Shown here piece by piece: positions 1 through 64,000 of a DNA stretch of 64,000 nucleotides. Position numbers and translations under genes: made by a program. The notes beneath the pieces are model-generated. The model ran no database searches. It was given only the letters and a program-made list of their open reading frames with translations, and had not been told where the DNA came from. Origin of the DNA: Phaeodactylum tricornutum CCAP 1055/1 (lineage: Eukaryota > Bacillariophyta > Bacillariophyceae > Surirellales > Neidiaceae); the NCBI RefSeq assembly GCF_000150955.2, contig NC_011682.1:765359-829358 (forward strand), written 5' to 3'. How positions within the stretch are numbered: the first letter of the stretch is position 1; the number at the start of each line of letters is the position of its first letter.

Positions 1-2551
1 CGTCCACTTGCTGCAGAAACCTCTCCACACGGCAACTAGAGTGTTCGGCACCTTGTCCATCGTACCCATGGGGCAACAGCATGACAAGGCCAGACTGGCG
101 CAACCACTTGTCTTCACCTGACGAGATGAACTGATCAATCAAGACTTGCGCGCCATTGACGAAGTCACCAAATTGGGCTTCCCATAAAATGAGCGCGTTC
201 GGGTTTTCCAAACTGTACCCGTGCTCAAATCCAAGAACAGCAAACTCGGAAAGAATCGAATTACGAGCAATGAAGCCGGCTTGCGTATCCGTCTTGCTCA
301 GCTCTTCAAGTGGGGCACTTGGAGCCATCTTTTTGGCGAGAAAATTCAATGGAGTGTATTCCTCTTCGGTATTCTGATCCTTGACGACGGCGTGCCGGTG
401 ACTAAAGGTACCGCGCTGAACGTCTTGACCGGTAATACGCACATGATTCCCTTCAAGTAGGAGCGAACCAAACGCCAAGGCTTCGGCAGTGCCCCAGTCA
501 ATACCTTCGCCATTTTCCGCCATTTCCCGACGCGCCTTGAAGATTTTGGCCATTTGACGATGCAATTTAAAATCGGCTGGAACCGTTCCAGCTTGGATTC
601 CTATCTTGCGCAGAGTCTCAACCTCCACGCCGGTAGGACGAATACGACTAATCTGCGACGGCCCTTTGAAACCGGTCCATCTGGAGCTCAACCAATCCGT
701 CTCTTTTTTCACATACGTCTTGGAAGCTTCGAAATCCTTTTCGTAGCTTTCCAGCGTAAAGTCACGGATCTCTTGACATTCTTCTTTGGACAAGGTTCCT
801 TCTTCAATCAATCGCTTTTCAAAAATATCCAGGGTTGGTGGGTGTCGAGAAATTTCCTTGTAGAGTTTTGGTTGTGTAAAGGCCGGCTGATCTAGTTCGT
901 TGTGACCGTTACGACGGTAGCAGACCATCTCGATAATAACATCCATGCCCCATTCGTGACGCCATTCGACGGCGGTCTCGAGTGCCGTCGACACTGCTAG
1001 GGGATCGTCGCCGTTACAGTGAAAGATGGGGCAATTGAAGGCCTTGCCCAAATCCGACGAGTAGGGCGTCGAGCGCGAATGAATGGGGTTGGTGGTGAAG
1101 CCAATCTGATTGTTGATGATGACGTGAATGGTTCCACCGACGTCAAAATCGGGCACCTCGGCCATTTGCATGGTCTCGTAGACCACCCCTTGCCCGGCAA
1201 AGGCGGCGTCGCCGTGCAATAGGATCGGTACAACGTTACGGATATCTTCTTCTCGGTTTCCACCGTAGTACTGTTTGGCGCGAGCCTTACCCGCCACGAC
1301 CGGGTTGACGCATTCCAAATGTGATGGATTGGCGACCAAACTTAGATGAATTTGTCGACCATCGGGATAGGTCCGGTCCATTGACGAACCCAAATGGTAC
1401 TTGACGTCACCCGACATACCCCAGTGATCATCCGATGTACTCTTTTGGTGATCTTTGATATTATAGTTGGTGCCTTGGAATTCGGAAAAGATAAGGGGCA
1501 TGGGTTTGCGCATGACGTTGGCGAGAATATTGAGTCGACCGCGGTGGGGCATGCCGATGACGAAACTGTGCGCCCCGAGCTCGGACGCGCGATCAATGGC
1601 GTCTTTGAGAGCCGGGACGATGGCTTCACCCCCATCTAAACCAAAGCGCTTGGTGGTATTGAACTTGTGCGCCAAGAAATTCTCAAAGCTATCGGCGAAG
1701 CAGAGACGTTCAAAGATGTGTGTTTTCTTTTCGACATCGTACCGCGTCCATCGCGGATTCTCGACGCGTTCCCGAATCCAGTTCATCTTGTCGATATCGC
1801 CAATGTGCATGTATTCCACACCGAGCGTGTTGCAATACGTTTTGCGCAGTTCCTGTAGGATCATGCGGAGCGTGACTTTGTTGGGAGAATTGGAGAGCTC
1901 TTCCAAGTAGCCCTTGTTTCCACCGGAAGAGGCGCCACGAAAGACGAGACGACGATCCATGTCGGCTTCCGTAAAGCCGTAGTGTTCCGCAGTAAGCTCG
2001 GGAGGGAATCCGTCCTTGCTGAGTAGCTCGGGCTTGAGATTGGAAGGGCGTTGGGGAAATGCCTCGCGGGTGTGAAGATGAAGAGGATCCAATTGCGCGG
2101 CCAAGTGTCCGTTGACCTGGTAGGATCGAATCAAATGTGCTACCGCTAGGGAATCCGACGGAGCGGCTTCGATCGACATACTCGATGCCCGGACTGGCTT
2201 GGGCGATGGTACGGCGGTCGGGGACGCGAAATCGGCTTCGTTGTAGGCCACACTCTGTTCCAGATTGTCAAAGTAGCGTTTCCATGATTCGTGCACACTG
2301 GTAGGATCGCGTAGGTAGGCTTCGTACATTTCTTCCGCATAGACAGAGGACGTTCCCGTCAAGAACGATTCGTTCTCGTGCACGGTAAGACTGGAGGCAG
2401 CGCTGGTACTCAGGCTTCGCTGCGCCACACGGGAACGAGACAAGGATCGGGACAACGTGCCAGGATCAGGAACGCGCCGTGAAGGAGATGGACGATTCCG
2501 GCACGGACCTGGACGTTTCAACAAGAGCAAAAGCTGTCGGGCGGACGACAT
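1..2551 (-). CDS. OGDH: 2-oxoglutarate dehydrogenase E1 component (partial, C-terminus beyond the window)
   Basis: Thiamine-diphosphate-dependent E1 subunit of the mitochondrial 2-oxoglutarate dehydrogenase complex (TCA cycle), which decarboxylates 2-oxoglutarate and passes the succinyl group to E2. The frame is open from the ATG at 2551 to the window edge, about 850 codons. The family is usually near 1000 residues, so roughly the last 150 are missing. The N-terminus is rich in Arg and Ser (RSLSRSRVAQRSLSTS), as expected of a mitochondrial presequence. An E1 N-terminal segment (YLRDPTSVHESWKRYF) follows. The dehydrogenase core shows GMPHRGRLN near residue 332, the ThDP motif GDAAFAGQG near 446 with NNQIGFTT near 478, and CYRRNGHNE. 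I see no intron. It is divergently arranged with the TPR gene at 3501. The identification is very secure; mitochondrial location is inferred from the presequence. Confidence 0.96.
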   Translation of the reverse strand, partial: MSSARQLLLLLKRPGPCRNRPSPSRRVPDPGTLSRSLSRSRVAQRSLSTSAASSLTVHENESFLTGTSSVYAEEMYEAYLRDPTSVHESWKRYFDNLEQSVAYNEADFASPTAVPSPKPVRASSMSIEAAPSDSLAVAHLIRSYQVNGHLAAQLDPLHLHTREAFPQRPSNLKPELLSKDGFPPELTAEHYGFTEADMDRRLVFRGASSGGNKGYLEELSNSPNKVTLRMILQELRKTYCNTLGVEYMHIGDIDKMNWIRERVENPRWTRYDVEKKTHIFERLCFADSFENFLAHKFNTTKRFGLDGGEAIVPALKDAIDRASELGAHSFVIGMPHRGRLNILANVMRKPMPLIFSEFQGTNYNIKDHQKSTSDDHWGMSGDVKYHLGSSMDRTYPDGRQIHLSLVANPSHLECVNPVVAGKARAKQYYGGNREEDIRNVVPILLHGDAAFAGQGVVYETMQMAEVPDFDVGGTIHVIINNQIGFTTNPIHSRSTPYSSDLGKAFNCPIFHCNGDDPLAVSTALETAVEWRHEWGMDVIIEMVCYRRNGHNELDQPAFTQPKLYKEISRHPPTLDIFEKRLIEEGTLSKEECQEIRDFTLESYEKDFEASKTYVKKETDWLSSRWTGFKGPSQISRIRPTGVEVETLRKIGIQAGTVPADFKLHRQMAKIFKARREMAENGEGIDWGTAEALAFGSLLLEGNHVRITGQDVQRGTFSHRHAVVKDQNTEEEYTPLNFLAKKMAPSAPLEELSKTDTQAGFIARNSILSEFAVLGFEHGYSLENPNALILWEAQFGDFVNGAQVLIDQFISSGEDKWLRQSGLVMLLPHGYDGQGAEHSSCRVERFLQQVD

Positions 2552-3500
2552 TATGGAGAGAGTATTCTTTTGTCTAATGCAGTTGGTACTTTCAATTACT
2601 GCAATCCAGATGACTCAGCGAGACACTTACACAAAACTGTGTCGGAATCTCGAACCAAACAGCCAAACCAGCCGACGAGAGCGCCAACACGGAAGAGCAA
2701 GACGATGAACGAATAGAGAGCTTCCCTTTCAATTCCGACGACAACACGACAAATTTGGTATCGCTTTGTGGTTAGGAGTTGAACGAGATGGTTTGCTGGA
2801 CAGTACAGTGCAGTGTGTCTGTTGTTACAATGGTGGTGACTCTGCTGGAAGGGATCGAAAGATCTCTACTGCCGTCTTTCGAGACGAACCCTTTTTTGGC
2901 AGCCGCCGGCAGACGAAGGACTTACAGTCAGGTAGCTACCAGTAGCTCTCTAGTAGAGAACTCTACTAGAGTAGAGCTCTAGTTAGAGCGCTCTACTAGT
3001 AGAGTAGAGCTACTAGCAGCTAGCTACTGACTGATCTCTATGTAGGAGCACACAAATCTGACAATGAAAACGCTTCTTACGGTACTCACACGACGATTTC
3101 CAACGATCAACTGTAAGTGGAAAGGGTAGGTATAGTACCAGACATGTCTGGGGATCTTACAGTGGTCACCATGTGTCGTCGTATGAACCAGTATGTCTCG
3201 AACTCTGGGGGTTTGTCTTGGTCCGTCCTAATGTTGTCGTCGCTTGTGAGAGAACTCGCACCGCCTGGTAGTGACCACCAAACGCACGGGGTACGCTACC
3301 ACCATGACGAAAAGGAGCTCCTCGTCAATGAACACGAAAAGTCTGACCGGAAACAACAGTATCTATAGAACCTAAACTGCAGTTTGGTGGTTCCTGCAGC
3401 AGTGACGAGCCGTCAGTGATTATCCGGTTGGTCCGAGTCGTCCTTGTCCGAGTCTACCCGTTGCCCCAAATCTCTATATAGATCCATCCATATCTAACTT
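2552..3500. other. Divergent intergenic region
   Basis: About 950 bases between two divergent gene starts, so it probably carries both promoters. A TATATA-like tract sits at about 3474-3480, only some 25 bases before the TPR start codon. It also holds the palindromic tract described at 2931-3028. I see no supported gene. Confidence 0.5.
2931..3028. repeat. CTAG-rich palindrome cluster
   Basis: A low-complexity stretch built from CTCTACTAG, TAGAGC and TAGCTAC words in both orientations. It includes an 11-bp inverted repeat with a 2-base loop (2948-2958 against 2961-2971) and a perfect 14-bp palindrome at 2991-3004 (CTCTACTAGTAGAG). It could extrude hairpins or be a clustered transcription-factor site in the shared promoter region. 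Its function is unknown. Confidence 0.7.
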
Positions 3501-4979
3501 ATGTGGCGACAATTGGGCCTTCCCTCTCGCATAGGAGCAGTTGCTAAAAGGCAGCGACTGCCGGCGTCTCCCTTTTCCCAACATCACCACCCAAAACATC
3601 AGGGACAACGGGCATCTCTATCAGTTGTGTCCGCCACTTTCTCCCCGCCGTACCAATCTCGTCGTGCAGCTGGTTTGTTGTTCCATCGATCGTTGGCAAC
3701 GAGTGCTCGTGCCCGTGGGGCTGCTACAAGTCTTTCCAAAAAGGGCAAGCACATCGACAACTCAAGCAGCAGCAACGACAAGAACACTTTACGGATTAAA
3801 AGTCGTCCTGACGGAGAAGCAGAGGTAGAATCCAAATTTTCCCTACCCGACAAAGACAAGGAACTCGAACTCGTCGCCGTTCAAAACGAAATTCAGGATC
3901 GATACAAAGCCGGTAACTACCCAAGTGCACTGAAATTGAGTCGAGAGTTACAAACGAAGACGGAGTCGCATTTTGGATTGGATCATCCGGCAACAGCCAG
4001 TGCTTACAACAACGTTGGACTCATGCACAAACTCCTCGGAAACTTTGACGACTCGCGGCGAGCCTACGAAATGGCCCGTAAGGTATACAAACGTGTGCTC
4101 GGGAGCGACCACGCCTCATACGCATCGACGCTCCACAATTTGGGCAATCTCAATCGTACACAAATTCATTTCGATGCCAATTTAAGAGCCACTGATCGAC
4201 TTTCCTTGGTCGAACAGGCCCTGGAGTACCTGCAACGCGCCTACCGAATTCGAGTGGAAGAGTTGGGACCACATCATCCCCACACCGTGGCCTCGCGGTC
4301 CAGTTGGGGTGCCACCCTGGCGGCACAAATCTTGCATTACCACAAAATGACCACCAAACACACCTCCAACAATGGTGAAACCTCAACGAGCCAACTGCCG
4401 TACTATATTTCTGTCTTACCGGCCGACGTGTCAACACAGGCATGGGAAGCAGCACACGAGCATTTGAAGGAAGCCTTGGACACGGCCATTGCCAATCCTC
4501 GCGGACCTAGTTTGCCACAAAAAAAGAACAAGAAAACTCGCCACGGAAGCAAACAACAACGCACCAAGAAAGCGTCAACTACTTCCACAACACCCAACTT
4601 GTCGTCGCTGTCTGAGCTTCCACTCTCTCTACAGACTCTATCAGCCGCCTCGGCCGCACAAAATTTGGCCGTTTTTTGCAAAGCCCGTGCGACAACTACG
4701 ACCCCCTATGACCAAGCACTGCTGTCACAAGCGCACGAACTCTACAAACAAACACTACACGTCCGATCACAGTTGTTGCCCTCCACGCATCCCGATTTGT
4801 ACGCGACGCAGTTTAGTTTAGCCGAACTGTTACAGGCCATGGGGGATGAGGAGGCCGCCAATACCTTGCGACAAGCTATTGTTGATACGTACGATCCTCC
4901 GTCCAACGACAGCAGTGACGACCATACCAGCGGCGACGGTGCAGACAATGCTCCAGATGTAGACTCCAAACGGTTGTAA
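3501..4979 (+). CDS. Tetratricopeptide-repeat protein (kinesin-light-chain-like TPR), probably organelle-targeted
   Basis: A 492-residue single-exon ORF. The first 90 residues are rich in Arg, Ser and Ala and poor in acidic residues, with SLATSARARGAA, which resembles a mitochondrial presequence. From about residue 119 to 255 there are TPR units of the kinesin-light-chain spacing, with HPATASAYNNVGLMHKLLGN, DHASYASTLHNLGNLNR and HPHTVA motifs. A low-complexity Lys/Thr/Ser linker covers about 330-370. Another TPR pair follows at about 400-465 (HPDLYATQFSLAELLQAMGD), and the tail is acidic. TPRs are protein-docking modules; nothing shows the partner or process. The ATG at 3501 is the first in frame. 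The TPR assignment is firm and the function is unknown. Confidence 0.85.
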   Translation: MWRQLGLPSRIGAVAKRQRLPASPFSQHHHPKHQGQRASLSVVSATFSPPYQSRRAAGLLFHRSLATSARARGAATSLSKKGKHIDNSSSSNDKNTLRIKSRPDGEAEVESKFSLPDKDKELELVAVQNEIQDRYKAGNYPSALKLSRELQTKTESHFGLDHPATASAYNNVGLMHKLLGNFDDSRRAYEMARKVYKRVLGSDHASYASTLHNLGNLNRTQIHFDANLRATDRLSLVEQALEYLQRAYRIRVEELGPHHPHTVASRSSWGATLAAQILHYHKMTTKHTSNNGETSTSQLPYYISVLPADVSTQAWEAAHEHLKEALDTAIANPRGPSLPQKKNKKTRHGSKQQRTKKASTTSTTPNLSSLSELPLSLQTLSAASAAQNLAVFCKARATTTTPYDQALLSQAHELYKQTLHVRSQLLPSTHPDLYATQFSLAELLQAMGDEEAANTLRQAIVDTYDPPSNDSSDDHTSGDGADNAPDVDSKRL

Positions 4980-5857
4980 AACCTAGAGGAGCTGCTCCGA
5001 TGTAAAAGCTAGGTGTTCGTCTTGAGCTCAGATGTCAACTTCTACCCATGTGCAGACTTGGTGCCTTCTCCTTTTCTGCTCTAGTAACATCCTGCATGAG
5101 TCGCGTGATCCGTAATATACTTGAGTCACTCCGATGTTATGTGCGCACAAGACAATACTTCTTCAAAAGAGAAACTGGAACTGTCCGTGTGTTGTTACCA
5201 GTGCCTTAGCCTTATCCATCGAAAAAGACAGGCTCTTCGTTGGCACGTTTCTGGCGAGCGGTTCGCAAATGTGTTATGCTTCGACCAACTATGGTATGGG
5301 CAAGGTTAACGTTGGTTCCGCAATATTTCCCTAAAGTAGCATCGAGGAAAAGGACACCGCCATTGGATGCATTTATACGAAGTGAAATTAGTGTGATATC
5401 TGCCCTCTTTTCACTTGCAGTTAATCATTCTTATAATATTCATTTCATGAACATTTTGCGGCGCATGTGGCAGTCGATGGAAACCTTTACAAGGAACAGG
5501 GGATCAAGTTGACAGGAATTAAATTTGTGAAATCCCGTACCACCTGTCATTCACGGTCAGCGCATTTTTCTACGTCCATCATTCCATAAGTCAACCTGAA
5601 CTGCCTAGAAAATTACTCGACATGGTATGGATACAACGAACGGTGTGATATCGAGTCTCTTCACAAGCTGACAGACATTCTTCGGAGGTCACACACCAAT
5701 CGACTTGATCGGCCATACCGTGATCAAAGCAATCCGCTTGGCATGTATCCTGGTGCACTTCAACAACGGTTCGCTTCCACGTCCGAGAGAGTTATCGATC
5801 ATAACTATATCTGAAAGATCCGAACGGCAACTGCGGGTCCTGCTCACTGCTAGCCAT
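4980..5857. other. Intergenic region, no gene recognised
   Basis: About 880 bases with only short ORFs that lack recognisable motifs. A 28-bp stretch at 5701-5728 matches 36361-36388 in inverted orientation. The homology between the two duplicated loci therefore reaches past the main block, although the sequence in between does not align. Confidence 0.5.
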
Positions 5858-7673
5858 AGCTTCCATCTTATGGTCGAAGGAATCACGTAAACTGTGAATC
5901 AGGTCTCTAGCAACCACTTCACGACTACTAATGCGGCTCTGACTGGTATGCGCATGCGAAAAATAGAGCATAATTGGGGACGCTTTCAGTCGCAGTTAGC
6001 AAGATGGACTTTCACCAGGACCGATGTCTAGTTTTTAGAATTCTAAGTAAAGGCCACGTCGAGTCATTCTTGATCCCGATAGCTCAAAGCCAGAGATCCC
6101 TAACTGCGATCCATCTGTGTTTTCCTTCACTTCCTTTGCAACAATCTCCTCATAATTTTCAATCGCCGCCAATCAGCAAAACCTGACCCAGAAAACGGCA
6201 AGCTCAACCTTTCTTGTTCCCGGTATGAAGCTGTTTCTTTCTGTTGCCACCACGGCCCTCCTGGCCGGAGGTGCCCGTGCCGTCAATCTCCGTGCTGCTA
6301 CCCCTCGTGAGGCCGCCGTCGAAGGCACTCAGTCATCTTTTGCTTCTCAGGCCGCCTCCCAGCTCGCGAAGAAGAACAAGAGAAAGAAGGGCAAGAAGTA
6401 CAGCCCTTCGTCGGACAGCGATGACCCAATCATGCATGGACATCTACAAATTGGCCATGTTCTCGACGTATCCTCGGCCGATGCCAAGGCCGATATCGAC
6501 CTCATCGAAAGCGCATTTGTCAATGCTTACAACAACGCCAATCCCAATGGCAAGTATGAAGTCACGTCCATGACCTTGGAGCGCGAAGTCGTCATCCCCG
6601 AAGATTTGGAGGCCACTCTGACCAGTATCAAGGGAGAGAACGTCGGACAATTGCGTCCAGGAGTGTTCATTGTAAGTCGTTGGTGTGGACTTACAACGAA
6701 GAGTGTACTCTTATAACTGCTTGATTGATTGATTTAGTGTCACTCAAACACACAAATTCGTTCTCCGCACGCCATCCTTAGGACTGGTACTACTTCTTTG
6801 GATTCCACTGTCGCTTGTGCCGTGACGATGACGACTACGCCGCTTTGTCCGCTACCGAGCTTCCCGTTCTCGAAGCGAGTGCTCACCGCGTCTTTGAAGA
6901 CCAATTCTGCCTCACACTCCACCAAAGTGGATTGGAAGAATATTCGGCTCTCGCGGACTGCTCTATCCTCTTTGACTACGATGGAGACGGCAACGATATC
7001 GATAGCGGCGATCAGCTTGAGCTCCAGAAGAAGAACAAAAGAAAGAATAAGAAAAAGGGTAAGAAGAAGCACGCCAACGACGACAAGGCTATGGATGGCC
7101 GCCTCCTTATCGGCCACGTGCTCGATCTTTCCGACGTGGATAGTCAGGCCGAAATTGAACTCATTCAGACCGCGTTTGTGGACTCCTACAATGGAGCCAA
7201 CCCTGATGGCAAGTACGAACTCACATCCATGATCTTAGAGCGTGAACGAATCATTCCGGAAGATCTCGAAGGTGCCCTTGCTACCATCAAGGGAGAGAAT
7301 GTTGGGCAATTACGTCCCGGAGTGTATATTGTAAGTAATCACTCTGGACTGTCATTGAGAACCATCGGACTTGCTTGATTTTCGTGTCGCTCAAAACCAC
7401 GAATTCTTTCTCCGCACCTTTCTGTCTCCAGGACTGGTACTACTTTTTTGGATTCCACTGCCGCTTGTGTCGCGACGATGACGACTATGCTGCTTTGTCC
7501 GCTACAGAGCTTCCTACGCTCAGCGTGAGCGCTCACCGCATTTTCGAAGAAAAGTTCTGTGTTTCTCTCAAAGACAGCGGTCTGAACGAATACAGCGAAG
7601 TTTCTGAGTGCAGCATTATCTTTGGCGGAGACGGCACTTACGAAAACATTATCGAAGAAAAGCAGTAAGCATG
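5858..7673 (+). repeat. Left arm of a 1.8-kb inverted segmental duplication
   Basis: This segment matches 34450-36268 in reverse orientation. The two coordinates sum to 42126 across the upstream region and exon 1 with no indel, and to 42123 after a 3-bp difference in intron 1. It carries the complete secreted-repeat-protein gene plus about 365 bp of upstream sequence. The arms are separated by about 26.8 kb and look well over 90% identical by eye, including introns. Confidence 0.9.
6225..7668 (+). CDS. Secreted protein of unknown function with internally duplicated modules (left copy)
   Basis: I do not recognise the family. Three exons, 6225-6671, 6782-7330 and 7432-7668, have GT-AG introns, both in phase 0, and give 410 residues. 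The N-terminus (MKLFLSVATTALLAGGARA) is a clear signal peptide. Two modules alternate. Module 1 (IGHVLD, GKYE.TSM.LERE, IPEDLE, GENVGQLRPGV.I) occupies exon 1 and the second half of exon 2. Module 2 (DWYYFFGFHCRLCRDDDD, YAALSATELP, SGL.EYS) begins exon 2 and fills exon 3. Both introns sit exactly at a module 1 to module 2 junction, so the gene arose by tandem duplication of a two-exon gene. Lys-rich runs (KKNKRKKGKK) precede each module 1. Module 2 has a CxxC and acidic residues that might bind metal (inference). A near-identical inverted copy lies at 34443-35901. Confidence 0.85.
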
Positions 7674-8129
7674 TCTGGAATGGAAGATGATGGTTTGATT
7701 TAAGCAAAGGGGGAAAGAACAGTACTGAGAGTCAGATGATGTTCAGCAAAAGGGAACGGAAACGAAATAACATACATAAAAGATTATCGCCTCCCTATTT
7801 GACAGCATTTTGCGGCAACATGCGTAGGGGTTTTGATTAATGCTACTATTTGGCAGGAAGAGCCGGAATATCAACAAACACAGATAAAGAAATCAAGTCG
7901 AATTATAATGAAGAGACTCGATGCAAGACCCTTCCTAGTAATCAATGAAAGCCTGAATTGGCAAGCAACAACCTTGGCAGATCCAGAATGGTTTGTACAA
8001 GCATTCTAACCATTAACAGTTGTGCTGGGAAATTTACAGTAGCATCAACTGCTTCTATGTCGCTCTATGCGCACGCATCGGCCCGAATGGACATTTCATT
8101 CCTTTCCGATATCCGAAAAATTTTATTAG
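7669..8129. other. Convergent intergenic region
   Basis: About 460 bases between two convergent gene ends. It is A/T-rich and has no supported gene or repeat, so it probably holds only 3' untranslated regions. Confidence 0.5.
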
Positions 8130-9890
8130 TCATTGCTTCGCTGACGAAGCGAGAATTTCAAAGTTTTCTTTGCCCATGAGATTGCGAAATCGTTCCAAAA
8201 CTTCTTGTTGGGATCGTCCCGGCGAGTCGGCAGCTTCCGTCTGCACCACGTGCATGGCGGCCGTGTACATATTTTGCAAGGTTTGCCGCTGACCTTCTTC
8301 GTTCGGTACAATTGTCATGGCCTCCCGGAAGACCCGAATAGCCGCTTTCCAACTTTCCCGACTTGCGTATGCGCAACCCAACGAGTATCGGGGAGCAAAC
8401 TTGGTCGGCGCCAACGCAATGGACTGTTTGTAGTAGTGCAACTCGATGTCATTGTTTTCGTGTAGCACACCGAGATTACAAAAGGCCGACGCTCGGATCG
8501 TATCAGAGGCCCCGGGCGTGGCCACTACGCGTTGATAATACACTTCCTCCGTAGTAGTGTCACCCACTTGGGAAGCGGTGTGGGCCAAACCCATGAGGGC
8601 TTCGACGTCACAATCGTCAACGGCTAGGCACGTTTCGAAACACGCCTTGGCTTTCACGTAATCTTGTTCCGCCATATAAATACTACCGAGGGAAAAATTG
8701 ACTTCTCCGGAAGTGGGATGGACGTGTTGTACACAATATTCGAGAACTTGTTTAGCCTTTTCGATTAGTCCGTTTTGTTTGTACCGATCCGCCAAGAGAC
8801 CGTACGAGGCGTCGCATTTTGGATTGAGGACGACGGCAGCTTCCAGAATATCTACACTGTTCGTATCGTCCTCGCTTGAATCTGTGATGGGTGGAGGGGT
8901 GAGCAATTGCCGGACAATCTCAGGCTTATTCTGGTGCATGCAAAAACCTCCAATAATGTAGCGTATGCCCGTATTCACGGCGTGTCCACAGTGTTTCACC
9001 CCGCCTGGTCGAATAGTGACTTGTCCTGCTTCCATGGATAAGACGTGGTTCCAGGAAGGAGCATCTTGTTGGGCGTGTTCGTTCCCTTGTAGTCCTTGTA
9101 GTGGTTGTAATCCTTCAAACCATGTCCCGCCACCCGTGTAGTCGTCGGTGCCACTAAGTGCAATGGTGAAACTCAAACACCCCGAATCCGTGTGTATATC
9201 GGTGCGCCTTCCGGTTTCGGGGTCGTATTTGAACAAGTAGGCGTTGTCGACGCACAAATCGTGGGGAGACACCACAAAGTCGGGGTAGGTTCGGGCCAAG
9301 AGAGGAAAGAGACGTGTTTGTACGAGATGCGTGAACCATGCGTGTACGGCGGGTATATTTTTGATCCAAAACCCAGCCACCTTGTATTGTCCGGAAGTTT
9401 GCATCGACCAGGGTATATTGTTTTGCTGGAAATGTGATTCCGCCATGTCAATGACGTTCCGGCATTCGTCTCTGGAGAGCAAGGGAGGTGTCGTGACGTG
9501 TACCACGCGTTGCAATTGATCCGCAAAGTCAGGCACACTCCCGGCAGCATCAATCACGTACGAATCAAGACCGGTTGCCGTTGCGGTAGTAGCATCTGCA
9601 TTGAGAGAGTCGGGAGGCTGTTGGTTCGTGGGGTAGTTTTCCAGGGCTTGCGCGACGGCCTTTTCGTGACGTTGAAGAGCCACACGCCGGGCCCTGTCGA
9701 GGGTGTTGTCGGTGACGTGAGCAAGGAAAGGAGGCCGAGACGGCGTACTCTGACGCGTACTACGACCAGTGTTCGTCGACGCGGCGGATGAAGCTTGGAC
9801 GCACAACGGCAAGCACTGCTGGAGAGAACCCGTAATTAGCATCAACAGGCAGACAACGGTCGAACGCAGAGACGGAATGGACTGGTGCAT
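8130..9890 (-). CDS. Prolyl 4-hydroxylase-like 2OG-Fe(II) oxygenase with C-terminal TPR repeats, secretory pathway
   Basis: Start chosen at 9890, where the protein begins MHQSIPSLRSTVVCLLMLI, a good signal peptide. An upstream in-frame ATG at 9971 would bury that signal behind 27 residues. From the chosen start the protein has 586 residues. The oxygenase domain spans about 110-315. It has the iron-binding HTD in DIHTDSGCLSFTIALS (near 233) and the distal His in GGVKHCGHAVNTGIRY (near 300), followed by the Arg that binds 2-oxoglutarate. About residues 350-560 contain TPR-like helices (LNPKCDASYGLLADRYKQNG, VNFSLGSIYMAEQDY, YSLGCAYASRESWKAA). In animal collagen P4H the peptide-binding TPR-like region lies before the catalytic domain; here the order is reversed. 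The substrate is unknown. Oxygenase identity is firm; peptidyl-proline as substrate is inference. Confidence 0.88.
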   Translation of the reverse strand: MHQSIPSLRSTVVCLLMLITGSLQQCLPLCVQASSAASTNTGRSTRQSTPSRPPFLAHVTDNTLDRARRVALQRHEKAVAQALENYPTNQQPPDSLNADATTATATGLDSYVIDAAGSVPDFADQLQRVVHVTTPPLLSRDECRNVIDMAESHFQQNNIPWSMQTSGQYKVAGFWIKNIPAVHAWFTHLVQTRLFPLLARTYPDFVVSPHDLCVDNAYLFKYDPETGRRTDIHTDSGCLSFTIALSGTDDYTGGGTWFEGLQPLQGLQGNEHAQQDAPSWNHVLSMEAGQVTIRPGGVKHCGHAVNTGIRYIIGGFCMHQNKPEIVRQLLTPPPITDSSEDDTNSVDILEAAVVLNPKCDASYGLLADRYKQNGLIEKAKQVLEYCVQHVHPTSGEVNFSLGSIYMAEQDYVKAKACFETCLAVDDCDVEALMGLAHTASQVGDTTTEEVYYQRVVATPGASDTIRASAFCNLGVLHENNDIELHYYKQSIALAPTKFAPRYSLGCAYASRESWKAAIRVFREAMTIVPNEEGQRQTLQNMYTAAMHVVQTEAADSPGRSQQEVLERFRNLMGKENFEILASSAKQ

Positions 9891-9971
9891 TGTTTGGGAC
9901 ACGGTTCGCCACGGGAAACAAATCGATGGGGGTACTTTCTGTGCACGAAGCGTAAGGGTGTGTTGGCACAT

Positions 9972-10713
9972 GGGTGCAGCAAGTCATCGGTAATACCTAC
10001 CACGTCAAGTACTTTAGGAATCGGCCTCGTTTGCGTCCTCCGAAAAGCGTGTGTTCGCGAATCCTGAAATCCAATTGGCATCCACTTCGTAGTGGTAGTA
10101 AACAATATTTAAAGTTTCATCGGTAAAGACGACTTCAATGAGACTATCTCAAGACTATCTTATTTCATAATCCAATCCTATCAGTATCAATGGACAACTC
10201 TTGGTCGGCAGGATTGTCTAAACATCGCGAATGGTCCCTGTTTCGTCCACCTAGCGCATCGAAGCTAATAGAGACTTTGTTAGGATTGTCGTGTCCTTTT
10301 GAGTTAATCTCACCGGAGTGGATACGTAGTAGGTCCATATTTCCCGTACATTCTATGCAGGACGTCTTGATGATACGTAACGCAAGATTCACTGTAAATC
10401 GTAGGTGCTGTCTCATACTGCCTAACTGTAAGTCACATCACCAGAAATGAAACAACTGGACTTGTTCACTTTTGACCTCATGGCACTAACACTAACTCTT
10501 TCAACCGTACGTAGAGCACACGCACCTGAATGACAACGCTCCTGGACGTAACCTCTTCACGCCCTGCCCTCTATTCCACCTGTCTCTGTCTTGTCTTTTA
10601 CGGGATGAGTTTTCCTTCCCGACACTACTCTATGGACCGACAAGTCCTGCCATTGTTGTTTTGCAGCAATTGTTACATAGGTAAGGACTCTATGTTTTTA
10701 GGAACCATAGAAG
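9972..10713. other. Divergent intergenic region
   Basis: About 740 bases between two divergent genes. Short ORFs here (for example 10190-10450, 86 codons) have no recognisable domain, signal peptide or motif. I see no repeat or RNA gene. Confidence 0.45.
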
Positions 10714-13700
10714 ATGCTACGCGTCACTCCAATCTACGGGAGCCGCTGGAGTCCGCAAGGTCAAGCCGAAGAGCCCTCCTGTACGTTGGTGGAATACGGC
10801 GACTGTCGGGTACTCTGGAACGTGGGTTGGTGGCCTCGTCACGTACATCCGCATGCTTCCCCCAACGGCAGCAGCGGAATTCGTAGTCACAGTGATCAAT
10901 TCGCCTTTCCCACGCTGCCAGCACATGATTGTCTCGTACTCACGGACTCGACGCTACAAGCGTTGGGAGGGTTGCCCATGTACTACAGACAGATGAAAGA
11001 CACCCAACCGGATCTTCCTCTGCCTCCCATCTACGCCACATTTCCCACCGTCAAAATGGGACAAATGACCTTGTACGATCAACACGCCGCTATATCCCTC
11101 GACGGCGGGCAACCGCCCTACACGCTACGCGATCTCGACGATGTCTTCGCTTCCGTGCACGCCATCAAGTACTCTCAAGCAATGCGTGTCTACCCACGCG
11201 ACACGAACACGAAACACGCCTCTCTTTCCGTGACCGCACACCGGGCGGGACACGTGGTGGGGGGAGCCTTTTACGTTGTTCAAAGATTACGTGATGAGAC
11301 CGTTGTGGTGCTTACCACACAGTATCACGTCGCCAAAGAATTGCATCTCGACTCGAGTACCATTCTCAAACACGCCACCACGCCTGACGTTCTCGTGACG
11401 CATCCCGGGGGACCTGCTCTTCGTCTCGCTCGTTCCAACGTACAAAATACCGTGACTCCACTCGTCCCTCCACAAATGGTCACCCAAGTCGAACGCGTCC
11501 TGGTCGAAACAGTCCTCAGCGTCCTGCGTCGCGACGGCAACGTGCTTTTACCCTGCGACGTCTCGGGGCGTGTCCTGGAGGTACTACTTGCGTTACACAA
11601 TCACTGGGATCGGCACCGTCTCGCTGCGTCGTATCACTTGATTTGGTGTGGACCCATGGCACCGAACGTCCTCGACTTTGCCCGTTCCCAACTCGAATGG
11701 ATGGGGACCAAACTCGGACACGTCTTTGATGCACAAGCCGGACCGCACCCCTTGACGCTGCCGCATGTTCACGTCTGTACCAATACACGGGAATTAGAAA
11801 AATTCCTGGCCGAGAACCCCAATCCTGCCTGCGTTGTTGCCTCGGGTTTGAGTTTGGAAGGCGGGCCGGCACGGGATTTACTACTGTCTTGGGCCGACAA
11901 CGTCGACAACGCTATTCTCTTTACAGACGCCTCGCAAGCCTATTTGCGACAACACACGCACTCTAAAACGGAAATGCAAGCGAATCCTACTGCGATTGCG
12001 TCCACGCCAGACGAAGACCAAATAATGGCGGACGCAATGGTCGAGTTCCCGATCGATGCATCCAGTGTTGCCGTGTCGACGACTAAGTACGGCACCAACC
12101 AGGCAGACGTAACGGCGCTGACAGCCGTTGCTCCTCTTGCAGGATCGACTACTATTGTACCCGTGGAAGATGAAACTACCGAAGATGTTGACGCTGGTTT
12201 GGTGGGAACCGCCGTGACGGAACCCTCATCATGGACGACAGCCGGGCAACTGTTGCGGGCCTGGTTCGAAGCTAAATCACAGGGACGCGAAATGGATGAT
12301 GTCGTGCAGGTTGATGTCTGGGTCCCGCACAAGAGCGTCCTGACTGGACCAGAGCTGGCAGCCTTTTTGGCACAAGAAGAAGCATCCCGTCGCCGGCAGG
12401 CTCTGGAAGAGGAACAACAAGCCATGTTGCGGGAAGTCGAATTGGCCAAAGGTCAATTGCGGTTGGGCGAGGATGAAGCCACCAGTGGTGGCGCGGGGCT
12501 TGCAAGCAGTATCAAAGCAATGGCACCGATGCGCATGGCGGCACCACGACCTCGCAAAAAATCGAGGTTCGATTCGTCTCTCTTTCTAAAGTTTTCCAAG
12601 CCGTTACATTGTAAGTGATGTTAGAGCTTTGACTCCTAGAGACAAGGAAATTGTCATAGTTGGTTTAGTTTGCTGGATTGCCTTTTTTCCTTACCCTTCC
12701 ATTTATTCTCAGTAACGTTCGAAGTCCGTGAAGAAGCGGTGGGTATTGGACAGGTCGATTCAACCTCGAAGTATGGAATTGGAGAATCAGTAGGTCGTTC
12801 CGGAGACATTTTGGAAGACGACTACGGAATAGCCGTCATCCCAGAACGTTTCACAGATATTGTATCCGGTGTCGACCCTTCCAAGTTCGCCACCGGAAGC
12901 GGACGTATCGGGGACGAGGTGCTGAGGCGTGGTTTCGGCTATGGCGTAGATGGTCAACCAGGCGGTCAGGCCAAACGATCCAAGTTGTCGGCTTTGTCTT
13001 CCGTGGCGGCACGAGTATCGGAAGATGAGGATCAAGACGATGGCGATGATATGGACGAGCAGGCGATGGAGGCTGTCGACTTGTCTGAAGGGCACGGTAT
13101 TGTCCGGGGACGGAATGGGCGGCCACCGACCAAAATTACGACAGTGGCTCGAAAAGTGGAAGTATTGGCAGAGATCAACTACATTCCTCTGGAAGGACGA
13201 GTTGAAGCACGTGCGGCGCGACAGTCCGTGCGAGCCTTGCAGCCGAGGGAAGTCATTGTACTAGGCGGGGCTTCACAAGGAAGCGGCGACAATCCGGAAA
13301 ATTTGACTGACGAAGTAACAGTCTTGGCCAAAGCAACCAAAGCTTTTACGCAAGGTATGCATGACGTGCGGATGCCATCAGATGGAGAGGTGATAGAACT
13401 TAAGGTGGGACACGCTGCCTATGCCGTACGACTCATCGACACACCATACCATCCATTAAAGGAGCGTGAGGCGGCAGATTTATCGCATGAACCAATCGAA
13501 TCCTTTGAGGCCAAAGTTGGTATGTGTACTGTGAGTGTGTTGAATACAGTAGCAACAGGTCAAAAGGTTGCAGCCGATGGAAGTATCGTTCTAGCACCAA
13601 AAGACTCTGGTGCCAACGATGATCCATCTATTTACTTAAGTGACGGAGACGTTTTGTTGACGGATCTTCGAGCTGAGTTGATCGCTAAGGGCATGAAAGC

Positions 13701-13860
13701 GGAATACAGCACGAAAGCTGGGGTTGCTCAATTAGTAGTAAACGGAAAGGTTCTTGTCCAGAAAGCGCAAGACTCGGGGCAACTGGAAGTAGAAGGACCT
13801 CTCTGCGAAGACTTTTATTTGGTGCGGGGTGTTGTCTGTGGTCAGTTCACGGTTGTATAG
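10714..13860 (+). CDS. CPSF2: Cleavage and polyadenylation specificity factor subunit 2 (CPSF100)
   Basis: Subunit of the nuclear pre-mRNA 3'-end processing complex, the catalytically inactive partner of the CPSF73 endonuclease. Two exons, 10714-12610 and 12713-13860 (102-bp GT-AG intron, phase 1), give 1014 residues; the animal protein is near 780. The N-terminus fits the family start: MLRVTPIYGSRW, then a strand ending in LWNVGWW where active homologues have LDCG. Matches to the metallo-beta-lactamase/beta-CASP fold include KMGQMTLYDQHAA, DDVFASVHAIKYSQ, HRAGHVVGGAFYV, and later LLPCDVSGRVLEVLLAL and VVASGLSLEGGPARDLL. The canonical zinc-ligand motif HxHxDH is not present, as expected for this subunit. 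The C-terminal domain contains ITTVARKVEVLAEINYIPLE and GRVEARAARQSVRALQPRE and ends GVVCGQFTVV. The extra length lies in Ala/Glu-rich inserts near residues 420-520. Confidence 0.93.
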
Positions 13861-14160
13861 GGACGGATTCCCTTCGGCGAATTCGCTTTGTGCCACGACT
13901 CCGACTTTTACAGGCGCTCACCACACTTTGGCCTTAACTAATAGCTTCTATCAAGCTTCGCTACTCAACAATTGGATTCAGCCGTACTTACATTCATGAG
14001 AAGGTGCACTCACTCCCTTCTGAGATACTTTAGGACCTAAAAGAACCATCAAAAACACACTTACATGTTAATAAGAAAATAAGTTTAGTACTCAAGAAAA
14101 GAGCACGATTTTATTGCCAAATCTGGATAAACATGAAACATAAAAGAGGCTGCCAAAGGT
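13861..14160. other. Convergent intergenic region
   Basis: About 300 bases between convergent gene ends; A/T-rich towards 14100, with no gene or repeat seen. Confidence 0.4.
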
Positions 14161-15560
14161 CTACAACTGAAGACGATTGGCGACAAAGTCAGCATCCTTA
14201 TCACCTCGTCCCGACAAATTGACCAAGATAGTTTTTCCCGGTCCTATTTCCACGGCCAACTTCGTCGCGTACGCCACAGCGTGCGCGCTTTCCAAAGCAG
14301 GAATGATGCCTTCGACACGAGATAGCTGCATAAATGCATCTAAGCATTCCTGATCTGTAACAGCCACATACTTCGTTCGGCCAATGTCTTTCAGGAGACA
14401 GTGCTGGGGACCAACTCCAGGGTAATCCAGCCCGGATGCGATACTGTATACTGGTAGCGGCTCGCCGGTCTCATCTTGCAAGTTGTAGCAATTCATTCCG
14501 TGGATGGATCCTTTGACGCCGAGAGTCATGGTCGCGGCGTGATCGGAGGTCTCCAAACCTCTGCCCGCAGGTTCAACCCCAATGAGTTGGACTTCGGGGT
14601 CTTCTAAAAAGGCCGTAAAAATCCCGCGCGCGTTACAACCTCCGCCGCCGCAGGCAACAATAGCGTCAGGCAATGCGCCCCCCTCCAGATCTAAAAATTG
14701 ATCGCGCGCTTCTCACCCCACGATGCTTTGAAAATCTCGTACCATTTTGGGAAAAGGATGCGGTCCAACGACGGATCCTATGGCGTAAAAGTAATTGACC
14801 GGATCTTTGAGGTACTCCTCAAAGACACTGTCGACGGCGTCCTTGAGAGTGCGGGTGCCTCGAGTGACGGTGATGAGCTTGCAACCCAAAATTCTCATTT
14901 TGGTCACGTTGGGGGCTTCTCTGAAGAAAGCAAACACAAAGCCAAATTTTGTTAGGAATTGAAAAAAAGCCAAATCAGTTTAAATTTTTTTGATAAACGA
15001 AACTAAAAATGTGAATTGCAATGGACTCACTTTTCTACGTCAACCTGCCCCATGTGAATTTCGCATTCAATTCCGATCAAGGCGCAGGCCGTGGCGAGGG
15101 CCACACCGTGTTGTCCTGCACCGGTTTCAGCCAATACCTTGGTTTTGCCCATGTGCTTAGCCAGGAGCGCTTCCCCGAGACAGTGATTGATTTTGTGAGC
15201 TCCTGTATGGTTCAGGTCTTCACGTTTCAAAAAAATGCGGGCACCACCAATTTTTTCCGTCAAACGGCGTGCGTAGAATATGGGACTTGGTCGACCGATG
15301 AAGTCCTTGTTGAGGGAGTCCAATTCAATTTGGAAGGCGTCGGTTCGTATGAGTTTCTCGTACGATTCGGATATCTCGTTCATAATTTCTACGAGTTGCG
15401 GAGGCAATTGCTGTCCCCCGTACTCGCCAAAGTAACCGTCCTTGCTCGGCAGCTCGTGCGTTTGACCCTCAATCGTAGCAAGCCCCATTTTTTGACTGAG
15501 TTGACCGCCTACTGTCTCAATGGGGCTAAAACCGTTGGGAGCCGTGTCCGTGCATGGCAT
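14161..15560 (-). CDS. trpB: Tryptophan synthase beta chain, interrupted by one in-frame TGA
   Basis: PLP enzyme that joins indole and serine to make tryptophan; plastid location is usual in algae. Exons are 15031-15560 and 14161-14920, with a 110-bp GT-AG intron in phase 2. Signatures present: [14 protein letters not shown], the PLP-lysine motif [70 protein letters not shown] and [12 protein letters not shown] at 14715-14713 follows DFQSIVG. Reading continues directly as [16 protein letters not shown], which aligns without a gap to the family (E. coli has IGEETKAQILEREG here). The stop therefore replaces a usually Glu, Lys, Arg or Gln residue. CGA to TGA is the simplest origin. The phosphate loop also reads GGGGCNARG instead of the usual VGGGSNAxG. 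No signal peptide precedes the chosen start, so an upstream exon may be missed. It is either a pseudogene, a sequencing error or a special decoding event. Confidence 0.88.
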
Positions 15561-16008
15561 GTTTCTGGAAAAGATCTGGTCTCGAACGCAGTCGGATAAT
15601 ATTGCAAAGCTATGGCTGCCGATGAATGTGGAAGGTCTATTTTACTGATAATTGTAATTTTTTGGCAGAGACTGGAAATTGGGAGTAGAGGAACACAAGT
15701 GTTGACAGAGAGTATCTTTTGAGATCCAAAAGATACTTCATCAACATCTGCCTCAAAATCAATCTTCGACAGAAGGAAGGTGTCCAAGCGAGAACCTGAC
15801 ACGTCATCTTAAGGAAATCCAACGGGTCCTGCTAAAGGTGTTTACAGTTACAATGAATCGGCATGTAGACATCAAGCATGATGACGAAAACGATGCCTAA
15901 TTTTTTCACATCCGACAAGTGCAAAGTGATTGGGGTAACTTCATGCATTTACTATTAACAACATTTGTTGACGGTTTATGCCGAATTATTTGATTCCCTG
16001 ACGTTTGT
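15561..16008. other. Intergenic region upstream of trpB
   Basis: About 450 bases between two minus-strand genes. The trpB frame stays open about 70 bases upstream of its first ATG before a stop, so a targeting exon could lie here, but I could not identify one. No repeat is seen. Confidence 0.4.
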
Positions 16009-17896
16009 TTACAAAAGCTGGTCTTTCTCGCTGTGCAGATTAGCATTGGCTTCAGAGAAAGGTCGATGTGCCAACGACGACGGGGGCAAAGTGTGCTGTA
16101 ATGATGACGAGGCCAATTCAAGCTCATCTCCGTCATCCTTGTATAGCGCTGCCTCGGCTTCTAAAATGAAACCGTCTTTGGTGATCTCAGCAAAGTATAC
16201 CGACATGTCTTCCAGAGACCTGCCTTTGGTTTCCGGTAGGTATGTGTACAAAAAAAACAGGACTAGCAAAGACGCACCACTCAGCAATAGAAAGAAACCT
16301 GCCCAGCCTACTCCGTTGGCTATCGACAGGAAAGTACTGGCCATGATCGTGGCACCGAGACGATTCCAAAAAGCAGCGACACTCATAGCTTTCCCCCGAA
16401 TACAGTTAGCGAACACTTCGGACGGGATTAGCCATGCACCGGGGCCTACACCCACACTGAAAAAGGCCAAATACAGACCGAGACCACAAATGATGACCCC
16501 TTGACTCCATGCAGTGTCAATCCAGAAGGCGAGACTTACTAGAGCCAAAGAAACAGCCATACCGATCAATGAAATAAACAAGAGTGGCCGTCGTCCCTTG
16601 GTGTCAAAAAGCTTCCCGCCGAGAATGACAAATGATAATTTGACTATTCCGAGAATAACCAGTACTGCACTTTGCGCTTGTCGCGATTCGATGCCGGACT
16701 CATCGATAACATCCAACAAGTAGTACTGAATTGCGTCGATGCCAACTATTTGTTGAGATACAGCAGTGCCGATTCCAACCAAAAGCATACGTTGAATAGC
16801 GGGTGTCGGGTGTAGCAACACCATCCAACCCACGGAATTCTCGGCGACTCGTTCCCGAATAATAGCCTGTTTGATCTCTTCCACGACCAAGTCCACATCG
16901 GAGCCCGGAGGATACGTTTGTAGCAAAATTTCCGTGGCTTCATCTACACGATTCCGAGAGATCAACCAACGCGGCGACTCCGGAATGACGAAAATGACTA
17001 ATGCGATCATGACAGTTGGCAAAATAGCACCAAGCAAAATCATAAGACGCCATTCCTGACCATCCGGTAACCATGCTAGAAAAAAACCAGTTGAAAACCC
17101 CAACACCAGCCCCACATTGTTGGCGATTTCGGACCATGTCACAAGTTCCCCGCGGTGGTGTGGCGGGGTGACTTCGGCAATATAGAGAGGATCTGTTGGG
17201 AAATCCGTAAGCTGGTTTGAGCTGTTTACGTTTGGCAAGACGATGAGTGATAAGCTCGGTACTTACCAACCGCGAGGCCTGTTCCTACCCCAAGACCGAC
17301 AAACGATCGACCCAGCATCAAGAGGTCGAAAGTGCTTGAAAACGACTGCAGGAGTACGCCTACGATGAAGCCAACAGCTGCCAGAATGAACGTTGACCTT
17401 CGGCCGTATGTATCAGTAAAATGATGAGCAAAAAATGCACCAAACACTTAAAAAGAGCAGGTTAGTTGTATTGATCGATTGGACAAGCTTTTGTGACAAT
17501 ACGAGGCCGCATAAACGGCAAACAGATAACCGCTGTCTCTGCCCTCAACTCAAAGCCGGATCATGTATCTTTCTACTCACTTGCCCAAAAGTTGATGCTT
17601 CCCGTAAACATTTCACGTTCAAATCTGGAGAGTTGTAAATCATCTTGGATCAGGCGTCCAGCCTCTGTGCTCACGCCAATATCGTATCCCAAGTTGGCGG
17701 AGTTCAGCGACGCGCAAAGGGCGAACACAATCGTTGCCCGCGTAAGTATCGTTTCGTTACGTGGGAAGTTTTCACTAGATTCCATCTTGTCTGAGTAACG
17801 CTGCCAACAGGTTTTTCCTTTGGTTCGGCAAGCTCTTTTCGTCGTGTTTTCGAAACATGCGGAAGGGGTAACTATTCTCTGAAAACTCGGCTTCAC
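16009..17896 (-). CDS. Major facilitator superfamily sugar/polyol transporter
   Basis: Twelve-helix membrane transporter of the sugar porter family, probably moving a hexose or polyol with protons. Three exons, 17581-17896, 17267-17446 and 16009-17192 (introns of 134 and 74 bp, phases 1 and 1), give 559 residues. Family signatures are all visible: DTYGRRS after helix 2, GRSFVGLGVGTGLAV, PLYIAEVTPPHHRGEL, PESPRWLISRNR before the central loop, SQQIVGIDAIQYYL in helix 7, DTKGRRPLL after helix 8, and PETKGRSLEDM after helix 12. The N-terminus before the first helix is about 55 residues long and Lys/Thr-rich. A Met at about residue 38 (MESSENFPRN) could be the real start. Substrate specificity and membrane (plasma or plastid) cannot be read from the sequence. 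Confidence 0.93.
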
Positions 17897-19405
17897 GGAG
17901 AACGCGTGAGTGACTTTCGTATTCCCTACACTTTTCTGTTATTGGCCCAAAAATGCGGAACGGTATTCGTAGTTAGCATAGGTAATTTTGGAAATTAAGT
18001 GTGACATGTCCAGCAGAAAGTGACATTTTCGCATGAGGAAAATAAGCGAACTTTCATCTCTAGTCTCTATTCTACCGGCCCTTGTCCTCAGCTAAGGCAG
18101 GCCCTCGTCCTCAGCTGAGGACGCAAAAATAAAGAAACAAATGGGCCAAATCATGTAGACGCGGTACAAAACTATACAGGTAAACGGGATTTAGCTATGA
18201 TGATTTAGAAGCACATTTTTACCATAAAGACTAGGAGTTACTTGCATCAAATTAGTACTACAAAGTCTTTAACTACCATGCAAGGTAGTCAGGTGTTGGG
18301 CAAAGCCACATCTCCGAGCGCACTCGGTCTGATTTTCATCAAATTCCCTCGAATTCTAAGTATAGGATCCCTCCCCAGCATTTCTGACAATGCGACAAGC
18401 CTGATTTACTTATCACAATCAAGTATTTGGGATGGAATGGCCATTTAATTGACATCTGAACAAGCTATTTGGGTTCCTAAACATATTTGAAAAAAAAAAT
18501 CGATAATTTTTGTGTTGACCGTCATTTCTCTTTCACTATTTGGTATTAAAGCTTGCTTGCTACTTTACCGCAAGACGTTTCAGAGCATGCTGAAGACGAT
18601 GGTATCATTACTTTAATCAGATATGTTTAGGTTTGAAAACTGACCTCAGCTGAGGACAGAAGTAGAATAGACACTAGCTAACTGTAAATTGTATGTTGGG
18701 ACTTTAGGATATGATCATACTTTTGCTGTGGTACGCAATCCATTCACAAGGGCTGTAAGCACATATGTTCCCAGAAGGCCATTGGGACAGCTCTTTAATT
18801 AATGATGAGTGAATACCTGGTGAACTTTACGTTATAGATTGAACATTCGAGCTCAGGAACTACCAAAATGTTCACGCCGTCACACGACTTCTTTGCAAAA
18901 CACGGTCAACTCACCCTTAACTGTGATAAATTTTGAAAGCAACATTGAGAAGAACAGGCGACCAATTCCTGAAGCTGTACACATACTTCGACAAGAGACT
19001 TTGGCGCAAGATTTTGATTACCGTTTAGAACGCTTCGGACTCATCTGGACACTGTCGACCGAAAGAGAAATTACGCAAAGTGGTGAAGTTGACGAGGGAA
19101 ACCATAGAAATAATTTCGCGTGTATACTCTGAAGACTTCGGAATATATGGCTACCGGATAACTTTACGGGTATAGTATTGTCTAACTCATGATGATTCCG
19201 GTGCTGCTAATGTAAGGTGCCACTTGATGTTGGTTTTCCCGAGTTTTGTGATGTGTTGGATCGATATTCGCGATTAGTTCTGGATTTGTCATATCCCGCC
19301 AACCATGATCGCAATAACGAGCTCATGACCATAGTTTTGCCATTTCTGTTTTGTAGTGGTTTTCAATTGGCAATTACAATGATCGTTATATGCATATTCT
19401 CGACA
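17897..19405. other. Intergenic region with a MITE-like element
   Basis: About 1.5 kb, A/T-rich, with no convincing gene. It contains the inverted-repeat-bounded element at 18061-18676. Short ORFs between 18839 and 19405 lack start context and domains; one overlaps the 3' part of the Gbeta gene antisense. Confidence 0.5.
18061..18676. mobile_element. MITE-like element with imperfect terminal inverted repeats
   Basis: The left end (18063 on, GTCTCTATTCTAC, then GTCCTCAGCT) is matched by the inverted right end (ending 18674, reverse complement GTGTCTATTCTAC, then GTCCTCAGCT). Twelve of the first 13 bases agree and both are flanked by TA, which would fit a Tc1/mariner-type TA target duplication. 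A perfect 16-bp palindrome lies at 18107-18122 (GTCCTCAGCTGAGGAC), and its 12-bp core recurs at 18644-18655. The 616-bp interior has no ORF, as expected of a non-autonomous element. Copy number elsewhere is unknown. Confidence 0.5.
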
Positions 19406-20768
19406 CTAAGCCCAGACTTTGGCTTGAGTGTCCCAACTTCCGGTGCAAATCGCGTCCTCGTGGGGACTGATGCCGATGCACGAGATGTATCGATCGTGCG
19501 CACCTGTATTCGTGTAAGCTGGTCCAGATCGTTCCGACAAAATGTCAAAGCACGAGAAGTTGCCCTCCGAGTCACCGCAGAAAACCAGTCGGCCCGATTT
19601 GCTCACGGCCAAAGATGTCAATCCATCCGATGGAGACTCACTGAAACCTCCACTGCCGTTAACCGCCGAGGACCCCAAGCTCGCTGGCCCTTGGAATTTT
19701 GCGAGTTCATCGCTGGCCCTAATATCAAAGATACGGACGGTGTTATCTTCACTACAAGAGGCGAAACAATTGTTGTCCGATGGTAGGAATTCTACTCCAT
19801 TGACGTCACCTGTGTGTCCAGTGAACGTCAAAGTCGAACTGGTAGGGGCTCGAGTGTCCCACACCTTGCAAGTTTGATCCACTGAACAGGAGACAAAGAC
19901 ATTGCGATCGCTTGGTCGGAGCGACAAGAACATGGCATCTGCCGTGTGCTCCTCGAAGCGTGAAACGGGTTTGTGCGTGTTGATATCCCACAAAATACAA
20001 GTCGAGTCACCCGACGACGTGATGATTTCTTGCTCACTCAAGAAACGGCAGCAGGAAAGAAAACCGTCATGCGAGGCCATTTCGGCAGCCTTACCGACAT
20101 TATTGCGGGGGAAAATCGTACAAAGATTATCGAGTCCTCCGCAGGCTACCAAATTGCCTCTAGTTTGCTCGATACCAACCGCCATGACGTAGGAAGACTT
20201 GAGACCAATTGACTGCAACTTGTTGCTGGTAATCGCGTTCCAAAGAATCAAATTTCCGTCTTGTCCCGCCGTAACGACCGTTTTGGAATCGCCGCCCCAG
20301 TGCAATGCAGCAATTCTACCGAAATGTCCCTTGAGCGTTCGACGCAGTTTGGCGGCAGAGGGAGCACGAACCGGCGACCCCTGCGCCGCCGAGCCGGAAT
20401 GTTCCCGTTTGGACTTTTGTACCTTTTCAATCTGTTGCGTCAGAGAAGGTACCTATTTGTTGCGCGTGTCGGGTAAATCGAAAAGGACAAAAGCCGAGTG
20501 AGAGACCGAGGCGGGTTTGGAATGACACCGTTTCCGTTTTGAAGCAAAAGAGACGTTGAATGGCCTCTTGTTTTCCCAGCATGAAAAGATCAGGGGCGGA
20601 TGCCAAAAAACAAGTATGCTAGTGTTGGAAAGTGTATCTTCCAGGTAGGGAATCTTTCCCAACACATTTCCGGATATCGTGAACGGTCAGCAACAGAATG
20701 AAAGGAATCGAAGATGAGCAACGTACCTCCTCTCTAGCAGTATCCTGTTGAATTTCGGAAGTAGACAT
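19406..20768 (-). CDS. GNB: Heterotrimeric G-protein beta subunit (WD40)
   Basis: Seven-bladed WD40 Gbeta, partner of Galpha and Ggamma in receptor signalling at the plasma membrane. Two exons, 20727-20768 (14 codons) and 19406-20452 with a 274-bp GT-AG intron in phase 0, give 362 residues. The first exon is recovered because its end (DTAREE) splices into VPSLTQQIEKVQKSKRE, giving the N-terminal helix typical of Gbeta. Seven repeats follow, starting LRRTLKGHFGRIAALHWGGD. Gbeta-specific signatures are strong: NLVACGGLDNLCTIF, DGFLSCCRFLSEQEIITSSG, DSTCILWDI, DNTVRIFDIRASDELAKF, SKSGRLVFCGDSEGNFSCFD, and the C-terminal end GSWDTQAKVWA, matching the canonical GSWDSFLKIWN terminus. Blade 4 is less conserved. 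Identity as Gbeta, not RACK1, is supported by length and these motifs. Confidence 0.93.
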
Positions 20769-21592
20769 GACTTTACTTCTTTATGGTGGTTCGTACTAGC
20801 ACGAAAGTAAGCGAGCTTGCAGGAGGCGGACAGGCAGATATTGGGATCTCAATTTTCCGCTCTCGACCAAATGTAGACAAAAATTAGAGCTTGGGGTAAG
20901 CCGAGACACACAGATTGGAACTAAGAACGCGTGGTATTGATGACTGGTGAGTTGCAAGAGTAGATCGCTCTCCCTTTTTTACAGTTAGTCAGGAGACTCT
21001 GTGATGCCTACGGTCTGGTCTGACTTGAAGATTTCTTCGCGATCGTCTCCGACGGGTTGGTCTTTCTCTTCTACGCCATCAGACGGCAAGGTACGCGTTT
21101 TACATAAACGCACTTTCCGAATCTACAGTGGCGCCACCTGACTGAATACCCGGAGACCTTCCTTGTGTCGATCTCGCAACCACAACAAACTCCGAAGTAA
21201 CCGTAAACTCCCCCCCAACCGGTCGACGGTCTGTGCGAAATCTGGTCTGGCAATTTCAAAACTGACGTCCGCGTTCTGTGCGATCACCGCGTTACCCCGC
21301 GTAAAGGTCACATGAAGAGTAGGTAATCCTTTTTAAGCTACAGGTAGATAGCTAGAGCTACCTTCCGCTAGTTTGGCAATGAGGCCATCTATCTTGTCAA
21401 ACAAGCCATCCAACTCTTACGCAACAACTCGGCCCGGTACTAAGCGGGCAATGCCCTTTAAAAATCTAGTTTTGTGGTAGACCATCAATTTTTCAGAAAC
21501 TAGAATCTGACCAAAAGGGCAACTTTGGAAGGGATCGACCTACCGTTGCAACTTGGTGATTGATGGCTTCCGACCCGTACGGGTGAATACCA
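20769..21592. other. Divergent intergenic region
   Basis: About 820 bases between the Gbeta start and the membrane-protein start. I see no supported ORF, RNA gene or repeat beyond scattered CTAG words. Confidence 0.4.
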
Positions 21593-22657
21593 ATGAAAGG
21601 TTCCATTCCATCGTGGTGGCGGGCCTTGGTGCTCGCGACTACCTTGGCCTATGCTGCTCCAGTAGGTCATAGTCCGCAACGTGTAATCTTTACCAAACAT
21701 GCGTCGCGATCGCCCATTGCCTGGAGTTGTTCTTTCCCCCGCGGAGGTTCCGTTTCATCGGTATCTTCTAGATCTTCCGGGGCCCTCAACGTTGTATTAC
21801 TGCAGGATCTCGGGCGAAGCTTGTGGGCACGTGCTCGCACCCTTTGGAACGAAGGATTCCCTGCTCTGCCCGAAGCAGATTCTGCCGTTGCGACTCGGGC
21901 GCCGAAGGCTCGGTTCGACCAGTCCGGGCCACCGTCTACCCGACAGAACTGGCACCAAGAAAAATACAGTTTGCAAACCTCCGCTGCGTTCTTTTTTTCT
22001 CCGACGCTGCGGGTCGTCAAGCTTGCAGTCGTTGCCTTTGCTTTGTCAGAATTCCTGGTTGCCCTGAATTTACTCGAAACTCGGCTCGCTTTCCCCCCGT
22101 TCCGGTCAGTTAGGTTCCGGGCGCCTCCCAGTTTAGCACAGTATCGTGTACGGATAAAATACCGTTGGAATCAGTGGCGATGGGATGGCGGTTTGCTGCG
22201 GCTCGAAACCTGGAAAACGCCGTCTCGCTTGTCGAAAGCCTTTCGGACGCAAGTCTCGCCTCAGCACCAATGGGCCGTAGGGACCACGTTGGGGCTGGTT
22301 TTCTCTCCCACCATGCTGTACATAGGTGCTTTTGCATTGAAATTGTCGGTCGCCACCTACGTGTGCTCCGAGATCTATCACGTTTGGAAAACAAACACGT
22401 GGGCAGCTGACCAAGATCGTCATAATGTTTCGCCTTGGCGTAGCAAGGAAGAAATTACCAACAGTAACAGGAACTCCGACGTCCAAGCTTGGTTGGATTT
22501 TGCGGGCGCCTACCTGGAGTACTATAGGGACTGGATACACTATGTGGTGCAAAATCCCAGACACCTGCGAACGGTCGTTCCGTTAAGAGATATGCCGCGC
22601 GAAATGCAGCAAGGGTTCTTGGTGGGATTTGCGCTGGGCGTCGTCTTTGGAGCCTGA
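21593..22657 (+). CDS. Hypothetical membrane protein with signal peptide
   Basis: A 354-residue single-exon ORF not recognised as any family. The N-terminus (WWRALVLATTLAYAAPVG) is a probable signal peptide, without the Phe at +1 typical of diatom plastid import. Hydrophobic segments lie at about 125-170 (LRVVKLAVVAFALSEFLVAL), 225-260 (TLGLVFSPTMLYIGAFALKL) and the extreme C-terminus (QQGFLVGFALGVVFGA). Arg- and Trp-rich stretches lie between them (YRVRIKYRWNQWRWDGGLLR). The C-terminal Gly-rich helix might insert in a membrane. Codon use and GC resemble the neighbouring genes, so it is likely real. A diatom-restricted protein is my best guess. Confidence 0.7.
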   Translation: MKGSIPSWWRALVLATTLAYAAPVGHSPQRVIFTKHASRSPIAWSCSFPRGGSVSSVSSRSSGALNVVLLQDLGRSLWARARTLWNEGFPALPEADSAVATRAPKARFDQSGPPSTRQNWHQEKYSLQTSAAFFFSPTLRVVKLAVVAFALSEFLVALNLLETRLAFPPFRSVRFRAPPSLAQYRVRIKYRWNQWRWDGGLLRLETWKTPSRLSKAFRTQVSPQHQWAVGTTLGLVFSPTMLYIGAFALKLSVATYVCSEIYHVWKTNTWAADQDRHNVSPWRSKEEITNSNRNSDVQAWLDFAGAYLEYYRDWIHYVVQNPRHLRTVVPLRDMPREMQQGFLVGFALGVVFGA

Positions 22658-23099
22658 GAGCATGATAAGAGCTTCCATTCGGTGACCGGTGCCTACACCG
22701 GCTAGCATTTGTCTATAGCGTTCGTCCTAAGTGTCGCTGCATGCACACTATTTCTATAAACATGATTCGAGAAATACCCTTCTCCTTTACAGTAAGAATT
22801 TTCCATGTTTGTAGCGTCAATAGAGGGATCGACCGAGCATCAGTATATTGGGATTTAAACCTCAGAACCGGGTCGATCTGGACAATCCATGACAATTGTC
22901 GTATTCCCCAGAGTACGGATGAAAGTCGATGAGGTCCGCGACGGATACGTTTCAACGAGAATTTGGTCGGGTACCGGTTTGCTACGCGAATGAACGCAAA
23001 CGGTGCTGTCATAGGTACTGCTTCCAGTACGTCCGTGCGAGCAGCTGCCTCCTTTCGGATCCGGTGCCGAGCTGCCGTCTATATGTACCGTTGTACTCT
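22658..23099. other. Convergent intergenic region
   Basis: About 440 bases between convergent gene ends, with no gene or repeat recognised. Confidence 0.4.
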
Positions 23100-23951
23100 T
23101 CAAGGCTTTCCGTAAACACGATACAGCTCAACTTCGGGAGCGTGTTTGAAATCGAGTTGGAGTTGTACAACGCGCTGCACCGAGGGCGACGTTTCCAAGG
23201 CAGCCAAGTACTTGGCCAAGCCGTCGCCGCGTCGACGTTCCACACTGGTAATCATGACGGTATGGGGGTTGGCACGAAAGAGGGCTTCTTGACAAGTGAC
23301 CAGATGCTTCCAGCTGTCGCCGTAGAGATACTCAAAGACACAATCGCAATTCAAGACCAGATCAAAGCCGTTCGGCAAGCGAAGCTTCTCCAACAATTGG
23401 TGCACACTGTCATCGGACCAATCCAAAGCCTCGGCTTGGAGCAGTCTTCCCCGATCGGGAAAGGCGTTGGCAATGTTGTCGCGCAATTGTGTCAACAAGG
23501 ATTCCTTGTCGGACAATACGACGGGCGATTGTCGTAGAGCGTGCAGGATCATCCCCGGCAATCCCAAGCCGCATCCCAACTCCAGTACGTTCGTGACGTC
23601 AGTGAGGAGTAAAGGAGCTTGCGTTGGCGACAACAAATACTGCACGGCGACTACGGCAGCCCGCCAAATGCGGGTGCCGGCCCACTGCGTCCCGTGAAAC
23701 AGGGGGGCCATTTCGGTTGCGGGAAGGCAGGTGGAGAGAAGAAAGGGTTCCACGCCGGGCCAAGTCACTCGAATACCCGTTTCTAGACCCGTCTCTGTGC
23801 GTACGGATTGTAACCAATCGGAATACTCGTCTTCGTCGCTTTCGTCGTCGGCGTCTGGTTCCTTGTCGGGGGAAGGATTGGAACCCTGGTCGGGGACAGT
23901 TCCGGTCTGCCGTGACGGTGTTTGGTCTTTGGCGGTCACTAGATCCGCCAT
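23100..23951 (-). CDS. METTL21/FAM86-like protein methyltransferase
   Basis: A 283-residue SAM-dependent methyltransferase of the Methyltransf_16 group, whose known members methylate lysines in chaperones and elongation factors. The first 50 residues are acidic and Ser-rich (DADDESDEDEYSDW). A family-typical approach region is visible (GTQWAGTRIWRAAVVAVQYL). Motif I, VLELGCGLGLPG, is near residue 122, and VVLSDKE for motif II is near 150. The DxxY-equivalent substrate-proximal motif reads LNCDCVFEYLYGDSW near 200, followed by ITSVERRRGDGLAKYL. The ATG at 23951 is the only sensible start and there is no targeting peptide, so it is probably cytosolic. The exact substrate cannot be deduced. Confidence 0.88.
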   Translation of the reverse strand: MADLVTAKDQTPSRQTGTVPDQGSNPSPDKEPDADDESDEDEYSDWLQSVRTETGLETGIRVTWPGVEPFLLSTCLPATEMAPLFHGTQWAGTRIWRAAVVAVQYLLSPTQAPLLLTDVTNVLELGCGLGLPGMILHALRQSPVVLSDKESLLTQLRDNIANAFPDRGRLLQAEALDWSDDSVHQLLEKLRLPNGFDLVLNCDCVFEYLYGDSWKHLVTCQEALFRANPHTVMITSVERRRGDGLAKYLAALETSPSVQRVVQLQLDFKHAPEVELYRVYGKP

Positions 23952-24988
23952 TTTGGGCGTAGCCGTCCTACAGTGACGCTAGCTAGCTTGCTTGCTAGAT
24001 ACGGTGTCGCCGACAATGTTCTTTTTTCAAGAAACAATGGATGCATGAATACAATGCCATCCAAACGCGCCAGAAGTATCGGTATATGGTAGGCTAGAAG
24101 CATGATGGACATGATGGACAGTCCTGAAGTGTGGTTCGAAGACAGACGGAAATACCGCGCACAGTCAACTTCCTTCTCCGGGTACTATAGGGTGGCAAGG
24201 GATGTGTTGTCGGTTGGCGTTCGGACGCATACGTGGAACCTGACTCACACACAGTCGCGAGTACGTAGCGTACGACGTCGTCTTCCCAATCTGCGTTTGC
24301 GAATCACGAGAGAACACGAAAAGAGTTCGGACGGAGTTTCGTGTAGAAACACATCCCCTTCACGGTGGGCAAGCCGTAGGATTCACGGATGTGCAATCGG
24401 ACGTGTCATCGGACGTATCCCGGGAACCCAGCGGTGTTGGGATGTGGTCCTCCTCACTTTCGCTAGCGCGCTGACTGTGAGTGTGTGAGTCATCGGCCGG
24501 GAATCAACCCAAGGTGCGACCAATGTGGCGCGCTGGACGAAGGCACCACCATCCACTGCGGATGTGGAAGGATACCTTTTGGAGTCGGCTAGCTTTTGGT
24601 AGGTTTCTTCACTCCCCGGATGCGATACTTTACCAGCATACCGACAACGCGTCTCTTGCAGCATTTGATAATATGTGTAAGCACACGGACGTCAGCTCTC
24701 CGACTGACTACCAACAAACACACGCACACACACACACACAGATATACACGAGTCAACCCTTTCTATTGGAGTCACTCACTGTCAGCCCATCGATTCGATC
24801 GAACACTCGAGTGCGCTCTACTTACGTTGCCACTTACAGTCAGTAACTCAGTCAGTTATTCACTCACTCACAGACACTCACAGATAATCAACATTCTTCT
24901 CACAATCTCTATCAACACTATACTCATAGTCCAGCAATCCAGGAACACTTTCTTTCCAATCCTCACTTGTCACTCACAGTCCACAACC
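23952..24988. other. Divergent intergenic region upstream of the Lhcr gene
   Basis: About 1 kb shared by the divergent methyltransferase and Lhcr genes. The last 300 bases are rich in CACTCAC and ACAC words, including the CA microsatellite at 24716-24740. This C/A-rich stretch is probably the Lhcr 5' untranslated region and promoter. No other gene is supported. Confidence 0.5.
24716..24740. repeat. CA dinucleotide microsatellite
   Basis: An uninterrupted (CA)8 at 24725-24740 preceded by imperfect CA-rich sequence, upstream of the Lhcr gene. It may vary in length between strains. Confidence 0.8.
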
Positions 24989-25883
24989 ATGAAGCTCTCT
25001 ATTGCCCTTCTCCTCGCTTCGGCCGCTTCCGCTACGGCCTTTGTTGCTCCCATGACTCAACCCCGCACATTGGCGCTGCGCATGGCGGACGCGACTCCGG
25101 AAGAGACCGTCACTTCACCCGTAGAGGAAGACGTCACTCCTCCCCCACCAGCCCTTCCCAAAATGAGCCAGTCCCTGCCCTTTATGGAGCGACCGGCAGC
25201 ACTCGACGGCACTCTAGTCGGTGACGTTGGTTTCGATCCTTTGGGCTTTGCCAAGACCAAGGCTGACCTCATCAATTACCGTGAAGCCGAAGTCAAGCAC
25301 GCTCGTTTGGCCATGCTCGCCGCTGCTGGATGGCCGCTCAGTGAACTCTTTGGTACGTGACTCGTCGACGTGGCTCCATCTCACTGTGCACACCCACACG
25401 TACACACATATTTGAACTGCACCACGACTCACTGTGCTTTCGTTTCTTTTGTGCATTGCTGCAGACGCCAAAATTGCCAACTGGATGGGCATGACTCCGC
25501 TCCTAGACGCTAACGATCGTGCTCCTAGTCTTTTGAACGGAGGACTGGGCAAGGTCAGCCCCGTGTACTGGGTAGCCTGTCTCGTCGCCGCGGCTGCCAT
25601 TGACGTATACGGCATTTCCAAAGCCCGCAAGAACGAACCCGATTACTTCCCCGGCAACCTCGGTATTGATCCTTTTGGTCTCTTCCCCAAGGACGCGGCT
25701 GCCCAAGAGGATATGAAGCTCAAGGAACTCAAGAACGGACGCTTGGCCATGATTGCCATTTCTGCCTTTGCCTTTCAGGAGTTCGTTTCCAAGTTTGGTG
25801 TCGTCAGCGAGACTCCCATTTTCTTCAAGCCCATTGGTACCGTCATTAAGGAGTACACCAACTCGGGATACTACATGCCCTAG
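24989..25883 (+). CDS. Lhcr: Lhcr-type fucoxanthin-chlorophyll a/c light-harvesting protein
   Basis: Thylakoid antenna protein binding chlorophylls a/c and fucoxanthin; the red-lineage Lhcr group mainly serves photosystem I. Exons 24989-25352 and 25465-25883 with a 112-bp GT-AG intron in phase 1 give 260 residues. The signal peptide ([15 protein letters not shown]) is followed by TAFVAP, the diatom ASAFAP-type cleavage motif with Phe at +1, directing import through four membranes into the plastid. GFDPLGF begins the mature protein. Helix 1 carries the chlorophyll-binding [17 protein letters not shown]. Helix 3 carries the duplicate motif [20 protein letters not shown] with ExxxxR/N charge pairs. 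The middle helix is [17 protein letters not shown]. The second GIDPFGLFP motif precedes helix 3. I did not try to assign the paralogue number. Confidence 0.94.
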
Positions 25884-26877
25884 GGCCGCCTTTGGCGACA
25901 GGTCACTGCTATGGTCACGCAGCCGAAAACTCTCTTTGCCCCCGTCAACAACCGTTTTATGCGGCTTGCTGCGGTACGACGCTTTCCCATACACATTATA
26001 TGTTGTAAATAGTTCTATTAGATACAAATAATACTGCCGTACAGAAAGATTGTCTACTACTGAAAAACCAATCGTTTTGTTGTCAGGGAGATTTAAACTG
26101 GCAGCTTGCTTCTACAACGAGTGAGTGGCTTTCTTCAAGTCTTATCTCTGGAGCAGTGTAATTACGGTTACACCACAGTCACAAGCGTGGAGTTCGATGT
26201 TTCCCTCTGGTGACTACGAAAGGTTTCCCGTTGGATCTCTTTCCAGAGCCGCCGCTTGTCTGTTAACGACCTTTGGAAAGAAGGTTGGGTGCCTTTGTCG
26301 TTTTATATGAATTATTTTTGGTTCCTAGCTAGAGTAGGGGCACTGCAGGATCTGTTGGCATCGCAAACGCTTCTGCCATGGACGTCACTGTCGATCCATC
26401 GTGGCTCTAACTGCGAAGTGTACTGTACATCGCAGACAAGAGCAATAACACGGCGTGCAGTACCCCTATTCGCCATTCCCTTTGGAGCCCAATCCTGGAA
26501 TTCCGAAACGCCCGTGATTGACCCCAACGCACAATTCCTAGACGACACTGGAAACTTGTATAAATGCTCAACCGTCATTTTATCTCATTATTTATGTAAT
26601 TAGCGAACCGCACCAATTATGCGAAAACTATTTCTCTCAATTTCCTCACTTTTTGGACTTTTACCCACGCTGTGGATGTGATACAATCATCCGAACCAAT
26701 CGCAGACCCTCACCACATTACACCCTTCATCAGTGATTCACTTTGTATTTTTGATACACACCAACAACATATCAGCACCAGACCCGTCATTATCATCAAC
26801 CACCATCCACCATTACTTTCTACACGTAGCTGTATTAGGAAACAACGCTCGCATATCGTTCCGAAGGAGACCACATA
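25884..26877. other. Intergenic region, no gene recognised
   Basis: About 990 bases downstream of Lhcr. ORFs at 26125-26310 and 26256-26603 show no domain, and the latter has no ATG start. The final 200 bases are C/A-rich and probably form the promoter and 5' leader of the next gene. Confidence 0.45.
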
Positions 26878-29800
26878 ATGACCAAGAAACCATCGTTTTC
26901 GGTTGACATTTGTGCCACTTGCATCACGTCCAAAGCGCCTCCTTTGCCGTTGCGAGAGGAACTCCCCTCGTTGGGATTCGAAATCGTTTACAACGCCGGT
27001 GGTCTGGGAGCGAAGGCGAGCAAACACGAAACCAAGATAGCGTTGGATCAGTATCGGAAACAATGCCAAACCAAAGAACTCAAAAAACGACGATTCTTTC
27101 CCAAGAGTTCGAGACGAATCAGAGAAACCCTGTTGGAGCGGAAAAAGATTGAGCACCAGCTCAAGATACCCCATGCTCTCTCCTATGCAGCATACGAGCA
27201 TAGATTGGCCCGTCTCGAGGAGAAAAGTTGGACGTCAACTTCGACTTCCTTCACGCCCACTACGCATGCGAGCTCCCACAAATCGATATCGTTATACAAG
27301 TACAAAGACGGCAAGAAGCCTTTCACAAAACGATGCAAGGGAAGATGGGGTATTTCGCTGCGTAGACGTATAGGCTCGAATCGTAAGAAAGACACGAAAA
27401 GTCTTCCTTCCGAAACATCGGAATTTTTGCAGACTTCAAGCATCAGGGATACTATCGGTAAGGCCGCCTTCGGAGACTTTCTTGTGCCTGTGAATTCATC
27501 ATCGCACGAAAAGGAAAATGGCGTAGATTGCGGCATGTATACCAAGCGCAATCCACTGAAGTGGAAAAGGGCGTTTGACTCAGAATCTTTCGACAGCCAC
27601 AGCAATGACTCGTCTATCTCGAGCAACGGAGACTGCTCCACCAACGACATCAAGTTGCAATTTGTCGCTTCTGACGAAATGGAAAAAAAGTTACCTGTTT
27701 TCAACACCTTCAATGAGACGGAACGAGAGGGCGCCGCCTTTGCCAATCAAGGGATGAACAAGGATGTTTCGCTGATCATGGCTGCTGGTGACTCAGCGAA
27801 ATCATCAGCCAAGCTTTATGACGATCTTGAGGTGGAGGAGGCGATTGCCGCGGCGTTTAAAGAATTTGCAAATCCAAAGCTAAACTCAGCATCTATTTCG
27901 CCTATCGCGGCTCAATCGTCAAATAACCCGTTCAATATCCATGAAGCACCTGCTCCGTGGTCGGGGTCGACTAAATATGCCATTGAAAATCAATCTGCGG
28001 AAGCAAACGGAATCAGCTCGAAAGTTGAACCACAAAGACCGATGGAGAGAGAGCCAATTCGTGATCGGGACAAATCGCACATCAAGCAACAAAATTGGTT
28101 TTGGTTTGCCAAACATCTGTTTGAAGACGTTGCAGGAGATGTCGTCAAAGCTTCTATTACTTCAACGCCAGGTTTCAAAATAGAAGCAAAAAGTTTAGAG
28201 GTCGCGGATGAGCCAGTGGTGGTCGAAGAAAGGCGCGCCGAAGTCAAGAAGAGTATTGCGCATCTACCTGCTGTGACTTTGTCGATCAAAACCAAAGCAG
28301 GAAGCGAAGGGCTAGGAGACTCCGGTGGCCCCAATCAGTGCAACACTCGTCTGCCTTTTCTTGAGATGCTTACAGGACTTGGTAGTTGTATGTCCGACAT
28401 TTTGGGGGCCGTTCAAGAAACTCCGGAACTCGCTCATGTCAAATGCCAAGACGACGGTAGATTCCCATTGCATACTCTCTGCAATAGAGACATTATTGAT
28501 CGTTCATCGGTTGCTGAATCACCACTGGCAGGTGTTTTGCTGGCCGACATCTTGGAGTACAAAGAGGTCCTTAGGAACCTGTTGGAAGCCTACCCTGCGG
28601 CAGCGACTGTTATGGACAAGACCGGCGACCTACCAGTGCATTTGCTTGCCAGGACGCTCATGAAATGGGAAGCCTACTGGTATACAACTGTTTACGCTCA
28701 AGCTGCGAAAGTCTTCAATCCCGATGGAAAAGATGCTAACGCAATCTCGTCGTTGTATCATACGATGTCGACATGTGTTGAACTCGTTCTAGAACCCCTG
28801 GTTACAAAAGAGGATTTGTGTCGCCAACCAGGTAGTGTTGGTAGAATGTTTCCATTGCATATCGCATCTATATTTACATGTTCAGTCGAATCACTCCAAT
28901 CACTCCTCGAAGCATACCCGAATGCAGCAAAAAAAAGGTGTGATCTCAACACCCTCAATACCTTTACCCCCGACGATTCTTTTCCTTTAATTTTGCATGA
29001 TTCGCTTTCAACAGACTTTCCAAAATGGGAGGTTGAAATCTTCAAGCAAAATGAATCTTATGTGGCAGGCCTTGGTTGCCACAAGTACGGTGATGATACC
29101 GAGAGGTACCTCCGCCGATCGGACCTGCTCTTCGCCTACAACCCAACCATTGAGCCATATAGGCTTGATGGCGAACGCATAAGACGTCTCGAAAGAAAAA
29201 TAATTTTTGAAGCAATTCAAGTCGTCGAAGGGAAAGAAGACTGCCTTAGCAAAGCCATGCAGCGAATTTGGGTATGGCTCTGTACATTCAAAGAACATGG
29301 AAGCAAGCGACCCACTTACAGTCAAAGCGTGAAGAGAATCGCAAGAATGTTAACGCTTCGTGCTGTTCAATATCTAGCCTCAATCTCAACTCCACATGGA
29401 AAATTAGTCTTGGACGAGGCTACTCCTGAATGTTCAAGAGTCATTCAACTCCGGCTTGCAGAAAGCCAACCCATTGACCTATGGGGAAAAAGGGTTCCAC
29501 AATCTCGTCGTTTGACGAAGCAAAATGTGAGGCAATTTGTAAAAAAGATCTTCAATGTTGAGCAGCAGCGCTTCCCTACGAGCTTCATTGTACTACCGTA
29601 TCGTCTGCAGGTGAATAAAGACGGTTTTAACAGCATTGGAACACCAGAAGCGATCGAGGTTGCGGACTTATTCACCAGTTATATGCTACGTCTGACAGAT
29701 CCAAGAGCTCTTCTTCACTATCTTAACGTAAAATCACAGAAACACTATGGTGAACCACTTATCCAGGGAAGCAAGACGGATGAGGCCCGACAAAATTTTC

Positions 29801-31437
29801 TCGATTCAATCAAGAGAGTAGAAGACAATATGCTTTCTCTATACAAACCAGGATCGTCGTTTTTATATCTTCTAGATGAAGGAACTGGCTTTCCAGTAGT
29901 TCCAGGGAGCACTGACGAGTACCCAATCATCCTCGCTGAACCTATGAGCATCATTCCCAAAATATTCCCGCTGATGATGCCTGGATTGGTCATGATGCGA
30001 GGCGAACAGTATCTAATCACATTGTCGAAGGTCCTCCTCGACAGCGACGTAACGATGGTACCACGAAACTGGTTGACGACTACAGATAATATCGAAAGAA
30101 GGCTATTATCCGCTGAGGTTGCGGATTTGACTGACAGTGAAGCGTCGACATTAGGTGATCGTATATCTCAGCTTTCGTCTAGCAACAAGACTCGATGGGA
30201 GGGGATTATGTCACCCAAGAATGGAAATACTGAATGGGCTGCGGAAATGTCTATTCTCAACACTCTGATGGAAGTAAACGACCCATCGATGAAGTTTGCT
30301 GGTCTCAAAGTTCAACGTGACGATGATTCGTCTTTGTTTTGGTCTGTGGACTCAAACAATGATTGCTGTAATTCGACTCTTGCGCTAGGAGCATTGCACA
30401 TTGATGACCTCTCCAATAAACAAAAAGAATTGGCCAAAAAGCTGGAACGCATGAGAGTCGACAGGAAAGATTCGGGTCCAGATTTTCGATACCCTAGAAA
30501 GAACTTCGTTGAGCCACATAACGAGATGCTTAACAAACCATTTTGGCAAAGGCTAGCTAACGCTTGCGACTACGTCAAATATCCTGACAAAGCAGTAGAC
30601 TCAGAAAGAAAAAAGCTTCCCTTGAAAATTGCTATTGACTGTAAATCAAAATTGGATTCTGAAATTTCCTCAGATGATATGAAAGGGGAGATCCGAAAGA
30701 AGTACAGCTTTCTTTTATCCGACTTGGCAGTTAAGGATCGCGATAATAAGGGACAAGAAGCCTTCTGCTGTCGACAACGAGAACGAGGTTCGAGTAGTGA
30801 AAGAATTTGGGAGGATGTGACTTCGGAATTAGACCGTGCTGGAATGTTTTACGAGGAGAGTGCAATCTTGCACCTGAAAGTCGGCATTGCTGAAGAAGCA
30901 AAACGAAGCGGGCTTCTCGCCAAGCGAATCGCTTCGCTCCAGGAAGGCGGGGCTCATGTATGTTTTAAGGCGGAAGCACTAGACACGGAGCTGCCATATC
31001 ACGAAATTCAAAACGAAGTGACTGTCCTTCCAGGACTTTCTGATTCCAGGAAATTGTTGATTAGGCTGTTCGACTTGGAGGACCGTTTGTTGTGTGACGA
31101 GATTGATATTCAGCATCTCGCAATTGAGTCCCTTTCTATGTTTTACCAGATTGAAGAGGTCGACCCCGACAATCTGTTTGAAGAAACGAAAGAAGAATTC
31201 AATAGCCGCGAGAGCGTTTTACATCGTGCACATCCTCGTGTACACTCTGCTTCTTTTAGAGCAGATGCGAGAGGATTTTGTGGTGAGAAAACGCCTAGTC
31301 TAGCCACGTCGTTGTCTAATGACCCTGGAAGTTTCGTCAACCCTCTTGACCTGACGAATCTGAATGATAATGTAATGGAAGACATCGCAGTGCCGTGGGT
31401 TGTGTATCACGAATCGACTGGCCAAATTGAGTTCTGA
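26878..31437 (+). CDS. Large ankyrin-like repeat protein of unknown function
   Basis: A 1519-residue ORF without introns, starting at an ATG at 26878. The first 180 residues are strongly basic with KKRRFFPKSSRRIRE and KKDTKSLP, possibly nuclear targeting. Residues 180-500 are low-complexity and Ser/Asn-rich. About residues 520-690 contain degenerate ankyrin-like units with the pattern typical of diatoms: DDGRFPLHTLCNR, LLEAYPAAATVMDKTGDLPVH and FPLHIASIF with LLEAYPNAAKK. From about 770 to 1180 there is a well-composed region of unknown fold (RFPTSFIVLPYRLQVN, LLDEGTGFPVVPGS, PLMMPGLVMMRGEQYLITL). The C-terminal 300 residues are charged and helical. The conserved-looking middle region may be a diatom-specific domain (inference). 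The gene ends only 57 bp from the convergent FAD oxidoreductase. Confidence 0.8.
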   Translation: MTKKPSFSVDICATCITSKAPPLPLREELPSLGFEIVYNAGGLGAKASKHETKIALDQYRKQCQTKELKKRRFFPKSSRRIRETLLERKKIEHQLKIPHALSYAAYEHRLARLEEKSWTSTSTSFTPTTHASSHKSISLYKYKDGKKPFTKRCKGRWGISLRRRIGSNRKKDTKSLPSETSEFLQTSSIRDTIGKAAFGDFLVPVNSSSHEKENGVDCGMYTKRNPLKWKRAFDSESFDSHSNDSSISSNGDCSTNDIKLQFVASDEMEKKLPVFNTFNETEREGAAFANQGMNKDVSLIMAAGDSAKSSAKLYDDLEVEEAIAAAFKEFANPKLNSASISPIAAQSSNNPFNIHEAPAPWSGSTKYAIENQSAEANGISSKVEPQRPMEREPIRDRDKSHIKQQNWFWFAKHLFEDVAGDVVKASITSTPGFKIEAKSLEVADEPVVVEERRAEVKKSIAHLPAVTLSIKTKAGSEGLGDSGGPNQCNTRLPFLEMLTGLGSCMSDILGAVQETPELAHVKCQDDGRFPLHTLCNRDIIDRSSVAESPLAGVLLADILEYKEVLRNLLEAYPAAATVMDKTGDLPVHLLARTLMKWEAYWYTTVYAQAAKVFNPDGKDANAISSLYHTMSTCVELVLEPLVTKEDLCRQPGSVGRMFPLHIASIFTCSVESLQSLLEAYPNAAKKRCDLNTLNTFTPDDSFPLILHDSLSTDFPKWEVEIFKQNESYVAGLGCHKYGDDTERYLRRSDLLFAYNPTIEPYRLDGERIRRLERKIIFEAIQVVEGKEDCLSKAMQRIWVWLCTFKEHGSKRPTYSQSVKRIARMLTLRAVQYLASISTPHGKLVLDEATPECSRVIQLRLAESQPIDLWGKRVPQSRRLTKQNVRQFVKKIFNVEQQRFPTSFIVLPYRLQVNKDGFNSIGTPEAIEVADLFTSYMLRLTDPRALLHYLNVKSQKHYGEPLIQGSKTDEARQNFLDSIKRVEDNMLSLYKPGSSFLYLLDEGTGFPVVPGSTDEYPIILAEPMSIIPKIFPLMMPGLVMMRGEQYLITLSKVLLDSDVTMVPRNWLTTTDNIERRLLSAEVADLTDSEASTLGDRISQLSSSNKTRWEGIMSPKNGNTEWAAEMSILNTLMEVNDPSMKFAGLKVQRDDDSSLFWSVDSNNDCCNSTLALGALHIDDLSNKQKELAKKLERMRVDRKDSGPDFRYPRKNFVEPHNEMLNKPFWQRLANACDYVKYPDKAVDSERKKLPLKIAIDCKSKLDSEISSDDMKGEIRKKYSFLLSDLAVKDRDNKGQEAFCCRQRERGSSSERIWEDVTSELDRAGMFYEESAILHLKVGIAEEAKRSGLLAKRIASLQEGGAHVCFKAEALDTELPYHEIQNEVTVLPGLSDSRKLLIRLFDLEDRLLCDEIDIQHLAIESLSMFYQIEEVDPDNLFEETKEEFNSRESVLHRAHPRVHSASFRADARGFCGEKTPSLATSLSNDPGSFVNPLDLTNLNDNVMEDIAVPWVVYHESTGQIEF

Positions 31438-31494
31438 AATTATTCGCCCCTTGTATACATTTGAGAAACTGGATCATTGACGCTCTATTCCGGC

Positions 31495-33937
31495 TTACTC
31501 TACATTCATGCAGTCCACGAGATGTTGTTTTTCCTTTTCATTGATCCAGCGTTGGGAGAGCGTTGACGTGGCGGGCCATGGACGGCCTCCCACATGTTCA
31601 ATGGGCACACCGTTTTCTCGCGCGATGATAGCTCGTACACGAGCTTCGCAGTTGTAGTTTTCAGGGTCGCCCTGACAATGACCCATACCAGCCCGAGTCC
31701 TCTTCCTAATTCCTTGCGACGAATCAATTGGCAGGGAACGACGAATCGCTCGAACGATTTCTAGCTCTGTAACCTTTTCGCACTTGCAAACTACATTCGC
31801 AGCCATTTGCTCCATATTGCTACCATCGCTGTCGAACTTGCCGACGGGTCCCATTTTCAGCCCTTTCATCCCAACTTTGGGGATGACGATCGGCGCTCTA
31901 TTAGGATTGAAGCTCTGATTTGTTTCTGTCGTGAGGCCCGCCTTACGCAGCATTTCAATCACGTCGAGAGCAACTAAAATAGTAAAAATGAGTATATTTT
32001 GTGTCAGCTTCAAGCTGCAATGCCAAGCATTTTGGAGTTGCAGCAATTACACGTACTTGCTGGAGAGCCAGCCAATCCAGGCGAATCGATTCCAGCAACG
32101 TGAATCATGCGGGCATCGTTCTTGGAATGCTCAATTATCCAGTCGCCACGATCCGATTTCGCACGTGCTCCGCAAAACGCATGAAATGTTTCGCGAGGGT
32201 CAAAACCAGGAACGAGCTGTTTGCATTTAGCAAGGATGTACTCCTGCACTGCCGCTGAAGACATCTTCCTAGCTTCCTCGTTGCCTACATCACGAGCCGT
32301 CGGACCAAGAATCAAGTTTCCCCATAGCGTTGTCTGGACTAAGACACCTTTTCCAAGCTTAGGATCTGGGCACGGAAACAGAGTATGCTTAGCCAGGTAG
32401 CCCTGGAACATTGAATTTGAAAAGCGAGAAAAACGTTGGTTGAGTCTCGCGCACGTCCCGCCGATATAGTTGCGTACTAGAACCCGTGATACTTGAGTAT
32501 GCTTACCTGATTCCGATTGAGTAAAATATAGTCTCCAAGACGAGGCTTGATATTGAATGAATCGTCACCCACCAAGCGAGCAATCTCGTCGGCGGCGCCG
32601 CCTGCACAGTTGACGACAAACTTTGTTTTAATTTTTTCCGTCGATACAATCTTGCCTTGCATAGGACGAGGACCTCCAGATCCTCCCACCAGCATGTCCG
32701 GCACTGAAACAGGATGGCCGCCTCCTGTACCAACAGGAGGACTAGCCTGGTCCACTAAATGACACAGGGGAATACTGCGATCAACCTTGGATGTTGCAGC
32801 GTTGGGAAAGATGAAAGGCACCAGCTTGCTTAGAATCCACAAGAAGCACAGAACCGCTAAATGATACTTTTCATTTTGCTTGTGTGCACTGCCTTTGGTG
32901 ACAAAAAAATGAGCCACAGTGGTAGCACCTACGGCATACATGGCAAAGTTGAAGACTGTAGCTTTACCAGCTTGTGCGATGGCTCTGACGTAGTCTTCTG
33001 GTTCCCAGTATTTCAAAGTCACCATCATATGACCTTTATCTTTATTTTGAATGTCCATTACTTGCCGACGAATACGAAGCTCAACGCCGTTGTCGACTGC
33101 GTTTTCAGCTAAAGCCACGGCGTACTGAAATGTGCGACAAGGAGAAGAAAGTCAGGTGACCTCAAAGAACAGAGCGACTCACAAGCATAAAACTGGAATC
33201 TGCTAAGTACCTCATACGGAATAACATTTCCTGCATCGGGTGAATACAAGGCCGCAATGGCGTCTGGATGCACGTGTGGCTCCATCCGAAGTAGCTCGGC
33301 CCGTTCGACGATCCTCAAGTTTTGGACGCCGTTGGTCTTTCCACGCTTGAGAAGATTATTCAGCACCTTCTTGTCGGCTTCCTTAAAAGCCAAAACAAGT
33401 GATCCGTTAGTTTGATAGCCAAATCGTAGCTCTTTGTCCAACGCAGCAAACATCTGGTTTCCCTTCCAACAGTACTTGGCCCGATTACTACCAGGTTTGT
33501 CGTCATATCCGGCGTGAACAATTCCCGAGTTTCCTGCAAATAAGTTACGCAATAGCATGCGCGTTTGTCATGTGAGAGCGAAGCATGATCCAGCGACTCG
33601 TAGAAAGCACACACTCACCTTTTGTCGCTCCTTGCGAGACATCGTCGCCGGCTTCGACCCAAAGCACACTAATTTTGTAACGTGACAACTCTCTCGCAAT
33701 CGCTGCCCCGATGCAGCCTGCACCGATAATTACGACATCATACGTATCATCATCTTTTGCGGCAACTTTACGCGATCGAGAGCGTGGACAAGCGTCCTGA
33801 AAGTCGCATCCGGAGCAGGATTTCTCCACATTTTGAAAGACACCATCGCAGTCTTCAATATCTAACCAGTTTCCAGCATAGTATACGCCTTTGACTCCAT
33901 GCTGCCGTATTTCTTCTGTCTTAGCATTAGGAGTCAT
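31495..33937 (-). CDS. FAD-dependent oxidoreductase (DAO/GlpA-LhgO-like) with C-terminal BFD-type 2Fe-2S domain
   Basis: Five exons (33619-33937, 33211-33533, 32517-33124 with its end at 32507, 32057-32402, 31495-31973) with four short GT-AG introns encode 694 residues. After an N-terminal extension, the FAD dinucleotide fold reads [20 protein letters not shown]. The splice of exons 1 and 2 creates [19 protein letters not shown], matching the [11 protein letters not shown] motif of glycerol-3-phosphate and 2-hydroxyacid dehydrogenases. [29 protein letters not shown]-like [17 protein letters not shown] and the spliced [22 protein letters not shown] complete the DAO fold. The C-terminal [17 protein letters not shown] and [14 protein letters not shown] match the BFD [2Fe-2S] domain. 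Unusually, about 100 residues with two hydrophobic helices ([19 protein letters not shown] and [18 protein letters not shown]) are inserted in the middle of the fold. Electron acceptor and substrate are unknown. Confidence 0.88.
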
Positions 33938-34442
33938 ACTTCTGGTATGGACAGGTAAGAGTAAAGATGAATGTCTTCTCTAGCTAACTCCGAGAGTCAA
34001 TTGGTCGATCGGTGTTGCTGTCTTACAGTTGGCATGTTCATGGACAGTCGTTGACACGAAAGATTCGAGCCCCATCCTCGGCGGATCAATTGCGGACTGA
34101 CTGTCAATGTAACGCGGCGTCGTACATGTCAGCGAGGGGCAGGGTTTTCAGAATATCCATGCAATGTCACATCGCATTCACATAAGAGGAACAGCAAAAG
34201 GATATTCCTTACTGTTAACAGTAAAGGTGACTTTACGAAGCACACTGTACTAACTGTAATGTAACAACACATCGCAAAATGGCTCATTTGCTTCTCTGCC
34301 AACGCACATACCCACTCTAGCTAGAGTTGCGAAAAAAATTTCTCTCCTCGACAACGCAAAGCTCAATCAGCGTCTTTTATGCTATTATTCCTTTTGTAAT
34401 TCCATGCTTCAGTATTCACTGCAGTGACAACTCTTTTACGTA
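33938..34442. other. Intergenic region
   Basis: About 500 bases, A/T-rich, between two minus-strand genes. I see no gene or repeat; the inverted duplication starts just past its right end. Confidence 0.4.
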
Positions 34443-35901
34443 CTAAATCAGCATTTGCTTCTTTTCCTCGATGATGTTCTCGTAGGTGCTGTCTCCGCCA
34501 AAGATAATGCTGCACTCTGAAATTTCACTGTATTCCGTCAGACCACTGTCTTTGAGGGAAATACAGAACTTTTCTTCGAAAATGCGGTGAGCGCTCACGC
34601 TGAGCGTAGGAAGCTCAGTAGCGGACAAAGCAGCATAGTCGTCATCGTCGCGACACAAGCGGCAGTGGAATCCAAAAAAGTAGTACCAGTCCTGGAGACA
34701 GAAAGGTGCGGAGAAAGAATTCGTGGTTTTGAGAGACACGAAAATCAAGCAAGTCCGATGGTTCTCAGTGACAGTCAAGATTGATAACTTACAATATACA
34801 CTCCGGGACGTAATTGCCCAACGTTCTCTCCCTTGATGGTAGCAATGGCACCCTCAAGGTCTTCTGGAATGATGCGCTCGCGGTCCAAAATCATGGACGT
34901 AAGTTCGTACTTGCCTTCGGGATTGGCTCCATTGTAGGAGTCCACAAACGCGGTCTGAATGAGTTCAATTTCGGCTTGACTATCCACGTCGGAAAGATCG
35001 AGCACGTGACCAATAAGGAGGCGGCCGTCCATGACCTCATCATTGTTGGCATGCTTCTTCTTGCCCTTTTTCTTGTTCTTTCTTTTGTTCTTCTTCTGGA
35101 GCTCAAGCTGATCGCCGCTATCGATATCGTTGCCGTCTCCATCGTAGTCAAAGAGGATAGAGCAGTCTGCGAGAGCCGAATATTCTTCCAATCCACTCTG
35201 GTGGAGTGTGAGGCAGAATTGGTCTTCAAAGACGCGGTGAGCACTCGCTTCGAGAACGGGAAGCTCGGTAGCGGACAAAGCGGCGTAGTCGTCATCGTCA
35301 CGGCACAAGCGACAGTGGAATCCAAAGAAGTAGTACCAGTCCTAAGGAAGGAAACGTGTGGAGAACGAATTTGTGTGTTTGAGAGACACTAAATCAATCA
35401 AGCAAGCAGTTATAAGAGTGCACTCTTCGTTGTAAGTCCACACCAACGACTTACAATGAACACTCCGGGACGCAATTGTCCGACGTTCTCTCCCTTGATA
35501 ATGGCCAGAGTGGCCTCCAAATCCTCGGGGATGACGACTTCGCGCTCCAAGGTCATAGACGTGACTTCATACTTGCCATTGGGATTGGCGTTGTTGTAAG
35601 CATTGACAAATGCGCTTTCGATGAGGTCCATATCGGCCTTGGCATCGGTCGAGGAAACGTCGAGAACATGGCCAATTTGTAGATGTCCATGCATGATTGG
35701 GTCATCGCTGTCCGACGAAGGGCTGTACTTCTTGCCCTTCTTTCTCTTGTTCTTCTTCGCGAGCTGGGAGGCGGCCTGAGAAGCAAAAGATGACTGAGTG
35801 CCTTCGACGGCGGCCTCACGAGCGGTAGCAGCACGGAGATTGACGGCACGGGCACCTCCGGCCAGGAGGGCCGTGGTGGCAACAGAGAAGAATAGCTTCA
35901 T
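34443..35901 (-). CDS. Secreted protein of unknown function with internally duplicated modules (right copy)
   Basis: Inverted paralogue of the gene at 6225-7668. Exons are 35455-35901, 34793-35341 and 34443-34691, with both introns at the same module boundaries in phase 0; the product has 414 residues. Substitutions against the left copy are few: MKLFFSV for MKLFLSV, TAREA for TPREA, NNDEVMD for NDDKAMD, GAIATI for GALATI. The C-terminus differs: this copy ends EEKKQMLI where the left ends EEKQ, and the homology stops just beyond. The reading frame, splice sites and signal peptide are all intact, so both copies look functional. The high identity in introns and upstream DNA points to recent duplication or ongoing gene conversion between the arms (inference). 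Confidence 0.85.
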
Positions 35902-36268
35902 GGCGGGAACAAGAAAGGTTGAGCTTGCCGTTTTCTGGGTCAGGTTTTGCTGATTGACGGCAATTGAAAATTATGAGGAGATTGTTGCAAAGGAAGTGAA
36001 GGAAAACACAGATGGATCGCAGTTAGGGATCTCTGGCTTTGAGCTATCGGGATCAAGAATGACTCGACGTGGCCTTTACTTAGAATTCTAAAAACTAGAC
36101 ATCGGTCCTGGTGAAAATCCACCTTGCTAACTGCGACTGAAAGCGTCCTCAATTATGCTCTATTTTTCGCATGCGCATACCAGTCAGAGCCGCATTAGTA
36201 GTCGTGAAGTGGTTGCTAGAGACCTGATTCACAGTTTACGTGATTCCTTCGACCATAAGATGGAAGCT
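34450..36268 (-). repeat. Right arm of the 1.8-kb inverted segmental duplication
   Basis: Reverse-complement counterpart of 5858-7673. The upstream boundary at 36268 is sharp in the ungapped alignment. A further short match at 36361-36388 pairs with 5701-5728, with 93 bp between here and 130 bp on the left, and those spacers do not align. Confidence 0.9.
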
Positions 36269-36823
36269 GCGGTAAACTGTGAACAAAATACCCATGTTGT
36301 TAGCGCTCGGATGGTTGAGAGATAGGCGAATCAATAACTCCTACCTACCAAAAAAATGGTTTTGATCATGGTATGGCCGATCAAGTCGTTTCGGCACCTA
36401 CTGTTACATAAACTTACACTACCAGGGGTGCATACGTAAGCACAATGGTTTGTCTGGACTTCCCTCGCCGCTCTCGTTCGTTGTGCGCTGTCGTGAGATC
36501 CTGACGTCTGTCTGGCGACGCACAGTCGATATCAAAACAAAACTTCGTCAACGCCAACGCAGCGAAGCAGAGACGGGAAAAAGTGGGACGAAAATGGTGT
36601 GATGGGTATACACGTGCATCTCGATTCGATTGCCATGCCGGTTGCTACTGGCGGTAACCATTTTTAACTCAATCGTCGTAGTAAATCTAATATATTCATA
36701 CCATCTGCGACAAGTATTCAAGATATTTCGAGAGGAGGCCGCTATACTTAATCGACCGTAGCTCGGACGACCTGGGAAGCTCGACGTTTCTCGGTTGGGC
36801 TCCAGATTTAGAATCTTTCCCTC
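36269..36823. other. Divergent intergenic region
   Basis: About 550 bases between the right repeat gene's upstream block and the methionyl-tRNA synthetase start. Apart from the 28-bp match at 36361-36388, I see nothing recognisable. Confidence 0.4.
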
Positions 36824-38807
36824 ATGTGGTTCTTCAACATGGTTCTTTTTGCCGTCCTTTGCGGATCGTTTCGACAGCGAATAGTACAAGCTTTTGTCCA
36901 GAAAAATGTCTTTTTTGCTTCCTTAGCGGCGCGTGCCAAGAGTTCGGGATTAGGGGCAGTGGACGTCGGGACGCCGGCAACCGCTTTTGATGATGGCAAG
37001 CGTCCGTTTCAGATTACAACGCCGATCTATTATGTGAACGACAAACCGCACATCGGCCATGCCTACACGTCCACTGGTGAGTTGCTTCGTTTTGAATGCG
37101 ATGCTGGTAGCCGTATCCACGTCCCGTCATTCACTCTCACACTCGATATATTCTGAACCCATAGCGTGCGATGTGATTGCACGATTCATGAGGCTTTCCG
37201 GACGGGATGTCTTTTTCCTCTCTGGAACCGATGAACACGGCGAAAAAGTGGAGCAATCAGCCGAAAAGCAAAACATGGATCCGCAGGGCTTCGTAGACCA
37301 AGTCTCGGTTAACTTTCGTGAGCTGTTAGAACTCATGAATATTTCCAACGACAAGTTTATTCGTACCACGAGCGAGGATCATAAAAAGTCTGTTCAGGTA
37401 CGTTTTGTCGAATGAGCTACTGCATTTTCTGGTCGCTCTTTGCACTCACAGGGATTAAATACTATCTTGTACTACACAGCACTTTTGGAATGTTATGGTC
37501 GAAAAAGGCTACATTTATATGGGCACGTACTCTGGATGGTATTCCGTCAGGGATGAATGCTTCTATACAGAATCGGAGCTGATCGACGGCAAAGCCCCGA
37601 CCGGAGCAGAAGTGTCCTGGGTAGCCAAAGAAGAATCATATTTCTTTAAACTCAGCCAATTTGAAGAAAAATTGTTGGACCTTTACGAAAGAAATCCTCA
37701 CTTTATTGCTCCAGAATCACGAAAGAACGAAGTTGTGAGCTTTGTCAAAGGTGGCCTGCGAGACCTATCCATTAGTCGAACATCATTCAAATGGGGTGTA
37801 CCAGTTCCTGACGACGAGGATCATGTCATGTACGTTTGGGTAGATGCCTTGACGAACTACATTTCAGCCCTGGGGTACCCAGATATGGGCGAGGGATCTG
37901 ACTTCAGCAAGTTTTGGCCGGCCTCTATCCATATTGTAGGCAAAGATATTCTGCGATTTCATGCTGTCTATTGGCCGGCCATGTTGATGGCCGCCGAATT
38001 ACCGCTTCCAAAGCGGTTATTTGCTCATGGTTGGTGGACGAAAGATGGTCAGAAGATTTCCAAGTCCATCGGCAACGTGATTGATCCTGTAGAATTGGTA
38101 AACAAGGTACGTTCATTTAGGTTTCAATGATGAATATTTCCTCCTTCTGCTGGTCTCTCAATGCCTACTGATTGTCTGATCTGTGATTTCTCTAGTACGG
38201 GGTGGACCAAACTCGGTTCTTTCTCATGTCGGAAGTAAATTTTGGGAACGATGGAGATTTCTCGGACAGAGCTATGATCCAGAAGTGCAACACAAATCTT
38301 GCGAATGAGCTTGGAAACCTGTGTCAAAGAACACTTTCCCTGGTATTCAAAAACTGCGAAAAGGCCGTTCCTAACCCTGTCGGCGCGTACACACCAGAGG
38401 ACGAGGCTTTGCTGGAATCGGCCCGGAATCTACGGAACAAGGTAGCAACCGAGATTTCCCAACAGTCTATTTTGAAATACGTTCATGCCATGGTCGAAAT
38501 GATTTGGGAAGCAAACAAATACATTGACGAAATGGCGCCCTGGGCGCTGAAAAAGACAGACCCGGAACGGATGGCCACTGTGTTGTACGTTTTATTAGAA
38601 GTTCTTCGGTATTCAGCAATCCTTTATCAACCGTTAATTCCAGAATCGGCTGGAAAGATTTTAGATCAGTTGACGGTACCCGCAAATGAACGCACGTTCC
38701 TGCATCTAAGTGAAGAATACAGCATCAAGGCCGGTGCAGCGATTTCCAAACCTGTTGGAATATTTCCACGAATCGAAATGCCGGCGGACGAGTTGGTAGA
38801 AGCATAG
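36824..38807 (+). CDS. Methionyl-tRNA synthetase, organellar type
   Basis: Charges tRNA-Met with methionine. Exons 36824-37076, 37165-37397, 37480-38106 and 38196-38807 (introns 82-89 bp, phases 1, 0, 0) give 574 residues, the compact bacterial/organellar size. The class I motifs are intact: PHIGHAY in [20 protein letters not shown], and KISKS in [15 protein letters not shown]. Family blocks [34 protein letters not shown] and [19 protein letters not shown] are present. The anticodon-binding helices follow in exon 4 ([27 protein letters not shown]). The first 30 residues ([16 protein letters not shown], then VQAFVQ) look like a signal peptide with a Phe at the cleavage site, suggesting plastid import. 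Dual use in mitochondria is possible through an internal start. Confidence 0.95.
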
Positions 38808-39012
38808 ATAACGTCACTCTAAAATGGTTTTGACTGTGAATCTGAGTTACAGTGAGGTAGATAGAGAGATGATAGCATCAATGGAGATAGATGGACTCTC
38901 GTTTTGGACCCTTTCACTACGTGGTACTTCTGGTTGCCTTCAGAACTTCGTCTGTCTCCGTCCGTAACACATTTCAGGGCCCACCAAGCAAAACAATGTC
39001 AATTTCACAGAA

Positions 39013-41715
39013 ATGGTGGAAGCTTGTGCTTTTGTTTCTCCCTTTTTTACTCAGTCAAAAATTTCAAGGAGCCATCGTCGCTTCTTCGATTTCAGATTCC
39101 GCACTATGAACTCGACAACCCCATCTAAGCTCCATCACACGCTAACGCAAGGTCAATCAACATCGGAAGATGCATCCTTAAGCCTCAATATTGTAGCAGA
39201 GCCCGTGGTCCGTTCGACCAAAAAGAATGAAAACAAAAAGCCTCTCAAGCGCAACAAATACGAAAAGCGAAGACAGCGTGCAAAAAGATCGTTAGAAGCC
39301 AAAGCCTGTAATGCCAACCACCCTACAAAGCGAACGGATTTTCAGTACTCCGAACAAAAAACAGATTTGCAAGAAGAGGAGAAACCAAATAAGGATGAGC
39401 ACCCTGAAGCTCAGGAATCGTCCAACGATGAGGAAACAAAAGTAAGGAAAATATCTGACGACGAAGCGGACCCATCCAACAAAATTCACACAGCTTCCGT
39501 TGGTGTTGCTGTGGAAGGATGCGTAGGTGAAAGTACTTCAGAGGCGATTCCGGTCATCACAGAAGGAGCAGCACCGGAAAAAGAGGAAAAACAAAATTCT
39601 CTCCCAGAGGATGATGAAGAGCGAGCTAAATACCTCGCTGAATTCCACGCAAGACCGATGGAACTTGACCGTCGAGCGGGCGTTGTGCTTCGCAAGGCTA
39701 CAAAGTCGAGAGATTCTACGCATCTTTTTGGGGAGGATAGAGTTTGGAGTGACTTCGATCTGCACTCTCGTATTGTGGCGGCGTTGCAATGCGGAAACGT
39801 TAAACTGGAACGGCCAACGAACGTTCAATCCAGAGCAATACCTGCATTTTTCACTAACCAACAGCTGCACAATATTCTGTTGCAATCTGAGACGGGCTCA
39901 GGAAAGACGCTGGCTTACTTGCTACCCATCCTACAAAGCTTGGCTGTCGATAAGCAAGGAGAACTCCGCAAGCTAGACCGAGCTAAGGCGGGGACCAAAT
40001 GCATCATTTTGTGCCCCACCCGTGAACTCGCCTCACAAACAGTAAAAGTTGTCGAGAACCTCTGTAGTCATTCGTTCAACTGGCTTGTTCCGGGATGTCT
40101 TTTGGGCGAAGAACGGCGCAAGTCAGAAAAGGCCAAAATTCGAAAAGGATTGTCTCTCGTTGTGGCGACCCCTGGGAGATTACTCGACCACTTGACACGA
40201 ACTGAGTCATTACTTATGGCTCTCAAAGGTAAATTGGAGTGGCTAGTGCTGGATGAAGCTGACCGGCTCCTCGATATGGGGCTTGGTGAGCAGGTGAAAC
40301 AGATAGTGCAGCGGATTCGGTCGAACCAACCCGGCTCTGGCAGAGACGGAATTACTTGGCGTTCCGTCTTGGTGTCCGCGACGGTTACTCCATCGATTGA
40401 AAAGCTTGCCAAGGAGACTCTTTTGGGTGGAGACAACTCTTGGGTCTGGGTAAAGGGAGGAAATGACGCCCAAGTCGCCAAAGTTGCAGCCGAGTCCGAA
40501 TTTTCCCAGTCCACGCCACGGCAATTAGCTCAATTTCACATGACAGTCAGCGCAAAATTGCGGTTGGCGGCACTGGTAGGATTTCTGACGCAACGTGCTG
40601 ACAAGGGCGAACGGACTGTGGTTTTTATGAGTACATGTGCTAGTGTCAACTATCATCATGCTTTGTTTGAAGGTATGGATTCGGTACTAGAAGAGAGCGA
40701 TTCTGACACTGGGAAAGGCATATTCGGCACCCGTTGTCCTATTCATCGTTTGCACGGTAGCGTACCGCATAGCGAAAGACACCTCGTCCTCCGCAAATTC
40801 ACCAAGGAACAAATTGTTGGTGGCAAGAAGCAAGCTGCAGTATTACTCTGTACGGACGTCGCAGCCCGTGGACTCAACTTGCCGGAATGCGAATGGACTG
40901 TGCAGTATGACCCCCCAAGCGAAGTGGCCGACTATGTGCATCGAGCAGGTCGTGTCGCTCGTGCTGGTAAAGCTGGTCACTCTTTAATTTTCCTTTTGCC
41001 TTCGGAACGCACGTTCTTGGACGTGCTTAAGAATCGCGGCGTCAAGCACATGTCGGCTTTGTCGTTGGCGTCGACGTTGAATGCAGCTGCCGCGATATGT
41101 ACGTCTTTGGCGAACGAAAGCTTTGGTCGCTCCGGAGGTGGGCTTGGTCAATCCAAACTGGCTACGAGTCGCAGGGGCGAAGCCTTTTGTACCGAATTGC
41201 ATCGACGGATGGAAAACTTGGTTGTCCGGGATGATTTACAAGCAAAGGCAACAAACAAGGAGGCCAATAAAAAGATCCGGACGCGTGCGAAACCCCAAGA
41301 AGTATCAGGCCAACTATTAGAGCTGGCTCGCGCGGCTTTCCTTTCACATCTGCGAGCTTATCCAACCAAAGAAAAAGCAGTGCGACATATTTTCTCCGCC
41401 AAGGCGCTGCATCTGGGTCACGTAGCGCGATCGTTTGCGCTGAAGGAGCCTCCTAAAAAGCTCGGCACCAATTCGTCCCAGAGCGCCGCAAACCAAGAGG
41501 ACGACTCACGCAAACGCAACGGTAGTATGGCATTTACCATTTTTGATGAAGATGAGACCGCACCAGGGGGCAAAGGATACCAGTCAAAGTCGAGATCGCC
41601 CAATAAACGCACCAAAACAAACGACTCGTACGGAGGCGGTGATCCAAAAAAGGCACGCGCCTTGCTGATGGCCAATGCTGCCAAGCTTCAATCGAATGGA
41701 CTTGATAGTCTTTAG
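39013..41715 (+). CDS. DDX31: DEAD-box RNA helicase, DDX31/Dbp7-like
   Basis: ATP-dependent RNA helicase of the nucleolar ribosome-assembly group (large-subunit biogenesis for yeast Dbp7). It is a single exon of 900 residues. The start at 39013 is the first ATG, but Met32 (39106, MNSTTPSK) is an equally plausible start. A long charged N-terminal region with KKNENKKPLKRNKYEKRRQR suggests nucleolar targeting. Helicase motifs in order: Q motif region RPTNVQSRAIPAF, motif I SETGSGKT near 291, PTRELAS, TPGRLLDHL, motif II DEAD near 412 (VLDEADRLLDMG), motif III SAT near 454, CTDVAARGLNLPE, and motif VI HRAGRVARAG near 641. RGLNLPECEWTVQYDPPSE and the Lys-rich C-terminal domain after the core fit Dbp7/DDX31 better than other DEAD proteins. 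Confidence 0.93.
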   Translation: MVEACAFVSPFFTQSKISRSHRRFFDFRFRTMNSTTPSKLHHTLTQGQSTSEDASLSLNIVAEPVVRSTKKNENKKPLKRNKYEKRRQRAKRSLEAKACNANHPTKRTDFQYSEQKTDLQEEEKPNKDEHPEAQESSNDEETKVRKISDDEADPSNKIHTASVGVAVEGCVGESTSEAIPVITEGAAPEKEEKQNSLPEDDEERAKYLAEFHARPMELDRRAGVVLRKATKSRDSTHLFGEDRVWSDFDLHSRIVAALQCGNVKLERPTNVQSRAIPAFFTNQQLHNILLQSETGSGKTLAYLLPILQSLAVDKQGELRKLDRAKAGTKCIILCPTRELASQTVKVVENLCSHSFNWLVPGCLLGEERRKSEKAKIRKGLSLVVATPGRLLDHLTRTESLLMALKGKLEWLVLDEADRLLDMGLGEQVKQIVQRIRSNQPGSGRDGITWRSVLVSATVTPSIEKLAKETLLGGDNSWVWVKGGNDAQVAKVAAESEFSQSTPRQLAQFHMTVSAKLRLAALVGFLTQRADKGERTVVFMSTCASVNYHHALFEGMDSVLEESDSDTGKGIFGTRCPIHRLHGSVPHSERHLVLRKFTKEQIVGGKKQAAVLLCTDVAARGLNLPECEWTVQYDPPSEVADYVHRAGRVARAGKAGHSLIFLLPSERTFLDVLKNRGVKHMSALSLASTLNAAAAICTSLANESFGRSGGGLGQSKLATSRRGEAFCTELHRRMENLVVRDDLQAKATNKEANKKIRTRAKPQEVSGQLLELARAAFLSHLRAYPTKEKAVRHIFSAKALHLGHVARSFALKEPPKKLGTNSSQSAANQEDDSRKRNGSMAFTIFDEDETAPGGKGYQSKSRSPNKRTKTNDSYGGGDPKKARALLMANAAKLQSNGLDSL

Positions 41716-42178
41716 AATCTGTTATTATACTGCGACTAGATTACAATTTTTTTGTTCGCTCTCAATTTTGGTCCACATTCCGAAACAGTCACGGAATATT
41801 TGCTATTTGCCGAAATGATCTACAGTTGCAGTACCTTGTATCAAAGAGTGATGTCGTACATATCGTGACACAAGCCCACTTGAATCTTGTGATGGATGTC
41901 TCGTGAAAGAAGCGCATACGGGCCTTCCAGAGTTTTTCGCTAGCGAAGGCCAGACGGTTGAGGTGACGTCTGAGAGCACGTCGTCGGCATTCGTGACCTC
42001 ACTCACCTTCAGTCGTCGCGGATGTTCGTTGCCTGGCAAGAACGCCGCCCCTTCCGGTCCTCGTTGCGAAACTGGGAAAAAGACGAGCAACAGGACACCA
42101 CCATGACGACCCGTTGTCCTGGGAAAATAAAGTTGACAATCCATCCTTCACGCCACAGACTTCACGAATTAAGTGTTC
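41716..42178. other. Intergenic region
   Basis: About 460 bases between two plus-strand genes. A minus-strand frame at 41803-42144 has no recognisable motif. No repeat or RNA gene is seen. Confidence 0.4.
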
Positions 42179-43384
42179 ATGCCTATTTCTTCAGAGATAG
42201 CCCGTGCTATGAGACAGAGCGATTCCTTTTCCTGGCATGTTGGACGGACAACTCGTCCAATTGAGACAACTTCATCAAAGCCTTCTCGTTTCTGCCTCCA
42301 TCATTTGTCGACTTTGACACTTCTGTGGCTAGTTTATGTTCCCATGATAGAGTCCTTTTCACCAAGATCTCTTCCTCGGAATTCCATGGGAGCTGTCCAC
42401 AAACACAGACGAAAATTCGCTTTGTTCTCGACTACCGTCAGAAAGCTCAGCACAGTGGGGCAAGCGTCCGTAGCCGTTGATCTCAAGTACATGGACTTTT
42501 CGTCTGTGGACGTTGCGACCTACACACCCGTAATTCTGTTGCACGGCTTACTGGGATCTAAGCGAAACTTTTCTACTGTAGCTCAGTCGCTTGCGGTGCA
42601 GCTGGAAAAGAAACGGCGTATTGTAGGTCTGGACTTGCGCAATCACGGTACGGTTCGGAGAAGTGTTCTTATTTTGTATTCGTAAAGCAACATTCACGGC
42701 ATGGTTTTGGTTGGTCTAACAAACATGCTTCGGTTTATTTCGCTAGGTGACAATCACCACGATTGGCGGGAGGAAATGAATTACCGGAATATGGCGAGTG
42801 ACGTCTTGCACTGGATGGACTCGCACAACATGCCGAGCGCCATCTTGGTCGGCCACTCTATGGGTGGCAAGGTCGCCCAAGCTATTGCTCTATTGGAGCC
42901 TCAACGCGTCGAAGGACTTTGCGTCCTGGACATTGCCCCCGTGACCTACACTGCGGATGAACCGCACTGGAAAGCGGTTCAAGATATTGTCCACGTGTTG
43001 CAAACGATCGAGTTGAAATCCGGCGTGACGAAACGATCTGTTGACGAGCAGCTGCGGGTGGATATTCCAGATCCAGCATTGCGAGCCTTTTGTTTAACCA
43101 ACATTGATTTTACGACGGGTCGATGGAAAATTCACTTGGACGCCATTGCCTCGCAATTGGAGCGCTTGGCTGGTTTTGACGTCGACGACTCCCTGCAGTA
43201 CGAAGGCGACACCTTTATTATTCATGGGCAGCAATCGCGGTTTGTTCGGCACGCCTACATGGACACAATTCGGTCGTACTTTCCCAATCACATGTTGACA
43301 ACGATACGTGGTGCTGGACACTGGGTTCACGCCGAAGCACCCGAGGACACAACAGCGTTGCTCAAGCGATTTTTGGATCGGTAG
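42179..43384 (+). CDS. Alpha/beta hydrolase, ABHD11-like
   Basis: A serine hydrolase with esterase/lipase potential. Exons 42179-42647 and 42747-43384, with a 99-bp GT-AG intron in phase 1, give 368 residues. I take the ATG at 42179 (MPISSEIARAM). A hydrophobic segment (LSTLTLLWLVYVPMIESFSP) near residue 45-65 with Phe-Ser-Pro after it looks like a plastid-type or ER signal behind an N-terminal extension, so a start at Met57 (MIESFSP) would remove it. Fold motifs: oxyanion HGLLGSKRNFS, the splice-created LRNHGDNHHD that matches the ABHD11 RNHGxSxH motif, nucleophile elbow VGHSMGGKVAQ, DIAPV after the strand, and the catalytic His in GAGHWVHAEAPEDT near the C-terminus. Catalytic Ser, Asp region and His are all present. 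Confidence 0.88.
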
Positions 43385-43957
43385 CGAGATGTTCGACCAG
43401 AGCACACTATCCTCGTGACAATAGAACCTAACCAGTGAGTGGTATTGTATGTATATCTTACAGTCACGGTATGTACACCTAGCTAGAGGTAGGAATCCCC
43501 AAAATCAGAAAAGGTTCGTGACCAGCAGCATTTTGCTTTTTGATACGCTCCGAATGTTGGACTTACAGCGGGAACGCCGGCACATATTTTTGAACTTGTA
43601 AAGCGTATTTACATTATACCTATAAGTCGATTTTAGCGTTTTTCTACTTATGTGTTGTCTTCAGACGGCTGACAAAAAGCGCGAGCGGTAATAGCTTCCG
43701 AAACCTCATCCCTGTCTTCGAACATCTCCCAGGGCAACCAAGCGCCTGAAAATGGCGCAACCTCGCAAAGAAGTACCGTACCGGTCGTACACCATCCCCA
43801 GAGCCCTCGTGTTTAGTCTCCTTTCCATTGCGCAAACACCCTACTAGAAAGGGGTCATCACCTACTCACTGCTTCCACCTTTGTTGGATACAAAGCTCTA
43901 GGCTGGCGCCTTGTGCACAGAAGAGTAATACAACGTGAAACGTTTCGTGCCGGAAAC
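43385..43957. other. Intergenic region
   Basis: About 570 bases between two plus-strand genes, with no gene or repeat recognised. The HMG-protein frame is open for 15 codons before its first ATG. Confidence 0.4.
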
Positions 43958-46291
43958 ATGAGCACTTCGGTCGTTGACGTCGATGCGGCAAATCCGTACC
44001 GGTACACTTGCCGCACCAGCCTTTCCAAAGAGCAATATCAATCTTTGACCGCTGTGCACAAGGAACTCGCGAATAGCAAGAATGCTACTAACTCAAAGGA
44101 TCGGCCTTGGCAGAACACTATTTTCCCAGTAGTATCCACACAGGACCCCCTGAAGCAGCCTAGCCGAGACTCTTCAACAAGCGGCGCGCTCCGGAAAAGG
44201 ACCCACCAGCATCGCAGCGAGAAAAGGGATAATACGGATCCTTCCGACACTATCGTATCCACTACTGCGGTCAATAAATCTTCCAAACGTCGTCGTCGCC
44301 AAACGAAGGATCCGTCGGCCCCGAAACGACCCATGGCACCATTCTTGCGTTTCCTGCATCAGCATATTGGACAAGTCAAAACTCTCAGGTCGATTTCATA
44401 CCGAGAAGCCATATCACTGTTGGGAGAGATCTGGTCGAGCGAGACTCCTGAAGCTCGACGGCCCTACTTGGAAGCGCACGAGGCGGACCTGAACGCCTAC
44501 AAAATCGCCTTGACTTCTTGGAACGCATTGCAAGCGGCGACCACTACTCCCACGCATACATCGGAGCGCCGATTTGACAAAACCCGACGGATGGACACAG
44601 CCCAAACTAGTAGAGCGGCCCTTGATAATGGAACTACCACGCTAACTGAGAAGTCTTTGGCCGAGTACGAGTCGAAAAACGAGGCGGCGACAACGAAAGC
44701 CATTGAAATACTGCCGCCTGTGAATCCACGCGACTTTGTGCCTCCCAAGACGCGAGTCCAACTGGCGGACGGCTACTATAAGCGACCCCGAGGAGCTCCG
44801 CCAAAGGGATGTTCCTGGGACAAACGCCAGGGAGTTTGGATCCAAAAAATTCCATCGACAGAAGTCGACGCCTATCTAGATACTGCCTCATCCAATTGTC
44901 GGACGTCATTGAAGAAGGTCAAAGCTCGTGGCAATCACTCCAAAACTTTGCAGCCCAATCAACTTGTGCGCTTAGCTCCACAAGCACGACCTGAACGTTT
45001 AAGCGACGGAAGTTTTCGGCGACCTCTAGGAAGACCCCCCAAAGGATATTCATGGCATTCGAAGAGCGGTGTGTGGCTATTGAATCTAGCTGTATCAAGG
45101 GGGGGCAAAGGTGCACACTGTTTGTCAGCTCCAATTCAGAGCTTCAGGAGTGCCAAAATCTCTCCGGGTGCGCAGCAGATCAGTAGAAAAGCATCGCAAC
45201 CGGATCCGCATGTGCGCGAAACAGAATTGAGCTCTCCATTATTTTTTGGGACGGATGGCTGTTACGGCGGACCTTCTCTGGCTTCTCCTTTGGAACCACC
45301 TGCTCCATACATGAAAAAGCCTCTCACAACACTCCCTAGTTGCACAAGACAGAGTTGGCAGGAATACGAACAGCAGGATATGATGGGCGCGACCAAATCT
45401 CCTTTGCTCTGTAGTTCAAAAATCACCCAGGAAGAGATTTATCTAAAAAGATGTATCGCCCCGAAAAGCAAACCCTTCGCCTGTGCAGATGGAAGTTTCC
45501 GGCGACCAAGGGGGAAAGCACCAGCAGGGTACAGCTGGGACCGTCACCAGGGGGCTTGGCAAAGATCTGATTCTGTTGCCACCACCATCGAAGCCAAGGA
45601 AGACGACGCAGTGTCAGACATATCAGAAATTCCAATCAAGGAGGTTTTCATTAAAAGCGGGTGGGACATCCCTCGACGAGTAAGTACTCTCTCGCTTTCT
45701 TGCGAAAATGCAGATGTGCCGGAATTCAATTCACCGTCAGTTCAGTATGAAAGACCCCAAAACCCATCCAAACCCTTAGAGACTCTTCGAAGCAGCGAAC
45801 TGGCAAAAAAGCCAGGATTACATCGCAAGCCTGTGTACATGCATAGCAATAGTGCGTTATTGCAAACAAGATACTCTGCATGCGGAAGTTGCCGGGCCTG
45901 CTGCGAACCCGTCGCCTGTGGGACTTGTCTGAACTGTATGCAGCAGCTTGACGATCATGTTCCGACATTGTTTGTCCCAACGTGCGCGCGTTGCATTTGT
46001 ATTGCTCCCATCCTGCGTGTTCCATCGGCACAATTAGAGACAATGTCCGTGTGTAGCTTGTCAAATCCCAACTCCTTGGTTGAAGATGAACTTAGTGACC
46101 TTGATTCGAAGGTCAACGATCATGGTACTTCGGCATTCTCATTCTCACAATCAGCGTCTCAGTTCTTGAAGCCGAAAAGTGAGTCGAATTTGAGTATTTC
46201 TGGGGCTGATTTAGCAAGAAAGTTGGATGGAATCAATCGTGCCCATGACGACGAATGCGCAGGAAGCACCGACGATTCTGTTGTCGTATAG
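43958..46291 (+). CDS. HMG-box protein with three novel repeats and a CXXC-like zinc finger
   Basis: A chromatin-type DNA-binding protein of 777 residues in one exon. I start at the ATG at 43958 because the 15 codons before it open with GTG. The HMG box covers about residues 116-190 (SAPKRPMAPFLRFLHQHI, then LGEIWSSETPEARRPYLEAH). Three copies of a motif follow near residues 268, 342 and 504, each of the form DGxxxRPxGxxPxGxSWDxxxGxW (DGYYKRPRGAPPKGCSWD, DGSFRRPLGRPPKGYSWH, DGSFRRPRGKAPAGYSWD). Their RPxGxPPKG cores resemble AT-hooks. At about 641-690 a Cys cluster CGSCRACCEPVACGTCLNC with later CxxCxC resembles a CXXC zinc finger, a module that binds unmethylated CpG. The combination is not one I recognise from other lineages. 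Nuclear role in chromatin or methylation reading is inference. Confidence 0.85.
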   Translation: MSTSVVDVDAANPYRYTCRTSLSKEQYQSLTAVHKELANSKNATNSKDRPWQNTIFPVVSTQDPLKQPSRDSSTSGALRKRTHQHRSEKRDNTDPSDTIVSTTAVNKSSKRRRRQTKDPSAPKRPMAPFLRFLHQHIGQVKTLRSISYREAISLLGEIWSSETPEARRPYLEAHEADLNAYKIALTSWNALQAATTTPTHTSERRFDKTRRMDTAQTSRAALDNGTTTLTEKSLAEYESKNEAATTKAIEILPPVNPRDFVPPKTRVQLADGYYKRPRGAPPKGCSWDKRQGVWIQKIPSTEVDAYLDTASSNCRTSLKKVKARGNHSKTLQPNQLVRLAPQARPERLSDGSFRRPLGRPPKGYSWHSKSGVWLLNLAVSRGGKGAHCLSAPIQSFRSAKISPGAQQISRKASQPDPHVRETELSSPLFFGTDGCYGGPSLASPLEPPAPYMKKPLTTLPSCTRQSWQEYEQQDMMGATKSPLLCSSKITQEEIYLKRCIAPKSKPFACADGSFRRPRGKAPAGYSWDRHQGAWQRSDSVATTIEAKEDDAVSDISEIPIKEVFIKSGWDIPRRVSTLSLSCENADVPEFNSPSVQYERPQNPSKPLETLRSSELAKKPGLHRKPVYMHSNSALLQTRYSACGSCRACCEPVACGTCLNCMQQLDDHVPTLFVPTCARCICIAPILRVPSAQLETMSVCSLSNPNSLVEDELSDLDSKVNDHGTSAFSFSQSASQFLKPKSESNLSISGADLARKLDGINRAHDDECAGSTDDSVVV

Positions 46292-46389
46292 CTCAGCTCA
46301 GGGAAATTTCTATTAACATTATAGACCCAATATATACAGTTGCCCTTATTTTACGTTCATTTTTTTCATTGAATTTTCGCCCCCAAACT

Positions 46390-47337
46390 TTATGCGCAAA
46401 CGAATTTTTTGCGATATTGGTTGATCTCAGTACAGTCAATTGTCGTCATACCGTATCGGTTCCCACAGCGCTGCTGTATTTGCTCTGTCGTCGGATTCCT
46501 CACAAACTGCTTTCCTTTGTCCATTTGATGCGATATCATCCAGCAGGAACACGAGTCAATTTGGCAGACAATCCCAGCGCGGACGCATGGGCAATCGGAT
46601 GTGCAACACGGTTCTTCTTCCACCAAGTCATGCAGCCGTCTTTCCAGTTCTTCTCTACTCACGGTGCCTTCTGGTAGAGCATGGCGTTTCCGAAGTTCTT
46701 CCTTTACTTTCGCCGGTTTTGTTCGCCGGTGTGCTGCTTTCCTGCCGGCATTTGGTGGAGGAAGATAGACGTGAAGCTTTCGACACGTGCAGCCTGTGCT
46801 CCCCTCTCCGCTTCTGCTGTTTCGAAGTTGCTCGAGCTCGTTTCGAATATGGTGAACCTTCACCTGGGTGTATATATCATTGTACTGCTCTGAGAACGAC
46901 CCTGATCGAGTGCGCAGCGTATTTTTTGAGCTTTTTTGCTCAAAATCATGCGAAAGAGAGCTTTGACTTCTATCCCCTTTACAGGTAGTACCCGTGTCTT
47001 CTAGTAAAAGTGACATCCTCTCTTTTTCATAAATCAAGCGAAAAATAGGATTCTTCGATGATTGTTTGTAGTCCCATTGCCGACTTTCCAACAGCAGGGG
47101 AGGCTCTGAGTCTGGATACTGGGAACGCCATCTATTCCGCAGTCGCTCTTGCTTTCTAGATTCGAAAGAATCCACCGAGACCTCAGCCTCGCCTTCGTTC
47201 ACCAAGTCGAACGAAATGCCAAGGGGCCAACCGCCATCGCCCGGAACAACACTCGGACCCAACATTCTCAGAAACTCTCGAACATGCACCTTACCAAATC
47301 GAACTGATTTTGCCTGGGTGACAGATGATGTCGACAT
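46390..47337 (-). CDS. CSRNP/AXUD1-like cysteine-rich nuclear protein
   Basis: A 315-residue single-exon protein convergent with the HMG gene (98-bp gap). The N-terminus SVRFGKVHVREFLRMLG, then VPGDGGWPLGI, fits the cysteine/serine-rich nuclear protein family start (VxFxxVxVxxFxRxxG, VPxxGGxxLGM). The Cys cluster is split: GCTCRKLHVYLPPP and, 60 residues later, PCCTSDCPCVRAGIVCQIDSCSCW, with CGNRYG after it, the family's zinc-coordinating pattern. Between them is a basic linker. In animals the family are transcription regulators; diatoms have such proteins too, but their targets are unknown. The ATG at 47337 is the first in frame. Confidence 0.82.
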   Translation of the reverse strand: MSTSSVTQAKSVRFGKVHVREFLRMLGPSVVPGDGGWPLGISFDLVNEGEAEVSVDSFESRKQERLRNRWRSQYPDSEPPLLLESRQWDYKQSSKNPIFRLIYEKERMSLLLEDTGTTCKGDRSQSSLSHDFEQKSSKNTLRTRSGSFSEQYNDIYTQVKVHHIRNELEQLRNSRSGEGSTGCTCRKLHVYLPPPNAGRKAAHRRTKPAKVKEELRKRHALPEGTVSREELERRLHDLVEEEPCCTSDCPCVRAGIVCQIDSCSCWMISHQMDKGKQFVRNPTTEQIQQRCGNRYGMTTIDCTEINQYRKKFVCA

Positions 47338-47428
47338 TTTTGGACAGGCGGAAGATCACTTATCTTTTACTGCATGGAGAATCCTTGCAGCACTCAGTGT
47401 CAGTCCCTACCGGCAGACCGCCTTATTA

Positions 47429-47513
47429 GGAAACTACGATGATAACGGGCTAGAATCGTGACTATGGACCCGAAGGATCCCACATGCTTTCGTAGGTGAT
47501 CTAGGAAAACCCT
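47429..47513 (-). repeat. Diverged fragment related to the copia LTR
   Basis: The stretch containing AACGGGCTAGAATCGTG aligns with the LTR sequence AACGGGCTAAAACGTG and continues with similar words (GGACCCGAAGGAT against GGACCAAAGGAT). By eye about three quarters of the first 60 bases agree. It is probably an old solo or truncated LTR of the same family. Confidence 0.4.
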
Positions 47514-47522
47514 ATGACAAAA

Positions 47523-47607
47523 GAGGGTTAACTTATGAGGAGTTTTTGGATAGATTTTATACATGATTGTAGGAAAGTACTACTCTGGGTTCTCCCTCCC
47601 CTTAGGG
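47523..47607 (-). repeat. Family-A subtelomeric repeat, truncated and inverted
   Basis: Reverse complement of the first 85 bases of the family-A repeat at 55819, 57177 and 59437, from the CCTAAGG head to the first GGGTTAACTTATGAG unit. The rest of the tandem part is missing. Confidence 0.85.
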
Positions 47608-47670
47608 AAGAACTCCTCAAGGGAGTGAGTTGGTTGCTTCAAGCAATAGATTGTATTGGGACCAACTATC

Positions 47671-47822
47671 CTAGAAAACTGCAACGGTAACGGGCTAAAA
47701 CGTGTCTGTGGGACCAAAGGATTGTAGATACGATAAAAAAGACGTAAAACAAAGACTTATAAGCATAAACCCAAGATAAAGGGATAATGAACCCCGATAT
47801 GCTTGCCGTAGGGTTTTTCTAG
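47671..47822 (-). repeat. Copia 3' LTR
   Basis: 152 bp bounded by CTAGAAAA and TTTTTCTAG. It differs from the 5' LTR by a single base in my comparison (C at 47680 against T at 53696). Confidence 0.93.
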
Positions 47823-48017
47823 TCCCCTCACATTGAGACCATGAACATAACCTTGGCGAAATGTGCCCCCTCAAAACCACAATGGGAAAAATAGGGAACC
47901 AAATAAAAATAAAACTTCGACACTGCATGCAATGACAAATATAATGCAAATGCAATTTGTCCCAACATTGAACCTGTTGAGAACGGGAAAGTCGGCAAAC
48001 CCTTCTTGTGACTTGAA

Positions 48018-51000
48018 TCACCATAAAATACTTCGTATGATAGCTTGTCTCACTGGACCTGTTTGAACCTTTGTAAGTATATCCGCTAGATTTGATTCTG
48101 ATGGTTCATATGCAATCTTGATCACTTTCATGGCAACATTCTCTCGTACGAAATGATACGCTATCGCGTTACTTTTCTTCTTCAACACTGATTCTGGTGC
48201 CGTAGTATTGTATACAACCGACATATTGTCACAAAGAACTTTAGCCGGACCATCAATAGGAATACCCATCATACGTAACTTGTATCGTAGACCTTGTATC
48301 ATCTCAGTAGCAATCTTTAATGCAACAAACTCACTACCAAAAGTAGACGTTTCAACTGAATTCTGACGCTTCGAGAACCACATAATCGGAGAACGATTGA
48401 TATAAATCAAAACACCTGTTCAAGAACGACGAGTAACACGGTCTCCCGCATGGTCAGCATCAACAAAAGCTATAATCTCCACCACCTTACCACGTGGTTC
48501 TGGAGCATTTGGTGGGATAGGCTCTTTAACATCACCGTAAAAATCTGTCCAATCCGCATCATCGTTAAAGCTGTTGTCAATCACCGGATAAGAATCATCA
48601 AATACCAATCGAGACTTGTGATGTGACTTCAAATATCCGAAAATATGAAAAACTGCAGCTAGATGTCCTTCACGCGGCATCGCGAGAAAAGATGAGAGCA
48701 TAGACACCTCACACATTATATCAATGCGACCAATTTCAACTGCCCATCTCAACACTCCTATCTGTGACTGGAAATAGTTAGCACGTTCCGCATCCAACAC
48801 AGGGGAAACATCGAGCTCCGGTCGATAATTTGACGACATAGGTGACGTAATCTTTGTAGATAAACGTTTTCCAACTTCATCCAAATCCTTTTCAACATTT
48901 GCAACTGCTTGTTTCACATAATTCGTGGAACTCATCGACCATCGCTGTTTCGATGGATTATCGGGTAGCGTAAAACGTCCAAGATTTGCTCCCAAATATA
49001 CCTCGGGCGTCTTAATTGATTCAGGCTTGAGTTTAAAATGCATACCGATCGAATCCAGGATCTTCTTCGGATCTGTACTGATACATAGGAAATCATTGGT
49101 ATAAATAAGCACATACTCATAGTAATTCGTACCATCGTGTTTCTGAGCTGGTCTAAGCCAAACATCTGGATCTGCAAGACAAGAGATAAAATGCAACTCC
49201 TCCATTGTCGCAGCTAAGTGAGCACGCCATGCTGCCCCACTCAACTTCAAACCATATAACGCACGAACAATAAGTGCATAACAACCTTCCATTGACTTTC
49301 CGAACTCTGGACCACATGTTGTATATACCTTTTTGTGAACTGGAGCATTCAAATATGCATTCTGCGCATCGGCACCAAGTATATCCAATGAATTCAAAGA
49401 TGCAATGAGTAAAGCAATTCGAACACTATCGCGCGAAACAACACTGGCATATGTAATCAAACTCGGCGGATCTGTAACATGTCCCCCGGCGACGAATCTG
49501 GCTTTGCGAGTAAAATCCATTTTGATATCAAATATCATGTGATATGGTATCCATGTATGAGCAACTGGTTTAGGAGCATCCTGATCGAGAATTTTAAATG
49601 CTGGCATAACATTTGTCATTTCCTTCTTGATCGCATCCGACCACAACGAAGTGTTAGTATCTCGGTCAATCTCAAGAGCTTGCTTGACCGATTTTGGCAT
49701 ACAAATACCAAACTTGTGAGTCTGTTTAAGGTATCTCGTCTTTACCGCGGAAATAATACGATCACGTTTCTGCAATATGTCTGGTGCCCACCAAGCAAAA
49801 GCTGGCTCATGAAGCAGTTTGTTAGCAACGGCATTTTCGGCGACTTCAATTGGATTCGATTCCTTCAGATCTTTAAGAGGAAACCAAGTTGTAGATCCGT
49901 CCTTCCATTGCAATAACAACACCCAGCCTTTAGTGGTTCGTCTTATGCGTTTCACACCATGCTTGTCCATATAGTACATATCGTCAGGTGCGACTGCCAA
50001 TCCATCCATCTTGTGTTCAATGATCTCATCTACTATTCGAAACCGGCGTCCTTCATCATCCACCTGCGAATATAAGTGTTCCGCAATAATATTAGCAGCA
50101 AATTCCTGCACATTACCGTCTGGGAACTGGACTTCCATAACTCTCGTATCCAAAACAGGATTGGGATGTGATTTCCCTACCAAGTTACCATTGCGATCCT
50201 TTTTACGCGCAATGACTGTTCCAGTGGTAGCAATGTCCTTGTATGGTAACACAACTTGAGCATCAAGGTATTCATCAAAGGCTTCGTGATCTAATTCGTC
50301 TGCTTGTGGCATTGACGGCTCGTCCCCTGTCGAATCATCTGAATAAGTGCAAAATACATTAACCTCTTCAGGAAACACAGGGGCAATGGCATCATCACAG
50401 TTATTATAGCTCAAAGTTGCATCAAATGAGGACTTGTCTAATTGCACCTCCCTGGAATTAAGATCAGCTGTAGAAAGTGGCGAGTAAGAAGTTCGAGATA
50501 CCACTTGACCACTTCGAACAAGTATACGCGCACACATAACATCACCAATGTCATGCGCAGGACCAAGCCACCGACCTAGATTCCGTTTGTCTACCGGAAA
50601 GTCGACTGGGTCCAAATACCATATCCAATCATACCAAGTGAATTCACATAGGTGACTGATATCCGTCGTATCACCTGACACTGCCGTGTTTGGTACATCA
50701 TTGTTCAATGCATAAATGTTATGGGCAATTGACGATCGAATCATACTTTGCAACTCCAGGCAAAAATCCCATAAATATAACGGTGCAGATGACTTTTTCA
50801 TAGCCATGTTAGTCATGCGTTTCAATGCTCTGATTGCAGTCTCGGCTTGATTTAACCATGGTGAGTAAGGTTCAATCTGTCTAGCATGAGATCCTGCCGC
50901 ACGAACCTTCCGTCTGAATTCACCCTGCACCAATTCTTTCGCGCCATCCGAAATAATTTCGGCTGGAACACCTTCTCGGTGAAACAACAAATCCAAGGTC

Positions 51001-51026
51001 TCATCGGCATTCCCTTTTGACTTCAT
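48018..51026 (-). pseudogene. Copia pol: integrase end, reverse transcriptase and RNase H, with internal TGA
   Basis: The frame opens at 51026 inside integrase (IISDGAKELVQGEFRR with the second catalytic Asp, and PYSPWLNQAETAIRALKR with the Glu). The reverse transcriptase follows: FKILDQDAPKPVAHTW, FVAGGH, SVRIALLIASLNSLDILGAD with NAYLNA, YGLKLSGAAWRAHL. Its YxDD box reads YTNDFLCIS; the Asn codon at 49097-49095 replaces the first catalytic Asp. A TGA at 48420-48418 interrupts HAGDRVTRRS before TGVLIYINRSPIMW. The RNase H then runs to 48018 with STFGSEFVALKIA and SNLADILTK. CGA to TGA would explain the stop. In this state the product would be inactive. Confidence 0.92.
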
Positions 51027-51078
51027 AGCATAAGCACGTGTCCAATCAAGATCGTTGACGTAAATCTGAGCACAGGTG

Positions 51079-52056
51079 TTAACTGAGGCTCATTAAACAA
51101 ATGCTTAAAAAAAAAAAAAAAAACATTGTATCCGTATACACACTTGTACGGAGATGTTGGTATCTGAGCTGACTGGTAGTTGGCTTGACTCTCTGTGTTA
51201 GAGTCCGACTGGCAATATCCTTGACTCCTCTCTGAGTCGTAGCCAATAAAGTTCGTTTTGCTGCAGATAAACCGATATTCCAACGTCTGGCTAACTCTTC
51301 CGGAGTAACTCTGTACCTGTAATTTGATGACTGAGCAACACTCACCAGACATGTCTTCTCAAGTGCTTCGACAAAATGCTGTTCATCAAGTGACACTGAA
51401 ATACTAGACAACACAACTGATACTGTACTTTCGTATGACGAAATCATTTGTATGTTTGCATGACCGGATTGTCTCGTTACCAAAATACCTTTGCTATCGG
51501 TATACTTCTCCTCCTGACGAGTAAAATCCGTCGAATATGGATCCCAAATGGGATTGTCATACGTAAGAGTCAATTTGTGAAAATTTCGAAACTCCTCCGG
51601 AGACGGCTTTCGCACTGGCAAATACGAAATCACACCATCTAATTGCAGATGCAATTTAAGATTCTCCTTTGGAAAATAAATCGAATGTGATAAATCCGTG
51701 GGATTTTCAAGTAAAAATCTTGGACAATCATAGACCTGCACATTGTTTAACCGGAGCTGATTCTGATTTAACAAATTATGTTCCATGGTAGGAAAGTGCA
51801 AGGCCTGATGAATAATTAAAATAAAAGTCTCATATGTGTAAGGATGATCATATGCAAGAGCAGCAGAGACAATTGGTACAGACCGGGCTTGTCCCAAAGT
51901 AGATAAAAATGCAGAAACATCAACCGTTCGAGAGGTTTCGTGAAATATATAAGCGTTCTTTTCAACGCAACAAGTATCCGCATGAGAATCTAACTCCGCG
52001 TGTGATATAAATGCACTCTCGAGTGACTGTATAGAGATAGAATGTGTTGATACCAC
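51079..52056 (-). pseudogene. Copia protease and integrase N-terminal region, frameshifted
   Basis: Contains the aspartic protease motif ELDSHADTCC near its start and the integrase approach region ending QLRYQHLRTSVYTDTMF, where TDTM holds the first catalytic Asp. A run of 17 T on the coding strand (51107-51123) then turns the frame into poly-Phe and a stop. The downstream integrase resumes in another frame only after two more stops (NTCAQIYVNDLDWTRAY). No start codon of its own is needed; it should be joined to gag in an intact element. Confidence 0.85.
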
Positions 52057-52966
52057 TTGCAGCCTCTGTCAATGGCTCTCCAAACTCTTCTAGATCTGTA
52101 TGAGCTTGCTGATGAATCTCAGCAAAACGTTCGAAAGTAAAGTTACAACGCTCTCCGTTGTAGAACTTTGACTCAAGATCACCTTCAGCACGTGTCATAA
52201 TCTTCGACTGATTAGTCGGTCCCAAATAATGCGAGCGAAGTGCAAACCAAGCCGCACAACCATTACGAGCTCGAGCATAAGCCAACACCCAGCTCCAAGT
52301 AGGACCACCATGAGTACAAACGCGAATAATAGACCACACTTGAGCATTATCTGCTGCATAGGACTCTTCTTCATGCGGACATTGCGCTATCATTTCTTCA
52401 AACGCATCTTGATAGTTGTTATCCGGACCTTCAGGAACTTCTTCATCTTCACGAATGACATAAGCCAATGGAACTCCCGTTGTTCCTCTAATTTGAAGCA
52501 AATATTCCGCAATATTTTCAAAGGCATCACGGATCTTCTTCAGGTCTTCAATTTGTCCAGGAGCAACAAGGTCTTTCGCTAACTCTTTGTCTTCCTTCTC
52601 ACGCTTCTTGATCTCGATCATCGAGAAAATACGCGCCGCATTGAACTGAGCCGGATAAGGCCGAGAAGTGCGCTTGAGGTGACGAACATAGTATGCCAAC
52701 AACACAAGACGCTCCTCCGCAGTAGGTGAAATTGCTACACCATTGCGAGGAATCATTGCCGGGGCTCCAGGTTGTTCTGCGTTAGGATTCGGAAGTGTAC
52801 CCCCTGGACGACGGATGTTCTTACACATGTCCTTGATGAAATCATCCGTTGCGATCTCGAAAACATCCATAGACGTAATCGAATCCGTGATAGCATCGCG
52901 TTGTTCGACATCAACAATGCCGATCGCTTGTAAAGCATTTCGAACTTGAGCTAAAGCAGCCGCCAT
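51962..52966 (-). CDS. Copia gag-like protein, C-terminally truncated
   Basis: The ATG at 52966 opens a 334-codon frame with the copia gag fold (AQVRNALQAIGI, AWFALRSHYLGP, MTRAEGDLESKFYNGE, FTFERFAEIHQQAHTDLEEF). It leaves the gag sequence after EPLTEAASG at about 52050 and ends 30 residues later in the protease region's wrong frame. The CCHC zinc knuckle expected before protease is missing, so a small deletion with frameshift fused gag to protease. It probably gives a truncated capsid-like protein if expressed. Confidence 0.85.
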   Translation of the reverse strand: MAAALAQVRNALQAIGIVDVEQRDAITDSITSMDVFEIATDDFIKDMCKNIRRPGGTLPNPNAEQPGAPAMIPRNGVAISPTAEERLVLLAYYVRHLKRTSRPYPAQFNAARIFSMIEIKKREKEDKELAKDLVAPGQIEDLKKIRDAFENIAEYLLQIRGTTGVPLAYVIREDEEVPEGPDNNYQDAFEEMIAQCPHEEESYAADNAQVWSIIRVCTHGGPTWSWVLAYARARNGCAAWFALRSHYLGPTNQSKIMTRAEGDLESKFYNGERCNFTFERFAEIHQQAHTDLEEFGEPLTEAASGINTFYLYTVTRECIYITRGVRFSCGYLLR

Positions 52967-52972
52967 GGTCAA

Positions 52973-53686
52973 CTCTCGTCTTCTTCGCCTGTCTCAAATT
53001 TCATAAAAACTTCGTAAGCTGGTTCGACAACATTCAATGTTCTTTCTGCACCACGTGAACATGAGAATTATTGACCACTGATAACGTCACATGTGAACAC
53101 CACATAAATACCATATAAGTGATATTGATATTGAATACCGTTTGAGAACCATTTCAATAAAACGCGACGAATACCATTTTTATGTCGCAACTCATAATAC
53201 GAGATATTTGGCTGATATCTATCAGAGTGGAGGATCCACGATTACCGTTTGGTACAAGTCCGATAATTGTTGCTGTATAAGTAAATGTTCCATGCAAACA
53301 ACTACTTATCATCCACACATGGATAAAGCTTGGATGCGAGCTTTTAGCAAACAATAAATTCTTGTGCAATGCACCTTCTTCGGTAGATGAAGAGATCCAT
53401 GGAAGCGTCCCACCATGGAGATTTTGCATCGTTTCAGACCGTTAGACGGATACGAAACCCAGTTACCAATCAACATGTCTACCACATGGACCATTACGAG
53501 AAACTGGCAGTATATTCCAGGCCTCTGCAGGCTTCGGCGACTCAAACAACGACATGAAGAGCCAGGTATTTTAGCTTTACCTCCCCAGGCACTATCGGAC
53601 TTGGCGATCACTCAAACACTCAAAACACAACAAATCACCCTACCTTTGATCCCGTTACCTCAGCGTAGAACGATGGGTCTGATAAA
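52973..53686 (-). other. Copia 5' leader
   Basis: About 710 bases between the 5' LTR and gag. It holds the primer-binding region next to the LTR and no convincing ORF. Confidence 0.6.
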
Positions 53687-53838
53687 CTAGAAAATTGCAA
53701 CGGTAACGGGCTAAAACGTGTCTGTGGGACCAAAGGATTGTAGATACGATAAAAAAGACGTAAAACAAAGACTTATAAGCATAAACCCAAGATAAAGGGA
53801 TAATGAACCCCGATATGCTTGCCGTAGGGTTTTTCTAG
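53687..53838 (-). repeat. Copia 5' LTR
   Basis: 152-bp direct copy of 47671-47822 with one difference. For a minus-strand element this is the promoter-bearing LTR. Confidence 0.93.
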
Positions 53839-54487
53839 ATGAAAACCTTGTGAATGTAAGTTTCTCTCCAAAATTAGAGTCGGATTTGAAATCCGACTCT
53901 AAATTTAGAGTCGTTTTCAAAATCCGACTCTAAATCAGAGTCGTTTTCAAAATCCGACTCTAATTTTTTTCGCAAAAATAACCGTAACGGGCAACCAGAA
54001 CGCCAGCTCGGTCGCTGACATTTTAAATGTTTAACGAAAACATTGAAAATGACCAAAAGTTTTTTACTAGGGACTGACAATTTTTGCTTTTGCGGCACGC
54101 CCCTGGGAAATCCTGCGCAGAAAAGATTGGCCTGTTCTTGAAAAGTTCTAAAAGCCTAGACACTGTCGGACCAATCAAAGCACCTGGATCCTCAAGATTA
54201 CTTATGCTATAGTGAGCGCGTCACTTAGCAGAGATCATTTTACCTCCCTACTCGTCTTCGGAAGTATTCCTTCAATTGCTTTGCAAAGACTACAGGATGC
54301 AAACAAATTCACTTTTTGTTGCACCCCACGGTTCTTCAGAAAAGTTTCGATACGGTCTACATTAGACTACGAATCCAAGTTACTTAGCTTCAGGATAAGC
54401 CTTCCAGTGCTCAGGAGTGGTTTGAGTATTGCTCAGCTGGGTTTTTGAGCGTTACAACTACGTACGTTGGCGACGCCAATACGTAAC
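53839..54487. other. Start of the subtelomere
   Basis: About 650 bases including the palindromic array at 53874-53963. The remainder has only short ORFs with no motif. Confidence 0.5.
53874..53963. repeat. Three-unit palindromic tandem array
   Basis: Three units of about 30 bp, each a near-perfect inverted repeat. The first reads AGAGTCGGATTT and its complement AAATCCGACTCT around a one-base centre. The other two carry AGAGTCGTTTTC against AAAATCCGACTCT. Each unit can form a hairpin. Confidence 0.85.
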
Positions 54488-55846
54488 ATGACCGCAGTAG
54501 TGCCGCTAAATGCCCTCACAATCGGCCCTGATGCTTTCGGAGAGTCGAGTGTGGATGGAACGGTGATATCGGTCCGATCGGCAATGCGAGTCTGGAGCGC
54601 GTTAGTTTACTATATAGCTCTGGCTATTGATGTGTTGAGCGTTTGTCACGGGATATTCGCCCTAAAGAACGCGTTGAATAGTGAAGGAGGAAAGAGGAAG
54701 TACCTGCTCATTGCCGCAAGTTCCGAGTTGAGCGTCGAGATAATAAGCAGGTTGGCCCTGGTCTTCAGAAGCAGAGAGCAGCGCTACCAGAAGGGTTGGC
54801 ACAGGTCTTGGAAAGCTCTTGAACGCGGGGGGTCCGGGGAGTCCGGGGAGTCCGGGGAGTCCGGGGAGTCCGGGGAGTCCGGGGAGTCCGGGGAGTCCGG
54901 GCGGCGATCTCCCTACGACATGTTATCCGGCCTCCTAGAATTTGTATGTTGTGTGATCGGCATTGTAAGCAACTATATAGGGGGAATCATAACCGTTATG
55001 GCTCCTATGCATTGGATGTTTGCCGGGGGTGAGGTGACTAATGTCGGAGGAGTCCAAGCTTCACACCCATTGATATTGGAAGCCCTCTCAGCATTCATAA
55101 CTCTTTCAGTCGTGGTTTTTGCTGCACTGGAGGAAGTTGAAAATGCGGCCTGGCTCTCGGCGTTGGGCGGACTGGTAACCGGAGCGGCCCTGTTGCTCGT
55201 GCACACGATTTTCGAGATAAGCCTAACGAACGTCCAGAAATCCTCATACTGGAAAGCGTACTTCTTCTTCGCGACACTCTACCTATACTCAGGATTGGCG
55301 CACGTATTCCTAGGTGGTCCGAATTTAAGCTCGTTGATAAGCGGTATTGCCGGCTTTACAGATGCTTTAGGTACAATATCCTACATGGTGTACGGGTTCA
55401 CGGTATTCCACTCTTCGGAAAACCCGATGGACCTACTGAAATATATGGGTGGATCGGGTCTATGGGGACTACCAAGTATACTGTTTGATGAAGAAGACTT
55501 CTCGAGTTGTCGTTCGAGAGTCCAAGACTATAGCTGCACTTGGGTCACGATCAACTCGAAAGAGTTGTGGCACGAAGTAAAGTGGTGCGAGTTGTCCCCT
55601 ACAGCGCTCGGAGCGCCTGACCGTGAGGCCCTGAGCGCCGGAGGACCGCCGTGGAGCTCGGGTACGCTCCGCTCGCTGCCACGCGGAAAATGCACTCCAA
55701 GGAGGGTGGGCGCGGCAGCTGTCGCTATAACGACCCGATCAATGCCTCCCGGCATCTCTTGCACCTCTCAGGTCGGGTCACCCTCAACCGACCACTTGGT
55801 CACGCTGCCAAGCTTATTCCCTAAGGGGAGGGAGAACCCAGAGTAG
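54488..55846 (+). CDS. Multi-pass membrane protein of unknown function, 3' end provided by a repeat
   Basis: The ATG at 54488 starts a 452-codon frame, clearly more GC-rich than the surrounding subtelomere. Five to seven hydrophobic segments are visible: WSALVYYIALAIDVLSV, LLEFVCCVIGIVSNYIGG, LSAFITLSVVVFAALEE, ALGGLVTGAALLLVHTIF, AYFFFATLYLYSGLAHVF and LISGIAGFTDALGTISYM. A cytosolic-looking linker holds the Glu-Ser-Gly tandem repeat. After about residue 335 the sequence becomes Pro/Ser/Arg-rich and looks non-native. The last residues (PKGRENPE) and the stop come from the family-A head at 55819. The original 3' end is therefore probably lost. I do not recognise the family. The body of the ORF is likely real coding sequence; expression is uncertain. 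Confidence 0.6.
   Translation: MTAVVPLNALTIGPDAFGESSVDGTVISVRSAMRVWSALVYYIALAIDVLSVCHGIFALKNALNSEGGKRKYLLIAASSELSVEIISRLALVFRSREQRYQKGWHRSWKALERGGSGESGESGESGESGESGESGESGRRSPYDMLSGLLEFVCCVIGIVSNYIGGIITVMAPMHWMFAGGEVTNVGGVQASHPLILEALSAFITLSVVVFAALEEVENAAWLSALGGLVTGAALLLVHTIFEISLTNVQKSSYWKAYFFFATLYLYSGLAHVFLGGPNLSSLISGIAGFTDALGTISYMVYGFTVFHSSENPMDLLKYMGGSGLWGLPSILFDEEDFSSCRSRVQDYSCTWVTINSKELWHEVKWCELSPTALGAPDREALSAGGPPWSSGTLRSLPRGKCTPRRVGAAAVAITTRSMPPGISCTSQVGSPSTDHLVTLPSLFPKGRENPE
54832..54900 (+). repeat. 9-bp in-frame minisatellite encoding Gly-Glu-Ser
   Basis: About 7.7 perfect copies of GTCCGGGGA in frame with the membrane-protein ORF, giving a (GES)n linker. Perfect copies suggest recent slippage. 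Confidence 0.92.
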
Positions 55847-56055
55847 TACTTTCCTACAATGATGTATAAAATCTATCTAACAACTCATCATAAGTTAACC
55901 CTCTGACTTCACAGTGCGACATATAAATATTCCCTCTGAGTTCACAGTGCGACATATAAGTATTCCCTCCCAGTTCACTGTCCGATGTTGTAAGTAATTC
56001 CTCTGGGTTCAGTGTCCAACAACATAAGTAAACCCTCTTGGTTAACCCGGAGAAC
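55819..56055 (+). repeat. Family-A foldback minisatellite, copy A1
   Basis: A 237-bp element. The head CCTAAGGGGAGGGAGAACCC and AGAGTAG is the inverted complement of the CTCTGGGTTC motif found in the later tandem units. A unique part follows, then about five 31-34-bp units (for example CCTCTGAGTTCACAGTGCGA) of rising divergence, ending GGTTAACCCGGAGAACA. The head supplies the stop codon of the upstream ORF. Confidence 0.9.
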
Positions 56056-56452
56056 AGGAACTTCTTGAGTGTGGGGCAAAGGGGCACCCAATTCTGCGAC
56101 ATTTGATGACGTCAATATCGTGAACCAAGAGTAGTGCGCTCGACGAATCTTTTCTGCTTCCAATCTTCAACGCAGCAGACCTTCGCTTTGTCACCACCAC
56201 CACATCATTTTGACTGTTGATTCTGACAAGTGCTCATCCATTTGCCTCAATTGCCTTGAACAACTAACAGTCAGGAAACATCCAAATTCTTGCAAAGTAC
56301 CAATAACAGTAATAGGATCAACAAAGTTAAGCGGATCTATCTGTAGTCAGTGGATCTCATTTTGCATATTCCTGTCCAATTCCCCTACCACAAGCCGCAA
56401 GATAGCTTGTCAAGTATGAAAAGCAGAAATTGGTTAAATATTTTCAGCCTTT
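56056..56452 (+). repeat. Duplicated subtelomeric block D (copy 1)
   Basis: Nearly identical to 60106-60493. It ends TTTTCAGCCT and then continues TTAAAAAAAA, whereas copy 2 continues with the family-B head. No gene is supported inside. Confidence 0.85.
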
Positions 56453-56818
56453 AAAAAAAATCGCTAAGTATTTCTTTATGAATTCTATGTAATTTTTTGA
56501 ATGACTATTTCATATCCTTCCTCTTGATACTTAGGATCCGGAATGAGGGGAATCTTCCCAGTCCGAGTTTAAACCGACCTGCTTGCTGGTTTGAAAAAAC
56601 GTCTCATTTTCACTTGCATCATGTCAACTGGTGCCGAATGGTTGCAGCAAAGGAGATCTTTCTGCAAGGAATACCAGTGACTTTCAGCTATTGCGACCAA
56701 CACTAAATGTCATGTTCACATTGATTATGCACCCTAGTAGTATCTGTTCATTCATTTGAAAGGAAAGATCAAAGGTGCAATCAGAGTGCCGTCGTCTAGC
56801 TTTTTTCTGCGAACTCTC
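56453..56818. other. Unique A/T-rich spacer
   Basis: About 370 bases with no recognisable gene or repeat. Confidence 0.4.
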
Positions 56819-57180
56819 GTAGCGACGTCGAAGCGAGCTAGTTTTTTGCGGTAGTCGAGAAGTGGCGAGAGTGAAGTTAGGCAAGGGCCTGGGCTGATCC
56901 CGTTCTCTGGACCGGGATTTTTTTGGAGCGAAAATGGTTGATTGGGGCTATTTTTCCGCCCTTGGAAAGGCTGTTTGAGAAACTTTGTCGGGCTTTCGTG
57001 TCGTCGAAGAGCAGTCTTACCCGTGGAGTGTTGTTGGTAGCGACGTCGAAGCGAGCTAGTTTTTTGAGGTAGTCAAGGAGTGGCGAGAGTGAAGTTAGGC
57101 AAGGGCCTGGGCTGATCCGGTTCTCTGGACCGGGATTTTTTTGGAGCGAAAATGGTTGATTGGGGCTATTTTTCCGCCCT
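56819..57180 (+). repeat. Two 144-bp direct repeats (E) with a 74-bp spacer
   Basis: 56819-56962 and 57037-57180 are nearly identical (period 218). Both begin GTAGCGACGTCGAAG and end TTTTTCCGCCCT. The first is followed by TGGAAAGG, the second by the family-A body (AAGGGGAGG). Confidence 0.9.
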
Positions 57181-57414
57181 AAGGGGAGGGAGAACCCAGA
57201 GTAGTACTTTCCTACAATGATGTATAAAATCTATCTAAAAACTCCTCATAAGTTAACCCTCTGAGTTCACAGTGCGACATATAAATATTCCCTCTGAGTT
57301 CACAGTGCGACATATAAGTATTCCCTCCCAGTTCACTGTCCGATGTTGTAAGTAATTCCTCTGGGTTCAGTGTCCAACAACATAAGTAAACCCTCTTGGT
57401 TAACCCGGAGAACA
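57177..57414 (+). repeat. Family-A foldback minisatellite, copy A2
   Basis: A 238-bp copy nearly identical to A1 and A3, joined at its left to the second E repeat at CCCT and at its right to block F. Confidence 0.9.
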
Positions 57415-57845
57415 GTACTTCTTTTCTAAAGCAATAAAATCTTTTTCAAATCCTTACTAATGTAAAGTGACGCTGTGAAAACACCCTACCAAAACACCTG
57501 CCTAATCAAAATTTCTGGCTGGCAGTGACGGTGTATGATGCAACATCCAAAACCTCACGGTCCGTCCAACATTTGGAAATTTCTAATTTCACAGTCATGC
57601 AACCAAAACAACTTCAACATTCAAATGATAGGCACACCCATTAGGAAGAGGTCTAGCAAGCAACTCCAACAAGCTGCCACGGACAAGGCATTAATGTAGT
57701 CGGTGCAGCAATTGTCCGCTTTGGAGGATTTCTGGCCTTTGCAAATGGCAAAGTGGGAAAATGGTACCGGAGTGGAAGATCCCAGGCGCAATATCTTCGA
57801 CGCGATTTCAAGGAGCAGGGGGAAGCGGCACAGAGGGAACAGGAG
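57415..57845 (+). repeat. Duplicated subtelomeric block F (copy 1)
   Basis: Nearly identical to 59674-60105, from CTTCTTTTCTAAAG to GGCACAGAGGGAACAGGA. Together with A2/A3 to the left it forms one duplicated unit. Small ORFs inside are not conserved between copies. Confidence 0.85.
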
Positions 57846-58018
57846 TTCCGCAAAAGAAAGTTTGCGACAGGGTTTAAATGATGTTGAACAAAATCGGAAT
57901 AAGGCTGGGATAAAGCTTAACGCGAGCAGTGTGCGCCAACCGACAAGTTTACAAATACACTACGAACGCTACCACGCTACAAAATGGAGACACTGCTTGC
58001 ACTTCAGGAACTAAATCA
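57846..58018. other. Spacer between blocks F and G
   Basis: About 170 bases; a weak resemblance to 61400-61560 suggests block G may extend here in degraded form. Confidence 0.35.
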
Positions 58019-58461
58019 ACTAGTCTTTTTAAAGTTAGCATACTGTTACACATTTTTTTGAGTGTTTGTAGTATCTATAGCTGTTCTACACACATGTTGG
58101 TTGTATTTTGATATCTGTTGTATCCTGTACTATTTTTATTGTGGATTCTATTTGGTTTTACTTGTCCCCCACACTGCCTGCATCTGCAACTCTCTTGGTC
58201 CCTCCCATTATGGCTAGGGAAATGGAAAGCGTTGTTTGCGACGGATAGCAGCCAAGCAAGGTTTCCTCCGGTCACAGATAGAGTGACCCAATACAACTGA
58301 TATTTTGCCAACACCAGCTTTGGTCAATGAAACACTGGCAAGCCCCTTGCAACCGGAAATGATAACTACCAATACTTCCCGCAATTTTCATTCAATTCCA
58401 ACTTTGGTTCCCTCCGTCACGATTGCAGCAAGGCATTTTCGATGGTAAAAAAAAATTGCGG
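58019..58461 (+). repeat. Duplicated subtelomeric block G (copy 1)
   Basis: Matches 61600-62050 at lower identity, with shared stretches such as TATCTATAGCTG, ACACATGTTGGTTG, AGCCAAGCAAGGTTTCC and GCAGCAAGGCATTTTC. It is an older duplication than D or F. It ends at ATTGCGGCCT, where family B1 begins. Confidence 0.75.
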
Positions 58462-58740
58462 CCTAAGGGCAGGAAGATCCCGGAGAAGCAAGGGTATACC
58501 TGGCTGAATAAAATTCATGCAAAAACTATTTCTAAGTAATTGCACCGGGATCTTCAACATGCCATGTCCTTTGCGTAAATAATTGCACTGGGATCTTCAA
58601 CTTCGTTTGTCTTTTGCGTAGGTAAATGCACCGGGATCTTCAACACAGTTTGTCTTTTTAATAAGTAATGGCTCTGGGATCTTCAACATGGTTTGTCTCT
58701 TGTTTAAGGAATTCTCTTGGATCATCGATAAGTTTACTTT
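58462..58740 (+). repeat. Family-B foldback minisatellite, copy B1
   Basis: The head CCTAAGGGCAGGAAGATCCC is followed by about five units of 45-48 bp, each with CCGGGATCTTCAAC or TCTGGGATCTTCAAC. The head word GAAGATCCC is the reverse complement of the unit word GGGATCTTC. Units diverge towards the right end. Confidence 0.88.
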
Positions 58741-59436
58741 TCCACCTAACAAATTCATCCTAAATCCATGTCAGACCAGCACTGACCATATGGAGTCTTT
58801 CTCCAACTACCGCAACTAGAGCTACCGCTGCCATACATCCTGGTATGACTGCAAAGGCGTCACCTTCGTTAAGCACAGACGCCGCCCAATACGGCTTTCT
58901 AGCAATCCCTGCGAGTACCGTAGCATCACGCGGATCCAATAAGATGCAGTAGGAAACCCTTGGGACCCCGTACGTGGAAGTTCTCCAAAGAGACGACCAG
59001 TCCCCATCTACACAACTTCTAGAGGAAAACGAACTCTACAGGAATTGTCGTAGCCGCACGGTAGTGGAACTGTTTCCTTGGGCTGCGTGCCTGTTTGCAA
59101 GGCCAAAATTTAATCGTTGATTTCACTGGATTCATTCCTCTGCCCCCCTCCCCAGGCAAGACCCTCTATAGTCGCTCCGCCGCCCAATTCAGGATCTTGA
59201 AGGCATTGTCCGGGACAAGGACGACTTACTCCGCACCAATTATCAACCTGCTCAATACGACCAAAGCCAGAATGGAGCTGCCACTACAAGGTTCTAGGAC
59301 CTACTGGTATTTGCCACGCGAGTGCTTTGTCACAGATAAAAAGGCTCGAAATTTGCAGTCGGGTGGTTGTTTGGTTGATTTGCGTGATCTTTTACGAAAT
59401 GCTGTTCTAAAAAAAAACCAAACGAGAGACGCCATT
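58741..59436. other. Unique subtelomeric spacer
   Basis: About 700 bases without a supported gene. A frame at 59095-59463 has no ATG start, but like the ORF at 54488 it ends in PKGRENPE supplied by the next family-A head. Confidence 0.45.
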
Positions 59437-59673
59437 CCTAAGGGGAGGGAGAACCCAGAGTAGTACTTTCCTACAATGATGTATAAAATCTATCTAAAAA
59501 CTCCTCATAAGTTAACCCTCTGAGTTCACAGTGCGACATATAAATATTCCCTCTGAGTTCACAGTGCGACATATAAGTATTCCCTCCCAGTTCACTGTCC
59601 GATGTTGTAAGTAATTCCTCTGGGTTCAGTGTCCAACAACATAAGTAAACCCTCTTGGTTAACCCGGAGAACA
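59437..59673 (+). repeat. Family-A foldback minisatellite, copy A3
   Basis: A 237-bp copy, nearly identical to A2 and sharing its right flank (block F). Confidence 0.9.
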
Positions 59674-60105
59674 ACACTTCTTTTCTAAAGCAATAAAATC
59701 TTTTTCATATCCTTACTAATGTAAAGTGACGCTGTGAAAACACCCTACCGAAACACCCGCCTAATCAAAATTTCTGGCTGGCAGTGACGGTGTATGATGC
59801 AATATCCAAAACCTCATGGTCCGTCCAACATTTGGAAATTTCTAATTTTCACAGTCATGCAACCAAAACAACTTCAACATTCAAATGATAGGCACACCCA
59901 TTAGGAAGAGGTCTAGCAAGCAACTCCAACAAGCTGCCACGGACAAGGCATTAATGTAGTCGGTGCAGCAATTGTCCGCTTTGGAGGATTTCTGGCCTTT
60001 GCACATGGCAAAGTGGGAAAACCGTACCGGAGTGGAAAGTTACCAGGCGCAATATCTTTGACGCGATTTCAAGGAGCAGGGGGAAGCGGCACAGAGGGAA
60101 CAGGA
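59674..60105 (+). repeat. Duplicated subtelomeric block F (copy 2)
   Basis: Counterpart of 57415-57845. It passes directly into block D copy 2 at the word GAACAGGA, the same word that joins A1 to block D copy 1. Confidence 0.85.
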
Positions 60106-60493
60106 TCTTCTTGAGTGTGGGGCAGAGGGGCACCCAATTCTGCGACATTCGATGACGTCAATATCGTGAACCAAGAGTAGTGCGCTCGACGAATCTTTTC
60201 TGCTTCCAATCTTCAACGCAGCAGACCTTCGCTTTGTCACCACCACCACATCATTTTGACTGTTGATTCTGACAAGTGCTCATCCATTTGCCTCAATTGC
60301 CTTGAACAACTAATAGTCAGGAAACATCCAAATTCTTGCAAAGTGCCAATAACAGTAATAGGATCAACAAAGTTAAGCGGATCTATCTGTAGTCAGTGGA
60401 TCTCATTTTGCATATTCCTGTCCAATTCCCCTACCACAAGCTGCAAGATAGCTTGTCAAGTATGAAAAGCAGAAATTGGTTAAATATTTTCAG
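60106..60493 (+). repeat. Duplicated subtelomeric block D (copy 2)
   Basis: Counterpart of 56056-56452, ending at TTTTCAG before the family-B head. Confidence 0.85.
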
Positions 60494-60810
60494 CCTAAGG
60501 GCAGGAAGATCCCAGAGAAGTAGGGGTATACCTAGCTGCATACAATTAATCCAAAAACTATTTCTAAGTAATTGCTCCGGGATCTTCAAGTTGGTTTGTC
60601 TTTTGCGTAGGTAACTGCTCCGGGATCTTCAAGTTGGTTTGTCTTTTGCGTAAGTAACTGCTCCGGGATCTTCAAGTTGGTTTGTCTTTTGCGTAGGTAA
60701 CTGCTCCGGGATCTTCAACATAGTTTGTCTCATGATTAAGTAATTGCTCTGGGATCTTCATCATGGTTTGTCTCTTGTCTAAGTAATTCTATTGGATTGG
60801 TGATAAATCA
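60494..60810 (+). repeat. Family-B foldback minisatellite, copy B2
   Basis: The CCTAAGGGCAGGAAGATCCC head and about six 46-bp units. The first three or four are almost identical (TGCTCCGGGATCTTCAAG, then TTGGTTTGTCTTTTGCGTA) and the later ones diverge. That gradient suggests recent expansion from the head side. Confidence 0.9.
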
Positions 60811-60960
60811 CCTAAGGAAAAGGAGATCCCTGTGTACTAAACTTATACATGAATGCATATTTTATCTTTACACAGGGATTCATTTTTTACTTAACGCATC
60901 CCACTGGGATCCAAAAAACTCCCACTGAGATTCAAAAACGGTGAAAGTTACTCCACAGGG
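60811..60960 (+). repeat. Family-C foldback repeat
   Basis: Starts CCTAAGGAAAAGGAGATCCC, then TGTGTA. Forty-five bases later TACACAGGGATTC is the near-complement of the head. Related words follow (CACTGGGATCC, CACTGAGATTC, CACAGGGAT). It has the same architecture as A and B with a shorter head and fewer units, and directly abuts B2. Confidence 0.7.
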
Positions 60961-61599
60961 ATAACTAACTTGCTGACGTCTGGCGAACAACTTTCACAGT
61001 CGGTCGTTCTTCCGTAAGTCGCGTCTGCGTTTTGTGTTGCTTACGTACAACTGTGAACAGTCAGTATAGGCCAAAATGGACTTGCCCTTTATACAGCTTC
61101 TAGCTAGTAGAGAATTTTTCTTTCTTCAAATTTTACAACAGAAAACACTCATGGCACCCTGTTTGCATCTACAATGTAGGAAGCGAACAGCATTGACCGC
61201 GGATGTTTTTTTGCGGATAGGGTAGGCTAACACCAGATGAGACTGGTGATCATGTAGTGTGGTGATTTGGAGTGTAATTCGGAGCGTTTTACGAAATCTG
61301 GTGCTTATTTCGCGACGGACCCGCCCGCTCTTGCGTTGCTCCCCGGAATGGGGAAGACAATGTCAAACTGTTCTACAAGAAAATCCAGGAGCAGGTGAAA
61401 GCTGCGCACCGGGAGTGGGATATTGGAAGTGGTTCGAAAAAGCGCTAAAGCAGGGATTAGCGGCCTCGTAGGACAATCAAGAAAGAGAGCAAACGAAACA
61501 AGCAAGGGTCAATTAAGATGCAAACGACGTCCCGAATCGAGCAATACGAAACAGTTGCGCTGGCTCTGTTGACAGACTGGGCTCTTTGGGAACATTAAC
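60961..61599. other. Subtelomeric spacer
   Basis: About 640 bases with short ORFs only, none with recognisable motifs. Confidence 0.4.
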
Positions 61600-62050
61600 A
61601 ACTAGTCCTTTTCAAAATTAGAATTTGTTACGCTTTCTTTGTTTGCTTGTATCTATAGCTGCTCTATACACATGTTGGTTGCATTTTGTTTGATGATTAT
61701 TTTATCTTCTATTTCTATTTGGTGTTACTTGTTCAGCCCCATATACTGACTGCATTTGCAACTTTCTTCATCACTTGCATCATGGGTAGGGAAAGGGTCA
61801 TGCGCGACGGACAACAGCACTCACAGGCTACAATAGCCAAGCAAGGTTTCCTTCCGTCACAGATAGAGTGACCCAATTCGACTGCTTTTTGGCCAAATGA
61901 AACACTGACAAGCCCCTTGCTACCGGAAATGATACCTACCAACACTTCCCGCAATTTTCATTTGTCCAATGCGGCTTCAGCTTCAATTCCAACTTCGGTT
62001 CTCTCCGTCACAATTGCAGCAAGGCATTTTCCATTGTCCATAATATTGCG
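61600..62050 (+). repeat. Duplicated subtelomeric block G (copy 2)
   Basis: Diverged counterpart of 58019-58461. It reads ATTGCGGCATTT at the place where copy 1 carries the family-B1 insertion. Confidence 0.75.
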
Positions 62051-63722
62051 GCATTTGTCGGCCCCAAATGACATGCTTTTGTTGTGCATTGTGACAGCAT
62101 AGTGGGTAACTGCGGCCAACAAAAGGTTTTATTTGATCCAGGTCGACGGATGCTGTTTGGCCGTTGTCGTTGTTGTCGTCGAAGTCGTCGTTGCTGTTCT
62201 CGTTGTCATTGCAGACAGCACCAACACAGCCAATACCAATCAACGCCAAAACAGATGCAGGCAATGGCTTCGCAGCTGGAGCAAGTTGACTATGGTTCCC
62301 GTACTTGGTATCTTTAGGACGCGGTTTCTGTTATATTTTCATCTTCTGTTCTGACCATTGCAACTGCGGCACAGCCTAGCCTCTCCAGCAGTTTCCATGA
62401 AAAAGCTTGCGGGCAAAACGGCTTGTTTGTGATTTTGTTAGAATTGTGTGTGTAGCACACGAGAAACTTCGGCATGTCACCAGATGACGCAGACGGTGCG
62501 TGTGTCATCCGTCGCTACTTTTCTTTGTCTGTGCATGGAAGCCACTTGTTGGTTCTAGTAACATGTAAAGGATAACTACTCTAAGAAATACTGCGGGAGC
62601 TCTTTTCCCACTTCTAGTTGTATTTTTTGGAAAAGAGCATCTTGTAGGGCACTAACAGGCCAACAATTGTTCTAGGCATAGCATACTTATATTAGCTTAT
62701 GAGACAAACTTTGTTCATTCTTGATGAGCAGACCGCTTTATTTGCGGTGTTTTGGCCTGATTTCCGCAAATAACCGCAAATAAGGTTTCAAAATCACCAC
62801 ATACTAAAGTACTAAGTTAACTGCAACTTAGCTTCATTCACGTAGGGCTGGTACAAAATATATAACTCGAACCCAAAGTGGCCCACAATCCTACTGCTGT
62901 ATTTGGCATCACAACATAGCTAGTATGATCTTTGAAAGACTTTTTGTGCTTTGTTCAATACCAATGTTGTTGCCTGAGTATTGGAATCATTACACCAATG
63001 CAAAAATGATTTTTCAGACAAGCCCCACCCTTGAATTTGGATTGAAGATCACTGAGCATGACAAGAATCCATTTTGAGTCTTGACTTACTGTGGTTAGGG
63101 TTTTGTTGATAGGTGGATGGACTATTTGTGATGACGTCATGTGTGATGTCATATAGTGTGATGATGAGGACACTGTGGTGTCCATTGTGATGATGCATGG
63201 ATTTAGGATAGGAATTTATGATAATGAGTGCCTCCTGTGAGGCTCTCAGATTACTAGAAATACCTTTTTGATTGTGATCTCCCCTTTGTTGATCTATTCA
63301 ACAAGCTGCAGCCAAGGGATCTGATCAATCCCTATCTCAGCTTGTCAGATTAACAGTCTTGCTGTTCATACAGCCAATTGAGTAAAAATCAGCCCAGGAC
63401 TTGCAAACCTGTGGCTGTTGTGTTGAAACTTTAAAGTGTGAGGTGACCCTGTCACCAGAATTAATTCATTGAATTGAGAGTCTCAGACCCAGTGAAAGGG
63501 GAGACTAAAGGCCTTGTGTGTGTGCAGTGTTGTTTGAGGAACATCTGCAAAATTTGAGTTGAATTGAACTCATATTGATTGAGAAAAGACTGTTTGGCTC
63601 ACCATTGTCAGGTGGCAACAGTTGAAAGAGAGGGGGGTAAAATTGATTTTTTTCTTGCCCTTGTTTGTTGAAAAGGAAACAAGCCTGATTGAGCCTGAGT
63701 GTTCTGTTTTGGTATTTGGCAT
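62051..63722. other. Distal subtelomere without genes
   Basis: About 1.7 kb, A/T-rich. It has an imperfect GTCGTT-rich tract near 62160-62215 and a hairpin at 62738-62783 (TTATTTGCGGT against ACCGCAAATAA). Beyond 63200 it is TG-rich and low in complexity. No ORF is supported. Confidence 0.5.
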
Positions 63723-63753
63723 CCCTAAGGGCAGGAAGATCCCAGAGAAGCAG
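63723..63753 (+). repeat. Family-B head fused to the telomere (B3)
   Basis: CCCTAAGGGCAGGAAGATCC, then CAGAGAAGCAGGG, matches the first 30 bases of B2 and then runs straight into TTAGGG repeats with no tandem units. Confidence 0.9.
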
Positions 63754-64000
63754 GGTTAGGGTTAGGGTTAGGGTTAGGGTTAGGGTTAGGGTTAGGGTTA
63801 GGGTTAGGGTTAGGGTTAGGGTTAGGGTTAGGGTTAGGGTTAGGGTTAGGGTTAGGGTTAGGGTTAGGGTTAGGGTTAGGGTTAGGGTTAGGGTTAGGGT
63901 TAGGGTTAGGGTTAGGGTTAGGGTTAGGGTTAGGGTTAGGGTTAGGGTTAGGGTTAGGGTTAGGGTTAGGGTTAGGGTTAGGGTTAGGGTTAGGGTTAGG
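63752..64000 (+). repeat. Telomere, TTAGGG repeats
   Basis: About 41 uninterrupted copies of TTAGGG reaching the window end, G-rich strand running 3' outward, as at a chromosome right end. I see no variant repeats. Confidence 0.98.

Follow-up and report, generated by a model that had tools for sequence, protein, structure and literature searches.

Telomere-directed modules with a sharp CCTAAGG head at chromosome ends of the diatom Phaeodactylum tricornutum

The window analysed here, a stretch of 64,000 nucleotides from Phaeodactylum tricornutum, runs into a chromosome end, a TTAGGG telomere array at 63752..64000 (+ strand), which was read directly and found by TRF. Direct reading of the window sequence places the A, B and C repeats in the last 8.2 kb before this telomere and bears out the original prediction that the three types share a CCTAAGG head. 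A heads lie at 55820, 57178 and 59437, B heads at 58462, 60494 and 63724, and a C head at 60811. TRF detects the A arrays with 33-bp units and the B arrays with 43-bp units. All modules of this region lie on the + strand, and each, up to the terminal B stub, is stopped by the next head. A-type module 1 (55820..57177) consists of head and units (55820-56056) followed by a body, is joined to an outward open reading frame, and is stopped by the next A head. A-type module 2 (57178..58461), stopped by a B head, aligns over 1285 columns with the helicase-leading A modules of C16 and C19 at 98.6% identity; at 56960 lies an unoccupied paralogue of its join, with the sequence CCGCCC^TTGG. It is followed by B-type module 1 (58462..59436), which is stopped by an A head, and by A-type module 3 (59437..60493), which is stopped by a B head. 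B-type module 2 (60494..60810) measures 317 bp and is stopped by the C head; the composite of this B module and C recurs with four different left flanks (C5, C14, C16 and C23), and an unoccupied paralogue at 56448 reads TTTTCAGCC^TTTAA. The C-type module (60811..63723) is stopped by a B head, of which only a stub of about 32 nt is present (63724..63755), with telomere repeats directly after it. An 85-bp A-type head fragment (47522..47606, - strand) lies 16 kb further inside and faces away from the telomere. Two of the scans scored 40 out of 78 and 40 out of 68 candidates. Known RNA families such as the hammerhead gave no match at gathering threshold within the window.

Genome-wide, the head pattern CCTAAGGNNAGGNAGANCCC, with up to two mismatches, has 151 matches versus 9 for a reversed control pattern; the positions listed cover 100 of the 151. 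The expected single modular family with many copies is confirmed, and so is its enrichment at chromosome ends. The heads fall into six or more types, A, B, D and E plus the related C and F. The tandem arrays make up just the beginning of the modules, which can reach 1-5 kb. No description of these heads was found in the titles, abstracts and few full-text passages covered by our literature search. Junctions were analysed in a local set of about 219 kb that includes the 64-kb window and holds 110 heads, a subset of those in the genome. The heads had also been predicted to carry the inverted complement of the word repeated behind them; such an inverted word is present, but no A or B array of the window contains its exact complement more than once, and the remaining units deviate by one to a few bases. 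Median complementarity between a head and units of its own type is 10 for A, 10 for B, 10.5 for D, 16 for E, 9 for C and 8 for F, and shuffled heads give 95% values of 7-8, so that F just reaches the threshold. Complementarity is also not exclusive to a type: on E units, A heads score equal to E heads, D heads higher and F heads equal, and C heads score equal on F units.

The proximal joins are sharp. Across 92 independent left flanks the bases are near-random up to position -3 and are then followed by a near-invariant CCTAAGG. An unoccupied paralogous site was recovered for 69 of the 110 junctions, and 59 of these sites carry CC at the join. In a filtered set of 46 junctions, obtained by removing from the 69 those with a poor reference (13) or a left flank shared with another junction (10), CC is present in 41 (background CC frequency 0.0489, binomial P 2e-48). 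The base after the join is never C (0/69), which puts the join at the end of a C run. Of the sites that lack CC (10/69, or 5/46 after filtering), a part look like diverged references and others do not. Heads of different types have been joined to one and the same target nucleotide in at least four instances. In 53 of 69 junctions no match to the distal half of the empty site was found downstream, and the joins therefore look one-sided. In the other 16, empty-site sequence was matched downstream; on inspection we read these matches as own-body or distant copies, a reading that leaves the least clear of them, C23:506470, unexplained. An ordinary insertion with target duplication was rejected, since 53 of the 69 junctions show no match and the other 16 are not convincing. 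The defined insertion ends that had been predicted are found on one side only, at the head; no inverted second end was found.

Heads run toward the telomere in 91 of the 95 cases on chromosomes (15 further heads, on unplaced contigs, are excluded from this count), and the window fragment at 47522-47606 is one of the four exceptions. Longer modules run telomereward from the heads, which form their sharp ends on the centromere side. Distally, modules often end at another head or at telomere repeats. Telomere repeats are present on 22 of the 27 contig ends examined, and the junctions to them are of 21 kinds; the only shared junction is that of the near-identical contigs C45 and C53. Very short stubs occur as well: five heads stop after 18 nt, at or beside their own CCC, and are followed by a B or F head, and three B heads are capped by telomere repeats within 35 nt. 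Some breaks involve neither head nor telomere, as in the C3 helicase gene (near 5370), in the window fragment, which stops after 85 bp, and in an A copy at C12:900513, which matches other copies for about 105 bp only.

Modules of types A, B and, judged by position, F lead to an outward-reading gene for a zinc-finger SF2 helicase about 2.1-2.35 kb from the head; in 9 of 11 cases the gene starts 2.13-2.35 kb from an A, B or F head. A head belonging to a long ordinary gene or transposon had been named as a finding that would count against the original prediction, and this partly turned out to be so: a longer module is bounded by the head, and in A and B this module reaches the helicase gene. C-type modules and C3 carry open reading frames other than the helicase. 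Of 16 helicase matches, 13 lie on chromosomes, all 13 at ends and reading outward, and the remaining three on unplaced contigs (C45, C53 and C62); 11 of the 16 copies end at a head or telomere. With dN/dS values of 0.21-0.45 (pairs with dS > 0.3), the gene is under purifying selection. Helicase_C scores above cut-off (E 1.6e-7), DEAD and RecQ_Zn_bind below it; the best NCBIfam match, cas3_core (E 4e-6), and TIGR recQ (E 0.001) are both far below their cut-offs, so that the RecQ assignment of this predicted SF2 helicase is weak. A PDB search with the helicase part returned DHX58 as sole match (E 0.009), and a Walker A motif and a DECH box can be recognised by eye. The copies of C19 and C45 have a BED match above cut-off; that of C24 has none above cut-off to any zinc-finger family, and its frame has no OrsD match at E<=5.

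Multicopy genes for RecQ-like helicases are described in the subtelomeric TLH regions of fungi (UTASa/UTASb in Ustilago, TLHcr in Fusarium), with truncated copies and repeats nearby, in passages of PMC10532341 and PMC12857005. The diatom helicase is likewise multicopy, with all chromosomal copies at ends. It differs in its host, in its BED/C2H2 fingers and in the unmatched OrsD, a domain present in some fungal members; a boundary such as CCTAAGG joined to CC targets does not appear in those passages on the fungal regions. Yeast Y' elements are subtelomeric too, contain a helicase gene and have spread between chromosome ends. The diatom modules resemble them in all three respects and differ in the 2-nt target and the sharp head; we know of no such target or head in Y' elements.

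Our preferred reading, held tentatively and with not quite even confidence, is that telomere-directed modules replace lost chromosome ends by CC-primed templated copying from heads opened by the helicase. A cut or eroded chromosome end whose outward strand finishes in CC, at the last C of the run, would act as primer. Synthesis would begin opposite the GG at the head boundary and copy the module outward over a variable distance, after which telomerase would cap the end or a further module would be added. The module-encoded BED/C2H2 zinc-finger SF2 helicase may bind the head and unit words and open the head, and copying from a DNA template could start there in a manner resembling break-induced replication. 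The head boundary, the CC target, the mostly one-sided joins, the polarity, the distal cut-offs and the near-fixed helicase distance are apparent in the sequences themselves; the priming, a template of DNA and not RNA, the enzyme and the role of the helicase are what we infer. A helicase alone does not explain why the join always falls at the end of a C run; this rule looks like a nick specificity or a three-base pairing to a GGG end.

It is conceivable, and we would give it somewhat better than one chance in three, that the modules constitute a one-ended mobile element, with the head as the single recognised end, the telomere as the other, CC^W as target and its own helicase aiding end replacement. 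Such an element would form a class of transposable elements outside the cut-and-paste, rolling-circle and retro types. Helicase genes are a recurrent feature of subtelomeres in fungi and yeasts; the diatom junctions record how such regions spread, in that the head is fixed, the target measures two bases and most joins are one-sided. Since Phaeodactylum is genetically tractable, one can test directly if a selfish module that codes for a helicase heals the chromosome ends or hijacks them. The question concerns how the chromosome ends of this alga are rebuilt and is relevant to synthetic chromosomes.

Terminal retrotransposition is a rather unlikely alternative to templated copying from DNA. An inward RNA ending in ...CCUUAGG-3', the head being its 3' end, would be reverse transcribed from a chromosomal 3' end that finishes in CC, either by a HeT-A or Penelope-like enzyme or by a Copia enzyme in trans. 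The sharp proximal end, the variable distal truncation and the polar head-to-tail arrays would suit it, as would the CC primer match, the very short stubs with their apparent template switching, and the internal 85-bp copy, which begins exactly at a head and resembles a truncated cDNA. A possible enzyme is also near, as the search of the window's open reading frames for RVT_2 placed a Copia-type domain at 48423-51026, about 13 kb from this telomere. However, the long gene of the A and B modules reads outward and is antisense to the required RNA, RVT_1 of the non-LTR/Penelope type (E<=0.001) matches the assembly at internal places on C7 and C13 only and at no chromosome end, and no poly(A) tract was evident by eye in the tabulated unoccupied-site joins. 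In Drosophila, HeT-A, TART and TAHRE lie head to tail in polar arrays; their proximal end is exact, and the truncation of their distal end varies. The diatom modules share these features and the location at chromosome ends, but these ends are without RVT_1, the gene points outward and telomerase-type repeats are present. Endonuclease-deficient Penelope-like elements reportedly sit at telomeres in stramenopiles among others, according to work by Gladyshev and Arkhipova from 2007; telomeric Penelope-like elements have truncated ends toward the telomere and a telomere-repeat cap, as the diatom modules do. From these the diatom modules differ in that RVT_1 has no match at a chromosome end of this assembly.

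It is improbable, in our view, that head ends are joined to CC targets by a site-specific recombinase or transposase, with only polar products surviving. In such a scheme the telomere forms the molecule's other end, which would make each exchange between chromosome ends one-sided. A join placed strictly behind the final C of a run would suit an enzyme cut site, and an open reading frame at C3:3400-4956 resembles, by eye, a Crypton-type tyrosine recombinase; yet a 500-residue part of this frame has no Pfam or NCBIfam match, the frame was found at one place, and the joining of DNA-fragment ends would not easily yield 18-nt stubs.

Ordinary shuffling of subtelomeres, with heads and arrays carried as passive satellites by homologous recombination and break-induced replication, is slightly more doubtful still. 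Segments shared between ends are 95-99.7% identical, the four left flanks of the B-C composite could stem from exchange inside B, and a head is absent at some distal breaks. Exchange driven by homology has no fixed left boundary, though, yet the 92 flanks stop at one nucleotide, mostly with CC at the join, and at least four target nucleotides are shared by heads of different types.

The original prediction had proposed a variable stem-loop and a foldback structure. Among 30 copies folded against shuffles, z fell below -1.5 in 1/5 for A, 0/5 for B, 4/5 for C, 3/5 for D, 5/5 for E and 2/5 for F, with ranges of -1.84 to +0.47 in A and -0.47 to +0.69 in B. A non-autonomous foldback transposon, despite the inverted word shared by head and units and the folding of C, D and E, is hardly credible, as nine of the ten copies of types A and B fold about as shuffled sequence does, no inverted second end was found, no convincing restored target was seen among the 69 junctions with an empty-site paralogue, the repeats are the mere first part of longer modules, and the joins are mostly one-sided. 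The region 54000-63760 contains no inverted pairs of 30 nt or longer, and the word AACCCGGAGAAC behind the A array is oriented like the head word. Foldback elements of Drosophila likewise contain internal tandem repeats and inverted words, but they have two inverted ends and a target duplication, neither of which is seen in the diatom modules.

Six helicase peptide patterns found no match in viral contigs, and the head pattern matches one viral contig, about what we would expect by chance.

Our analysis shows that the heads, sharp centromere-proximal CCTAAGG starts, are the ends of longer modules that run towards the telomere. The window occupies positions 765359-829358 of contig C14. Its right end is a TTAGGG array (the telomere repeat of Phaeodactylum tricornutum is given as AACCCT in PMC9266582), and seven heads lie within the window's final 8.2 kb. 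Direct reading of the sequence places A heads at 55820, 57178 and 59437, B heads at 58462, 60494 and 63724, and a C head at 60811. The original prediction of many copies was borne out by a search of 27,450,724 bases in 88 contigs, in which the head pattern matched 151 places versus 9 for the reversed pattern as control. Homology searches recovered at least 55 places for A (40 of 78 candidates scored), 36 for B and at least 45 for C (40 of 68 candidates scored). The expected location at chromosome ends also held. Of 95 chromosomal heads, 91 point toward the nearer end; the exceptions are C11:21266 (C plus number denotes a contig), two heads at C12:422-423 kb and an 85-bp fragment at window 47522-47606. 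Junctions were studied in a local set of about 219 kb, of which the window makes up 64 kb; 110 heads were located there (34 A, 32 B, 9 D, 6 E, 23 C and F jointly, five 18-nt stubs and one unclassified). On the inward strand the heads read as a pyrimidine tract followed by TTAG|G, similar to a 3' splice site.

A copies that differ in their left flanks have the same sequence well past the array. At about 99% identity, colinearity extends over 2.4-3.2 kb among the A modules from C16, C19 and C3; between the B modules from C19 and C62 it extends over 3.5-4.3 kb at 98-99.7%. A and B modules gave no blastn match to each other in their first 2.4-2.7 kb; beyond this they have one gene in common. Compared with three B modules, the C16 A module has 80-88% nucleotide identity there; the figure for the shorter C19 A module is about 71%. 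C-type modules carry a different outward ORF. One of these, with 383 codons (C62:5193-6341; stretches L095 and L123), is cut off by an A head, and a 263-codon C16 frame, which on visual inspection overlaps it, gave no match in Pfam. An A head also cuts off an outward ORF at C3:3400-4956 (L013, L118) that by eye resembles a Crypton-type tyrosine recombinase, 500 residues of which matched neither Pfam nor NCBIfam. In the window, a 459-codon outward ORF (54467-55846, plus strand) with a 9-bp tandem repeat at 54826-54901 runs into the A1 head and so has probably lost its 3' end.

The gene common to A and B modules is oriented outward. The longest open frame of this gene (C24:356-4615), with 1420 codons, enters a head stub before any stop and by eye contains finger-like Cys/His pairs, a Walker A motif, a DECH box and zinc knuckles. 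In Pfam, zf-BED exceeded the cut-off in the copies at C19:5328-6614 (E 1.5e-7) and C45, no finger family did so in the C24 copy, Helicase_C scored above the cut-off (E 1.8e-7), and DEAD and RecQ_Zn_bind scored below it; in NCBIfam the helicase part matched cas3_core best and recQ second, both far below cut-off. All 13 chromosomal matches among the 16 found genome-wide lie at ends and point outward (the C19:10541 match is the front part of a copy also matched at C19:8817). Eleven of the 16 terminate at a head or telomere, with the outward end read in all but C19:676010 and C10; the C62 match terminates at the contig end and the C3 match breaks without a head. Taking the gene start as the first position of either the open frame or the match, nine of 11 starts are 2.13-2.35 kb past an A, B or F head, with distances taken from positions (from these alone for C18; intervening DNA read in its first part for C24 and in part for C19R) and type F assigned to the C24 and C18 heads by similarity from the homology search. 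In C45 and C53 the nearest known head is about 3.5 kb off; these near-identical unplaced contigs have a telomere junction in common and are probably redundant assembly or haplotypes. dN/dS was 0.21-0.45 where pair dS exceeded 0.3; two closely similar pairs gave 0.77-0.79.

The left flanks of the 110 heads comprise 102 distinct sequences at 20 nt, or 92 after fuzzy collapse; their base use is approximately random up to -3, with A/T at -2 in 72 of 92, and CCTAAGG follows. For 69 junctions an empty site was available, that is, the local set contained another copy of the left flank with no head attached. CC stood at the join in 59 of these, and in 41 of 46 of a quality-filtered independent set, compared with a background frequency of 4.9% (P 2e-48), and the base after the join was never C (0/69). 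The target is thus CC, with the join placed behind the final C of the run and usually ahead of A or T. Within the window this is directly visible for the A2 head at 57178 and the B2 head at 60494, compared with empty paralogous sites at 56960 and 56448, respectively. A direct duplication of 144 bp (97%) occupies 56819-57180, its second copy stopping at the A2 head. No fewer than four target nucleotides served more than one head type: C3:1085 (B) pairs with C62:4590 (A), C8:983938 (A) with C17:1154 (D) and C19:687160 (F) with C26:439793 (A), and both A and B heads have joined at a site close to position 227 of the A array. The other half of the target was not found downstream in the local set for 53 of the 69 junctions, and the matches at the other 16 were judged, informally, to be own-body or distant copies. 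On C23, 103 bp left of the B head at 506470 recur headless 1.5 kb downstream at 507990 (96%; L091), either as a local repeat or by a two-sided event.

Telomere repeats were present at 22 of 27 contig ends examined, with 21 different junctions, three of them inside a B head (the right ends of C14 and C12 and the left end of C18). Distal breaks with neither head nor telomere occur on C3, at C12:900513 and in the internal fragment at window 47522-47606. Five heads are 18 nt long; they break at their own CCC or beside it and continue as a B or F head. The modules start at a fixed point, vary in length and are joined mostly on one side, with CC at the primer end; together with the stubs, these features point to templated synthesis that starts at the head, for which a chromosome end finishing in CC would serve as primer. 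The 'after last C' rule could reflect the cut site of an enzyme or, alternatively, pairing with a GGG end. With modest confidence we prefer a DNA template, the head of which would be opened by the module's own helicase. An RNA template could draw on a Copia-type reverse transcriptase (RVT_2, window 48423-51026, minus strand, E 5e-14) about 13 kb from the window's telomere; we favor it less because the transcript would have to run inward, antisense to the gene in the module, and because RVT_1 enzymes were not found at chromosome ends. Further Copia-like fragments were seen by eye towards the ends of C8 and C16 and on C70. Joining of pre-cut double-stranded fragments is disfavored by the 18-nt stubs, which look like template switching at CC. 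The foldback element of the original prediction fares worst: for A and B, nine of ten copies resemble shuffled sequence in their folding. Own-type head/unit complementarity exceeds that of shuffled heads in five of six types and equals their 95% value in F, but it is not exclusive to own-type units. Head and unit words may instead be oppositely oriented binding sites, perhaps for the modules' zinc-finger protein.

HeT-A and Penelope-like elements form polar truncated arrays at telomeres, as do the diatom modules. Helicases with repeats at chromosome ends, a further likeness, are described for telomere-linked helicase regions in fungi (PMC10532341, PMC12857005). A literature search at title and abstract level turned up nothing that describes heads targeting CC, and there is a real chance that head-bounded modules represent a new class. 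At C12:421393-424412 (L026), two mid-chromosome heads adjoin a short interstitial GGGTTAGGGTTAGGG; this site could once have been a chromosome end, or it may reflect a fusion or an assembly join.
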